64,000 nt of DNA, taken from the NCBI GenBank assembly GCA_963931925.1, contig OZ007570.1:32541295-32605294 (forward strand). Reading direction: 5' to 3'. How positions within the stretch are numbered: position 1 is the stretch's first letter; each line of letters opens with the position of its first letter. The DNA comes from Onchidella celtica. Its lineage: Eukaryota; Mollusca; Gastropoda; Systellommatophora; Onchidiidae. Below the pieces are notes generated by a model, which ran no database searches, was not told the origin of the DNA, and was given only the letters and a program-made list of their open reading frames with translations. Positions 1 to 64,000 of the stretch are shown here, in pieces. Both the position numbers and the translations under genes were made by a program.

Positions 1-480
1 CTTGAGAAAGTAGTCTGAATATTAACGCATTAGTCACTATATCCTTGGTAGGTTAACGACATTTTAAGATCTTTTATTTCCTCGTACGGTCTACGAATGT
101 GTAAATCTAAATTCATCAATTGAATAAGTCAACAGCCATATTTACAAATAAACTCACCCTCACACGTTGCATACCAGAGAACTAACAAGCACCAGATTAC
201 TAAATTGGTCACAAAGAAATCACATCTCATATAACCCGAGACACAGAATGCCGAAGCGGACCATTCCTTCTTTCACTATATGTCCACAACTTGCGCGAGT
301 GTGAACACGGTCAGCTCAACTCACAGAGCTCTGCGGTGCTAGTCTTTTTCAATTATGAAGGGGTGTGGTGCGAATTGTTGCATTCTTGACATGGATGATA
401 CACGCACAAGAAGATGGACGGAATTTGGCGAATTGATTCGTCTCGGTATCCCGTGTCTCGGATATAACACACAACCCATA
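1..480. repeat. Diverged segmental duplicate of the 32.2-32.9 kb block
   Basis: Two stretches here, roughly 45-125 and 245-480, align by eye with 32250-32330 and 32640-32880, with many substitutions (old duplication). In the 32-kb copy a C-type lectin exon sits between the two blocks. Here the intervening DNA is only about 70-110 bases and the exon is absent. The duplication therefore seems to involve lectin-gene surroundings, and this copy lost the exon or never had it. No coding sequence is supported in this copy. Confidence 0.6.
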
Positions 481-2133
481 AAACAACAGTTACTCTCTCA
501 GTTTACTTCATTTTTTGAAAATGAAAATCTTAGAAAGTCTTCTCTTCCTGGAGGAGAGTATAAATTTCCTAGGTGTCGTTTTTCCCGAGAGGGGGATTGT
601 ATTAGGGAGTTAAGGCTTTCCAGTGATATTCGAATAGAAAAAAGCACATCCCTGCCGTTTTTTAAAAATATTTTTTCTGACGATACCGGATGAGTGGGAA
701 GAGGAGGTAAAGGATATGTAAGACGAAGCAGACGCGAGCGCAGTGTTCCTAACGTATCGTCAGTCCTCCCTTGCGGATTTGATTATTTACAGAAATTATA
801 GCGGATTATTCCTTTGGTTGCGCATATCCAAAGATGGCACTTAGCTTGCAGATTCATGAAAGACTTATTTTCTAACGTGGATCCCGTACTTTTTTTTGTT
901 GCATATTTATTTGTAAAGTCTTAACTGATCAGGCTCTGAAAATGAGATTACAACCAGCTACCCCCCCCCCCAATATGATATAAAAGAACTGAAAAGCAAG
1001 ATGTCAATTGTGGTTCAATCCACACTCAAACTCAAAGCCCCTAACTGCATGCTTTATATAACCACCATATTTAGCAATCATATTTCTTTTTCTCATGCCC
1101 AATTTCGGAACGACGTGTTTAGTAATTTGAGAATCCACCCATTACAAATTTCTTTTTTAAAGAAATGTTTTTCACCGGTGTGCAACAGGCAGTATCACAA
1201 ACTAGAGACAAGACCCCTGACAGTTCAATTACTTTGAAACAACTCCGTCAAGAGAGAAAACGCTAGTTGACTACTTGTAAATGCAAAACTCACTTTAACT
1301 GGCACACGTACTGAAGTCTTGTTGAACATTCCAAATCGTTCCAGTCATATTCAGTCTCAGCCTTGAGGTGCAAACAGTGCTCGAAATCTGCAAACAGGTT
1401 ATGAAACCAGTCATAATGTAGAACAATAAATTAATATTTTGAATACAATTTCAGCTCGTGGGTGATATTGATTAGTGTCGTTGGTGAATTTCCTCATTTT
1501 TTTATGAAGTAAAATAAAACAAAAGAACTTGCCAATTCCATAATTTATTCTCAGTAGATTTAAATTTTAGTTTGCCCCAGGTTTTGCTAACGATCGTGAA
1601 GTTATTGAAGGAAACAAACTGTGATTAATTATAACCATTTCGAGAAATTATTGAATACAGCCGTGAGCTTTAACGTCTATATCTTATATTCAACTGGTGT
1701 AAATGCTCATAATCACTATATTAATAGACTAAAATTAACAGCAAAGGATCATAATTACGGTGGCGAAAAATAATTGATTTAAGTCGACATCTGAAGGCCT
1801 AGCCGGACAGGGCCAACGGCAGAAAGATGTGAAAGAAAATAACTTTCCAAAAAAGACATCGAAAATTAGTCACTTAAGACTGTCATCAGTACCACCCCCG
1901 AGTTTTGATAAAGATGTGAGCACAGGAACAACCCACTTTCCACCGCTGAAAGTCAAGTGTTTATTATTGTGCATAAATGTAATTCATAACTCCATTCCAC
2001 GTTAATGTGTTTAGAAGCAAAAGACGATACTCAAGAGATTCTTAATCTCTTGTTACGTTAACAGCATAAAGTATTGGGCAGAAAGGTGCATAACCAACCA
2101 ATTGAAATGAAAGAAAAAAAAAAAGTACCCGCA
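481..2133. other. No recognisable gene
   Basis: AT-rich sequence with a poly-C run near 961-971 and only short open frames that lack splice context or recognisable motifs. I see no gene here. Confidence 0.5.
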
Positions 2134-2260
2134 GAACAGTAGTGTTGGGCATTTTGATTACTAAGTATAAATTATTTCAATTACTTGGATTACTTATCAC
2201 AAACGTAATCACTGATCGATTAGTAGAAAATGGGCGATTAATCAAATAATTAACAAATTG
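2134..2260. mobile_element. Possible end of a hAT-family DNA transposon
   Basis: The sequence starting CAGTAGTGTTGGGCA, followed by repeated ATTACTT / TTAATC-type words, resembles the termini of hAT elements seen in many animals. No matching opposite terminus or 8-bp target duplication was found, so the extent is unknown. Weak call based on pattern only. Confidence 0.3.
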
Positions 2261-3405
2261 CTCCCCTGCGCCTTTATTTTCCCATGACAAAATTCATTCT
2301 TTTTTAAGTTTTTGTTAACATCACATTTACCTTGGCTCATAAAATGAATATTTCAACTGGATCGTTCAGTGACCTCTTGTGGCCCCTATACATGACTGTA
2401 TAATAACCCACGTAAAAGCAACGGATCCAGCCTAGCCAAATGTATCACTCCACATCTTGTTTCTTTTCTTTTTGACACAAGCCGTGCCGACATAATCATG
2501 TTTTGTGGAGATGCAATGGCCACTAGGCCTATTGCATTTAAAATCAGCATTTTTTTTTTTCAGTTATGCCAGGACGACGTTCTGAGGTTTGATTCCTTCA
2601 GATTTCTGCGCAAGACGCCTTCACTGTACCAGTACACAATTACGAGTCTTGTGAATGATGTTATTTTAGTTCTATCACATAATTTCATACAGAATCTAAG
2701 CCAGACAAGGGCAACTTACTGCCAGCCAAACAAATGAATTGGCTGGACTCAGACTCTGATTGAACTTTACAGAGAGGTTTAAAATGGAAATAATAATAAT
2801 AATCATCACAAATAAAAGCACAGTTACACCCCCACCCCCCGCCACTACTCATTAAAATCATTTGTAAGGTACCCATTTACTATTTACTTTATCATTTACT
2901 CTTTTTCTTAGAAACATAACGAACAGAAAGCAGAAGTGTCAACATTTTTAAGAAGTCGTTTGGGGAGAGAGGGGAGTGGGCGGCTTTTTGTGACAGAATC
3001 GACCTTTAGGGGAGGGGGGGGGGGGAGGTTACCATGATATTATAAAAGGGCCAGGGACCACACTATTATGGTGGGGAGACCCTTTCATGATACCACACCG
3101 GCCCTCTGCAGCCTCACATTTTTCAGTTGATAAAGAAGAAAACAGCAACAGAAACAGCTATTATGATGGCTCTCTCGGCCAGCTTATGTGCGACTGTTTG
3201 CTCATTCCGCACAGTGTGAACGTGGTTTATCTCAAATTGCAGGCAATGTTCGGGTTAGACGATGGTATCATTATTTAACGATTTTGAACTATCCATCAGC
3301 CTTCACTCTAGCCTTTTTATATTCTTGTAAACAAATTTTCCTACTGATAACAACAGAAATAAGACTGATAAGATTAATGCTATTCAGCCAGGATAAATCA
3401 TTTAC
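2261..3405. other. No recognisable gene
   Basis: Non-coding sequence with poly-T, poly-C and poly-G runs (a G run near 3009-3027). The last coding exon of the lectin gene whose exon lies at 3406-3525 should be in this interval or further left on the minus strand. I could not recognise its expected C-terminal cysteine-containing segment. Confidence 0.4.
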
Positions 3406-3525
3406 CTAAGTCGTTACTAGGTTCTCCTCGTACAAACGAACTGTATTCCAAAGCAGATTGATCGCTGACCCACTCAAAGTGTCCTTCTTTAAATTGATCA
3501 GTAGCACCTATCCATGTATCAGTCA
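3406..3525 (-). CDS. C-type lectin domain exon (central part, WIG...EPS)
   Basis: Internal exon of a C-type lectin-like gene on the minus strand. The 120-base exon follows an acceptor ending CTCAG and precedes a GTAAAT donor. It reads MTDTWIGATDQFKEGHFEWV and continues with SDQ and then RGEPSND. The WIG motif, the FEWVSD motif and the EPS tripeptide, at the position of the EPN/QPD sugar-specificity motif, are family hallmarks. It begins with two bases that need one base from the previous exon, exactly what the exon at 6974-7119 supplies. The two therefore very probably belong to one gene. EPS instead of EPN leaves sugar specificity uncertain. Such proteins are usually secreted pattern-recognition molecules (family knowledge). 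The downstream exon that should complete the domain was not identified. Confidence 0.8.
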
Positions 3526-3593
3526 CTGAGATTATAGAAAGATGCTGTAATAAACATAAAATTACATTTCCACCAGAATTGAATTCATATTAA

Positions 3594-3821
3594 CCCCTTT
3601 GCTGCCGAGCCCCAATGCCCTTCCTTCGTTTACACTACCACAACAATGGATTATCGAGTAGACAGACAGCAGGCAGTAGCAAAGTTAATGGTGCAAAACA
3701 TGCCGGAACGATGTCGGCCAATATATCGGCCTCGCAGCAGGTTTGGTATGAAACGGTAGAGCCAACATGTTGGCCGTGTGGTAGTCTTCTGTAACAAATG
3801 GTGGGCCGGGCAGCAAGAGGG
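3594..3821. mobile_element. piggyBac-like MITE with TTAA target duplication
   Basis: Flanked on both sides by TTAA (3590-3593 and 3822-3825). The left end begins CCCCTTTGCTGCCGAGCCC and the reverse complement of the right end is CCCTCTTGCTGCCCGGCCC, an imperfect terminal inverted repeat of about 20 bases starting with CCC. TTAA duplication plus CCC termini is the signature of piggyBac-superfamily elements. At 228 bases with no transposase it is non-autonomous. It sits in the lectin gene intron. Confidence 0.7.
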
Positions 3822-4029
3822 TTAAGGAGCATCCCGATGATTAATGTCTTTGCCAGAATGATCTGGTCTGAATCTTCTTTGGCGGAAGTGTACGGCATCA
3901 GCGTCAACATTCTTTAATCCACTTTTGAATGTTTCCTGTCAACCCCCAAAATCAAGTTTACTCTTGCTTCAGAGCGATAAAATACTTTGGAACATTCTTC
4001 CACCTTTGGCTTTTTGACAAAATGTATTA

Positions 4030-4163
4030 CGTTAGTAATAATTATGGAGTACATTTATGTAGCGCCTGTCTCCAAAACGTAGACCCAAAGTTCTTTACAA
4101 TGAAATAGTAACAACTTTACTCTTTCTGTCTCTCCACCGCTTTCTCTCTCTCTTTCGGTCTCC

Positions 4164-4225
<62 letters not shown>
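4030..4225 (+). repeat. Short interspersed repeat followed by a (TC)n tract
   Basis: Contains ACATTTATGTAGCGCC, then a GTTCTTTACA-like box, then a long (TC)n run. The same arrangement, ATTTATATAGCGCC ... GCTTTACAG ... CT-rich tail, occurs at 48282-48440 and 50504-50700, and inverted near 6846-6925. It is a dispersed family whose tail tends to become a microsatellite. Class unknown. Confidence 0.6.
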
Positions 4226-5667
4226 GGTACTTACAAAAATAGTTTCATACTGTACATACACAACATTAAGTCTGAATAAGGAGACCCTGTCAATCAGCCC
4301 GTAGATATTTCCGATACAGGACTGCGTTTGCGTCTGTTTAAAATTTCTCAAATGAAGAATTTTCTGATAAGCTTTCGGGGAGAGTATTACATAATTATTT
4401 TTTGGGCCAGAATAAGAAAAGAAATAGTCCCCACATCTCTCACGAATATCACCTCGGCAAAATTAGGCTGGAATGCTTGCACCGCAGATTTCTGCATGGC
4501 GTGCAAGAGATTAATAATTCAGTTGAATTAGATGGAATTGTGTCTTTGAAACAGCTATAATCTATAATAAAGTATTGCCAACCGCCTCGACATTACACTT
4601 AAAATTTGATATATTATATACATAAATGAAAGTAACAACACAATAACAACAACAGCAACGGTAACAACAGCAACAACAACAGCAAGAAAAGAAGAGGCTT
4701 ATTAAATTGGACGGACCGGTTTGAGACCCGCAAGCTGTACTTTGGATAAGCCCATTATAGACGATCTGAGGCTGACCCTGAGAGAGGCTAAAATTTGGCT
4801 CACAGTGGGTAATTATTTAACACCAGGAGTGACAGTGGAGGGCGTGGGGTGGGGGTGGAGGTGGGAGCAGTTAGCCTGTCTGTTTGAGAGTTTGTCGATT
4901 GTAAAACCGTTTTCCCAACAATTTTTTTCTTTGTTATTTGACTCGAAAGTGCTATTATTACAGCTGAGCACGACTATTCGCAGTTGCACGGCGGCTAAGC
5001 ATGCCCAGTCACAAAGATTGGCTGTACTCAATGGAAAAAAAAAGTCCTGGAAAAATGAAACATCTTGGAATTTACCACGACCTGGAAATTTTTAATTTTC
5101 CTGAAAGCTTAAAATAATACATGGCTTTTATGATAATAACAGTCGAGGTAATTTACAGCACGTTGTGAATGGGAATAGTCAAATTATATGAATTACTTCC
5201 CTTTAAAACGTAACTGTTACAGCTGTTATTAATAAAAACACAGGATCGGTCGAACACTGAATACTAAAATTTAAGAATGTATGATGAAATGAATGATGTC
5301 CTAGGAAGGCACAAGAGGAACATGTGGATACTCACACACCTGTCCAAATATGAATACCGCACAGTCCTATCCATATGAATACTGTGCACACGAGGAATAA
5401 AGGAATATTGCACACACCCACTAACTCGCATGGCTCTTATATTTATATTACTTCTGATAGACAATTCTCTAACCAACTTGACCAACGAGCTGACTCGACG
5501 ACGATCCAGTAAGTTCGATAGACCCACAAACCATCCAATGAAACAACAACACGCCATCTGGTGACATCATCTCAAGGCGAACCTTTGTAAACAACTCTGT
5601 CTGGAACATTATGGAATGTACCACTAGTGTCGATACATGTCAGACCTAGGTCAGCGACGCCGATAAT
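4226..5667. other. No recognisable gene
   Basis: AT-rich, with a CAA-type trinucleotide stretch near 4630-4690. No open frame has splice context or recognisable motifs. Confidence 0.45.
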
Positions 5668-5834
5668 TTTGTTAATTTAGTTAATTTATCAGTGTGTGTG
5701 TATATATGTGTGTGTGCGCGCTATGTATCATACTTTCTGCTTCTGTAACTGTATTGTTATGTATTCAATGATCAAAACAAATTTCCTTGTACAAGGACGA
5801 ATAAAATTTATCTTATCTTATCTTATCTTATCAA
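5668..5834 (+). mobile_element. 5'-truncated LINE copy (3' tail only)
   Basis: About 165 bases that appear identical by eye to the 3' end of the LINE at 56.7-59.3 kb, ending in the same (ATCTT)n pentamer tail. Only the 3' untranslated end was copied, as is usual when target-primed reverse transcription stops early. The near-identity suggests recent activity of this LINE family. Confidence 0.85.
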
Positions 5835-6845
5835 AGGAAAAAAAAAACTACCAACGAGAAGGTTTAAGAAAAGCTCGTGGTGTGCGGGTGAACAATAAAG
5901 AGGGGGGGGAGGAAGGAATAGACACAACGGGCCGAGCTCGGCTATCGTCGCTGCCAATGACAAGCGGAAGGAGGATAGAGGGTGGCCGGCAGACGCTACA
6001 GACATCAAGTGACAAACATAAACTGTTCTTATAATGAAGTAGTGTCTACTTTGTTTCTTTATAATTATGTGGTAGCGTGAACAAAATGTGAGTGTGCATG
6101 AGAAAACCAGGCTTAAGTTGGCAACATGACATTATGAGTTCTGTACATATAATAAAAGATAAGACATTTCTGATGAATTGAAGTTGGTGACTCCCCTAAA
6201 ACAAGCTTTTGAGAAAACGGCCTTTAACCCTATAAGTGGCAATAGCTAATTGGCCAGGTAATATTGGAGAGATTGTTGTTAGGAGACCGTAGTCTAATTA
6301 CAAAGCTGTTATAGAGATCATAGTGAGTCGTGTTCATTGCTCACCTACAGTTTACCCTGTAACTTGCCACGGTCCCCTAAACAACAGCCAAGTTGGAAGT
6401 TTGTGTCGGACCCATATTTTCACTTCAAAGCCGTTTTTCTCAAAATCAGCTTTGCCGACTTAAGCAGGGTTTTCATATTCACAATCTCAAATAGTGTCAG
6501 TTTATCATACCAAGGTGTCACAAAACTTGTAAGAAGACATTGTCACTTTCTTGTTTAGTTTATAGAACATTAAAGTTACAGCCCTTCTTAGAGACATTGG
6601 CAGGTGCTTCCAAAAAAAAAAAAAAAGTGACAAAATTCACAGGTCTTGGCATCCAGGAAATTAATCTGTTATCATATGATGCAAAGTTAGTATGCTACAC
6701 GCAAAACCCGTCTTCTGTCACCCATAAACAATTGTCACACTCTATTTTGTGTTGGAAGTTCTTAAAATAGTATTTCAGTCTTAGTGAGTCTTTGAGAGAG
6801 AGTGACAATTGAGAGACTGATTATGCATGTGCTGTGTGTGTGATT
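5835..6845. other. No recognisable gene
   Basis: Unremarkable non-coding sequence with a poly-A run near 6612-6626. No feature supported. Confidence 0.45.
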
Positions 6846-6925
6846 ATGTGATATAAATGTTGCAAAGCGCTTAGAGCCTGCTTGTTAACGGCATGAAGTT
6901 CTATATAAATACTGTGTATTATTAT
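6846..6925 (-). repeat. Inverted copy of the TTTATATAGCGCC-type interspersed repeat
   Basis: On the minus strand it reads AATAATAAT then TTTATATAG...GCGCTTTGCA, the same head-box-box layout as the copies at 4.0, 48.3 and 50.5 kb but without the CT tract. Diverged. Confidence 0.45.
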
Positions 6926-6973
6926 TATGATCAGAAAATTCTTCACAACTGTTGAGTTGGATTACAATCTTAC

Positions 6974-7119
6974 TTCCGTGTTGTCGCACTTGATCTTTCA
7001 GCCATTTGTCTTCTTGTTGAGATCTCGGCTCAGCCAGGATCCCACCATATATATGACAGACACTCTGCATTGATAAAGTGGTAAGATGTAGTTCCAATGA
7101 ATTTTCTAAACTACTTAGA
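6974..7119 (-). CDS. C-type lectin domain exon (first half, GGILAEP)
   Basis: Minus-strand internal exon of the lectin gene that continues at 3406-3525. It follows acceptor GTTTCAG and precedes donor GTAAGA. In frame it reads SLENSLELHLTTLSMQSVCH, then IYGGILAEPRSQQEDKWLKD and QVRQHG. The C-x4-GG-x-LAEPRS core followed by a helix with KWLKD matches the conserved second helix region of C-type lectin-like domains. It ends in phase 1, as the exon at 3406 requires. The N-terminal part of the domain must be encoded by an upstream exon at higher coordinates, which I could not place. The exon runs without stops from the acceptor. The exact 5' splice choice is uncertain because a second AG lies 14 bases inside. 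Confidence 0.8.
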
Positions 7120-7248
7120 CTGAAACAGTTGTTGTTTTAGTGGACATGAATACAAATACAGAAGATCAGCTCATTAAACAACAAGAACAATCACAATAAC
7201 AACAAAAATGAAATTAATTACATGTCTCAGCTCTGTGCTCATTATTCC

Positions 7249-7681
7249 CATCTGAGAGAGGGTATGTTTCTCATCTGAGAGAGGGTATGTTTCTCATCTG
7301 AGAGAGGGTATGTTTCTCATCTGAGAGAGGGTATGTTTCTCATCTGAGAGAGGGTATGTTTCTCATCTGAGAGAGGGTATGTTTCTCATCTGAGAGAGGG
7401 TATGTTTCTCATCTGAGAGAGGGTATGTTTCTCATCTGAGAGAGGGTATGTTTCTCATCTGAGAGAGGGTATGTTTCTCATCTGAGAGAGGGTATGTTTC
7501 TCATCTGAGAGAGGGTATGTTTCTCATCTGAGAGAGGGTATGTTTCTCATCTGAGAGAGGGTATGTTTCTCATCTGAGAGAGGGTATGTTTCTCATCTGA
7601 GAGAGGGTATGTTTCTCATCTGAGAGAGGGTATGTTTCTCATCTGAGAGAGGGTATGTTTCTCATCTGAGAGAGGGTATGT
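7249..7681. repeat. 23-bp minisatellite, about 19 copies
   Basis: The unit CATCTGAGAGAGGGTATGTTTCT (given as CATCTGAGAGAGGG plus TATGTTTCT) is repeated head to tail about 18.8 times with almost no variation. Such homogeneity points to recent expansion or ongoing unequal exchange. It lies about 130 bases upstream of a lectin exon. Confidence 0.95.
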
Positions 7682-8095
7682 GGTTTGTTACTTAACTTGA
7701 TACAGAATCTCATACACACAAAGAAAATCAAATCACATTTCTATACCGTTGCCATGGTTTCCACTATTTTATCAATTGCTAGTTATTTCCCCCCCCCCCC
7801 CCCCCTTTTCTTTCTGTTGTGCCATCGAATCAGTAAACTTGATCTAATACAATGACAATTATATCTGCCATTACGACTCATTTTTGTTTTTTCCTACCGT
7901 TTAACTTAAACGTTTTTTTTTTTTTCTCTCTCAACAAGCCAAATAGATAACCTACAAGTGCGTCAGCCCATGTTACATGGCTGTTTGAAAAGCGATAACA
8001 GTAACTGCCACTGAAAATCCAATTCTTCGGACACTCGGTGTGAACCGCACCTGGAAGTAAAAATGGACATGCCTTTACATGTTTGGTGTTAATAT

Positions 8096-8355
8096 CAATC
8101 AGTCAATCAGTCAGTCACCAACCTGTACTATTTCAGGACGTACCCATGCTCGACAACAGTTACTGATTGGACCAATACAGTTATAAGCTTGAACATTTTA
8201 TGCAGGTTACAATAAATACTCAATCATCAATCAGTCAGTCAATCAGTCATCAACTTGTACTATTTCAGGACTTACCCATGCTTGACGGCAGTGACTGACT
8301 GGACCACTACAATTATAAGTTTGAAAATTTTAATGCACGTTACAATGAATACTTT
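8096..8355. repeat. Tandem duplication of about 130 bp
   Basis: Two adjacent copies, each containing CAATCAGTCAGTCA, TACTATTTCAGGAC, TACCCATGCT, GACTGGACCA and then a GTTACAAT word. They differ by scattered substitutions and small indels. Non-coding. Confidence 0.7.
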
Positions 8356-8593
8356 GATCATCACGCTACCGGTAATATTATCGATACTGAAGTGTTTATT
8401 TTTTAAAAAAATGTGTTTATTTTTCAATTGATTTCGCCCTCCAACTCGCATGGTGTCCTCTTTAGGCTTTCATGTTTTCTATGTGACCGCCTTTCAAGAG
8501 TGTTCAGTTCGGTGCACTTTCCCTAACAAAGGGAAGAGCGACCATAGCACAATAGTGCGCATGGGAAACGGTATGACTGTTTGAATGTCTAAT

Positions 8594-8660
8594 TCAGTGG
8601 TTCTCAACCAGCCAATCGCCCCTTTAGGCTCCAAATTTTCTTTCATCGCCTCCTACTCTC
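8594..8660. mobile_element. Possible hAT-like terminal fragment
   Basis: CAGTGGTTCTCAACC followed by CGCCCCTTTAGG resembles the termini of hAT/Charlie-like elements. No partner terminus was located, so it is only a candidate fragment. Confidence 0.35.
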
Positions 8661-8815
8661 CCCCAACCCACCCCCACCTCCCGCGCAAAAACAACAACAA
8701 CAAAACAACACCACCAACCGCCTAGTTAAACCCAACGGAAGGATACATTTCTCATAAAGATAGACGACACATACACACAATAATTATGATGTTGAGCTTT
8801 TTTTCAAAGTCGTAT

Positions 8816-9385
8816 TAACCCTATTTTTCATTCGGGTTTTCAACCCCCGATTTTACACATGGGGGTCTGACAGACCACCACTATTTACATAGTAAGTTTA
8901 TTTTATATTCGTATTTTACACACGGGGGGTCTGACAGACCCCCATATTTTTATAGTGAAATATATCTGTTGGTCTGCCAAGTCAATAAGATATATTGTTT
9001 CATTTCCCTGCCGTCGTTACCTCCAAGTTGTCGACCAGGAAGTGCAAAAAGAAAAAGAAAACGGAGTCGGCCACCAAAACAATATAACATCATTCGGTTT
9101 GAATCTGACAGACAACCCGGATGCAACCCCTGTGTGGGACAGGGGCTTGTAAATAGGCCTACTTCCCCCATTTGCAAGTGGTCTAACCCTACCAAAGGTG
9201 GACTGTCACTCACAATCTGCTATCCCTCGGCAGTGCCTGGGTGACATTCACCCACGTGTAGGTCCGAGTGAAATAGACAGGCCCAGTGCCCACACCTGCA
9301 TGTGGTGAAACTCCCCCAAAGGTGGGCTGTCGCTGAGGGACTGCCAGTTCTCGAGAGCGCCTGGGTGACACCCATTGTCATTCCT
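8816..9385. mobile_element. Possible piggyBac-like end with internal repeats
   Basis: TTAA followed by CCCTATTTTTCATTCGGG looks like a piggyBac-type terminus. It is followed by two copies of a block with GGGGGTCTGACAGACC (near 8863 and 8925), itself a short palindrome. From 9165 to 9385 a second, diverged duplication (AAAGGTGGACTGTC ... TGCCTGGGTGACA) follows. No transposase coding was recognised and no right terminus was found. Confidence 0.35.
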
Positions 9386-11400
9386 TACTTTTCCCTTCTA
9401 TCCCACTACTCCTTCGTCCTTCCGTTTAACACCGAGTGGTTCCCGGGCTAGCACAAGCAGCGATGGGACTACGTCAGCACTCCCCAAAAAGGTGGACATA
9501 ATATGGTTGACCGTAAGGTGTGACCTGTAACGGTGGAAAATAAGATTCTAAGACTGGGCCGGGATGGTATGACCCAAGCCACCCAATCACTTGGGCCCTG
9601 AATTCTTTACGATTCCAGAGCCGGGTCAATCCCGGCAGAATTAACATCCGTGAGGAGCATGTCTCTGTTGCAACGTTGGCGCAGGATCTCTGGTTATCCG
9701 AGCATAGTGTGTCCCCTCGTTGAACTCAGTGACGGCTGGGAAGCCCCAGAGATGCAGAAATATTCCAGTGACACACGGAAACGAACAAAAACCTCGACCC
9801 TTTGCCCAATTCCCCACCCAATGAAAAGACAGAGACAGGAAGAATCAGTTGGATCCCTCAGCCTTTGCAAAAGACCCTTTGCAATACTGAGTCTGAACAC
9901 CGTTGATATCTTAGTGATTAGCAGCCAAGATCCTGAGATAAAACTAGTTAAGTTGAGCGTATTTGTCATCTCTACAAAATGCTAAAATCACCGGTGGCGA
10001 ACCAAGATCGGTTAATTAGTAGAGGGAATTAGGAAAACTTTGAAGTGTGCAAATAAATGAGAAAAGCATGAATTTTCTACAGTTGATTTAGCATTACTGG
10101 ATCTTCAAAATTTGCTATAGAACCAATCTGTGGCTTGCCTAGGAGCTGAGATATAAACCTCCAACGTTATGAAAATTATGATCTGGGTGAAAAAAAGTCC
10201 TACCAAAACCGTACTAAGATGCGAGCAATTGTTCTGTTCACTGTGCAACTTAATAACCATCTCCGCAGAGCGAATGAAAGGATTCTCCGCGTCAGTGACG
10301 GGTCGGAAGTAATAAACTTTTGTATCTCACCTCGTAAATCGGGATGCGGCGGGAACTTTTTTTGCAAGCGGTGATCCCTAAGTTTTGTTCTGTTTACAAG
10401 ATGGAATAGTATGGATTATCCGCATTTTTTGAATATGTTTTTATGGCGGAAAGTGATGTTCGCTTTTATCTTGGAATTATCGTAAATACATGTAGTTGTT
10501 TTCATTTATTTTGAGCACAGTTGAAAGCTGCGACCAAATAGCATTACGACGACGACTTTAGATTTTTTGTTTTCTTATCACGGGATTAAATCAGGCCACA
10601 ATGGATAATTTCTAACACACCGATGCTTTTCGATTAAGGGACTGTTGCCAGACATGTAGTCAGATTTAAGACTGAACGGAGAAAATGATAAGTAATATAT
10701 AAGAAAAAAGTCTAGATAAACATTTCTTTATGGCATATAGAGGTAGCTTTCAGAAACCCCGTGCTGGAGGTTAGTAGTCTTATTCTAACTAACTTCGATA
10801 CTGGTGAAACAGCTGGAGATGAAATTTATGAGAATATCAGCGGACTTGAAGTATCTGGAAGAATTCTGTGACATAGGTTCATTGACCAGTGACTTTCATC
10901 ACGACGAATGATCCCAGAAGGAATCATCGCTGTGTACTACTAATGTCATCTATGAAAGAAATATCAACATAGGAAATGAAATAATATTCTTCAGACTTCT
11001 TGCATAGGCATTTGGTAAAAAAGTTCTCGATAAATAAGTCATTTCAATTTACGGTCTGACGTTCTAGGTAATACATCATTTTCTACAAATCTTCATAAGG
11101 AAGCTGATAAAAGAATGTTGTTGCGGGCTGCAGAATCAACCAAAGCCATCATAGAAACATTACTGACCGATCGGCGGATACTAATGTTCTGTTTCCGGCT
11201 ATATTTGGCCAGAAAATACACTATGAGAAATTCTGAACAGCATTTATATTTAAAAAAGACAACACTTCAGGACCGTCACGGTCCGTGTTATCCGTCCATA
11301 TTCCTGGTCCAGAGAGCCGGGCAGAACAGTAAGTCACTTGTATTATAGAAGAGGGAAAGCGGTAGGACCATGAAAAATTGTTGATACGCATTAAGCAGAC
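9386..11400. other. No recognisable gene
   Basis: Contains an open stretch near 9650-9985 with no recognisable motif. Base composition of 9.0-9.9 kb is richer in GC than its surroundings, suggesting an old unclassified repeat. The rest is AT-rich non-coding DNA. Confidence 0.4.
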
Positions 11401-11429
11401 TGGAAAAATAGCGACTAGTTTGAGGAAAG

Positions 11430-11436
11430 AGGAAGG

Positions 11437-11500
<64 letters not shown>

Positions 11501-11540
11501 CCAGGAGAGAGGATGAGAGGTCAGAGGGGGACAACAGGGG

Positions 11541-11597
<57 letters not shown>

Positions 11598-12040
11598 GGG
11601 CACAAAGAGAAGGGCAAATAGACAGAGAAAGACACAGACACAGACAGCAGGGAAAAAAGACAGAGTGGGGGGGGGGAATACAAAGAGACAGAGACACAGA
11701 GATCACGGGGAAAAGACGGAGACACAGAGAGCAGGGGGAAAAGACAGAGACACAGAGAGCAGGGGGAAAAGACAGCGACACAGAGAGCAGGGGGAAAAGA
11801 CAGCGACACAGAGAGCAGGGGGAAAAGACAGAGACACAGAGAGCAGGGGGAAAAGACAGCGACACAGAGAGCAGGGGGAAAAGACAGCGGCACAGAGAGC
11901 AGGGGGGAAAGACAGAGAGAAGGAGACAAGGAGGGAATAGTGAAAAGGCAGACAGAGACAGAAAGAAGAAAAAACGCACACAGATAAAGAGAAAGACAGA
12001 GAATGGAGGAGAGACAGGCAAAAAGAAAGAAAGAGAGCGG
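11430..12040. repeat. Purine-rich array: (GA)n plus 28-bp minisatellite
   Basis: Two long (GA)n tracts (about 11440-11500 and 11545-11590) are followed by about eight copies of a 28-bp unit built from GACAGAGACACAGAGAGCAG plus GGGGAAAA (11706-11916). The whole 600 bases are over 85 percent purine on one strand. Long open frames in several phases here are artefacts of the repeat. Confidence 0.95.
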
Positions 12041-12439
12041 CTGTAGGTCTTGTCAAAACCCCGGCGAGATTCGAATTAGCGTGAAATTTTGAAGGCGCAT
12101 GACTTCCCTTTCGATCTGCAAAAGATTTTTTTTTTGTTTCCATTATGGAGAAGTCTTTTTTAAAGCTTGCTTTGTTTCGCTGATTCCACTTTCAATCACG
12201 TTTTCACGAAGGCATGTTCCCATGAATAGATCATTTTCTTACCATCAAGATATTTGAAAAGTTGCCACTGCTATCAAGTATTACATTAAGCAATCTATCT
12301 AAGAAATACAAAAAGGTATTCATCCATCTTTAAGATTCGCTAAATTTTGTAGATGACCCTACACAACAATCATTCTCGGCGCTGTCACGAGTAAGGTTGA
12401 TGGCCTTGTACGCCACGAGTCTAGGGGGTAAACTTAGTA

Positions 12440-12476
12440 AGGCCTGTGTCCACTATTACGATATCAGAATTCTGAT
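12440..12476 (+). repeat. Left terminal inverted repeat of the Harbinger element
   Basis: Starts AGGCCTGTGTCCACTATTAC and continues GATATCAGAATTCTGAT. It is the exact inverse of the right end (17237-17273). Subterminal copies of TTCTGTTCTGATTT follow inside and could be transposase-binding sites (inference). Confidence 0.92.
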
Positions 12477-12639
12477 TTCCCCTCAAAACTTTGCAGAAAG
12501 TCCGTTGCGTTTACACAATTACAAAATCAGAACGAAACTGCGTGCTTTCTGCTTTCTGTTCTGATTTCCCCTCCGAATTCGAAAATAGAACTGTTTCTAT
12601 TTTCTGTTCTGATTTCGGAATCCTTGACCCAGCTTTAAA

Positions 12640-15600
12640 ATGGCGCTGAGGCTAACAGTGACGGAGAACTTCATCTATTTGTTCGAATATGAACCAGTCT
12701 TATGGGACACAAAATCTTCTAATTATCAGAATAAAGATGCCAGGAATGCGGCCCTGGAACGTATTGCAAGAGCCTCTTGGGCTAGAAGAAAACGGTAAGT
12801 TCATACATCAATCATGAATTAGGCAGCACCTATCTGTGTCAGTTTTCGGACTGTCTTAGTTTTCGGGAGTGACTTTGGTTGTGTTAGAATTGTCATTACA
12901 GTATTGTATTTGTGGGTATGACTGATTGCCTAAGTATGAATTATGCATTGTTCTTCAGTGAAGAGTGTAATTAAGTGCTTTTTTAAATGGTTTTGACCCC
13001 GTATCATGACTAGTAGTAGTAGTAGTACTAGTAGAGACGAGCACTAGATCTAGATCTAGTTACTGGATAGATCTACTATCATCTAGCAGGAATACACGAG
13101 TGTTGGACAATCATTCTCGTAACTACCTACTTCGTGTGACTTGTGCTGTGCTACGATACCACTGCTTTGCTGATACAGTATAGCTCCAACCAGTAAACAA
13201 AAGCATGAACAACTATTGGGGCTCTTTCAGCAGATCACCAGATGGACAGATTGACCATCCACCACCCCAGGAGAAGGAGTTCATGTATTTATAAACGTCT
13301 ATCCCATCCAAGGCTGGGTTATTCCATCAAGTAATGCTTTTCTTAAAAGTGTAGGAATGAAGATGCAACTGCTTTAAGTTTTTAAACTTTTCAATAAATA
13401 ATTCGGCACATAAACCTCATTATATTCTTGTGTATTATCGTTACAGGAGATGCTGTCAAGTCAATAAAAGAGCGAATAAAGCAACTTCGCAGTACATTTA
13501 CAAAAGAGCTGAGGGCTGTTCGTGACAGCAAAAGAAGTGGAGCCGGAACTGCCGATGTTCATGTGCCGAAGTGGAGGTGGTTCAGCAAACTGCATTTTCT
13601 TGAGCCACATGTGTCAATCAGGAGCGGTCTAAATAATTTAAATGTATTGTAAGTAGCATTGATCCAGAATGTTTTTTGCTCCACCTGAATGGTGCGTGCT
13701 TTCGATGTCGTCAGCGCTAATGTGATGTTCAGCAAATCCATTGTTTATTTGTGATACCAAATCTTTATTAACGTGGTTCTAGCTAGAACAATACCAATTT
13801 GTGTGATGAATTTACTAAGATTAAACTTAAACGACACTTCTCTGTCGTATGTATTTCATTTTTCACTGAGAGATTTTAGTTCATATTTAACTGAAACAAA
13901 GGAGTGAAATAAATTCTAATTTGTTTATTGGAGCTATCATATAGTTGAACATGAAACCCCCAAATGTGTGGCTTTTGAAAAAAAAAATCAATGAGGTATC
14001 TTTAGTTTTCTCTTTTAATTTTTTTCTTTGGGCCTTTGTTTTCAAAACGTGTAATGAAAGTTGCTAATTCTGACAGACTTTATTTTTATTTTGGTTATTG
14101 TGGTTAAGTTAGTACGTCATGTATGTTATCAAATTTAATGAGTTTGGGAACTGGATATAAAATATGTTATCTAGATCTAGTCCCATGGTCTGGATGTGTG
14201 TCATTATTGTCATGTATTGGTATTTAATGTATTGTAATTTAACGCTGTGATTTTGGTAAACAGTAATCTGGACCCTTGATATAAAATAATTTTTGGAGAT
14301 TCACAAACAACAACCAACTTTGTACAAATTAGTATAGTTTTTAATACATTATACAGAACTTAATACAGGACATAGAGTGGCAAAAGATTAAAATAGAAAA
14401 ATAGAAATAACTCACTGTCTTGGCACAATTTGTTAAGAATATGAAGTTCACCATTTTATTACTTGAAAAAAAACAATTTAAAGCAAAAAAAAACAAAACA
14501 CTTGACTTTTTGGCATGCTTACATTTGCACACACAAGGCAATTTAGCAGTCCCGAAAAGATATACTAGACATGTAAATGTGGGCAGAAGAAAATTTATTT
14601 ATTCTTTGAGGGAAGGTTAAACTGCCATTGCACACTGCCAACACTGTTGAAATAATTGGCAAAAATCTCTCTCACACCTCTTGCATCAGCCCCACTCCTG
14701 TTTCCTCCTTGACTTTGTATGCATCTTAAATTATTATCATTAAGCTTATGGTCTATTCCTGTTGAATAAGCCATATCCATCTCCTTCATCAGATAATTAT
14801 GAAGGGCAAGGGCTGCCAATGTTACATTTGTTGCCTTTTCAGGGCCCAGCGAAATGGTCGTTTGAAAGACTGCAAACCGCTGTACCATGATGCCAAATGC
14901 ATTTTCTGCGCAGCGGCGCGCCCTTGATAGCCTGTAGTCAAAGATGCGTCTCCTTTCTCTTTCCTGTTGTGGTACATCATACCTCTCGGGAAAAGGTTTC
15001 AGCAAATAGGGTTTAAGTGGGAATGCATCATCACCCACAATTACAAACGGTGACGGACAGTCAGTCCCTGGGAGGGGCTTGGCAGGAGGAACATGTAGGG
15101 TTCCAGTTTCCAGTCGTTTAAAGAGTGGTGAGTCCCTGAAGACTCCAGCATCCCCCGATCTGCCATTGGCCCCCACATCCACATAAATAAATTTATAACT
15201 GCTGTCAACCAGTGCCAACAGAATAATACTATGTACTTTGTAGTTATAGAAGACAGAACCTTGTCCTGTTGGTGCCTTCAGAGCTATATGTTTCCCATCA
15301 ATGGCCCCTAAACAGTTGGGAAAGTTCCACCTCCTCTCAAAGCCTTCAGCAATTTTCTGCCAGTCTTCCTCTGTCCGCGGAGTCTGTGAATAAAGAATAT
15401 AAAACTGTATAGTGTAATAAATTGTATTTTTATTGTTGTGGGTGGTTTTTTTTGTTTTTTTTTTCAAAGCTAACCATATTAGATCTACAATGTATTATTT
15501 TATTCAAACCAAACATTAAGAATGGATGACTTTCTATTTCCAGCCCCCTGCACAAAATCCCACCACCAGTCAAGCTATCCAACAAGACAGTTTGAATTTA

Positions 15601-15966
15601 GGAGAGAGTGAACCTTCACCTGCGGGGTCATCCCCACTCCTTTTTGGAGAGGACATAGTGTCTACAATGACCATCACGAATGAGGAGGGGGATATTTTAA
15701 ATCTTGAGACGACTGGTGAGGGAGCAGCTACTCCAGGCAAGACAAGAAAAAGGCAGCGGGAGCCTTCTCCCGATTACGGGACTGAAATTTTAAAAGAGAT
15801 ATACCAGAAAAGGCAGCAGAAGGCACAGAATAAGTCATCCAGACATTATTATTTTGCAATGGACATGTGTGTCCAACTTGATGCCATGGACCAACGAAAG
15901 GCCATGGCATTAAGAAGAGAAATTACGAAGCTCATGCTGGAGTACACAGCTGATGCTGCTGAGTAA
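12640..15966 (+). CDS. Harbinger-associated MADF/BESS DNA-binding protein
   Basis: Exons read by eye: 12640-12794, about 13447-13648 and 15544-15966. Exon 1 starts with an ATG and reads ENFIYLFEYEPVLWD, TKSSNYQNKDAR and LERIARASW, the first half of a MADF domain. Exon 2 (SIKERIKQLRSTFTKELRAV, PKWRWFSKLHFLEPH) gives the second half. Exon 3 is a linker plus a C-terminal RHYYFAMDMCVQLDAMDQRK helix resembling a BESS motif. In PIF/Harbinger elements the second protein binds DNA and helps bring the transposase to the nucleus and the ends (family knowledge). At the strongest splice sites the frames of exons 1-2 and 2-3 do not join cleanly. Either other splice sites or a small extra exon are used, or the gene carries small lesions. 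Its last exon lies inside the transposase's second intron. Confidence 0.78.
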
Positions 15967-17108
15967 GAAAATTAAAAATTGAACATTGACAAGATTGCTA
16001 TTTGAGTCATTTTGTTTCCTAGCTACATTTGTTTGTTGTTGTTTCTTTTTTTTTTCAATTTTCTCTGCCAGTTTCTTTTCCTTTCTTTTTCTCACCTTCC
16101 TCACTTTTGATGTTGATGGTCTGTGAGTGCGAGAGTCTCATGTGACAAGACACACTGTTATTGTTAGTAGTATTATTTGGCATACAGGTTATCTCTTGGG
16201 AATATTATGGTAAATGGTAGTTACAATAAAGTGAAACTGATGTCATTTTCCCTCTACCATTGCATTTTATACAATATATATTAAAAAAAATAACATTCAA
16301 TAAACTAAAAACATTATAGCAAGGCTCATTGACAAACATAATTATTTCAAGTAGAAGTGATATAAAGTATTACTTGATACTGCTGAGAGTGCATTTTCTG
16401 ATAATTTTTTTTCTAAAAGTAAAAGGTAAAAGATATGCCCTTCACATCAGAACCACATACCTGAAGATACTTCTCTTTTAGGACATCATAGATTGCAATA
16501 CATGTTTCATGCACTATCCTGGAAATTGTACATGGAGGAATCCTGTATAAATATTGCAGATTGCGAAACTTGCTGCCTGCAGAAAAAAACAACAACAGAA
16601 ACATGCATGAAACTGAAGAAATAATCAGATATTTTGCAACAACAATTTATGATTATGACTATACTCTAAAATAAATTAATGTCATATCATTATTTACACG
16701 AACAAATTAACAAACGGACTAAATCAAACTGCATTAGGCAGCCACATACATTGAGTGTTTACCTGAGGCCAAAAAATTCAGAGTCAGTGCCAGTCGCTCC
16801 CCAGGTGGTATTGCTTCCCTCATATGCGTATTTTGTCGCTTGATGAGAGGTGTTACAAGTTCCAAAAGCACTTCAAAGTGGCACAGATCCATCCTCAGAA
16901 ACGAGGTGTATGTGGGTGGGTCTTCAGCAGCCAATTCCTTTAAAAGATTGGTGTAAGCACCATAGTTTTCACGACGCTGAATCCATGGACGAACCCATAC
17001 ACTGCGTCTTCTTTTCTTCTTCTTTTGCCGTGATTCGATATGTTTCAGGGCTAGCAGAGTCTCAAATAAATCGTCATCATCACTGTCAGAACTGTAAGCG
17101 GACGCCAT
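14595..17108 (-). CDS. PIF/Harbinger DDE transposase
   Basis: Three exons on the minus strand, 17108-16763, 16576-16461 and 15383-14595, join in phase (346 + 116 + 789 bases) into a 416-residue protein plus stop. Exon 1 has an acidic N-terminus, a basic KKKKRRR stretch and a helical DNA-binding region (RMDLCHFEVLLELVTPLIKR). Exon 2 carries the helix-turn-helix-like RIPPCTISRIVHETC. Exon 3 is the DDE-4 nuclease core: first Asp in LGAIDGKHI, second Asp in FVIVGDDAF, Glu in RRCAENAFGI. All three catalytic residues are present and no stop interrupts the frame, so it could be active. The ATG context AAAATGGCG is good. It catalyses excision and reinsertion at TTA targets. Its last exon lies within the second intron of the oppositely transcribed MADF gene. 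Confidence 0.92.
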
Positions 17109-17120
17109 TTTGGAGCTGTT

Positions 17121-17273
17121 ATTCTGATCAGAATTCTGACATCATAATAGTGGACACACCCTCCGAAATCAGAACAGAAATCAGAAAGTTCAGATGCTGC
17201 ATCTGACTTTCTGATTTCTTCTCCTGCAGAATTCTGATCAGAATTCTGATATCGTAATAGTGGACACAGGCCT
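17121..17273 (-). repeat. Right TIR region of Harbinger, tandemly duplicated
   Basis: The outer terminus (17231-17273) and an inner near-copy (17121-17160) both carry ATTCTGATCAGAATTCTGA and a TAATAGTGGACACA word. The inner copy ends only 13 bases before the transposase start codon, so the duplication may have moved terminus-binding sites into the promoter. Confidence 0.85.
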
Positions 17274-17474
17274 TTAGGGAGAAGGGGATTTTAAAGTTGT
17301 TGACGAGCATAAGTAAGGTCGGTGGCCTTTGTTTGCCACGGGTGTAGGGGGTGAGCTTAGTGGGGGGGGGGGGGAGCAAAGCAAAGTGTTCACGAGCGTG
17401 AAAAGATAGACACGACTCGCTTAAAATGTGGTACCGTGTGCAAAACCCTCCAGGGTATAAATAGGTAGAAAGGC

Positions 17475-17990
17475 TCATTACATGACGCTCGCTCCCCATC
17501 CAGAGTTTGGCTGCACGAGATGACAGTCTGTGTGACCGTGGGGAACCATTGTGTTAATGGTCTTATAGTATGAAGTTCGTTCCCCATCCAGAGTTTGGCT
17601 GCACGAAATGGCGATCTGTGTGATCGTGGGGAACCATTGTGTTAATTTTCTTTTAGTATGAAGTTCGTTCCACCTCCAAAGTTTGGGATGCATGAAATGG
17701 CGATCTGTGTGATAGTGGGGACTATTGTGTTGATTTTCTCGAAACGTTGGAACCCTGAAACCTGGATTGAAGCTTGTCGTTTAAAGAATGTCATTTGAAG
17801 GCTGGAGGTCTTGAAGAAGGAATGGATACCCTTCGAAACAATCTACCCATGAGGGCGTGAGTGAAGCGCCTCATGAATCGTTGGAACCCTGAAGATTGTC
17901 GTTTGAAGATTGTCGTTTGAAGATTGTCGATTGAAGATTGTCGATTGAAGATTGTCGCTTGAAGATTGTCGATTGAAGATTATCGTTTGA
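17475..17990. repeat. Tandem repeats inside the solo LTR
   Basis: Three diverged copies of a unit of about 94 bases (CCATCCAGAGTTTGGCTGCA ... TGGGGAACCATTGTGTTAA) at about 17495-17745, then about seven copies of the 14-mer TGAAGATTGTCGAT with variants at 17883-17990. Internal tandem repeats are also seen in the other two large LTRs here. Confidence 0.8.
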
Positions 17991-18339
17991 ACCATGGAGA
18001 TGTGAAAGTATCAACGAGGAGAACAGCTGTTGACCAGGACTTTTTAAGTATCATTAGTTAAGTTATAGAAAGAAAGGGTTTCGGGAAAAATCGCCATGTC
18101 CTCGATAGGAATTTTTGCATGTCTTTATTTGTTTTTTTCTTTGATTGTACATTTTGCCTCTTGTATGAGTTGGTATATTTGGTAGAAGCCACTATGAAAC
18201 TCATCGTGAAATAAATAACGGTTTTCATTTGAAAATTCACTCCATGTGTCCGTTGGTCGTTGGTCTGCTTGCTTGGTTTGATACTTACTTTAAAGGGAGA
18301 ATGAATTAGGAACAGTTCACGAAAATTCACCACGTGACA

Positions 18340-18491
18340 GCGCCTATAAAAGTTCAACCTAATATGGTCTTTACTGTGCATGGAATGGGTGAGAATACTT
18401 TTTAAAATGAATTTTGGTGAAAACCACATGCTTCTACCTTTAGGTTATCTGGCAGTTCTGGACGCAAGGTTTGCCTCTCACTGTTATTTAT
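18340..18491. other. Short spacer between two LTR insertions
   Basis: About 150 bases separate the solo LTR from the next retroelement. On the minus strand it contains a possible short exon-like stretch (ERQTLRPELPDNLK before a GTAGAA), too weak to call. Confidence 0.3.
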
Positions 18492-18496
18492 ATGTG

Positions 18497-19726
18497 TGTC
18501 ACGAGTGGAGTGAGCGATAGTTAATAATTACGGGGGGAAAGGAGGAGAGTAAAATTAACGCACGTAGACAAGTAAGTTAAAGCGTGCATGTTGTGATTAG
18601 TGGGGGGTCTGAATGAGGCGAAAGCGCTGTATTACTATCACTGCAAGTTAGAAGGTCCTACTGAACGGACGCTAGTAAGAGCCCAGCGGGCGAACATAAG
18701 GGGAGCAGTCGGAAGACGGATGAGAGTGTTTTTCCAGTGATGACTGGTAGGTAGAACGTTGATTGATAATTATGATTGATGTATTATATTATATTCGTCT
18801 ATTACCATGATGTAAATAAGTATATGTGAGGAATGTGGAAGTCCTTGATATTGGATATAGCAATGTGCGCCATGAGCGATAGATGAAAGTTGAGTTCATG
18901 GATTTGTAGCGCGAGTGAGTAGTGTGTACTCCGATGGAGGTGTGTTACCGTAAGATGTTTGGTGAGTGAAAGGTGAACTATTGTGTGTACGCTTCATGGG
19001 TTGTAAGGAGAGGTGGAGTGAATAGAAATGGTAGGGTATTATACCAATGTAATGTTACTCTTGTAGGTGTCGGGGACGGGCTAAAGAGCCGCCTCGGTGA
19101 GCACAGGGGATAGGCCAGCATAGGGCCGGAGGCCACACATAGGCCAGAAGTGAGGCTGTCGGTGCAGGACAGTAGAGGCACATAAAGTCGTGGCAGTCAG
19201 GCCACGGACAGGGACGTAGATATGAGCGTGAATGTGATAATGTACTATTGCCATGTTGATGGGCTATTGAAATGATAATGTGCTATTGCCATGTTGATGG
19301 GCTATTGAAATGATAATGTGCTATTGCCATGTTGATGGGCTATTGAAATGATAATGTGCTATTGCCCTGCTGAGGTGCTAGTGGAATGCTAAGGTGTATG
19401 ACAATAGGAAGGTGATATTGAGAGACTGCGGTGCCAGTGAATTATTAATGTGCTATTAAGACCCTGAGGGGAGAGGCTGAGGCCGAAGTGCCTTTAGGAA
19501 GTAACTACCGGGTTGTGGATCCGAGGAAGAGTGCATGTGAGAATAAGGCCGTTGTACGGCAGTTAATTTCAATAATATAATGTATGTAATTGCGCTATTA
19601 TCTGTATGATTATGTTTAAATAAATGTGTGAGTCTGATGGGTTGTTCTGTTAAGTGTTAAACTTGTTTGTTCGTGATTGTTGTCCTGTCATAAATTATTA
19701 CATCTCCCAGTCTGGGATTTGTGACA
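18497..19726 (+). repeat. 5' LTR of the integrase-first element
   Basis: 1230 bases, TGTCAC...GTGACA ends. It holds three tandem copies of a 38-bp unit containing GCTATTGCCATGTTGATGGG (19229-19345), whereas the 3' LTR has two. Confidence 0.93.
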
Positions 19727-19727
19727 C

Positions 19728-19741
19728 TGGGGGCTCGTCCG
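19728..19741 (+). promoter_or_regulatory. Primer-binding site, tRNA-Pro type
   Basis: TGGGGGCTCGTCCG starts one base after the 5' LTR and equals the first 14 bases of the proline-tRNA primer site used by, for example, murine leukaemia virus (established knowledge). Confidence 0.8.
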
Positions 19742-20690
19742 TTGTGACTCGTCCATTTTCGTAATATTTAGTTCTAGTTAGTTAGTAGGTATTTTTCAGT
19801 GGGCATTTGTTACTTTAGTTTTGTCCACGTAATACTTATCTTGTGGTAGGAATTTGTGTTGTCTTTGTTCGTGGGATGAATGGAAATTTCATGATGGTAT
19901 AATTTATGTATATTTATGAATATGTATTGATGCATGTATTTTGATGAATATGTATTAATGTGTACTTAAATTTCTGCAGAGAGTGTGTGTGCCAGCCTGA
20001 GGAGACAAGCAGCCAGAGCTCCGGCATACGTCAAGTTAAATAAAACGCTGATTGAAAGTTAAGTAAAAGTCAAAATTTTTGTGCCCTGGATTGTGGGCTG
20101 TTCCTTTAATCTGTCTTTTTCTCTGTTTTTGCTGTTTTCGTTTGCTGTGTTGAACCTAGTTTATCCTTTAAAAAAAAGGTGTGATAAATTTGGAACTTCG
20201 TTCATCACGGTGAACATTCTGTAGGGCTTTGTTAGTGTTTAGTTGTAGCGTCGATATCTTCTCTGTTCTGCAGGAAGACGTATTCTCTTGTCCCTCTTTC
20301 TACCTATCTGTAGATACGTTCTTTTCTTTCAGACTCTGTTCTTGTTCGTACCTTGTAGTGTAATCGGCGTAGTTAGGTTGCATTTTTTTTTTCCATTATA
20401 TTTTCTTTTTTAGGTCTTTGTCCTAGACTGGTTCGTTGTCCTTGACGTACTTGTGGTCCTTCTACTGAATTTCCTTATTCTTGTGTTTTCTACTCTTTTT
20501 TATTATTAATAGTGCTATACATTTAATGAATATAGAATTAGTTAGGAAGTAGGTAAATTTCTGAATTGTATTTGAGACAATTGGGTATTGTTATATCTGG
20601 TGTGATCTCAGGTCTCTGGTCGTGTCGTTAGTGATCATACCGACAGGTTAGCCGTTTTCATGATATACACCGTAACCATAAATCTGTGAA

Positions 20691-23600
20691 ATGGCGGAAC
20701 TCCAACAACTAATGAAGTTGGGTAAGGAACTTGGCCTGGAGGGAGAGGAGCTACGCGGCTGGATTAAAGAACAGCAGGCGGATTTGCGCGATGAGCGTGC
20801 TAAGGATAGAGAGCGAGAAAAAGAGGCTCAAGAGCGACAGAGAGAAGAGGAAAGAGAGGCTAAGGCTCAGGAGCAGGAGAGGGAGTTTAAGTTAAAGGAG
20901 TTAGAGGCTCAGCAGCAGGAAAGGGAGTTTAAGCAACAGGAAAGAGAGGCTAAGGATAAGGAACAGGAAAGGGAGTTTAAGTTAAAGGAGTTAGAGGCTC
21001 AGCAGCAGGAGAGGGAGTTAAAGTTAAAGGAGATAGAAGCTCAAGAGCGGGAGACAGACGCGCGAGTAAGAATCGCGGAATTAGAACTCAAGAAGAATAC
21101 GCCAACGGAAACAGTTGAGCGGCAGGTACACAATAAAGGTGGCGTTAGGATTAAGCTCCCTACGTTCGACGACTGGAAGGACGGCATAGACGCCTTCCTT
21201 TACAGGTTCGAACTGAACGCACAATTGCAATGGGGGGAAAATAAAGAATTATGGTCCACGTACCTGGCGTCTCTATTGCAGGGGCGAGCGTTAACCTACT
21301 TTAAAGAGCTACAGCGCGAAGACGTGCAGATTACGATAAGCTGAAGGCTTTGCTGCTTCGCCGATTTGCGCGTACCGAAGAATATTTCCGGGAGCAGTTT
21401 AGGCGAGCACGTGCAGATACCAGGGAGGACTTTGCTGCCTTCGTCGCGAGATTGACGGAATATTTCGCGAACTGGGTAGACTTGGCGCATGTTGGCGCGG
21501 ATTTTACTAAATTAAAAGACCTAATGATCCGTGACCAGCTGTACGCGTCGTGCTATAAAGATCTGATGGCTTTCCTGAAAGAAAACGAACCCGCGACGGT
21601 GCAGGAGGCGTCTAAGTTGGCGGAAGCATACCGTACGGCACATCCGTCCAAACCAGTGGCGAGGGCGTACGTCCAAGATGCTGGGTACGTCGCCGTTGTC
21701 GAAGGGTCGCCGACAGGACCTAAAGACAGGTCGCGTCAGCGTGGTGCCTATAGTGGGCAAGCCCAGGGGCAGCGTAGGGGCTATCACCAATCACCTGCAT
21801 ATGGATCCGGTAAAGTTGACCGAGCAGGAGGGCTAGGTCGCGGTAATGGCCGGGGGCGATTTGTGACCTTTGCCGATGACCGACGGCATAGGGACTTTAG
21901 TTCCGGTCGCGATGGGTCACGGGGACCCAGGCCTAGTGCAGCACAGGGAGCGGAGTGTTGGACTTGCGGACGCGTGGGTCACTTTTCACGCGAGTGTAGG
22001 GCCGCGAAGTGTTGGAACTGCGGAAGAGCAGATCACATCAGCGTGAATTGCCCTGCAGGTAGGATAGCGGCGAACGTGGACAGTAGCTCCAGTCCATGTT
22101 CCCCTAATAAATTTCATCATGCGGCTGCGTGTGTTACATCGGACAACGGAGGCGGACAGTATTCTAAGTGTCCCAGTTGTGAGAAGTTATTATCTTCCGG
22201 TGTTTTACCTTGTGGGAGAAAGATCCCCGTTATAAATTCATGTCATACAGGAGGTGGTCTTAGGGTTTATCCGGGGTTTGTTGGGGACGAACCGGTCTCG
22301 GTTTTACGAGATACAGGATCTACCGTTGTGGGAGTGCATAGGGACTGCATTCGGGATTCACAGCTTACAGGTGAGACTGTCCCGTGCATCCAATTTTCGG
22401 GGGCCATTGAGAAATTACCCATGGCAAGAATAGTGATAGATACACCTTTCCTTAGCGGGGAAGTCGAAGCAGTCGTTGGTTGTTTTCCAGGCGCCCAGCT
22501 CATCATTGGGAATGTATCACGGGTAGTTTCCCCTTCCGAGGAGAATGTGCAGGCATGGTCACAATCAAAAGGTATTGACTTTTGTGCCGCGGTCGAAACA
22601 CGTCGACAGGTAGCTGATAAGGATAAGATTAGACCTTTGGCGACGCCAGCGGTCAACCTAGATATCACGCCAGAGCGCTTGGCGAGATTACAAAGGGAGG
22701 ATCCATCATTAAACCCATGTTTTGGGGAAGCGCGAACCGAGAAAACGAGGAAATATAAGAACGGCTCGTCTTCCTTTGTTGTTCAGGCGGGCATTCTGTT
22801 CCGTAAGTATGTAACGGTGGCCTCCATTTTAAAGCAGGTCGTTGTGCCAGCGTTGCTGATCGCAACAGTATTGCATTTGGCACATGATGTCCCATTAGCG
22901 GGTCATATGGGGATAGCTAGAACCAAAGAAAGGGTTCTTAAAAATTTTTACTGGCCATCGATCCACAGAGATGTACAAGTGTATTGTAAGACATGCAGTG
23001 CGTGCCAAAAGACGACGCATAAGGGTCGTACACCCCAGGCTCCTCTTCAAAAGATCCCCACGGTCTCGGAACCGTTTAAAAAGGTTTCGATAGACCTTGT
23101 TGGCCCCATTCACCCAGCGACCGATAGTGGGAATCGATTTTTATTAACGGTCATATGTAATGCTACGAGATGGCCAGAGGCGGTTCCTCTGCGGACCATA
23201 ACGTCTGAGGCAGTCGCGGAAGCGTTGTTTGCAATTTTCGCTAGGGTAGGAATACCAGAACAAATTTTGTCTGATAGGGGCGCGCAATTTACTTCGGAGA
23301 TGATGAAGGAATTGTTTCGCTTATTCAGCATACAACCCATCACTACCACCCCTTATCATCCGCAGGCTAATGGCATGTGCGAGAGATTGAACTCGACGTT
23401 AAAGTCGATGCTGCGTAAGGTAGCTGCTGATCGCCCTAAAGATTGGGATAGATATATCCCTGCAGTATTATTCGCGTACAGAGAGGTACGGCAGGAGTCA
23501 ACGGGATTCTCGCCGTTTGAAATGATGTATGGTCGTAGTCCTAGGGGCCCAACTGATGTTCTTCGGGACATGATGACGTTGCCATCATCGGGAGACGATG

Positions 23601-25465
23601 AGCAGATTTCGGTGTTTCAGTACCTTGTTGATTTAAGAGAAAGATTATCTTCAGCGCGCACTATAGCAGAAGAAGCTTCTAGTATCGCTTCGAAAAGAGC
23701 AAAAGACTATAAAGATAGAGGTTCCAAATTGAGAATTTTTAAGCCAGGAGACAAGGTCCTATTGTTGTTACCTACGGACCATAATAAGTTATTGATGACA
23801 TGGAAAGGTCCTTATGTTATTGAGCGAGTTGTTTCAAAGGTAGATTACGCTATCCACATTGATGGAACGAGTAAGGTTTTCCATGTTAATATGCTACAGA
23901 GATTTTATGAGAGACCACAGTATCTGTGTGCACAGACAAAACCAGAGGAGACTGTCTTCTCTATTGCTTGTGCGGGGGTCGTAGACCAGTTGGACTGTGA
24001 CGTAAGCGACACCGAGGCGCAGGAAGAGTTACAAATTCAATTGCCGGAGTTAACTCCGACACAAGGTTACAGGGACGTAAAAATTAACCCTGACCTTACG
24101 AGTTCAAGGAGTAGGGAACTTAAGACCCTGTTAGCGTCATTCCCGGATGTTATTACGGATTTGCCGGGTCGCACTACCGTGATCCAGCACCAAATAAAGT
24201 TGACTTCGGATAAGCCAGTATTTCTTAGACCTTATCCGCTGCCTTTTTCTTCGAGAGATAGAGTTATAAAGGAAGTTGAGTCAATGTTGAAGTTAGATGT
24301 GATAGAACCATCAACATCGCCGTATTCATCACCCATCGTCCTCGTGAAAAAACTTGATGGATCGGTGCGGTTCTGTATTGATTTTCGAAGATTGAACACT
24401 ATTACGGTAGGCGATAGGGAGCCTATTCCGTTTCAGGAGGAATTAATAGCTTCATTGGCCGGGTCCACGTGGTTTTCCAAGATAGATTTAACGAAAGGTT
24501 ATTGGGAAATCCCTCTTACTGAGGAGTCTAAACAATACACGGCGTTCCAAACGCCCATTGGATTATTCCAATTTAAGGTCATGCCATTTGGGTTGGTAAA
24601 CGCGCCAGCGACGTTTGCACGATTAATGAGACTAGTGTTGAAGGACATACCTAATGTCGTGTCATTCTTTGACGATATAGCATGTCATACGTCGACATGG
24701 TCTGATCATATTCAGACACTAACAGTAATTTTTAAACGATTACGTCATTTTGGGTTAACTGCTAAACCCGCAAAGATGGATTTGGCATGTCCAGAGATAG
24801 TATTCTTAGGACATATCGTGCTTAGAGGTGTTCAGAGACCTGAAGTAACAAATATTGACAAATTAGTAGGGTTGCAAATCACAAAAACAAAGAAACAAGT
24901 CAGAAGCTTAGTGGGAATTTTAAATTATTACAGAAAGTTCATTCCAAATTTTTCCTCCTTGTCATCTTCTCTTACTGACCTTACTAAGAAGGGACAACCC
25001 GATAAGGTCCAGTGGACGTCTGAGTGTCAGACAGCATTTGATAATTTGGTGACAGCATTATCATCGTCACCCATTCTGATATTACCCGATTTTCGATCTA
25101 ATTTTATCCTCAGAACGGATGCGTCGGACTCTGGTGTCGGCGCTTGTCTTCTACAGGAGAAGAACGAATGTCTCCATCCTGTATGTTATGTCAGTAGGAA
25201 GTTATTGCAGAGAGAAAGAAAATATTCTGTGATAGAGCGGGAGTGTCTTGCCATTGTGTGGTTCGTCCAGAAATTAGGACGTTATCTCATGGGACGAGAA
25301 TTCTGTATCCAGACAGACCACAAGCCACTAACGTTTTTGTCAAAGAATCGTTCGTCCAGCCCACGCTTGTCTAGATGGGCATTGGCTTTGCAGCCGTATA
25401 CCTTCGTTATTCAACCAATTCCAGGAACCAGCAATCATATCACCGACTACCTTAGTCGAGCCTAG
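20691..25465 (+). other. gag-pol coding region of the integrase-first element
   Basis: Parts in order. A gag-like region (from 20691) has a long charged coiled-coil rich in QEREFKLKELEAQQ repeats. Two CCHC zinc knuckles (CWTCGRVGHFSREC and CWNCGRADHISVNC) lie near 21955-22050. An aspartic protease motif (LRDTGST) lies near 22300. An integrase with an HHCC zinc finger (22870-23010) and a DDE core (VGPI, LSDRGAQF, MCERLNSTLKS; 23090-23400) follows, then a GPY/F-like module (KGPYVI, near 23800). Reverse transcriptase (VRFCIDFRRLN, FFDDIA; 24150-24800) and RNase H (LRTDASDSG, QTDHKPL; 25100-25330) come last. The element makes a capsid-like particle, copies its RNA and integrates it. The region looks nearly whole, with about one break. 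The 2-kb pol sequence at 51.2 kb shares the same order. Confidence 0.9.
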
Positions 25466-25802
25466 GGGAAGAGTTCAGGAGCTTATACATCGGAGGACAG
25501 GATCATTGACAGGATCTGTGTGAATGAGTCGACTTTAAAATATTGACATTATAAATATGATAGGAAGAATGGTTGATAGGTTGATTGGTTTTTGATTCTG
25601 TATTAGGTAGTGTGTTTAGTTAGCTATTGATGATGTGATACATATATGCATAATGCAGGGCATATTGATCCCCATGTTTTCCCCTGATTCCGGTATTTTA
25701 TGTGCTAGGGGCATTGGTAGGTCATTTTTATGTAAGTGTTGCTCACGCTCACTCGTTGACAGTCATCTTGATGCGATTTGAAATTAATTGCATTAATTTT
25801 TT

Positions 25803-25817
25803 TGGGGTGGGGGATGA
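25803..25817 (+). promoter_or_regulatory. Polypurine tract
   Basis: GGGGTGGGGGATGA lies directly before the 3' LTR. The related element at 51-55 kb has nearly the same tract, GGGGTGGGGGATAA, directly before its LTR, which supports both boundaries. Confidence 0.8.
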
Positions 25818-27010
25818 TGTCACGAGTGGAGTGAGCGATAGTTAATAATTACGGGGGGAAAGGAGGAGAGTAAAATTAACGCACGTAGACAAGTAAGTTA
25901 AAGCGTGCATGTTGTGAGTAGTGGGGGGGTCTGAATGAGGCGAAAGCGCTGTATTACTATCACTGCAAGTTAGAAGATCCTACTGAACGGACGCTAGTAA
26001 GAGCCCAGCGGGCGAACATAAGGGGAGCAGTCGGAAGACGGATGAGAGTGTTTTTCCAGTGATGACTGGTAGGTAGAACGTTGATTGATAATTATGATTG
26101 ATGTATTATATTATATTCGTCTATTACCATGATGTAAATAAGTATATGTGAGGAATGTGGAAGTCCTTGATATTGGATATAGCAATGTGCGCCATGAGCG
26201 ATAGATGAAAGTTGAGTTCATGGATTTGTAGCGCGAGTGAGTAGTGTGTACTCCGATGGAGGTGTGTTACCGTAAGATGTTTGGTGAGTGAAAGGTGAAC
26301 TATTGTGTGTACGCTTCATGGGTTGTAAGGAGAGGTGGAGTGAATAGAAATGGTAGGGTATTATACCAATGTAATGTTACTCTTGTAGGTGTCGGGGACG
26401 GGCTAAAGAGCCGCCTCGGTGAGCACAGGGGATAGGCCAGCATAGGGCCGGAGGCCACACATAGGCCAGAAGTGAGGCTGTCGGTGCAGGACAGTAGAGG
26501 CACATAAAGTCGTGACAGTCAGACCACGGACAGGGACGTAGATATGAGCGTGAATGTGATAATGTACTATTGCCATGTTGATGGGCTATTGAAATGATAA
26601 TGTGCTATTGCCATGTTGATGGGCTATTGAAATGATAATGTGCTATTGCCCTGCTGAGGTGCTAGTGGAATGCTAAGGTGTATGACAATAGGAAGGTGAT
26701 ATTGAGAGACTGCGGTGCCAGTGAATTATTAATGTGCTATTAAGACCCTGAGGGGAGAGGCTGAGGCCGGAGTGCCTTTAGGAAGTAACTACCGGGTTGT
26801 GGATCCGAGGAAGAGTGCATGTGAGAATAAGGCCGTTGTACGGCAGTTAATTTCAATAATATAATGTATGTAATTGCGCTATTATCTGTATGATTATGTT
26901 TAAATAAATGTGTGAGTCTGATGGGTTGTTCTGTTAAGTGTTAAACTTGTTTGTTCGTGATTGTTGTCCTGTCATAAATTATTACATCTCCCAGTCTGGG
27001 ATTTGTGACA
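25818..27010 (+). repeat. 3' LTR of the integrase-first element
   Basis: 1193 bases, about 99.5 percent identical to the 5' LTR apart from one 38-bp repeat unit. Followed by the target duplication ATGTG. Confidence 0.93.
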
Positions 27011-27028
27011 ATGTGCATAGATACTCAC

Positions 27029-27089
27029 CAGCAAGCATGAGTCCACTCAAAACCAATACAATCACCTTCAGCTCTTTAGTCTGGATCAT
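27029..27089 (-). CDS. Candidate signal-peptide first exon
   Basis: On the minus strand an ATG opens MIQTKELKVIVLVLSGLMLA, a typical signal peptide (short charged start, hydrophobic core, small residues at the end). It is followed by a consensus donor G/GTGAGT. Upstream on the same strand is a CCAAT-type TGATTGGCC. The retroelement at 18497-27010 is inserted about 13 bases inside this intron. No downstream exon could be joined with certainty. The minus-strand lectin exons at 7.1 and 3.4 kb are plausible partners (inference), since lectins need a signal peptide. It could also be a chance frame. Confidence 0.45.
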
Positions 27090-27094
27090 TTTGT

Positions 27095-30000
27095 CTTCAA
27101 CTCGGCCAATCAGAGATGAGAAATTCGCTATTTATTTCTGAGATGATGAATAAAATGAGAAAGAGAAACAGTCATAAGTATGACTAACTCACATATGCCA
27201 TCGATCTGGATTTAGGAATGTTTCTTTGTGCAATTCTAATTCTTCTGAATTTATAACCATTGCGCAGTTATTCCTTGTTTCTTTACCATTGTGGGGCTTT
27301 GCTACTTCCATTTTTTCAGCTACATTTTATCTTTGCTCCATGTACTGCCCTACCATTCTATGATGTTTTTTTCAAATATTATATCAGACAGCGCTTGTGA
27401 CTATTTTGATAGACTAAAAGTCATGTCACACACTCTGTCTCAGCAAGGAGATGTTGTATGAGCAGGCCGACGTTCAATGTCTTTATTACAAAATGCGTCA
27501 CTTTGAGCCTCCACATTTGAAGGACGTGTTGCTCTGCGGAAGTACAAGTCAGGACTCGCAGATAAGTTACCGTACTGATTTAATGTTTTATATAAATTAC
27601 ACCCTTTTTTTTGTGGTATTCGATTATTCTGTGTGTTCAATTTTCGATTTTGTTTTTTTTTTCCTTGATAAAAAGATTCATCACCGAAATATTGAGATTT
27701 TTTTTTGTCTCCCCTTTTCCTTAGCGTTTCATTGTATCGTTTGGACATTATTTGGGTATTAGGTATTTCTTATACGAGCCGTTGCTACATACAACTTTTT
27801 CTTTTTGCAAAGTTTTGACTTTGTTCAATGTCTTGGCCTACTATAGAGTGCAGGTATCACGTGGCACGAGACGTCACAAAATCCTCCATTCGGCATTTCA
27901 TTGGAAAAGAGTAATGGTTCTTTGCATAGATATGTGTCATGAAAATGATACCCCTCCTCCAGTCCCCCCCCCCCCCCCCCCGAAAAAAAAATACGACAAG
28001 TCCAGTGATCGTTCAAAAAAGCTAAATAATATTTAAATATAACATTTCACTTACGTCATGTCGTTGGTCACTTACGCTATCGCCAGCCCTAGCACACATG
28101 AAATAGACGAACTGCATGCGGGTAACACAATGACCACACAATGTACTTCTTTCTACCTTTAAAAAGAACTGGCTTCCTGTTGTGAACATCTTCGAAACGT
28201 TGTCATTTATTCATTGGCTAACATTTATCCAATCAGATGAGACGACCAGAATGTAGGCTCTTATGAGCTGTACACTTCATTTGGGACTCGCAGGTGTTGA
28301 TTGGCCATTTTTTCGAATGTTTTTCTTTTGAAATATTTTTTTTAGGGCCGACAGGAGGGCACTCTCAAAATTTCACGCCAGTCCGAGCTGTGTGAAAAGC
28401 GGTTGGTCGTGTTAAAAACCCCGCCAATTTTGTTCATTGTGTAGATAGGATTTTTCTTCTAACATGAGTAATGGTAGGGTAAACGTTTCCATTATCGACT
28501 TTTTTTTTGTTGTTGATTCACTAAGTAGCCAAGACGAGAGATATTTTTTATTGTCTTCAATCTTTCTTAAATGTTTTGTCTTCATTTCAATCACCGCAGG
28601 GGAAGACAAAAAAGAAAACAATATAATCAATAACCTTCGGGTCTTCGAGACCACAATCACTTACCTATAGTAAACATTGCAAAAGAGAGGCAGGGCAAAT
28701 AGTACAAGTGGCCGCTGATGAGGCAATAAACGTTTGGTTAGTAGGCAAATTGTGACAGCTACAATAATACACGTGGACTTGAGTAATGTAATAAATATGT
28801 TTTCTTTTCAAGTTAACGGGAGACATAAATTTATGTTTAACACCTGGGGTAGTATTCAAATCGATCATTGGTGCCTACATGGTAGGGCCTAAACTATTAT
28901 GATGTCAAATCTTCGCCTTACGTGCAATTCTGGAGTGTTAGCCTTTATCTTGTAGTTACATAATCTGGCCTATACGTGATTAGATAAAATGTACAATATA
29001 ACACAAACTGTCCCTTTTGCCTACTCTCGATCTCCTCTTTTGAGGTCTAGACCCTCACGCTACACAATCTTTTTCTAGTTACCTCCCGGCCCAACTCGAT
29101 GCGTGACATATCGAATGGAATCTAAAAGCAGTTGTGAAAAAACGAGTCTGATGGAATGCGGGCATAATCGGGTCATTTAAAATTCCTCTCAGAATTCTGT
29201 TCTAAAGCTTTTAAATCGTGCACAAGTGAAATGTGGATTGGATGTTAAGTTTTGTTTTAAGGTTATATGGTGGAATAAGGGAAAAGATCATTGTGATAAG
29301 CTTTTGCAGGTTAAGTACTGTTCGATCAGCGTCGGATGTCTTCTTGGTTTTAGCAGAGACATTTTTAATGAAAACATCTTAATGATGGCACGTCATAATA
29401 TACACGGTGTAGCTGATAAATTTATGTTTTATGGCTTAAACCTCAAGGGCTTTTCTACTATCGTGCATGGTGAGTGTCAACATCTTACACTGTTTGGGTT
29501 TAATGCAGTTTTGACACTGTCTGAATTGTAACTCTGCAATTCTGGAAACTAAAGGCATACCACTGTGCTAGAAGGTTCAGGCTACTTTCACGGATGTAAC
29601 CACAGGCCTGGTTTGCAGGATTCGAGCGAAGTCATTAGTACCATTGTGGTTTGTGTGTGTATGTGAGTGAAGTGTGTGTGGGTTTGTGTGTGTGTGTGTG
29701 TGTGTTTGTCCATAAAATATCCATGTTTGATTTATATGTCATATGCCGAGCCTCACCCCTTTCACTCGCCCCTTATGAACGTTCAATAATTAGGCAAAAT
29801 ACTAAGTTTTATTTTCCTTCACAATTTTGTTTCTCTTTCTCTTTCTCGAGTTGACCTTTTTTCCCAGGTATGCTACATCCTCCCCTCTCCCGCGTTTTGT
29901 TTTAATTCAACCTTTGTAAAAAAAACGCCATTGTCGTAATTTAAAAGCATGCTTAGGCTCCCCCCCCCCTCCCCCAACCTCTCTCCCAAGTACTCTCTCC

Positions 30001-30600
30001 ACACATGCATCTTCCCCTTCCTGCTACGGGTAAACATGTAAAAATGATTTGACGTGAATCATGCATAGATAGGACCAATAGCTGAATGCTGGGGCTCTAG
30101 AGAAACCGAGACATTCCCACACTGCGGAGATATGTTTGACGATCTGCTGTTGTATAACTTGTAACTCACGATTGAAGGCATGAACACATTGACAGATGTG
30201 CAGACTATAATAATATAGACCCAGGTATCACAAAGTGATTTTAAATTGTAATTCAATTTTCAGGCAATTGATTGGTGTGCAGATAATCTGAGCCTAAGAA
30301 TCTATAAATAAAGGTTTTTAAATCCTCAAAATTGGATGTTACCTTAAACTTATTTTTCAAGCTCGGAAACATTTTACCTCAGTACATATATACCCACTTT
30401 CATCCCACCTTTACACAGTCATAAAACCGCATATTATGACAAAATTTAAATAGTACAACTTTTTGCATTAATTACTATACAATGTTTCCGACGACTGGGA
30501 ACCTGCTAGATGGGACAGAATCTCAAATAATTTTAATAAAGTTCTAGCAAAGAAAAAAAAAGATTATAAGAATGAATTAATTTAACTTTTATTAAATTGT
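27095..30600. other. No recognisable gene
   Basis: AT-rich non-coding DNA with a poly-C run (27966-27980), a (TG)n tract (29649-29706) and a pyrimidine-rich stretch near 29950-30010. Open frames are short and lack motifs. Confidence 0.45.
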
Positions 30601-30604
30601 AATG

Positions 30605-30720
30605 GCCTCTCTCTCTCTCACACACACACACACATAAGCGCACACACATGGCCGCACAGGCTACTCTCTTTCTCTGTCTCTCTCTCTCTCTCATACACAC
30701 ATCATACACATACACACTGG
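30605..30720. repeat. CT/CA microsatellite tracts
   Basis: (TC)n, (CA)n and a second (TC)n-(CA)n block in close succession. Confidence 0.85.
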
Positions 30721-30906
30721 CGCCTACAAGAGTCCACTACCAAATCTTCACTCCACAGCCAAAGTGGGCCAATCCCTTTACGGCCTTGCCCATACAAACG
30801 CAGATTTTTACATTTGTAACATTAGCTGTACGGTTTTGCCACTACCTGGTTAAATTGGCAAGCCGTACTTTCATTTCAGAAGTAACGCAGCTTTGCCAGT
30901 GACTGT

Positions 30907-31165
30907 CAGGGTCGGATTAAGGTCTTCAGAGGCCCTAAGCACTTAAACGATTTTGGTGGCCCCATATACTGTATATGTAATTCAAATTTTTAACCAAAAC
31001 AAAACACAAATACATTATACATTTTTGAAATAAATGCGAGTCTTACAAGCAGGGAAATACTTTATTTTTTTTTTTTTTTACTATGGGGCCTCCTTTATGT
31101 GAACCCTGGTTCAGCTGCACCGTTCGCAATTTTGCACCTATGGCCCATGGCAAATCCGCCAATGA
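30907..31165. mobile_element. Possible hAT remnant
   Basis: Begins CAGGGTCGGATTAAGG and continues AGGCCCTAAGCACTT ... GGTGGCCCC, a pattern widely seen at ends of hAT elements. Near 31140 GGCCCATGGCAAATCCGCC may be the degraded opposite end. No coding sequence. Confidence 0.35.
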
Positions 31166-32224
31166 AATTTTTCTACACCGTTTTTGTTAAATTACAAATA
31201 AAAAAAAGTTAGATCGCATAGGTCTGCAACAAACTTTTAAACGGCTTCGACTTTTGAACCCGTGGAGATGGATCTTACTGAATCCTTTTAGATGGCCGCA
31301 CTCGGGATAGTAATAGTTTTGTGCAAAGCTGAGGATTAAACTGAATGTTAAAACCAATACGACAGAAGATTGGATCTTTGTTCTGTTGAGGCTCTCGAAA
31401 TCTCCTGCTCTGGCAACTATAGCCACTGTTGCTTGTTTCTGAAAAAAAAAAGGCGAATAGCATTATTCCGTAAAGCCTGTTATTTGCCCTGGTAGGTTTA
31501 GGACAGGTAAAAAGAAATGGCGATTAACGACGTAAGGTTGCCCATAGCAAGGCTATTATCACTCCTTATGATCCCCAGGGCTTTACTAATCTCGATTGCT
31601 TGATGTGGTACCTGAGCGCCCTACGGTGTCCCACAGCCAAGAAATGGGAGAGGGTTGACTTTCATTCGTATTTCGGGACTATATAGGCGCAATACGCTTC
31701 TACCCTAAACGGAATTCTTAAACTCTGTCTGCGCACACTGGCCATGAGATGATGGCTGTTTTAACAATCTTTGACGTGTTTCATCATGTATTAAAAAGAC
31801 AGTTGTCACGTTGATTTACTGTTCAAGTTAACTAAAGTATCATCAGCAGAGACTATAGTAATCGAATAACTCTGCTGCATTTCTTACTCTCTTACTTGTT
31901 AAAATGCAGCAGTAGCATTGATCTCTCGACCCGCTGAACAAAACAGATAGCACTCTTTAGCAACATTTCCTTACTTACAAAGAAACCTTGCGTAACTTAA
32001 AACTCCCCCTGTCTCTGTGTTTGTCTGCAAAATTAATGTGTGTTTGGATGAGTTGAGTCGGAGAATTTTGAACTAGTCTAAAACGCAGTTATAGGTTCTT
32101 TACCTGACAAATTGAATGCACGTTACTTGCATGGTAAATTAATGTATAATGGTTGAGCTGTAATATTCCGAAAAATCAGACGGACCGAACACCACAGGGA
32201 CAGCTCAGTTCTTACTAAACTAGA

Positions 32225-32910
32225 CTGCATTTTGATGCAGCAGTCGTTATAACTTTGGTAGCTTAACAACATTCTAAGTTCTTTATTTGCGATTGCTTTG
32301 CCCATCAATGTTTAAATCTAAATTCATCAGGCCAATATAATGCTCCACCTCTGAACGCAAACGCTTTTTTTATTAGGCCACCTGTGTTTACCAGAGACTG
32401 GTGCGATTCAGTGAAGATAATTCACTTACACTTGTAGACATCAGGGTTAGCAGGTGAAAAATAACTACGGCCCAAAGGAGACTTATCGGTGATCCACTCA
32501 AAGCGTCCTTCTTTAAATTGATCACTAAGACCTATCCAGGCATCATCCACTGATAGTTAAAAGGCAAAGCAGTAATTAAAGCTGAGACTCTCACTTTGCT
32601 AATGGTTTTATTAAGAGAGCTCATCACCACACCCTGGACACATAATACCGAGAGTTACCATTCCTTCTGTCACTAGCTTTACATGTCCACAACATGAGTA
32701 TATATAAACAGGTCGAGTACTACTCACAGATCTCTGTGGTACCAGTCTTCTTCGATCAATTATAAAGGGCTGTGGTGCCAGTTGTTGCATTGTTGACATG
32801 GGTGATAAGCGCGTAAGTCGACGGACGGAAAATGACGAATTGATCAGTCCCGGTATCCAGTGTCTCGGATGGACCATAATAAGACCATGTCTTTCTTTGC
32901 CCATTACCTA
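32225..32910. repeat. Second copy of the duplicated lectin-flanking block
   Basis: Matches 1-480 in two blocks (see that entry) and contains the lectin exon 32430-32549 between them. Homology stops near 32880, just after a shared TGTCTCGGAT. Confidence 0.6.
32430..32549 (-). CDS. C-type lectin domain exon of a second gene
   Basis: A 120-base minus-strand exon, the same length and the same entry and exit phase as the exon at 3406-3525. It follows acceptor ACTATCAG and precedes donor GTAAGT. It reads DDAWIGLSDQFKEGRFEWIT then DKSPLGRSYFSPANPD. WIG and FEWI are conserved, but the EPS tripeptide of the paralogue is replaced by PAN within SPANPD, so calcium-dependent sugar binding may differ or be lost. 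It is clearly a paralogue (DQFKEGxFEW shared). The other exons of this gene were not found nearby, so it may be a relic exon or part of a gene with long introns. Confidence 0.7.
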
Positions 32911-32948
32911 TAAACAGCCATACGGCTAAGCTAAAATTTGGTACAGGC

Positions 32949-33312
32949 CACAGACTAATAAAATACCCAGACTGGATGATCCCATTGTGTGACGTCACAA
33001 AACAGCGAAAGGTCATTAACCATTCGCCACATTAGGTTTACGCCAACGACCGACGCTTCAGCATAGCTACAATTTTGAATGACACATTTTGACGCGCCTA
33101 CTGAAAGCGGAAGTTTGGTTCCGCACCAAGAAATTAATATATGTACAACCAATCTTGACAAATAAAAAGAAATTTCTACTGCAGATAGAACTAGAATCGG
33201 AATTTCCCGAGCGGCGGCCATGTTGATTATACGGCCGCCGCTCGGGAAATTCCGTAAAAAACGACACAGCCCGAAGCTCGTGTTTCCAGTCTGGTTAATT
33301 TATTAGTCTGTG
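32949..33312. mobile_element. hAT-like MITE with 8-bp target duplication and central palindrome
   Basis: A 364-bp element. The left end CACAGACTAATAAAATACCC and the reverse complement of the right end CACAGACTAATAAATTAACC match at 26 of 28 positions when extended through CAGACTGGA. Flanking 8-mers are GTACAGGC (32941-32948) and ATACAGGC (33313-33320), a target duplication with one change. Near the right side is a perfect 22-bp inverted repeat (CGGAATTTCCCGAGCGGCGG..., 33199-33255). No transposase, so non-autonomous. Eight-bp duplications fit the hAT superfamily. Confidence 0.75.
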
Positions 33313-33320
33313 ATACAGGC

Positions 33321-34140
33321 GGTGATACTAGAAGTAACATAAGGGGCGGGGGCTGGGGGGAGAGTATCGATCAGCGTGTTTCTTTGTCTATTCGTTTGCT
33401 TCGCCGTTCTTCTTAAAGAGGTTTTTTATATGATTTTTATACAGATGCATTTTGACCCACAGCTGTGGTACGTCTTTTTACAATGAACGGACCCAACATC
33501 CGCTTTGTTCGAAAACTCTCAATTGAATTTATTTAGATTTTATTGCTGCTCACATACGACACTGTATCCAAACCGCTCGATGTTTGTTTGTTTTTTTTTA
33601 TCTAAAACTGGTCTGTTTTTCACAATGCTTCTTTGCGCTCTGTAAAACAGAATAATTAGATCTAATTATTTTTTAAATAAATAAATAAAAAAAAAAAAAA
33701 AAAAATTTGCACAGTACTAAGCTGTGCCAAAAAAATTGAATAAATTTCATGTTCATTGGCGTATCCGCTTTTTGGGGAGTTTGATAAGAAACAAATTGAA
33801 AAAAAAAAATATTATGACAAACATAAAGGATAATTTTATAAATCCAGAGATAGATTTCCGTTCCACACTCACTCGACTGCAATTTATTTATGAAGACCGG
33901 AGGATGATTGATCGCTTAGCCATCATTGCTGTTTTTTTTTTTTTCCCCCCGATTTCGACCCCTTTGTCAGCAGTCAGCACATTCTTTCCAGTAGGCTTTA
34001 AGGTTTTCTGATATAACTGACGTCTTGGTTAGTTGTTGGGCATCAACGGGGAACTTTAACATTTGATAGCTCCTCTCTGAGAATCTTCATAAGTGACCTA
34101 TGCTTATGCACATCCAGACATTGACCAAATTTGTGTCACA
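33321..34140. other. No recognisable gene
   Basis: Contains poly-A near 33690 and poly-T near 33930. No supported feature. Confidence 0.45.
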
Positions 34141-34146
34141 GTTTAT

Positions 34147-34364
34147 CTATACCATATTTGCGGACTTGAGGTTTTTCGTTTCAAAAGGCTTCTGAACACT
34201 CAACACTCAGACTTCAAATTTTATATGGTGCATCAGAATGGATGTAAAGGTGCACAGTTTTTAATAGAAGTCTCAAATCGATGTATTTTTTTTTTTGTTG
34301 CAAATTTATTGTCTCCCTAATTTTAGATCTATTTCGAGTCACGGTTCGCCATTTTAAGGTTTCA
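34147..34364 (+). repeat. Unclassified interspersed repeat, copy 1
   Basis: About 220 bases (CTTGAGGTTTTTCGTT ... CATTTTAAGGTTTC) closely matching 49767-49988, roughly 85-90 percent by eye, in the same orientation. No coding potential and no clear terminal repeats, so class unknown. Confidence 0.75.
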
Positions 34365-34515
34365 TTGAAGCTGCGCATGCGCATTATGTTTGTTTTGAAG
34401 TTGAAACTGAAAGACAGCGAAAGTGCAAATCCCTACCAGAAATGAGTGCCTTGTGTGCTGGTGCGCATAAAATCTGTAGTAGGGCTCTAGGTTATAAGGG
34501 GAGTTTTCTAGACCG

Positions 34516-34526
34516 AAGAGAGAGAG

Positions 34527-34615
<89 letters not shown>

Positions 34616-34617
34616 AA
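34516..34617. repeat. (GA)n microsatellite
   Basis: About 100 bases of nearly pure GA. Confidence 0.95.
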
Positions 34618-35009
34618 TAGAACGGTGGGTTCACAGGTTTACCCCGATAATGCCGGGTGCCTCAGAATCAAAAAGCGTGATCGAAACCTACACTCGGTGA
34701 CTACTTCGCCCCATCTTCGTTCTTCGCCTTTCTTAAAACTTTCTTGACACATTGTTGGTCGAAAATAAACTTTAAACATCACATCCATGTATTTTGTAAG
34801 GATCCGTAGTGTGAAAATAAGTTTATTGGTATTTGCATTGAATCTAGGTTCCGTTATTAACGTGACCTAGAATCTAGATCTAGATCCAGAGTTGGGGGCT
34901 CAAGCAGCCTGTGCCAGTGTGGGTTGTGTAGCGTTCAAAAAATGATTGTTGAACCAAGTATAAAATGTGTTCAGGTTGTTTCAACTTCCGTTGCCCCTAA
35001 ACCACAGGG

Positions 35010-35341
35010 ACAAGGTGGTCTAGAGGCAAGGTGCTCGCCTCTCATGCCAAGGGTCCCGGGGTCTAAACCCGGGCAGTGCAGGCATGTTGGAAAGTGGATT
35101 TTTCTCATATTTTCAAGTCCCTGGTCCTATTGGGGGGTAGGATCGAGTAGTTCTTGGAAATTGGATTTTTCTCATATTTTCAAGTCCCTGGTCCTATTGG
35201 GGGGTAGGATCGAGTACCTAGTCTTCTCGGATAAGGACGAAAAACTTCGGAGGGCCCGTGTGCACGTTGCGCACGTTAAAGATACCTTGGCAGTTGGAAA
35301 TCGTAAAGAGCAGGCCGAAAGGCCGCTGCCCGGGCAAAATT
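35010..35341 (+). mobile_element. tRNA-derived SINE, full-length-like
   Basis: The head carries an A-box-like TGGTCTAGAGG and a B-box GGTCTAAACCC, as in tRNA genes. The body holds CTTCTCGGATAAGGACGAAA and CCCGTGTGCACGTTGCGCAC. The end is CTGCCCGGGCAAAAT. A second, inverted copy of the family is at 41629-41868. A 55-bp segment (GATTTTTCTCATATTTTCAA ... GGATCGAGTA) is duplicated inside this copy. SINEs of this kind are transcribed by RNA polymerase III and moved by LINE enzymes (family knowledge). Confidence 0.85.
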
Positions 35342-38300
35342 GAAATCAATAGATTAAAATATCATCTCCCCCCCCCCCCCCCGCCAGGACAAGAAATAAT
35401 AAAACAAGTAAAGTGAGGTGTAAATGCCAAGGGCAGCGAACCTCCTAAAATAAAGACCTCAAATCAACTTCCGTTGCAGTGCCTTTTGAAAATTGTAACA
35501 GCTTTGTCAAGTCGCCTAAGCTTGGAGAAACTATGAGCACATCTGGCATTAAAGCATCTGTCAGAGAGGAGGCGGGGGGGGGGGGAGGAGAGATGGACAA
35601 GAGGGGTTTGCTGTGGAGGACAAAAGGGGAATGGAGATTGGAGGAAGACAAGGGAGATACATATATTGGGGGACAGGGTAACGCGAGTGGGAGGGAGAAA
35701 GAGATTGGATGGATAGGAGAAATCGGTTGGGGGGGGGTGGGGGTGGGGGTCGGGAGAGGGAAGGAGGGCGGATTCAGGTTTATCCCTTGACAAGGCCTCA
35801 TCTAGACCTGCCCAGTTTATGTCAAAAATAATAATACGCCCTTAGTACAGTTCGTAGAGCGGGCCCTTCAGCTTGTTGAGTATAATAATGTAACTGTATA
35901 ATAATATATCAGAACTGATAAAGCTGTAGACACGTTTTCAATAAGCCTGCCACAGACAAAAGGAACATAGTAACATTGGATAACAAAGGTACTTAGGAGA
36001 ATAACTAACCAACCCCATTCACTGGGACATTTATTGTCAAAGTGTCCATTTTAGCCTGGAAATCACAGCAAACGTAAAACTATTGTGCTTTCAGTAGCAG
36101 GGCATGTAGGTCCCCAGGCGAAGTCTGTATTGAGAGTAGATTTACAATGAGCAAACGCTTTGTTGCGTCACATTGCACGACACTACCCGCTGCTCGTGAC
36201 CACTTTTTGTACAAAGCTTAGTTGCTTATCAGCATCAGGCAGTTAGGCGGGCAACGACAAGTATTTAATCGAACTACCGATTATTCAGATCGTTAGCTGA
36301 ATACGTAGTGTAACGAATACGTAGTGTAATGGATAAAAAAAAAAATACTGATAAAAATGTATTGTATGTTGTGAACAGTGAATATTTTTACTGTGAAGAA
36401 AAGAACTATTCGCCAAGAAGGTAAAAATGACATTAGTACCATTCGTTACATGTGAGTATCCAAAACTGTATTTCCTAAAGTTACTCTTTTCTGAGAAACA
36501 CAGATCGATTGTATCGTGCGTTTCTGTCATGCCATAAAAAATTACTAACAAATAACAGAACTGAAAACTTTCGTTGACAACAGATATAGGTATCAGGATT
36601 TTATGTTGGAAAATCGATATGCCCATCGCTTATGGCGAGTGATGCAAAGAAAGAGGAGATCAGTGTTAAAAATGGGCATAGTATGAGAAATCCTGGGTCT
36701 GAAAAACATGGGCGTAACTCGGTGGGAGGTCGAGATGGGAAGTTGGAAGTGTTAGCCTCGACTTGAAATACTGATTTTTTTAAAGACATTGAAAAAAAAC
36801 AAAACAAAAACGTAATATTGATTTTCAAAATGATTTTTTTTTTTTATCTAGAAAGATAGGAACATTTTAAGACCCCCCCCCCCCCACCTCACTTCCAAAT
36901 GCGCCCCACGGCCAGATTTACTAACGGTGATGAATTTAATATTCCAAACTGTGGCCAAGCTACCGCCTTATAGGAATCCTCACACGCCACATCAGGAGCG
37001 TCTATGTACGGGTGGTCGAGGCCACTGTAGGGATGCCCTTATTGGTTAACGGGCGGTTAGGCGATTAACTGACGAGTACCTTAAACAGTGCAATCTAGCT
37101 ATACTGACGTGAGCTACATTTGGCAGACTTTCAGCCTACCCCCCCCCCCCCGCCCTTTCCCAATCCCCAGTCCCTCCTCCCATTCCACATCGAGAAATAC
37201 CATTCCCCATTTTGTATATTATATCCATTTCTTGAGATTGTAAATAACCATACACTGTAAAATAAAAATAATGTTTTAGAGGTTTTGTACAACTTGTTTC
37301 GATAGTGAAAACGTAAGGCGTTAAGGTGTGGAGACTCAAAATCTTGTTTTTTATCACAAAACAAGCCTCTATCTCTGTCTCTCTTTCTCTCTCTCTCACC
37401 CTCTCTACCTATGACTTTCTCGCTCTCTCCGTGTGTCGGACTGTCTTTCTGTCTCTCTGTGTCTATCTGTCTGTCTACCTCTCTCTCTCTCTTCGCCCTT
37501 ATTAAAACGAAGCAAAAACACATTCAAACGCAAAAAAATCAGCCAGTCCCCTCCAGGCGCCATCTCTACTACAATACAAACCATGGTCACACGCCCCTGA
37601 ACTGGATCATTCGAACACAGCACCCGTGGGTACGGTGCGCAGAAATCACCCCTCCCGTGTTCAAAGTCCGAAACACTGAGCTTTATTCCCCTGGCTATAG
37701 TATTATTCTGACAAATCTGTTCAGATCACAGTACAAACACCAGGGAAAGGTCGGATCTGTTTGTTGACTGGGTAAGTCTTTCCACCTTTAACGGGCATGT
37801 ACATAGTATTTATTTATCGTAAATCAATTAAAAAAAAAAAAAAACAATTCAATACCAAAAAAAAAAATCCCCAATATAAACATTAAAAAGAGTAGTACTG
37901 TGGATAGCTGGGATTTGCATATCATGCACAATGTAAGATCTGGTGGGATCGGCATTAGAAAAAAATAATGCTTCCTCGCGACGGCTTGAAGGAAATTAAG
38001 CAAAAAAGATGCCAGATCTAAACCAAAGCATTTCAAATATTGAGTGTTCGGTGATAGGAAGACGGGTCAACAGTTCAGTAACTGGACACTTGAAAAATAT
38101 ATGCATAAACTGAACAGGGCAAGGATGTTTTTCTTTCTTAAATTTTGTTTTTATGCAATTTGATAATGTAATGTGTGTTGTAATGCAACGCGGTGACTGA
38201 TTGATGAATACGTTCTTTCAAAGAGACAGGTGTCTTGATAATCTATAAGTCATATCATCACTATAAAGGAAACAAAGGCCTCCAATTAATCATGAAAGGC

Positions 38301-40063
38301 TTTGTAACCGCTGGGCCTTAAATTGTAAACAGTATCATATAACGCATAAAAAGACACGTACGGGTGTACGTAGGCATGTTTTAAAAGGTCGTGATTTTGA
38401 GCCAAAACTGGGTTGATGAGAAGAAAGTGTTCGGACACTCTGAGCCTGGGGAAAAAAAAGACGCATTTTCTTGGAGTAGAATTAAAAAGTATTACAGGAA
38501 ATTTTCTTCTGTGCCTCAATTTACACATTGGTGATCGAAATTCAACTGTAAAAATCACATCTGAGTATTCCCTGAGTCAGAGAGCCAACTATCGGTATAG
38601 AGTAAACAGCGCAAAAGCGACGGCGACAAAATGGTAAAAGGTGGACGTTAGTGATACTGTAAAACCACATTTTAATAGTAGGTTATTGGGATTCTATGTT
38701 TACTAGTACGGTACTTAAAATCAAAGAAGGACAAACAATTCCGAAGTTATAATAGATAATGGCCTGTAACTGATTACGTCCTGCAACCACTATTGAGTGT
38801 AGTGTATGGATTAAAGTCATGTTTCCTTCTCATGCCGTTAGCCTGACCAAGTGAGTTCTGTTCGGTAATCTATTGAATAGTGAATTACAACTTTTATTTC
38901 TTATTTGTACTCTAACTGATCTATAGCGACATGTCAGTCACAGTCCTCTGTTACTGTAGGACATGTGTGTTATTTGGTTCATTAAGAATGATGATTTCGT
39001 GTGTATTCTGTTCGTTTTTACATCGAGGGGATGCCAAGAATACATAGATATTTTTTGCCTAAGTCATTTTTTCGGTGTTCTGAGATGAAATGCTCACCTC
39101 AATCAGACAAAGTGCTACAGGTACGCTTGCTTATTACTTTACATCGTTCAACCGTTACAATGCTTTGTTTCTTTGAGTTACTGGTTTTTAAACGAAAACA
39201 CCCATCCAACTAAACTACCATTTAGACTGTTACTAGGGGAGCGTAGACTAATGACAAAACCAAATAGAGAAACTACTTAGTGGAGTTCACTACACTGTTT
39301 AGATACAGCTTTTTATGTAAAATAGTACGCTCCCATATCAACAGCTACAACGATAGTTTTCTTTGGTTTTCAAAAAACACCAACACCTGACTTCAGCAAT
39401 TATCTTCTTAACCTACATTTGAACTTCTTCATTTCAAAAAGGCCTCACCCCCTAATTAATAATGCCAGACTTTCGTCAATGTGCACAGGAGAAGTATAAA
39501 TCGTCCGGTATTTGCCATATTGTTGCATGTGCATTTTTGCCTTTTCCAGGAAATGAGGATTGAAATATGGTGTCCTCAAAAGTGCGAAAACGCGTACTAC
39601 ATTACTTCACAAACACATATCTCGAAACGTTTTTAACTCATTGGAATGACATTTATTCGTGTATAGACTATAATGGTACATGTATCAGGTGTGGGAGAAG
39701 CACTTTCATTACCAAACCTCAAACTCGGCAAAATGGCGTATACAACAATATGGCAAATACCCGTCGAAACACTCCCAAATCTTTACATCTAAAGTTTACT
39801 ATAGTGTTTGTTTCGGAGTGTACGTGGACTTAGGCATATTAACGAATTAACCATTATCTCTCTCATATCTACGACCTTAGAGCAGTGTTCCACTTTGATT
39901 AGATAAAGAGACTCTCTTACAAAAAAAAAAAGTTCTACTTGTTATTATTGTTTTTATCGTTATCGTCATTCTTATATTATTATTATTATTGCTATACTTG
40001 CAGTGATCAGGAACCATCGTCAATAAAAAAAACAACAACAAAAGAGACAGCTGCCAGGTAGAA
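35342..40063. other. No recognisable gene; microsatellite and poly-C runs
   Basis: Includes a poly-C run (35368-35382), a G-rich stretch (35570-35770) whose long frames are compositional, poly-C at 36871 and 37140, and a CT/TG-rich tract (37375-37495). Nothing with splice context or recognisable domains was found. The promoter of the CAP gene should lie near 39.8-40.06 kb, but no clear TATA box stands out. Confidence 0.4.
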
Positions 40064-41112
40064 ATGGCCCGTATTTTGTCTTGGTCACTTGGCTTGATCG
40101 CAATGCTACAAGTGTGTTTGCATTGTGTTTCTGGGCGGTGGTTTACGGAGGAGGAGAAACAGGCTTTACTTGATGCTCATAATTATTACCGCAGGCTGGT
40201 GGTGAGAGAACAGCAGGCATCAAACATACGCTTAATGGTAAGGTGATGTTCAGCCTAGTGGCCAAAGTAGAAAATCTTTCACACAGCCAGAATCTGACGT
40301 CACTACGTAGATTCGTACACAATACAATAGGGTTTTAGTGAGATTGTTTGGATTACCTAAGAGGCGGATTTCCTACATCAAACCGACGGCGGGGTGATGC
40401 CATAACCTTGATTCTTGTTTGTTCCATCTCCATTTTCTGAAAAACTGGCCATCTTTTGGGATGTAGAAGAAATATTGCTAATAGACACTTTTCATTTCGC
40501 GTCCTCCATATCACGTGATTTGCAAACAAAACAGCGGCGTGCCCCACCTGTAGGGTGGACAACGGTCGAACGATGCCATCCTCTTGTTGGGCACCCAACT
40601 GTACAAACCCGTTACGTGCTGATTCTGGCATAAAAATGCATCTTTGCTTAGACTGTGCACATATATTCAGATGCCATCACTAAAGCAAGTGGAGGTTTTT
40701 ACCTTACACGGTGCTTTTCGAAGCCGTGCGGCTCCCCGCAAACATCCGCAACGCGGAAGTGAAAAGGGTCCATACGCCGCTTGACGCGTCTTGTTTAAAA
40801 ATGCGCTGTGGCACTGCAAGAATTGGAGTTGGAACAACAAGACCTAAGGTTGAGACCTGCAATCAGCCGACCAACGCCGGAACGATGCCATACATAATAA
40901 TGAGCAAACTTAAGATCAGTTATGCCTAGTCGGATGAATGTAGGGACTTCAGGGCTGGGCAGTAACCAGTACAAAGGATTTAAATCACAAGTGTTAGTTA
41001 CAACCTCTTAAACTACTGATATAACTTGAATTTATTATGGAATCCAACATAAAAAAAAAATAAATCAGTTACAACAACTCTGTGTGTGTGTGTGTGTGTG
41101 TCTGCCTGTCTG

Positions 41113-41183
<71 letters not shown>

Positions 41184-44100
41184 GAGATACTAATATTGAA
41201 AAGGGGGAGAGTTCTGTACGCCCGACCACCCAATCGAGAACATCCTACCTCAACCCTTAGTTGAGCTATCCCAAATCCTTAAGTCCAGTCTTATCCCTAA
41301 CCATACCTCTTTTCCTTTCATCCAGAAAGAGAAGCAAACAATAACCACAACAAAAATTGTAAAGAATTGTTGGGAGTCCAAACTGATTGTGACGTACATA
41401 ACTTGTTGCAAGCGTGAAACCTAGCACTAATAGCAGTTGTATGTCCTTGTTTGAGATTTTTGTTTCCGGAGGATCTCCGCACTTGCCATTTGCACCTCTA
41501 TTTTTCCTGTTTTTAATTTTTCTTGTACTTTTTTTAAAAATGTGGTTGTATTTGTTTGATCCCATTTTGAGGGTTGGGTTGGGGGGGAGGGGGGGGGTAG
41601 GGGTAGGAATTACTTTTTTTTAAAAATTTGCCCGGGCAGCAGCCTTGTTAGACCTGATCTTCTCGACTTCCAACTGCTAATGTACTTTTAATATGGGCAA
41701 CGTGCTCACGGGCCATCCGAGTTTTTCGTCCTTATCCTAGAAGACTAGACGCTCTATCCTATCTACCATAGGAACAGGGACAGGAAATTCCCCCCTAGTT
41801 TCCAACATGACTGCACCGATCGGGAATCGAACCCGATACCGTGGGCATGAGAGGCGAGCACATTGCATCAAAATAAACGTGTCCCCAGTTGCATCTCCTT
41901 CCGTGTCCCATTTATTCACTGAGAAGTCATTCTATTCCCAGGAGTGGAACAGAGAGCTGGAGGAATATGCCTACAACTACGCCAAACGATGTGTCTTCGC
42001 ACACTCCCCTCAATCGAACAGACTACACATTGCTGGAGAGAAAACTGCAGGGGAGAACCTGTGGCTTGGGAGCTACAGAAGTAATTTGGCTAGAATTATT
42101 AGTTTGCGCTTTTCCTTGCATTATTAACTTGATTAAAGAGTAATAGGTAATGTAAGTAGATAAACGTTGGTCACTTTGCTAAGAAACAGCATTGAAGGAT
42201 TTGTTGTTAAAAAGTACTCCCAATTTTTGTTTTAGAAAGCCTTCCAAAATGCGCCTCATGCCAGTATTGTGCGATTGCCTCAGCGGTAAGACGAGCTGTA
42301 AAGAACGCAGCAGTAATTAATGCGCAGTAAGTGTCGCGTACTTTGTGTGCTGTCCACACGGGCCATATTTACCGCTACACGGCTCATCTCAACATGGGCG
42401 ATCGGAGAGGCAGGGTGCGGTGGCTTTTGTTATAGTGATGATATCAAAAAAAAAAGAAAGGGACAAAAAAGAAGATTTTGGGTTCATCACATAGTTTCTC
42501 ACAATCCATCACTTGCATCATTGAAATCTTGTCTGACTGCTATGAATAAGTCAATCCAAGCATCATTAAAAAAAATTTTATCTCTATATTTTATTCTTCA
42601 CTTGTGCTGTCCCAAATGATGTTTCTTTTCTTTATTTCCAAAATCAACTTCTCTGTTTCCTGATAAGACGACATGGTCACGCTGGAAATATTGTCGTGGG
42701 GAGTGATGCGAGAGGAAAAAACACAGTTCTTGTAGAAACGCGCCGGCGGTAAATGCAGCTCATGTGTCCGCGTCCATCGAATTCTGTGCTTCACCAATGC
42801 GCTGATTTGTCGCGGCGTAGCAGAATGCGATCGACACAAATCTGCTACGCCAGGCCTGAAATTACCGCGTGTCGCTCGTGTGACCGCACTCAGTTGGCCC
42901 GGGGTTTCTCCAGACTGCGCAGTAATTACTGCTGCGTTTTTTACAGCTCGACTGTCAAGGGCGTAAATCACACAATGGTGTATTAACTATTTAAAAAAAA
43001 AAAAAAGCATCTCTGCAGAAGACTAACTGGCCTAGGGGTGGGGGGTGCTCTGCTTTTGCCCCCCCTCCCCCTCCCCCTCCCCCTCCCCCCCCCCCACCTC
43101 CTATGGAGCACAGCCGCTTCTAAAGTCGGGCTCTTGCGAGCATTCGTATAACCCCACTAAATGGCATCATTATTTCATGAGTGTAAGAAAAGCTAGTCGT
43201 GAGACGCAATCCGAAGTCCTTCCTATATTCTCTAAGTATTATTAATGTTGCGAGTTTAGAAGCGCGCGTAACTACAAGATAAAAGCTGTGGTCAAGAAGC
43301 TACACATATAATAGACGCCGTTATTTACATTTGTCCATCTGAAAGTAACTAAACTTCGAGAATTAACTTCGGTTAGCTGGCGCTGATAACTGCAAGGTCG
43401 AAGCGATGGTTAGGAGGCTACAAAAGTAATCATGGTGATTCTATTTGTATATTAACTTTTGAACACATATTTTTTTTTTTTACGTTATTGTTCTTACTAC
43501 TTTTGTTAATTTATTTTCGGTCCGCACATCCCTGCTGCATTTACTTGGTGATTTGTTTTCTTTACGCCCATGGTTTTAAATTATCAAAATTTAGCCACAA
43601 GGATATCTTATCGTATATGAGTCGCTTAACATCAACGCGAAAGTTGTGTGTAGCAGAGCCTCCAATGAGAAACAATGCCCAAACAATATAATAAAACGCA
43701 GAGGAAAAGGGAAGACAAAATTAATCAATGTTTTGGTTAGAAACCTTCAGAAAACAACAACAAAAAAGATGAAAAATGAAACTGATAAACTTGTTGTTTT
43801 TGCCCTGCGACCCCACAGTTTGTCTGTGGTTTTTACATTGCGTTAACATCAAAGCGACAGGATGGACATGTGTGATGCACGAGATTTAAGATATTTAAGT
43901 CGATTCAATCAGTATTCCTAATTTGATGTTGTCTTGCTTGGAAAGGATGCAAAATTTAATGAGATGCAGCAAAATTTAATGACATGCCACAAAATTTAAT
44001 GACATACAGCAAAATGTAGGTTTTTATACATAGGTGGGAACTTAATATGAAATTGCTGTTTTAGCTGCAGTTAGTGGGCTTTTATTCCAGTGAATTTACC

Positions 44101-47100
44101 ATTTTGCATTCCAAGTATGTCTCTACTTTTTTATCTTGAAATCTCTCCCAGAATTTAACTATACAAAGCTAGTAGGCAGCTGGTACAAGGAAATCAGATA
44201 TTATGATTATGACACTCTGGGATGCACTGATGTGTGTGGCCACTATACACAGGTAAGAAAATTCGTAATTATACCCTTTAAGAACGGAGTTAATGCATTA
44301 AAATATGAATGAAATAAAAAAAGCGTCGATTCATTGCTTCTGGCAGAGTCTCACATTGGAAACAAATAAAAGAAAAAATGATCGTTATAAAGCCAGGTGA
44401 AATAGATTCTAAAAGTGAAAAATAAAATTAACTACCCAGGCACTACTGAATTGAAAAAAACAAAACAAACTACAACCTAGAAACAATGTGGGAAAATATC
44501 TGAAAGAATTTGCTAATATGAATAGGCTCCTTTCATGCGACTGGTTTTCCCGCACAAGATCTTCGGAGGAGAGCCAAGCACTTTAAATATTGTTACTCGT
44601 ACAGCAAATTCCTCTTTTATCACATCGTCAAGATATGAGACATGTATAATCTACAGCGTAGTCAGAAATAACTGTAACACACCCACATTTAATAACAATA
44701 ATCATCTGTCCTTGCCCCAGTCCTGCTCTATCCTGTCTCCGCGTGTTACTTGCTGAGATACGCCATGGTGCGGCGTACGCAAATGTATTCTACTAGTCCT
44801 ATGAAAAATCTGAAGGCATTTCGCCTCTGGGAGTACATTTTTAGGGTGATAAGTTGATCAAATACTTTGAAAAGTTTGCTATAAATTTAATAAGCGATTT
44901 TCTGGATTTGTGCCGATGTGGAGAAGGAATAAGGCAGCAAGGTGACATAATCATTTTGCTCACATAGTTTACTAAATAGTTTCTTAGATAATTTTCAGCC
45001 ATCTTTTGTTTTTCTCCCCCACAGGAGACAGTCATAATGGCCATTGATACAAAACACATTTACATGTATCACATTTTCTCATGTCTCTACCGTAGGTTAT
45101 CTGGTTTAAGAGCTACAAGTTAGGCTGCAGCATTACTGAAAACTTAGAGTGTCCGAGAGGAGTTCTCTTTGCCTGTAACTATGGCCCAGCGTAAGTATAA
45201 TGAACTTGGTAAATCAAGAGATAGTGATGGCGGAAGAGATGGCTGGTGACAATATTAGCCATTGATTTAATTATACATAGTTTACCAAAGGTCTGGAATT
45301 GTAGGTAAAAGCCACTGTTCGTGAACGTTTCATAATAGCAAATGCTCCAAATGGACAGCCTTTTATTTCGTGATATATGTGTATGCACTGAATACAACAA
45401 GGATATGACCCTTCTATTTGCAGTTTCGGGCCTCTCTTGAAATAAAAGGAAAAAAAATCCCAGTGCCAAAATGCTTATAAAACCAGACTTTTGGGACACC
45501 CTGTATCATAGTGATCGGCTTCAACGGCTGAAAAGATAGAGTTCAACAAAAAGTTCAGCTCATCCTTTATCTTTACAAAGTGCACATCAGTTTTCATCAT
45601 TGTCAAGTGATAAATGTGAGACAGCTTTTTCTTTCCTTTCTGCCCCACCTTTTCTTTCGAGTTAGGAGAATGAGCTTTACATATTTAATTACTGTTTGTC
45701 CTATAAACTGGGGAACGATAGAGGAAAGAGCTTAGTGTTTGACAAACACACAACAGTTCCACGGGTGCTGACAGAGATGTTCTTAGTACTGGCGTATTGT
45801 GGAAAAAAAACAAAAATTGGGCTCCGCTTTATTCTTTGGTGAATTCCATTTTGTATTGACCGAAAGAAACCATTAGTCCTGCAAAAGTATAACCCGGATA
45901 GAAATGTACAGCTCGATTCAGTGTGTAAAAAAAAAAAAGGCTGCTGAAAAGTGAATTTGTCTGAGATTAGCATGGAACGCCCTTTTTCCGTAACACAGGG
46001 CAGAATAATCTTCATTCAAGTCTTTGGATTTTGGTGGCACAGTCTTGGAAACGCGGGAAGTGTAGAGTTATTTTTATCTGATCACATTTATTGAAACAAT
46101 TGAAGATTACAAGCATATAACAAGACGGATCTACAGCTGGTCCTATAGTATTGTTTTGCTCGTGTATTTCAGACTGTTTACCAAAAATAATAGAAAAGTA
46201 TGTACATGTATTTGGAACTGTCTTATTGTTTTGTGTATGTCAGGGTATTTGCTAGATCCAAAGAAGATTCTCTGCATAGATATATAGATTTAAAGTTGAT
46301 ACCATTTTATTTTTTTGTGCGTATATAATATATCAAACTGTTTGTCAAAGTCAAAATAATTATGCAAAAAGAACAAGTCGTGTACCCTCGGGTAGGAAAT
46401 TATACAGAAACGATAGAATATAACGCAAAGGAAAAGGAAGGACAAATCAAGCTTTCGATCGATTGATTTTCTTTTGGGGAAAAAAGTGTAACAGGACAGG
46501 AAAGAGAACAAATAAGAAAACTGAACAAATAAGAAAATTGAACAAAAAAGATAGAAGATTGCTTTACAAATACGGTTGCTTAACTGCGAGTTCCAGACTT
46601 GGATTTTTGGAGCGCAGCCCGGCTGTAAAGGTATCGCAGCTCTTGCCATATTTTGACTTTGCTTCAAGCTTTCCTGCGACCCTACATATTTTCTGTGGTT
46701 TATCAAACTGTGTGTCAGTGTGTAAAAACTGTAAGTGACTTCTCAGTTTGTACATTTCAACAGAGGTAACTTCAGGTATACAAAGCCATTTAAAAAAGGA
46801 CCCCCATGCAGTGGATGTAAAGGAGAGTGGACCAACTCATGTATTGACGGCTTGTGTAGTAAGTGACATGTTTCTTATATTCTGTACTGAACATGAAGTG
46901 TCGAAAATCAAAACGTAGCCAGGCCGTGTTGTGACTGAATTAATGATCAGCGGCCATTCAGAAAGTCAGTTCCAAAATGAATATACCCTTTAACTTCAAA
47001 ATGTTGAACATTGATCGCATGAGCGTTAAGACAATGCAGATGAAAATCACATTGGCCTTATGTAATTTAAGAAACCATACCGCAAAACGCGATAAGTACC

Positions 47101-48652
47101 ATTTTCACATAATCAGAGATAGACGCATGACATAATACCTCGATGTGAGTTACATGACATAATTAAAAAAAAAATCCACAAAAAGCAGTATAACCAATGG
47201 TAATAATCCATGGAAATTATCTGTTTCTTAACAAAAACGGCTTACTTGGAACAGAAATTGATGTTTTCCTCACAACGAAAAAAATGGATTTATTGCATTT
47301 TGCGGTCAAACCCTGCATGTTTTGATTTTGGAGTCATCAATCATCAAATTTACCATAAGTCAAAGTCCTCCGATCTCCCCCTTTTTGCGGGGTCACATTG
47401 ACCCTTGTCTCTTCCAGATCCTTTCTCCCAACAAATTTGCTTTAGAGGTTTCGAACCTGCGGATTTAAAACAGAAAACGCTGGAACCAGTTGGAAAATCA
47501 GCAGCTATACTATCTAGGCTCAGAGATCAGTAATTTAAGTGGAGAGATATTACAAGCTAATGTTCTAATCTATCTTTTTGTCCATCTTTTCAGGTAAAAG
47601 AAATATATCAAGAACCGACAAAGGTAAGGCAAGCAAATGTCTTTAGTATCTTTCCTTAACATCATGTTTCCAGGAATATTAAAGATGGGATTGAATTGTA
47701 AAAGGAAAGTTTTACAATCCTTTCTTATTAGGTATATTGGCAATGTTGATTCTTATATCCCTGTGCTGTATCACCGCTATTTATATTACAGTCATTCATA
47801 CTAGCAAAACGATTGAAATCAATTCTAGACAGAAATTACAACAGATTTATTATAATTATTCTTGATCATAATTATTATTATGAAAACATTCACACGAACA
47901 GTCCTAATAAGACTAAAAGCATTTAAAACCTTTCTTTGCTGTCATTCTGCAGCTTCTGTAATTACTGTCCTTATATTTCCATGACAATTATGAAATTGGT
48001 CTTTCCGCCGTTACCATTTGAATAATAATGAAGATCATTTAATGATAATGAAGATCATTTAATGATAATGAAGATCATTTAATGATAATGAAGATCATTT
48101 CATGATAATGAAGATCATTTAATGATAATGAAGATCATTTAATGATAATGAAGATCATTTAATGATAATGAAGATCATTTAATGATAATGAAGATCATTT
48201 AATGATAATGAAGATCATTTAATGATAATGAAGATCATTTAATGATAATGAAGATCATTTAATGATAATGAAGACCATTTAATGATAATGAAGATCATTT
48301 ATATAGCGCCTAATCCAAACGAGTTTGCTCTAGTCGCTTTACAGAAAGTCTTGTTCTCTCGATTTGCATCTCTCTCACTCTCTCTTTCTTTCTCTCACCC
48401 TCTTTCTCTCACTCTCTCTATCTCTCTCTCTATCTCAGAGCAAATTTACCATAAATGTAATGTCTACCATAAAGGTTTAACTGTATCAGGAGAATTGCTC
48501 CTATTCGTCACAGCTTGTCCCTAATAGAATTAAAATACATATAATAGTATTTTCTATTTGTTATTTCAGATTTGGCAGAAAACGGAGCCGATAAAACAAT
48601 CGCACACCATGTCTTTGCAGTCTTTTTACTTACTATTGCAGTTTTGTTCTGA
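40064..48652 (+). CDS. CAP-domain (CRISP/GLIPR1-like) protein with hydrophobic C-terminus
   Basis: Seven exons join in phase at canonical sites: 40064-40237, 41942-42080, 44152-44252, 45096-45190, 46764-46858, 47594-47623, 48570-48652 (717 bases, 238 residues). Residues 1-24 are a signal peptide (MARILSW...CVSG). The CAP fold follows, with His in LLDAHNYYRR, the motifs CVFAHS and GENLW, the CAP1 signature GHYTQVIWFKSYKLGC and the CAP2 signature FACNYGPAGNF. The conserved His/Glu/His cleft residues are present. A short cysteine hinge (PPCSGCKGEWTNSCIDGLC) comes next, then HHVFAVFLLTIAVLF, a hydrophobic end consistent with a GPI signal or a membrane anchor. CAP proteins are secreted or surface proteins in defence, venom or reproduction. 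The exact role here is unknown. Introns contain a THAP fragment, a SINE and a MITE. Confidence 0.9.
40573..40665 (+). pseudogene. THAP-domain N-terminal fragment in CAP intron 1
   Basis: An ATG opens MPSSCWAPNCTNPLRADSGI then KMH, which matches the start of THAP zinc-finger domains (C-x4-C spacing, PNC, S/G-x-K/F-H). The typical Phe-Pro that follows the His is missing and the frame soon stops, so it is a fragment or a broken gene. It is preceded by a CpG-richer stretch (40530-40570). THAP domains occur in P-element-type transposases and host regulators. Either source is possible. Confidence 0.4.
41083..41182. repeat. (TG)n-(TC)n microsatellite
   Basis: A short TG run is followed by about 75 bases of (TC)n with few interruptions, within intron 1 of the CAP gene. 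Confidence 0.92.
41629..41868 (-). mobile_element. tRNA-derived SINE, 5'-truncated
   Basis: Reverse orientation relative of the SINE at 35010. On the minus strand it holds a perfect B box GGTTCGATTCC, the CTTCTAGGATAAGGACGAAA body box, GGCCCGTGAGCACGTTGCCC and the terminal CTGCCCGGGCAAA. The A-box end is missing. It lies about 70 bases upstream of CAP exon 2. Confidence 0.82.
42293..42949. mobile_element. Internally deleted Harbinger-like element with MADF remnant
   Basis: A 657-bp element with a terminal inverted repeat of about 35 bases (GAGCTGTAAAGAACGCAGCA left, GAGCTGTAAAAAACGCAGCA from the right, continuing GTAATTA.TGCGCAGT) and flanking GAC on both sides (42290-42292, 42950-42952) as a 3-bp target duplication. 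On the minus strand an ATG near 42675 opens MSSYQETEKLILEIKKRNII then WDS, the start of a MADF domain, cut short after about 27 residues. This looks like a deletion derivative of a two-gene PIF/Harbinger-type element different from the one at 12.4 kb. It lies in CAP intron 2. Confidence 0.72.
43905..44015. repeat. Short tandem repeat of about 22 bp
   Basis: Four diverged copies of GCAAAATTTAATGACATGCA in CAP intron 2. Confidence 0.6.
47418..47533 (+). CDS. Possible alternative last exon of the CAP gene
   Basis: A strong acceptor (CTTGTCTCTTCCAG) is followed by a frame that is in phase with the exon ending at 46858. It reads NPFSQQICFRGFEPADLKQK and continues TLEPVGKSAAILSRLRDQ before TAA. 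Used instead of the two downstream exons, it would replace the hydrophobic tail with a soluble basic end, giving a secreted isoform. There is no transcript evidence here and no clear AATAAA close behind it, so this is a proposal only. Confidence 0.35.
48005..48300. repeat. 20-bp satellite grown from the head of an interspersed repeat
   Basis: About 14 copies of AATGATAATGAAGATCATTT, almost identical, ending exactly where a single-copy repeat begins. The last unit runs straight into ATATAGCGCC. The unit contains a palindromic core, AATGATCTTCATT in reverse. Confidence 0.93.
48282..48440 (+). repeat. TTTATATAGCGCC interspersed repeat with CT tail
   Basis: GAAGATCATTTATATAGCGC, then TTTGCTCTAGTCGCTTTACA, then a CT-rich tail. 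Closely matches 50521-50690. It lies in the last intron of the CAP gene. Confidence 0.8.
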
Positions 48653-49766
48653 TTAAGCGGAGCTGTTAAAAGCGAAACTATTCATTCACAGTGGTCAACA
48701 ATGGCTGCATTAATTTTATACAGATTTGCGCATGCTTTAAAATTGTATAGGTATTCAGTAGCCGGATGAAAATGAAATACACTTCAGTTTATGGAAATTA
48801 TTATGTGACGGAATTGAAGACAACTATCACTGACGCATTCCAAAAATAGTTCTGAAGATTGCAGTCTTCCTAACAGTGATTTTTGGAACTTGTAGATTCA
48901 ATGTATCATAATAATAATTATGTGAGCTCCAGTAATATAACTATCAATCAACCCACCGACTGTGGCGATCCACTGGATCCGCACCTGCTCCGATATTGCT
49001 GTGTCAGTTGGCATCCTGCTTATGCCTCTGATGTTTAGTTGATATGTAGAGTAAGCCCAGAAAAGTTGTAAGTCCATTAGGAACAGCTGTACATCATTGA
49101 AATTTAGTTATTAATTTGTCACTTATGGTCATTATGAAAACGTTACACGTAGCACAAGTTAAAAAGGAGATGTGGAGGATCCAATTAGCACAATAATGGT
49201 ACAGAAGCCCGTTTGCTGCACTGTCCAGTCACTACTATGTTATTATTCTGACATGATTTCGCAATGCCATTGAAACATTGATTTTGGTATTTCTGTCAAT
49301 TAAACAGTCTTTTTTTTAAAAATCTTTTTTTCCTCAAACCTGGGGTGCCGTGCTAACATAGAAGTCAGCTTATTTTGTCTTTTAATAAAAAGTTTTTGTC
49401 ATCGCTTAAAGGCTGAAACAAGAAATAGATGAATAGTTCAGGGGTTTAAGGAGTTGTAGGCAAAAAGTAAGTTAACACGGGATGTCAATGTCGTCAAGAA
49501 TGATATTTGGACATTGCGGCAACGATAATGAAACACATTCTGAGCTTTTCGAAAAAGGTAGAAAGAAATCCAATGCTGGTAGGGCATCATCTCAGTCATT
49601 ACAACCCAGTCAAAAGTGTATTATGTTTCTTCATTATTCAATTCTTGAACTCTTATGCGAGTTTGAATTCCAATTTTGTGTATTTCTTGCAAATATCTAA
49701 TAAATGGGTTGTTGCTGAAGTTGAGAAGAGTTTTCTTGTTCCATCAGTTTTCAAGAGCTATTTCAT
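48653..49766. other. 3' flank of the CAP gene
   Basis: Probable 3' untranslated region and downstream DNA. AATAAA-like signals occur near 49384 (TTTTAATAAAAAG). No other gene is seen. Confidence 0.4.
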
Positions 49767-49988
49767 CTATACTATATATATTTGTGGACTTGAGATTTTT
49801 CGTTGCAAAAGGCTTCTGAACCACTCAACACTCAGACTTCAAATTTCATATGGTGCATCAGAATGGATGTCAGGGTGCACAGTTTTTAATAGAAGTCTCA
49901 AATCGGTGTAGTTTTTTTTTATTGGAAATTTATTGTTTCGCCATCATTTAGATCTATTTCGAGTCATGGTTCTCCATTTTAAGGTTTC
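49767..49988 (+). repeat. Unclassified interspersed repeat, copy 2
   Basis: Partner of 34147-34364. Shared words include AAAAGGCTTCTGAAC, CATCAGAATGGATGT and AGATCTATTTCGAGTCA. Confidence 0.75.
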
Positions 49989-50039
49989 GTTATCACTTCC
50001 TGCGATGTGTTCACTATCAAACACACTAACCCGTGCGCA

Positions 50040-50166
50040 AATAAGATAAGATAAGATAAGATAAATTTTATTCGTCCTTGTACAAGGAAATTTGTTTTGA
50101 TCATTGAATACATAACAATACAGTTACAGAAGCAGAAAGTATGATACATAGCGCGCACACACACAA
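50040..50166 (-). mobile_element. 5'-truncated LINE copy (3' tail only), inverted
   Basis: The reverse complement matches the last ~125 bases of the LINE at 56.7-59.3 kb, including the pentamer tail. It breaks off in the (GT)n stretch. Confidence 0.85.
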
Positions 50167-50503
50167 TCATGCTGTTGTAAGGGATGCGCAGGGTGTCAAG
50201 TCACAAAGGCAGAGCAGTAAGACTTATTTAAAAACAAACAAACAAAAATTAAATAAACAAATAGTAACAGGCCAGATGAAGCAGGTCCATAATAACCATC
50301 CAGAACTGAAACCAATATTCAAACCGATTTATCCCGGGCAGGGCCGGGCCGGGGACCTCAGCTAGTAATTCATATTTTTACCGATCTTTACATTGTTACC
50401 AGGTAGAGTTCACTCAAAATCTCCATTACAAACAGGGAATCTGACGCAATCACATTAAACCCTGAAAAAAAAAATGGCGAGAGAAAAACAAAAGTTCAAA
50501 TCG

Positions 50504-50700
50504 AATAATAATAATAATAATAATAATGAAGATCATTTATATAGCGTCCAATCCAAACAATTTGCTCTAGGCGCTTTACAGAAAGACTTGTTCTCCTCAT
50601 CTGCAACTCTCTCTCTCTCTCTCTCTCACTCATTCTCTCTCTCTCTCTCTCTGACTCTCTCTCTCTCTCTCTCACGCTCTCTCATTCTGCTAGACACACA
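50504..50700 (+). repeat. TTTATATAGCGTCC interspersed repeat with (AAT)n head and CT tail
   Basis: (AAT)n, then GAAGATCATTTATATAGCGT, then TTTGCTCTAGGCGCTTTACA, then about 85 bases of (CT)n. It has the same layout as the copy at 48282 but with a single head unit. Confidence 0.8.
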
Positions 50701-51149
50701 AGTATACATAGACACACCCACATAACATACTAAAAGGGAGAAATTAAACAATAAAACAGCAAAATTAAAGTGAATTGAGAAACTAAATGGATTGGGAATG
50801 AGACTTCCCAACTGAAAGTGTATTTTTAAAAGGTGATTTTACTGTACCGGGGAACAAAAAACCTCCTTGAAGCTGGAAATAATCACAAGAAATTAGATCT
50901 GACATTTGGAGAGGTTATCAGCCGTAACTTGTATGCTCTTTTTACAATTCTTGAAATGTTGAGCCCGTTTCATTTCTAAAATAATGAAGGTACCGAAGCA
51001 ATTTAGTAATTTCAATTAACATCCTCTTGACTCATGAATAGGCTCGTAATAATACATGTAGTTCCCTGCACCCTGCAGTATCCGCTGATATGGTTAAACA
51101 TTTCGCACTAAGATAAGAGTCTATTATCTCTATTATCGCATGAGAGATA

Positions 51150-54100
51150 ATAGCTCCGGTTCAGACTCGTGGACAGAGTAAAAGTCGAAAGGTGGATCGC
51201 CCATTGAAAGGGTCAGTAATTGCCTTGGATGTTTCTCCAGAACAGATGGCTAAATTACAACGAGAAGATACAAACTTACAATCCTGTTTTAAGGATATGA
51301 ACTTAGGCATTGTTAAGCAGTATAAAAATGCATCTGCAACATACAGGATAGATGATGGTATTCTATACCGCAAATATACGAGGGAACCACAAGAGGTTAC
51401 GCAGTTAATGGTACCCAGATCATTGATTCTGACAGTACTCCATTTGGCACATGATGTTCCCATGGCTGGACATATGGGAATTGCTAGGACTAAAGAAAGA
51501 GTCTTAAAGAATTTTTACTGGCCGTACTTAGACAGAGATATTAAAGCATACTGTCGCTCATGTGATATATGTCAGAAAACTACTGCTAAGGGACGCACAC
51601 CTAGAGCTCCCTTACAGGAGGTACCAGTGGTTGCAGAACCATTTCACAAAATTGCTATAGATATGGTGGGCCCAATTTTTCCGGCGACAGATAGAGGAAA
51701 TAGGTACATTTTGACAATGATAGATGAGGCTACTAGATGGCCGGAGGCTTTTCCTCTGCGAAATACAACAGCAGCAGCCATTGCTGAGAAATTAATAGAG
51801 GCTTTTTCAAGACTAGGCATCCCTAAACAAGTTCTTTCGGATAATGGTTCAAACTTTACGTCAGAAGAAATGAAACAGTTATACCGGGAACTTAAAATCC
51901 AACCTATTACAACCTCCCCTTACTCACCTCAGTCTAATGGTAAAGTGGAAAGATGGAATGCAACTCTCAAATCTATGCTGAAAAGAGTTTCGGAAGATCA
52001 CCCCAAGGATTGGGATCGATACGTTCCTGCAGTAATGTTCGCATATAGAGAAGTACGAAACGAATCAACAGGGTTCAGTCCATTTGAAATGCTGTATGGT
52101 CGTTCCCCAAGGGGACCTACAGATGTCCTTAAGGACATGCTCACAGACTCGACCAGTCACGAACAGGTCTCTGTGTTCGAGTATATTACCAATCTGCGCC
52201 AGAGATTAGCACAATCTCATGAGTTGGCCCAAAAAGCATCTAAGGAAGCTGCGAAAAAAACCAAGCAGTACAAAGATAAAGGGACAAAACTGCGTTCTTT
52301 TATACCGGGAGATAAAGTTCTATTATTATTACCCACTGACCATAACAAATTGCTCATGCAATGGAAGGGACCGTATACGGTATTGTATGCCTCCTCAAGG
52401 GTTGACTACGCTATAGACATCAATGGCACTGCCAAAGTGTTCCATATTAATATGTTGCAACAATATTTTGATCGTCCAGCATATTTGAGTTCTGTTGAGC
52501 AAGAGGAAAATGTTCTGATGATGGCGTGTACAGGGATGGTGTTTGAAGAGGATGACATGTCCACAGATCCTGAGAGAGTTGAAGAAGTAAAGATAGAATT
52601 ACCTCCCTTGGAAACATCTCATTCATTTCGCGATGTAGACATAAATCCTAAATTGACAAGCTTTCAGGGAAAACAGATCAAAGCTTTGCTTTCATCTTTT
52701 GAGGATGTGGTGACAGATTTACCAGGAAGAACATCAGTTATTGAGCATTCAATTACATTGACTTCAAATAAGCCTATATGTCTTAGACCATACCCTTTAC
52801 CTTTTAAGGCAAATGAAATAGTGGAGAAAGAAGTGAAGGAAATGTTACGGTTAGGAATAATCGAAAAATCGACGTCTCCATATTCGTCACCGATAGTATT
52901 GGTGAATAAACATGATGGTTCGGTGCGGTTCTGCATTGATTTTAGACGGTTAAACGCTATTACAGTTCCGGATGCAGAACCTATCCCAAACCAAGAAGAG
53001 CTAATAGCCGCAATGTCAAAATCACGCTGGTTTAGTCGCATGGACTTAACTAAAGGATATTGGGAAATACCGTTAGCGACGGATTCTAAGCGCTACACAG
53101 CATTTCAGACAAGCTTAGGGCTTTTTCAGTTTAAAGTTATGCCGTTTGGCCTTGTTTCGGCACCAGCCACATTTGCCAGAATGATGCGCATCATACTAGG
53201 GGATGTGGAACATGTGGTGTCATTTTTTGACGACATTGCCATACACACAGAAACATGGGAAAATCACATCGAGGTGCTTTCCAAGGTCTTACACATATTG
53301 CGGAAGTATGGATTAACCGCAAAACCGACGAAGATGTGTATCGCGTATTCTGAAATAATTTTCTTGGGACATTTGGTTTTACAAGGTGCTCAGAAACCTG
53401 ATGAGTCTAAGATAAAGAAAATGATCCAGTTAAAGGTCCCAAAAACTAAGAAACAAGTTCGCAGTCTAATCGGTGTCCTAAACTACTATAGAAAGTTTAT
53501 CCCAGGGTTTGCTTCTTTGGCTAGTGTCCTTACTGATTTGACAGGGAAGGGACAGCCCGAAAGGGTAATTTGGACGACTGACTGTCAAAACGCACTGGAC
53601 GGGCTGGTGACGGCTTTATCGTCAGATCCAATCCTTGTACTGCCCGATTTTTCTAAATCTTTTGTTCTCAGAACAGACGCCTCAGACACTGGCATAGGAG
53701 CATGTCTACTCCAGGAACGGGATGATTGCCTGCATCCCATATGCTACATAAGTCGAAAGTTGTTACCCAGAGAAATGAATTATGCTATTATCGAACGTGA
53801 ATGTTTGGCCATTGTGTGGGCTGTACAGAAATTACAGAGATATTTGGCATGGACACAGTTTCACGTGGAAACAGATCATAAGCCATTATTGTTCCTGACC
53901 AAGAACAAGACTGTTAGCCAGAGATTATCAAGATGGGCTTTGGCGCTACAGCAGTTCAAATTTACAATTTCGGCCATTCCAGGATCACAGAATTATATGG
54001 CGGATTTATTGTCCCGCCAGCATTGAATATAGTGATTGCACTGTTATTTTTTTTATATATATGATGTTTCTCTTGTGGAGAATATCTCTTGACAGTATCA

Positions 54101-55292
54101 GACATCTATCCTTTATGCGTTGTCAGTAAATTAATTGCATTAATTTTCTTGGGGTGGGGGATAATGTCAAGAGAGGTTTTCATTAATAATGGAAGGGTGA
54201 CGCCCCTGTGGGTACACCTATGTATGAAAGTCGAGTGAGTGCACGGAGGAACGGAAGGGTGAGTGAAAGCGTGAAAAGTTAAAGTTGATGCACTTGAAAA
54301 ACACGGACGGCACTGGCAGTGAACGGGGAGAATGAGAAAAGTCAACGACACGTAGGGGGACTGGAGGATTCTGGTTGTAGACCTTGAAGGCGACAGTGGA
54401 GGTCGTCTCGAGTGGTGAATGCTGGCGACAGGGTAGATCGTTCCAGTGATGGTGTTTCCGACGACAGTGTAGGTCGTCTCGAGTGGTGAATGCTGGCGAC
54501 AGGGTGGATCGTTCCAGTGATGGTGTTTCCGACGACAGTGTAGGTCGTCTCGAGTGGTGAATGCTGGCGACAGGGTAGATCGTTCCAGTGATGGTGTTTC
54601 CGACGACAGTGTAGGTCGTCTCGAGTGGTGAATGCTGGCGATGGTGTAGATCGTCCCAGTCGTGGTGTTTCCGACGACAGTGTCAGTCGTCTCGAGTGGT
54701 GAATGCTGACGGCAATGTAGGTCGTCTCGAGTGGTGAATAATAGAAGACAGTGAATAGAAGTTAAGTATTTGGAGGACAGGAGAAAGGACATAAGTACGA
54801 GAGATTGATAATGATATGTGAAGTGGGTGGTGAGTGATGTCCATAAGTACGAGAGATTGATAATGATATGTGAAGTGGGTGGTGAGTGATGTCCATAAGT
54901 ACGAGAGATTGATAATGATATGTGAAAGGGGTGGTGAGTGATGTCCATAAGTACGATAGAGGATAATGATATGTGAAGGGGGTGGTGAGTGATTGTATTG
55001 ATAAATATTTTAGGTGTAATTCTATTTTAAAATTAATGATAAAGTGTATAAATTGGGTATGAATTCGAGCGTATGACTCATGTTGTCTTGGAGAGAGGGA
55101 AGTAGTTTATCACGTTTTATGAGTGTATCGTCATAGTGTGTTGTCTATCTTGTGTATCCTCGTCTATTCTATCCTTCCTCAGCACAGTAGCTTTGCGTTT
55201 TCTGTTGTTGTGGGAGATGGGTTATTCGGGGTAACCGTTGCTCGTTTTTGTTGTTTTGTGATCAGGAGACCACGTCTTGGGAAACTGTGACA
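51150..55292 (+). mobile_element. 5'-truncated integrase-first (Gmr1-like) LTR retroelement fossil
   Basis: Only the right part remains: a pol region (about 51150-54026) and a 3' LTR (54165-55292). No gag, protease or 5' LTR was seen, so no target duplication can be tested. Pol order is integrase (zinc finger 51440-51560; VGPI, LSDNGSNF, GKVERWNATLKS), GPY/F-like module (KGPYTV), reverse transcriptase (VRFCIDFRRLN, FFDDIA) and RNase H (LRTDASDTG, ETDHKPL). Integrase again precedes reverse transcriptase, as in the element at 18.5 kb. The proteins are clearly related to that element but diverged, so it belongs to a separate lineage. Age cannot be estimated without the second LTR. The surviving pol part looks otherwise little damaged. 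Confidence 0.9.
54165..55292 (+). repeat. 3' LTR of the truncated element
   Basis: 1128 bases, TGTCAAG...GTGACA, directly after the polypurine tract GGGGTGGGGGATAA. It has two internal tandem arrays: units of about 70 bp (TAGGTCGTCTCGAGTGGTGA) at 54400-54745 and units of about 52 bp (ATAAGTACGAGAGATTGATA) at 54790-54985. Confidence 0.82.
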
Positions 55293-56727
55293 GTGATACA
55301 CACATCTTAGGTATTATTAGATAAACATGTCATAACTTAGTAACAGACATAGTACATGCACTATGCAGTAACATGGCATAGAACGTTTAAAAACTATGGC
55401 ATACATCTATCCACACTGCATTGTTGGGGCGTATCGCAAATGGTAAAACGGATCTTCTGTATCTTTTGGGTGTGTATTATTCTTTTGCACCTTGGTGGTC
55501 TAGAAATACGATGAAACAAGGCACTATATGCCCATTGCGGATATCGGCCATTTTAGCTGTCAAGCCAGCGCATAACCATGGCGATGGTAGCACTGATTTT
55601 GATTCGTTAGCTGATTTGCCCAGCGAGCACTTCATGCGTCGCGAACCAATCGGCGGCGAGCTAAGAAAAAGTTCACTACAGTAAACAATGACACGTGTGT
55701 TCATGCACATGGGAGACGTTCGGTCAATTCTTTCACTTCCTCTCCCTTGTTTACACGAATGGTAGGGAATGTGACCAGCTTGGATCCACCCTTTCCACTC
55801 CTGTTATAACAATCAACTGCAATGCAACCAGCAGGCATTTTAACCGTTTAGACATATCTCGAAACTACACTCGTCAGCTGATCCACCCGCCATCTTAGGT
55901 GTCGGAAGTACAAACAAAAATACTCCGTGACGTCATTCGCAACGGGCCTATAACTGTCATTTAAGATTGAGATAAATTTCGTTACACGTACATCTGAGTA
56001 CGGATTATTTTTAATGCGAATTGTGATTGTAACAAAATATTGTCTGTCGTTTACTATTTTGTGACCACACCGCCGCTTTCTTACTAACTAGTTGGCCCGC
56101 TGACTTGGGGAATACACAGATGCGATTTTTATAGTTCAGCTTCGATCACTAATGCCTAAACTGAGGGGCAGAACGAGATGTCCTGTCGTACTTTTTAATT
56201 CTATTCGTTCTTCTTTTTTTCGGACTCAAAATTTTGGAACGCATTCTTCCGTTCAATTCAGTTGTGGTTCAAAATCAACGAAAGTATTAAAGACTAAATT
56301 AACTAAATATATGCTTACTTACACCTTTATTTATGCGTAATATGATACTTTGTAAAATTTAAGGCTCAGCGGTTACAAAACTGTTCGTGATTACATTGGA
56401 TGATTATGTTACTTCCGTTATAATATGATGATATCACTTTCAGTTTTACTTGTAATGGTGTTTCAAAGTCCGGAAAAAATAAAAATTAAAACAAAGCAAA
56501 ATCTGTTTGGTAAATTTGCTTGCAGTGTACCCAAAATAGTATTTTTGCAAATCCAGGCATTTACACATTCATCCATCCGTCCGTCCATCTCTCCATTTAT
56601 CTATAATTTTTTTCGCCCATCCATCTTTTCATCTAGCTAGTTCGTGTACTCATGGTAGGCCAGAGTCTATATATAGAGCTAATGTTCTATGACCTCCAAC
56701 GTTATCAAGCGCAATAGGGTAACCTAA
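55293..56727. other. Intergenic; promoter-like segment at 55870-55960
   Basis: Mostly featureless. Around 55870-55960 the minus strand shows TGACGTCA (CRE), ACTTCCG (ETS) and AAGATGGCGG (YY1-like) close together, with an ATG in the last word opening MAGGSADECSFEICLNG before a stop. That cluster resembles a TATA-less housekeeping promoter. No downstream exon was identified. Confidence 0.35.
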
Positions 56728-59316
56728 TCAGCTGTTGGTTATAGGAGTGATATTGAGGTTCTTACTGTAAACGTTCGTCCATACTATCTACCTCGTGAGT
56801 TTACAAATGTGGTTTTCAACACCGTCTACATACCACCAGATGCTAACAAGACCACCGCTGCAACAACCCTTCATAACATCATAAATACACAGGAATCAAA
56901 ATGGCCAGACGCTGTTCACATCATACAAGGAGATTTTAATCATGCAACCATGGACAACATCCCGCACTACACCCAATATGTCACCATTCCTACTAGAGAC
57001 GAGAACACTCTGGACTTATTTTATTGTAATATCACTGGCGCCTATCGTTCTTTCCCTCTACCACCACTGGGGAACTCAGACCATCTTATGATATCTATGC
57101 AACCAAAGTATCGACCTGTGTTAAGAACTTATAAAGCAGACACCAAAGTAATAAAAACATGGACAGACGAGGCCTGCGACCAACTTCAAGCCTGTTTTGA
57201 CTGCACGGATTGGGACATTTTTACAAACACATGTACTAATTTAGACGACCTTGTTCTTACTGTTAACTCCTACATCCAGTTTTGTGAAGATCTAATTATA
57301 CCTAAGAAAAGTGTGTGTGTGTATCCAAATAGTAAACCATGGTTAACAAAAGAATGCCTTGAAGCTATTGTTGACAAAAAAAGACTCCGAAAAAACTATA
57401 GTAAAAGCGACCTCGCTAAAGTAATCAAACAAATTAAAAAGAGAATCAAGGTGTGTAAAAAAGAATACAAAGATAAAATTGAAGCAAATTTTAAATCAAA
57501 TGACATGTCATCTGTGTGGAAGGGAATGAAACAGGTTACGGGGTACGATTGTATGAAGAATAAAGTGAATGTTGTGAATGAAAGCGAATTTGCCAATGAA
57601 TTGAATCAGTTCTACTGTCGCTTTGACAAACACGATTTCTCCAACCAACACCAGGAAATAAGAGACAGTTTTGATTTTGATAATGACGAATGTAATATTT
57701 GTTTTGATTATGATGATGTTGTGAAACAATTTAAATCTGGACCAGATAACATTGGAAGCAAAGTAGTGAGAACATGTGCTGAACAACTAGCAAAAATTTT
57801 TACTTTCATCTTCAACAAATCCTTTCAAAACCATTACATACCAAACATTTGGAGATTGTCAAAAATCTTACCTGTCCCCAAAAAACCAAAAATATCTGAA
57901 ATGAACGACCTTCGCCCAGTTGCATTAACTTCCATTATCTTTAAATGCTTTGAAAAACTTGTTTTAACTGAACAAACGAAGGAGGTCAAACAAAATCTCG
58001 ATCCTTTGCAATTTGCATACAAAGAAAACAGGAACACAGAAGACGCCTTATTGTTTTTATTGCATAACATCTACAGTCATTTAGACACTGGTAAAACCTG
58101 TGTTCGTGTACTCCTAGTCGATTTTTCGTCTGCGTTTAACACCATACAACCGCACTTAATGTTTCAAAAGCTTACCAACCTACACGTGAGTTCTTTTTTA
58201 AAGAGCTGGATCTTCGAATTTCTAACACAGAGAAGCCAGTTTGTGGATATAAACAACACATTTTCCAAATTCCTCACAACAAACACAGGAGCGCCCAAGG
58301 CTGCGTGCTGTCACCTGCCTTGTATACATTGTATACAAATGATTTCACTGTGACACACAACAACGTTTACCTTCTTAAATTTGCCGACGACTCTGCTATT
58401 TTAGGCCTTTTACCTAACTCTGGCCACCAATATTCTAACATTGTACAATCCTTTCATTGTTGGTGTAATAACAAATATCTTCTACTGAATGTTAAGAAAA
58501 CAAAAGAGCTTGTTTTTGACTTTAGGAAAAATAACAACGATCCTGTTTGCCCTCTTACTATCAACAATGAAGAGGTTGAAATTGTCACAGAGGCCAAATA
58601 TCTTGGCATTACTATTGATTCATTGCTTAACTGGCATGCGCATGTAACATATGTATACAAGAAAGCCAACCAGCGCATGTATATCCTCAGAACGCTCCGC
58701 TTTTTAAAAGTTAGCAAAAGCATTCTGAAAATATTTTACACCATGGCTATTCAGAGCGTTTTGATGTATGGAGTTGTCTGTTGGGGAGGAAACATCTTAC
58801 AAAAAGATAAAAATAAGATCAATAATTTAATTAAAAAAGCATCCAAAATTTGTATCTGTGATCTGCCATATTTTGATGAGCTGTACACTGGTGCTTGTAT
58901 TAAAAAAGCTAATATTATTATAAATGACCCCCGACATCCCCTGAACAAGGAATATATAAGATCTGTAAGAAGTTTAAGGCTGTTGTCAAAGAAAACTAAA
59001 ACTGAGCGCTACTTTAAATCGTTTATTCCATCATCAACTAGGATGTTACAATAATGTCGTCATCTTGATCGTAATCTGTGCACAGTTGAATTATGTCCTG
59101 CGTGTCAGGTCAATGTGTTTTAGTTAGGGAAGCATATTGTGTGCACTGTTAGTTTTGTTAATTTAGTTAATTTATCAGTGTGTGTGTATATATGTGTGTG
59201 TGCGCGCTATGTATCATACTTTCTGCTTCTGTAACTGTATTGTTATGTATTCAATGATCAAAACAAATTTCCTTGTACAAGGACGAATAAAATTTATCTT
59301 ATCTTATCTTATCTTA
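56728..59316 (+). mobile_element. LINE (non-LTR retrotransposon), 5'-truncated, jockey/CR1-like
   Basis: Starts inside the endonuclease domain (VYIPPDANK, GDFNHA, LGNSDHLMI), so the 5' part and any ORF1 are missing. Reverse transcriptase follows (VALTSIIFKCFEKL, LLVDFSSAFNTI, then LLKFADDSAIL in the next frame) and the coding part stops at 59054. The 3' end carries a GT-rich stretch, AATAAAATTT and an (ATCTT)n tail. The endonuclease-RT layout and motifs fit the jockey superfamily (CR1/L2/Rex1 group). The clade is not settled. Identical 3' tails at 5.7 and 50.1 kb imply recent activity. Confidence 0.9.
56809..59054 (+). pseudogene. LINE ORF2 (endonuclease-reverse transcriptase), frameshifted
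   Basis: The first frame runs 56809-58353 with its upstream in-frame continuation from 56728. The second runs about 58303-59054. They are interrupted near 58294-58298, in the conserved TGAPQG motif, where one C of a CCCC-AAGG stretch seems to be missing. The endonuclease Asn/His residues (GDFNH, SDH) and the RT FADD are intact. The protein would nick target DNA and reverse transcribe the LINE RNA. The missing 5' end and the shift make this copy inactive. Confidence 0.85.
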
Positions 59317-59628
59317 CCTATTGACGTTGTTGTTATCTCTATGTGTTTTTGTTTGTGTGTGTGTTGGCAAGAGCGCGCATGTGTGTTTCATTGTTTATGT
59401 GTGTGTTATTGGGTAAAATATCATCTTTCGTGTAGAATTCTGGCGTGCCAGTAAGTGAATGAGAAATTAAATCTTTGAAACGGTTTGCATTTAAAATAAA
59501 TATGGTAAGAGTTGATATAACCCAGTCCACAGTCTTACATCACAAATTTTCATTGCGGAAGCTTACAATGTCTTTTGAGTTTTGGCAGTGGCTGACCGAT
59601 ATTTTGGTGACCCTGAAGCTTGAACTGT

Positions 59629-59991
59629 TTTGGGGCCCTTTCACAACCAGCAAAAATGGTTCAACATATCACTCATTAAAGAAACGTTTCTTCAGAGCAC
59701 CTCCGGGATGCATGTTTTTTCTTTCCGTACGAGCTTTAGCAAATTCAGGAGCGGGGCAGCAACACACCCCCAAATACAGGACAGATCCAACACATCCCAG
59801 GGATATTCGGTGATGCTGAGAGAGTCATATCAGGCACATTCCAGACATTGCAGCACCCATGGCGATGTTCGATAGGACTAGAAATCCCTTAGCCGATGGA
59901 CCTGTGTTTGGGGGTGTGTTGCTGCCCCGCTCCTGAATTTGCTAACGCTCGTACGGAAAAAGATATCACACCTCCGGAATAAGGGGCCCTG
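59629..59991. mobile_element. Long inverted-repeat (foldback-type) element
   Basis: The left arm (59695-59778) and right arm (59888-59975) are near-perfect inverse copies over about 80 bases (AGCAAATTCAGGAGCGGGGC, AGCAACACACCCCCAAA), with a spacer of about 110 bases. The outer ends carry GGGGCCCTT-type words on both sides (59632 and, inverted, 59983), reminiscent of hAT termini. No clear target duplication was found. Confidence 0.6.
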
Positions 59992-60948
59992 AAGTTTAAT
60001 CCTCATTAGTTTCACAGTAGTTTGACACGGCTGCAATAAACCAATGACGCATCACTACCATCACTGAAGTTTGCGCACATTATTTTTGTAATTCTTAGGC
60101 GAGGTGTGCGCATCGGGCAGTTATTTAGTGAACGCTCCGGTTTTGGTCGTCATAGGCAGGAACATCATGGATTGGAATTGGTAGGAATAGTCAGAAACAC
60201 GGAGAGGAAAAGGTAGGGCACAGCTTTGAAACTTGCAATCGATGTACATAGTACAAGTACACATCCACCGATTTAGGGAGGAGTACCTTATTCGAGCGCC
60301 ACTTTGTCAGATTGTCAGAATGATAAGTAACGACGTGAGGGTCTAGTCAGTTTGTATCATCGAGGCCGTAGGCCGATGTTCGTCTTGGCAGTAGTCAGAT
60401 TGACATAGGCCTATCAGGGAAAGCCCCCGGGGTAGCTATGTATCATCTCTTTTAGTTAGTTTCTGGTCTTTGGCGCTCGAGTACGGAACTCCTTCCCAAT
60501 TTATTCGTCCCAAAGGATCTCAGACGAAAACATTGTGTTTTTATGTCGGATTGCCCTGTTGTCAGTTCATGCAAAACCATAATTTAATGTAGTACAATAA
60601 TTCTGTCGAAATGGTGTTTGTGTACTTTGCCTCGGTACCAAGGGCGGGAGGGAGGGGGACAAACACAAGTGAATGAAATTATGTATTAATGGTAATAATA
60701 GTGATTGCGAAGGCAAAGACATTTTTTTTTACGACTGACCCAAGTCGGTACTCACTACTATGTCACCATCGGTCGCGCAGGGGTGGGCGATCCACATAGT
60801 TAATCAAGTTTTCCGTCCTATGTCTATGAGAGCTTCCCATCTCTGATTCTAGAAACGAGTCATGACGAGCCCCAGTACGTGATTTTAATCGGGCCTATTA
60901 GTCTTTTTCCTCTGCATAAAGTCTAACTTTTTTTGTTTCTTTGTATTT
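59992..60948. other. No recognisable gene
   Basis: Intermediate base composition and no open frame with recognisable motifs. Confidence 0.45.
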
Positions 60949-63900
60949 TGTATATGATATGAATAAATTGAAAGCGGAGAGTCTGAAGTCTGTTTTAGCC
61001 AATTATCTTGGCTTTATTCAACATTCAACTGTAGTAGGATCAGAAGCATGATCCAGTTATAATCCTTCTAACGAGCAATGGCGCTAGGAAGGACGAAATC
61101 GTTTATTGCAACGTCTGTGACGTCATCTCCGCACAGTGGTATTCATTAGTGGTGCGTTATTGTTCAACACAAGCAGATAGCAGATAGTTAGACAAACAGA
61201 TAAAACAAACAGTACATGACGAGCGATTAAAGTAACACAAAGCACATAAACATAGCAACATCACGACATTCTTCCCCCCTCAGGTAATCGGGGACATCAT
61301 TAAACACGTTTTCAAAATTACAATGACCCCCAATTAATACTAGCGAACAAAAATGCAATGAAACGTTATTGTCACAAATTGCATCAAGTATGCATAGAAA
61401 AAGTCCTGGTGATCGTAGAGTTCAAGCTTCTCTGTTCCGTAAGTTATAAACCCTGGTCCGAACAAAAGGACGGCGTTTTGGAATAGGTCTACTTTCATCA
61501 GGTGCTTCCGGTTGAATCTCAGAGTTTTCTTCTCTGAGAGTAGTCGAAGGGTTACTACCTGGGGTGTTCAGAGAGTCTGTTAGATCCAAGCTACGATTTT
61601 GCGTACCGGTCTGCATAACAGCTGGTTCAGGAACAAGCATTATCTGATTTGTCTGGTCATTCAGATTTAAGTCATTATTTGTCGGCGAAGGAGCCGCTTC
61701 ATTCGGAACAGTAAGCGATGTAGTCATGTCTCCAGGTGGTGCCAGGTGGCGCAGAGCCACTGTTGTCTCCCTCCCATCACGAAGTCTGACTTGAGCATAC
61801 AGAGGATTGCAATCCAACAGTTCAACCTCATCTACCAAGGGGTCATACTTCGAAGTCCTCACGTTTCTTCTCATGAGCACAGTACCGGGAGTAGTTAACC
61901 AACTTGGAAGAGTTATACCAGTTGTGGATTTCCTGTTATAGCGAAATATTCTCTCGTGCGGAGTTTAGTTTGTGGCGGTACATAGAAGAGATCTTAGGGA
62001 ATGAAGTGAATCTGTGAGAACGAGCTCCCACTGATGGGTCTCTAGGCCACGAGACCTCAGCGCAAGCGTTATTGTCTTCCAGAGCGTGCCGTTCAATCTT
62101 TCCACTTGCCCATTAGCTCTAGGGTTGTACGGAGTAGTCCGACTAGTAGCTATACCTTTGTTGTGAAGGAAGTCCTTGAGCTCACTAGACATGAAGTTAG
62201 CGCCCCTATCAGAGTGCACATAGGATGGCATTCCAAACAGAGAGAAGAGTTGACCAAAGCATTTGATTATAGTTGAGGCGTTCATATCAGCACATGGAAA
62301 AGCAAAGGGGAAGCGGGAGTACTCATCAATCATTGTCAGAAGGTACTTGTTCCTCGAGGAAGAAGGCAAAGGCCCTTTAAAATCCACGCTAAGGCGTTCA
62401 AAAGGCTGAGTGGCCTTGATAAGGTTAGCATCAGTCGATTTGTAAAAGGAAGGCTTTAGTTCACAGCAGATTCTACAGTTTGCACACACTCTCTTCACTT
62501 CATCTAGTGAATAAGGGAGGTTCCTGCATTTGATGAAATGCATCATCCTCGTAACCCCAGGATGGGATAGTGTGCTGTGTAGATCTTGCAGTATTTCGGC
62601 GTTCGAGTTAGCAGTAGAACAGTACCCCCTCGAGAGAGCGTCTGCTGCATGGTTTTCTTTGCCAGGTCTGTATACTACGTCATAGCTGTAGCACGACAGT
62701 TCAATTCTCCATCTCTGGATTTTGTCATTTTTCACCCTTCCTTTCTGAGCGTTATTGTACATAAAAGCGTCGCTTTTCTGGTCAGTCACAAGTTGGAAAT
62801 GTTTTCCAAGCAAATAATGTTTCCACTTCCGGAGAGCCTCCACAATGGCATATGCCTCTTTCTCGACAGATGAATGTTTCCTTTCACTATGATTTAGTGT
62901 TCTTGAAAAGAAAGCAACAGGTCTCCCATTCTGATTCAGGGTAGCTGCTATCGCTATGTCAGAAGCATCCGTTTCGACCACAAGAGGGATATCCTGGTCA
63001 ATGGTTGTAACAGCAGCATTCTCTATCTCTCTCTTCAACAGTTCAAAAGCACATTTCACTTTCTTTGGTAATGGAAAAGTGTGGTTGTTGACAAGAGGGT
63101 GTATTTTGTCAGAAAAGTTTGGGATCCAAGAAGAGTAGTAGGCAAACATGCCTACAACCCCTCGTTGTGATTTTGCGTCATGAGGATCAGCCAGATCTCG
63201 CAGCGGTTGTATTCTGTCAGGGTCAGGTTTGATGCTGCCCTTGGAAACCAGGAACCCAAGCAGCTTGATTTCTCTGGCGGAAAGGATGCTCTTGTCCTCA
63301 TTGAAAGTTATGCAGTAATCAGTGGCACACTTCATAAAGTGAGAGAAGTTTTCATCATGCTCCTTCTGATTTCTACCGCAAACAGTGACATTGTCTAAAT
63401 GTGCGAAAGTGTCTTTAATTTTCTCATTTCTGACGAGGCCGTCAATGATGCGTTGAAAGCAAGCGACTCCATTAGTGACGCCGAATGGAATACGTTTGAA
63501 CTGGTAGAGGTTTCCACTGGCCTCAAAGGCAGTGTAGAATTACTCTTCCTCCTTTATGGGAATTTGGTGGTAGGCACTGCGAAGGTCTACTGTACTGTAC
63601 ACCTCATATTTCGAGATCTCCTCAATCATCTCATCTATTCGAGGAAGAGGATATGCATCAAGCTGGGTGAAACGATTGATAGTCTGACTATAATCCACTG
63701 CCATTCTTTTCTTGTGCCGGTCATTTGTTGTTACCAGCACTTGCGCTCTCCACCGAGAATCAGAAGGTTCAATCACATCTTCGGCAAGCAGTTTTTGGAC
63801 TTCAGAGTCTATGAATTGTCTATCTGGTGTAGAGAACCGTCTTGACTTTGTAGCTATAGGTCTGCAATCGGGAAGCAAGTTCTTGAACAGAGAGGCAGGT

Positions 63901-64000
63901 TCCACCTTTGCAGCAGTTATGCCACAGACAGAGAATGTAGGCTTGAGGCTTTTGAAAGTCATTTCAAGTCCTTTGTGTTGATCTAGAAAGTCGTGACCCA
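60949..64000 (-). mobile_element. Broken Ty3-type LTR retroelement, ordinary domain order, runs off the window
   Basis: On the minus strand from the right edge: reverse transcriptase (63962-63540 and onward; AVDYSQTINRF, VDLRSAYHQIP), RNase H (VVETDASDIA, LVTDQKSDAF), integrase zinc finger (HSTLSHPGVTRMMHFIKC), integrase core (DFKGPLP, HSDRGANF, GQVERLNGTLW) and a C-terminal tail (to 61422). Reverse transcriptase precedes integrase, as in most Ty3 elements. A polypurine tract (CTGAGGGGGGAAGAA, 61269-61283) precedes an LTR of about 320 bases (about 60949-61268, starting TGTCGTGATG, with an AATAAA signal). The inner LTR edge is firm and the outer edge is a guess. It looks broken, with about two or three breaks. 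Gag, protease and the 5' LTR lie beyond the window. Confidence 0.88.

Follow-up and report, generated by a model that had tools for sequence, protein, structure and literature searches.

A transposase gene with a DDE domain and a MADF gene lie convergent and interlocked in a PIF/Harbinger transposon of Onchidella celtica, and we consider it probable that this layout is an old one that persists by lock-in. In this arrangement, the last coding exon of each gene falls within an intron of the other, on the opposite strand. Many relatives within the genome were observed to share the layout, a stronger result than an observation on a single element. The analysis was carried out on a window of 64,000 nucleotides (the whole stretch of DNA that was analysed, and to which all positions refer) from contig OZ007570.1 of assembly GCA_963931925.1, and the genome used for comparison comprised 1.14 Gb in 43 contigs.

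The element and its two genes

Positions 12440-17273 of the window are a copy of a PIF/Harbinger DNA transposon. The earlier note had already assigned the element to this superfamily, and the assignment is upheld by the terminal inverted repeats, the DDE_Tnp_4 domain and the second gene with a MADF domain, which were tested on the element itself, and by the TWA target duplication, which was tested on the family; all of these fit. The inverted arms at 12439-12476 and 17237-17274 consist of 38 nt each and are 100% complementary. At the family level, the 3-bp TWA target duplication was found: in 18 of 28 two-ended sequences, the same triplet, TTA or TAA, flanks both ends. Additionally, near-identical copies were present at many genome sites, which suggests recent activity. 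In viral contigs, 8 stretches fit a pattern for a relative, and none of them was confirmed. The features of the element, with the exon boundaries of the fitted model, are as follows.

12437-12439, no strand: left flanking triplet GTA, expected place of the 3-bp target duplication
12440-12476, plus strand: left terminal inverted repeat, which starts AGGCCTGTG
12640-12794, plus strand: MADF exon 1, frameshifted in the window copy by a one-base insertion
12795-13446, plus strand: MADF intron 1, with GT and AG at its ends
13447-13643, plus strand: MADF exon 2, in which the MADF domain ends
13644-15543, plus strand: MADF intron 2, which encloses transposase exon 3 of the opposite strand
14594-14599, minus strand: closest AATAAA motif, at the stop codon of the transposase (motif only)
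14595-15383, minus strand: transposase exon 3, the last coding exon, with the DDE_Tnp_4 domain
15384-16460, minus strand: transposase intron 2, which encloses MADF exon 3 of the opposite strand
15544-15966, plus strand: MADF exon 3, the last coding exon
16225-16230, plus strand: nearest AATAAA motif past the MADF stop codon (motif only)
16461-16576, minus strand: transposase exon 2, from copy comparison
16577-16762, minus strand: transposase intron 1
16763-17108, minus strand: transposase exon 1, from copy comparison
17237-17273, minus strand: right terminal inverted repeat
17274-17276, no strand: right flanking triplet TTA

The transposase frame of the window is open and encodes 416 aa across the three modelled exons. 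Pfam reported a DDE_Tnp_4 match above the cut-off (E 4.4e-24, residues 182-350 of 416), located wholly in exon 3. A search for a relative of the transposase with a solved structure returned none at E 0.01. In the case of the MADF gene, the Pfam match (E 8.4e-16) was located in exons 1 and 2; the query was a typed protein spanning the frameshift of the window copy. The cut-off was also passed by the MADF proteins of three related loci; those of the loci L052 and L053, described below, pass it. To the eye, the C-terminal part of MADF exon 3 resembles BESS; a BESS domain was not reported by Pfam in this exon. The transposon had also been called intact, a description ruled out for the window copy by the one-base insertion in MADF exon 1. 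This insertion was absent from 27 of 27 aligned sibling copies and breaks the MADF frame of the window copy, whose flanking triplets also differ (GTA vs TTA).

The coordinates given for the two last exons in the earlier note proved exact. Transposase exon 3 (15383-14595, minus strand) sits inside MADF intron 2, and MADF exon 3 (15544-15966, plus strand) sits inside transposase intron 2, so that the mutual nesting of the 3' ends described there holds under the exon model fitted on copies. The same is true of its antisense geometry of more than 1 kb, as the coding spans overlap on opposite strands from 14595 to 15966 (1372 bp); the overlap is ~1.6 kb if measured between the nearest AATAAA-type motifs, which are motifs only. 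The pre-mRNAs would overlap in antisense by at least 1.37 kb. Since the modelled coding exons of the two genes alternate without overlap, the mature coding regions would not pair, and the modelled coding exons lack the complementary exons in mature RNAs that characterize exon-overlapping cis-antisense pairs. Double-stranded RNA would need unspliced RNA or unmapped UTRs as its source. The interlock may have a regulatory use.

Splice junctions, open frames and selection

The exon model was fitted by comparing copies and was applied to 40 sequences (the window copy and 39 others). In the window, 8 of 8 junction dinucleotides are GT or AG. Among the copies that hold the junction sites, two kinds of exception occur: at the MADF exon 1 donor, L023 has CT, and in six copies an alignment gap covers the exon 2 donor. 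These six belong to a related subfamily and read AAT/GTAAGT (slash at the junction) at the MADF exon 2 donor, in the same place. The donor of MADF exon 2 in the window subfamily is GTATTG, and a GTAAGT located five bases further on would shift the frame if used. From the sequences, we infer that splicing of both genes follows the model.

The transposase was open together with a broken MADF frame in 8 of the 40 sequences, the window included, and together with an incomplete MADF frame in 3; MADF alone was open in 1, and neither gene was open in 19. In total, open frames were observed in 20 of 40 sequences for the transposase vs 10 of 40 for MADF. The comparison with other copies proposed in the earlier note revealed that the interlocked layout recurs and that both three-exon frames are open in 9 of the 40 sequences; together with the recurrence of the layout in diverged relatives, this indicates that the interlock is more than chance. 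Furthermore, a 10-base insertion shifting MADF exon 3 is common to five copies (L011, L016, L019, L021 and L023), and subfamily B exhibits more frame changes in this exon.

In a comparison of L049 with L050, two diverged relatives presented in the following section, substitution was faster at silent than at amino-acid sites in the last exon of either gene. The dN/dS was 0.18 for the catalytic exon of the transposase (Fisher p 8e-5) and 0.31 for the MADF last exon (Fisher p 0.026). Between subfamilies A and C, dN/dS was 0.18 over MADF exons 1 and 2 (L025-L032), and between subfamilies A and B it was 0.25-0.30 for the catalytic exon and, in the tail of MADF exon 3, 0.58-0.61. Transposase exon 2, which is short, is uninformative, and values near 1 were obtained for MADF exon 2 in broken copies such as L041.

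Order of the exons across the genome

Four pieces were used in the genome-wide test: the N-terminal part of the transposase (T12), its catalytic exon (T3), the MADF part (M12) and the MADF last exon (M3). The test compares the positions of matches to these pieces, and only the best candidates were scored, so all counts are lower bounds; the units counted are copies and not independent families. For T3, 141 of 146 matches were used after 5 second-fragment matches were dropped, and in another search 141 of 150 were used after 9 were dropped on the same ground. In the search with MADF exon 3, 51 of 122 matches entered the 3.5-kb test of M3 against T3.

If the two genes simply stood tail to tail, M3 would be expected 3' of T3; it was observed on the 5' side. 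In 103 of 103 cases with M3 within 3.5 kb of T3, M3 was antisense and on the 5' side; these represent at least 103 of the 141 T3 matches, the other 38 having no detected M3. By identity to the window, this arrangement was found in 46 of 46 matches of the window family, in 2 of 2 at 63-64% and in 55 of 93 at 52% or less, and the matches with no M3 detected within 3.5 kb were 38 of the 93 distant ones. Within the 3.5-kb limit, the closest M3 was in sense or 3' of T3 for none of the 141 T3 matches. All four pieces were located near 33 of the 93 distant T3 matches, and in 32 of these 33 they followed the order T12, M3, T3, M12 with the expected strands (L053-type queries only, 6-kb limit); seen from M3, the same test gave 55 of 56. 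For the L052 type, among the first 86 of 150 matches, the order T1, M3, T3 was found in 15 of 15; of the T1 matches with M3 nearby, 44 of 44 had this M3 downstream and in antisense.

A few exceptions to the order were observed. Among the 63 T12 matches with M3 within 5 kb, M3 was antisense in 62 and sense in 1. The T3 at C10:15624130 has its nearest M3 5 kb off on the 3' side, and an M3 on the 5' side appears once the L052 query is added. At C13:43123906, the M12 closest to T3 is located 4.5 kb off on the 5' side. We think that these exceptions are pieces of neighbouring elements. In addition, 1 of 21 T1 matches with T3 nearby has T3 in antisense.

The search with MADF exon 3 also identified four diverged loci in the same genome (L048, L049, L050 and L051), all of which keep the interlocked order as far as it is preserved. 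L049 exhibits T1, T2, M3 (antisense) and T3; L050 exhibits M1, M2, T3 (antisense) and M3; L051 exhibits T2, M3 (antisense) and part of T3; and L048 contains M3 together with T2 in antisense, and no match to T3 was obtained there. L049 and L050 form one family, their T3 being 97% identical to each other and 63-64% identical to that of the window. Two further loci, L052 and L053, were picked from T3 matches at 48% identity. L053 has two exons per gene, a complete interlock and a phase-0 junction before T3, like the window. L052 also presents a complete interlock, but its transposase exons 2 and 3 are fused, and the intron separating exon 1 from this exon 2-3 contains the MADF last exon. In both protein position and phase, this host intron is distinct from the one that serves as host in the window, L049 and L053. 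Donor and acceptor phases match in L049, L050, L052 and L053.

Across the compared distant families, T3 is ~45% identical throughout. M3 is 17-22% identical between distant families, the exception being 35% between the window family and L050. Because of this low identity, the common descent of M3 rests on position and orientation and not on sequence. By their sequences, four distinct families can be named, namely those of the window, L049/L050, L052 and L053. L048 and L051 are probably two further families, and the spacing of the matches suggests that more exist.

Explanations and known systems

Persistence by lock-in would follow from the geometry of the interlock. Freeing either gene by excision or relocation would damage the other, and the two genes would consequently be passed on and lost as a pair. 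Each gene would have to splice out an intron carrying the last exon of the other in antisense, and the result would be an antisense overlap of the pre-mRNAs with no overlap of coding exons. The layout would be old, and a tandem duplication of both last exons followed by reciprocal loss may have been its origin. The account is supported by the 9 of 40 sequences with both frames open, by the order and junction phases in relatives, and by the faster change of silent sites in T3 and M3 between L049 and L050. Weighing against it are the GTATTG donor of the window subfamily, the smaller number of open MADF frames, the 10-base insertion common to five copies, the dN/dS in the MADF exon 3 tail between subfamilies A and B, the low identity of M3, and the 38 distant T3 matches with no M3 detected. 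That the pieces are separate ORFs, with exons not spliced as modelled and an interlock that is only apparent, appears very improbable. No spliced copy bridging transposase exons 2 and 3 without the intron turned up among 40 candidates scored out of 103, and MADF exon 3 contains internal methionines, both of which would suit separate ORFs. Against this, no methionine precedes the catalytic region in the frame of the catalytic exon, so that an upstream exon is needed; in addition, junction phases agree in several families and the order of the pieces is nearly constant. Unchanged inheritance from a single ancestor can also be questioned. In L052, the transposase intron that contains M3 lies ahead of exon 2-3 and has another position and phase; this and the low identity of M3 between distant families would be consistent with an interlock that arose repeatedly or was rebuilt. 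We nevertheless regard this as decidedly doubtful, as gene order and strands are equal in both types, T3 shows ~45% identity throughout, and a duplicated or non-interlocked intermediate was not seen among the few loci readable. The change of transposase host intron between the two interlock types would not be expected from simple lock-in by itself; it points either to multiple origins or to rebuilding through duplication with reciprocal loss.

Selection might also keep the interlock in place if convergent transcription limits the element, with polymerase collision or double-stranded pre-mRNA reducing full-length transposase and MADF transcripts as the copy number rises. The overlap of the coding spans on opposite strands would agree with such self-limitation, as would the retention of the layout across families, one form of which employs a different transposase intron. 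On the other side, there is no overlap between the modelled coding exons, and lock-in by itself could preserve the order; we consider this explanation unlikely. A broader proposal sees the interlock of MADF-type Harbingers as a device that was selected and rebuilt, given that each last exon stays within the other gene in two versions with different introns. The genes would then be inherited, expressed and silenced as one unit, the convergent pre-mRNAs serving as a brake on activity; this seems to us rather unlikely. Lock-in of an old layout is the reading we prefer. Within one genome, the reciprocal nesting is repeated in numerous copies and in several diverged families, which offers natural replicates for setting a one-way ratchet against a regulatory device, and these replicates also bear on whether the interlock helps to hold the two genes of Harbinger elements together. 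For annotation, the layout carries a risk, as ORFs joined by order and strand could lead to both genes being mis-assembled.

PIF/Harbinger transposons have been described as carrying two ORFs, one for a transposase and one of the Myb/SANT or MADF type, in the portions of PMC9179366, PMC4482050 and PMC9710019 considered here. The present element resembles them in its two genes, DDE domain, MADF (Myb/SANT-like) gene, family TWA duplications and terminal inverted repeats. It differs in the reciprocal nesting, which goes unmentioned in those portions; the terms "orientation", "opposite" and "convergent" are absent from PMC9179366 and PMC4482050. No description of interlocked Harbinger genes was found in the open-licence literature searched. 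The PIF/Harbinger elements of Medicago, as portrayed in part of PMC2213677, also contain two genes and a transposase with introns, but their second ORF is located upstream or downstream of the transposase, whereas here it extends into a transposase intron.

Cis-antisense pairs are common in mammals, according to a section of PMC1449890. Animal pairs of this kind, including POU5F1/TCF19, as covered in extracts of PMC1449890 and PMC8493703, likewise have overlapping spans on opposite strands. These pairs are host genes, several of them with overlapping or shared exons, whereas the exons of the present genes alternate and the arrangement recurs across related transposons. The co-domesticated transposase and MADF pairs of insects (PMC9710019) bring the same two protein types into adjoining positions. 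In the part of that paper considered, they are host genes that are neighbours with variable direction, interlocking being undescribed there, while in the family presented here the two genes are interlocked within a transposon.

Ends and flanks of the element

The right end of the element carries the terminal repeat twice: inward of the outer copy, at window 17127-17158, lies another in the same orientation, and the left end is 94% complementary to this inner repeat. Tandem arrays are located on each side of the element:

Tandem arrays flanking the element (window positions)
11437-11597, 2-bp unit
11686-11918, 28-bp unit
17482-17739, 88-bp unit
17890-17991, 14-bp unit

Variation among copies in the genome

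Compared with the window element, the copies L024, L028, L029 and L032 are approximately 91–93% identical on the left and 98–99% identical on the right, with an abrupt shift near element position 2072, as if subfamilies had recombined. These four copies, together with L041 and L044, carry GTAAGT as the sole donor of MADF exon 2. In the window's subfamily, five additional bases at this site (window 13644-13654) bring a weak donor next to a strong one, and the MADF isoform could differ as a result.

In the copy L043, an array of 24.1 units of 85 bp (98% match) spans positions 108-2156 within MADF exon 3, on the opposite strand. The window's MADF exon 3 contains a single such unit, and additional units are also present in L034, L038 and L040. 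Judged from these sequences, a predicted coding exon is host to an expanding minisatellite.

Transposase exon structure in relatives

For the type represented by L052, a distant interlocked relative, most genome matches to transposase exon 1 stop at the final query residue, as a common exon end would predict; matches ending there include families in which no MADF last exon was detected. Across the whole genome, 1393 candidate places for DDE_Tnp_4, the Pfam domain of the transposase, were identified. Among the 150 of these that were scored, single open frames of 385–523 aa are common; for intron-less transposases, an interlock of the window type would be impossible.
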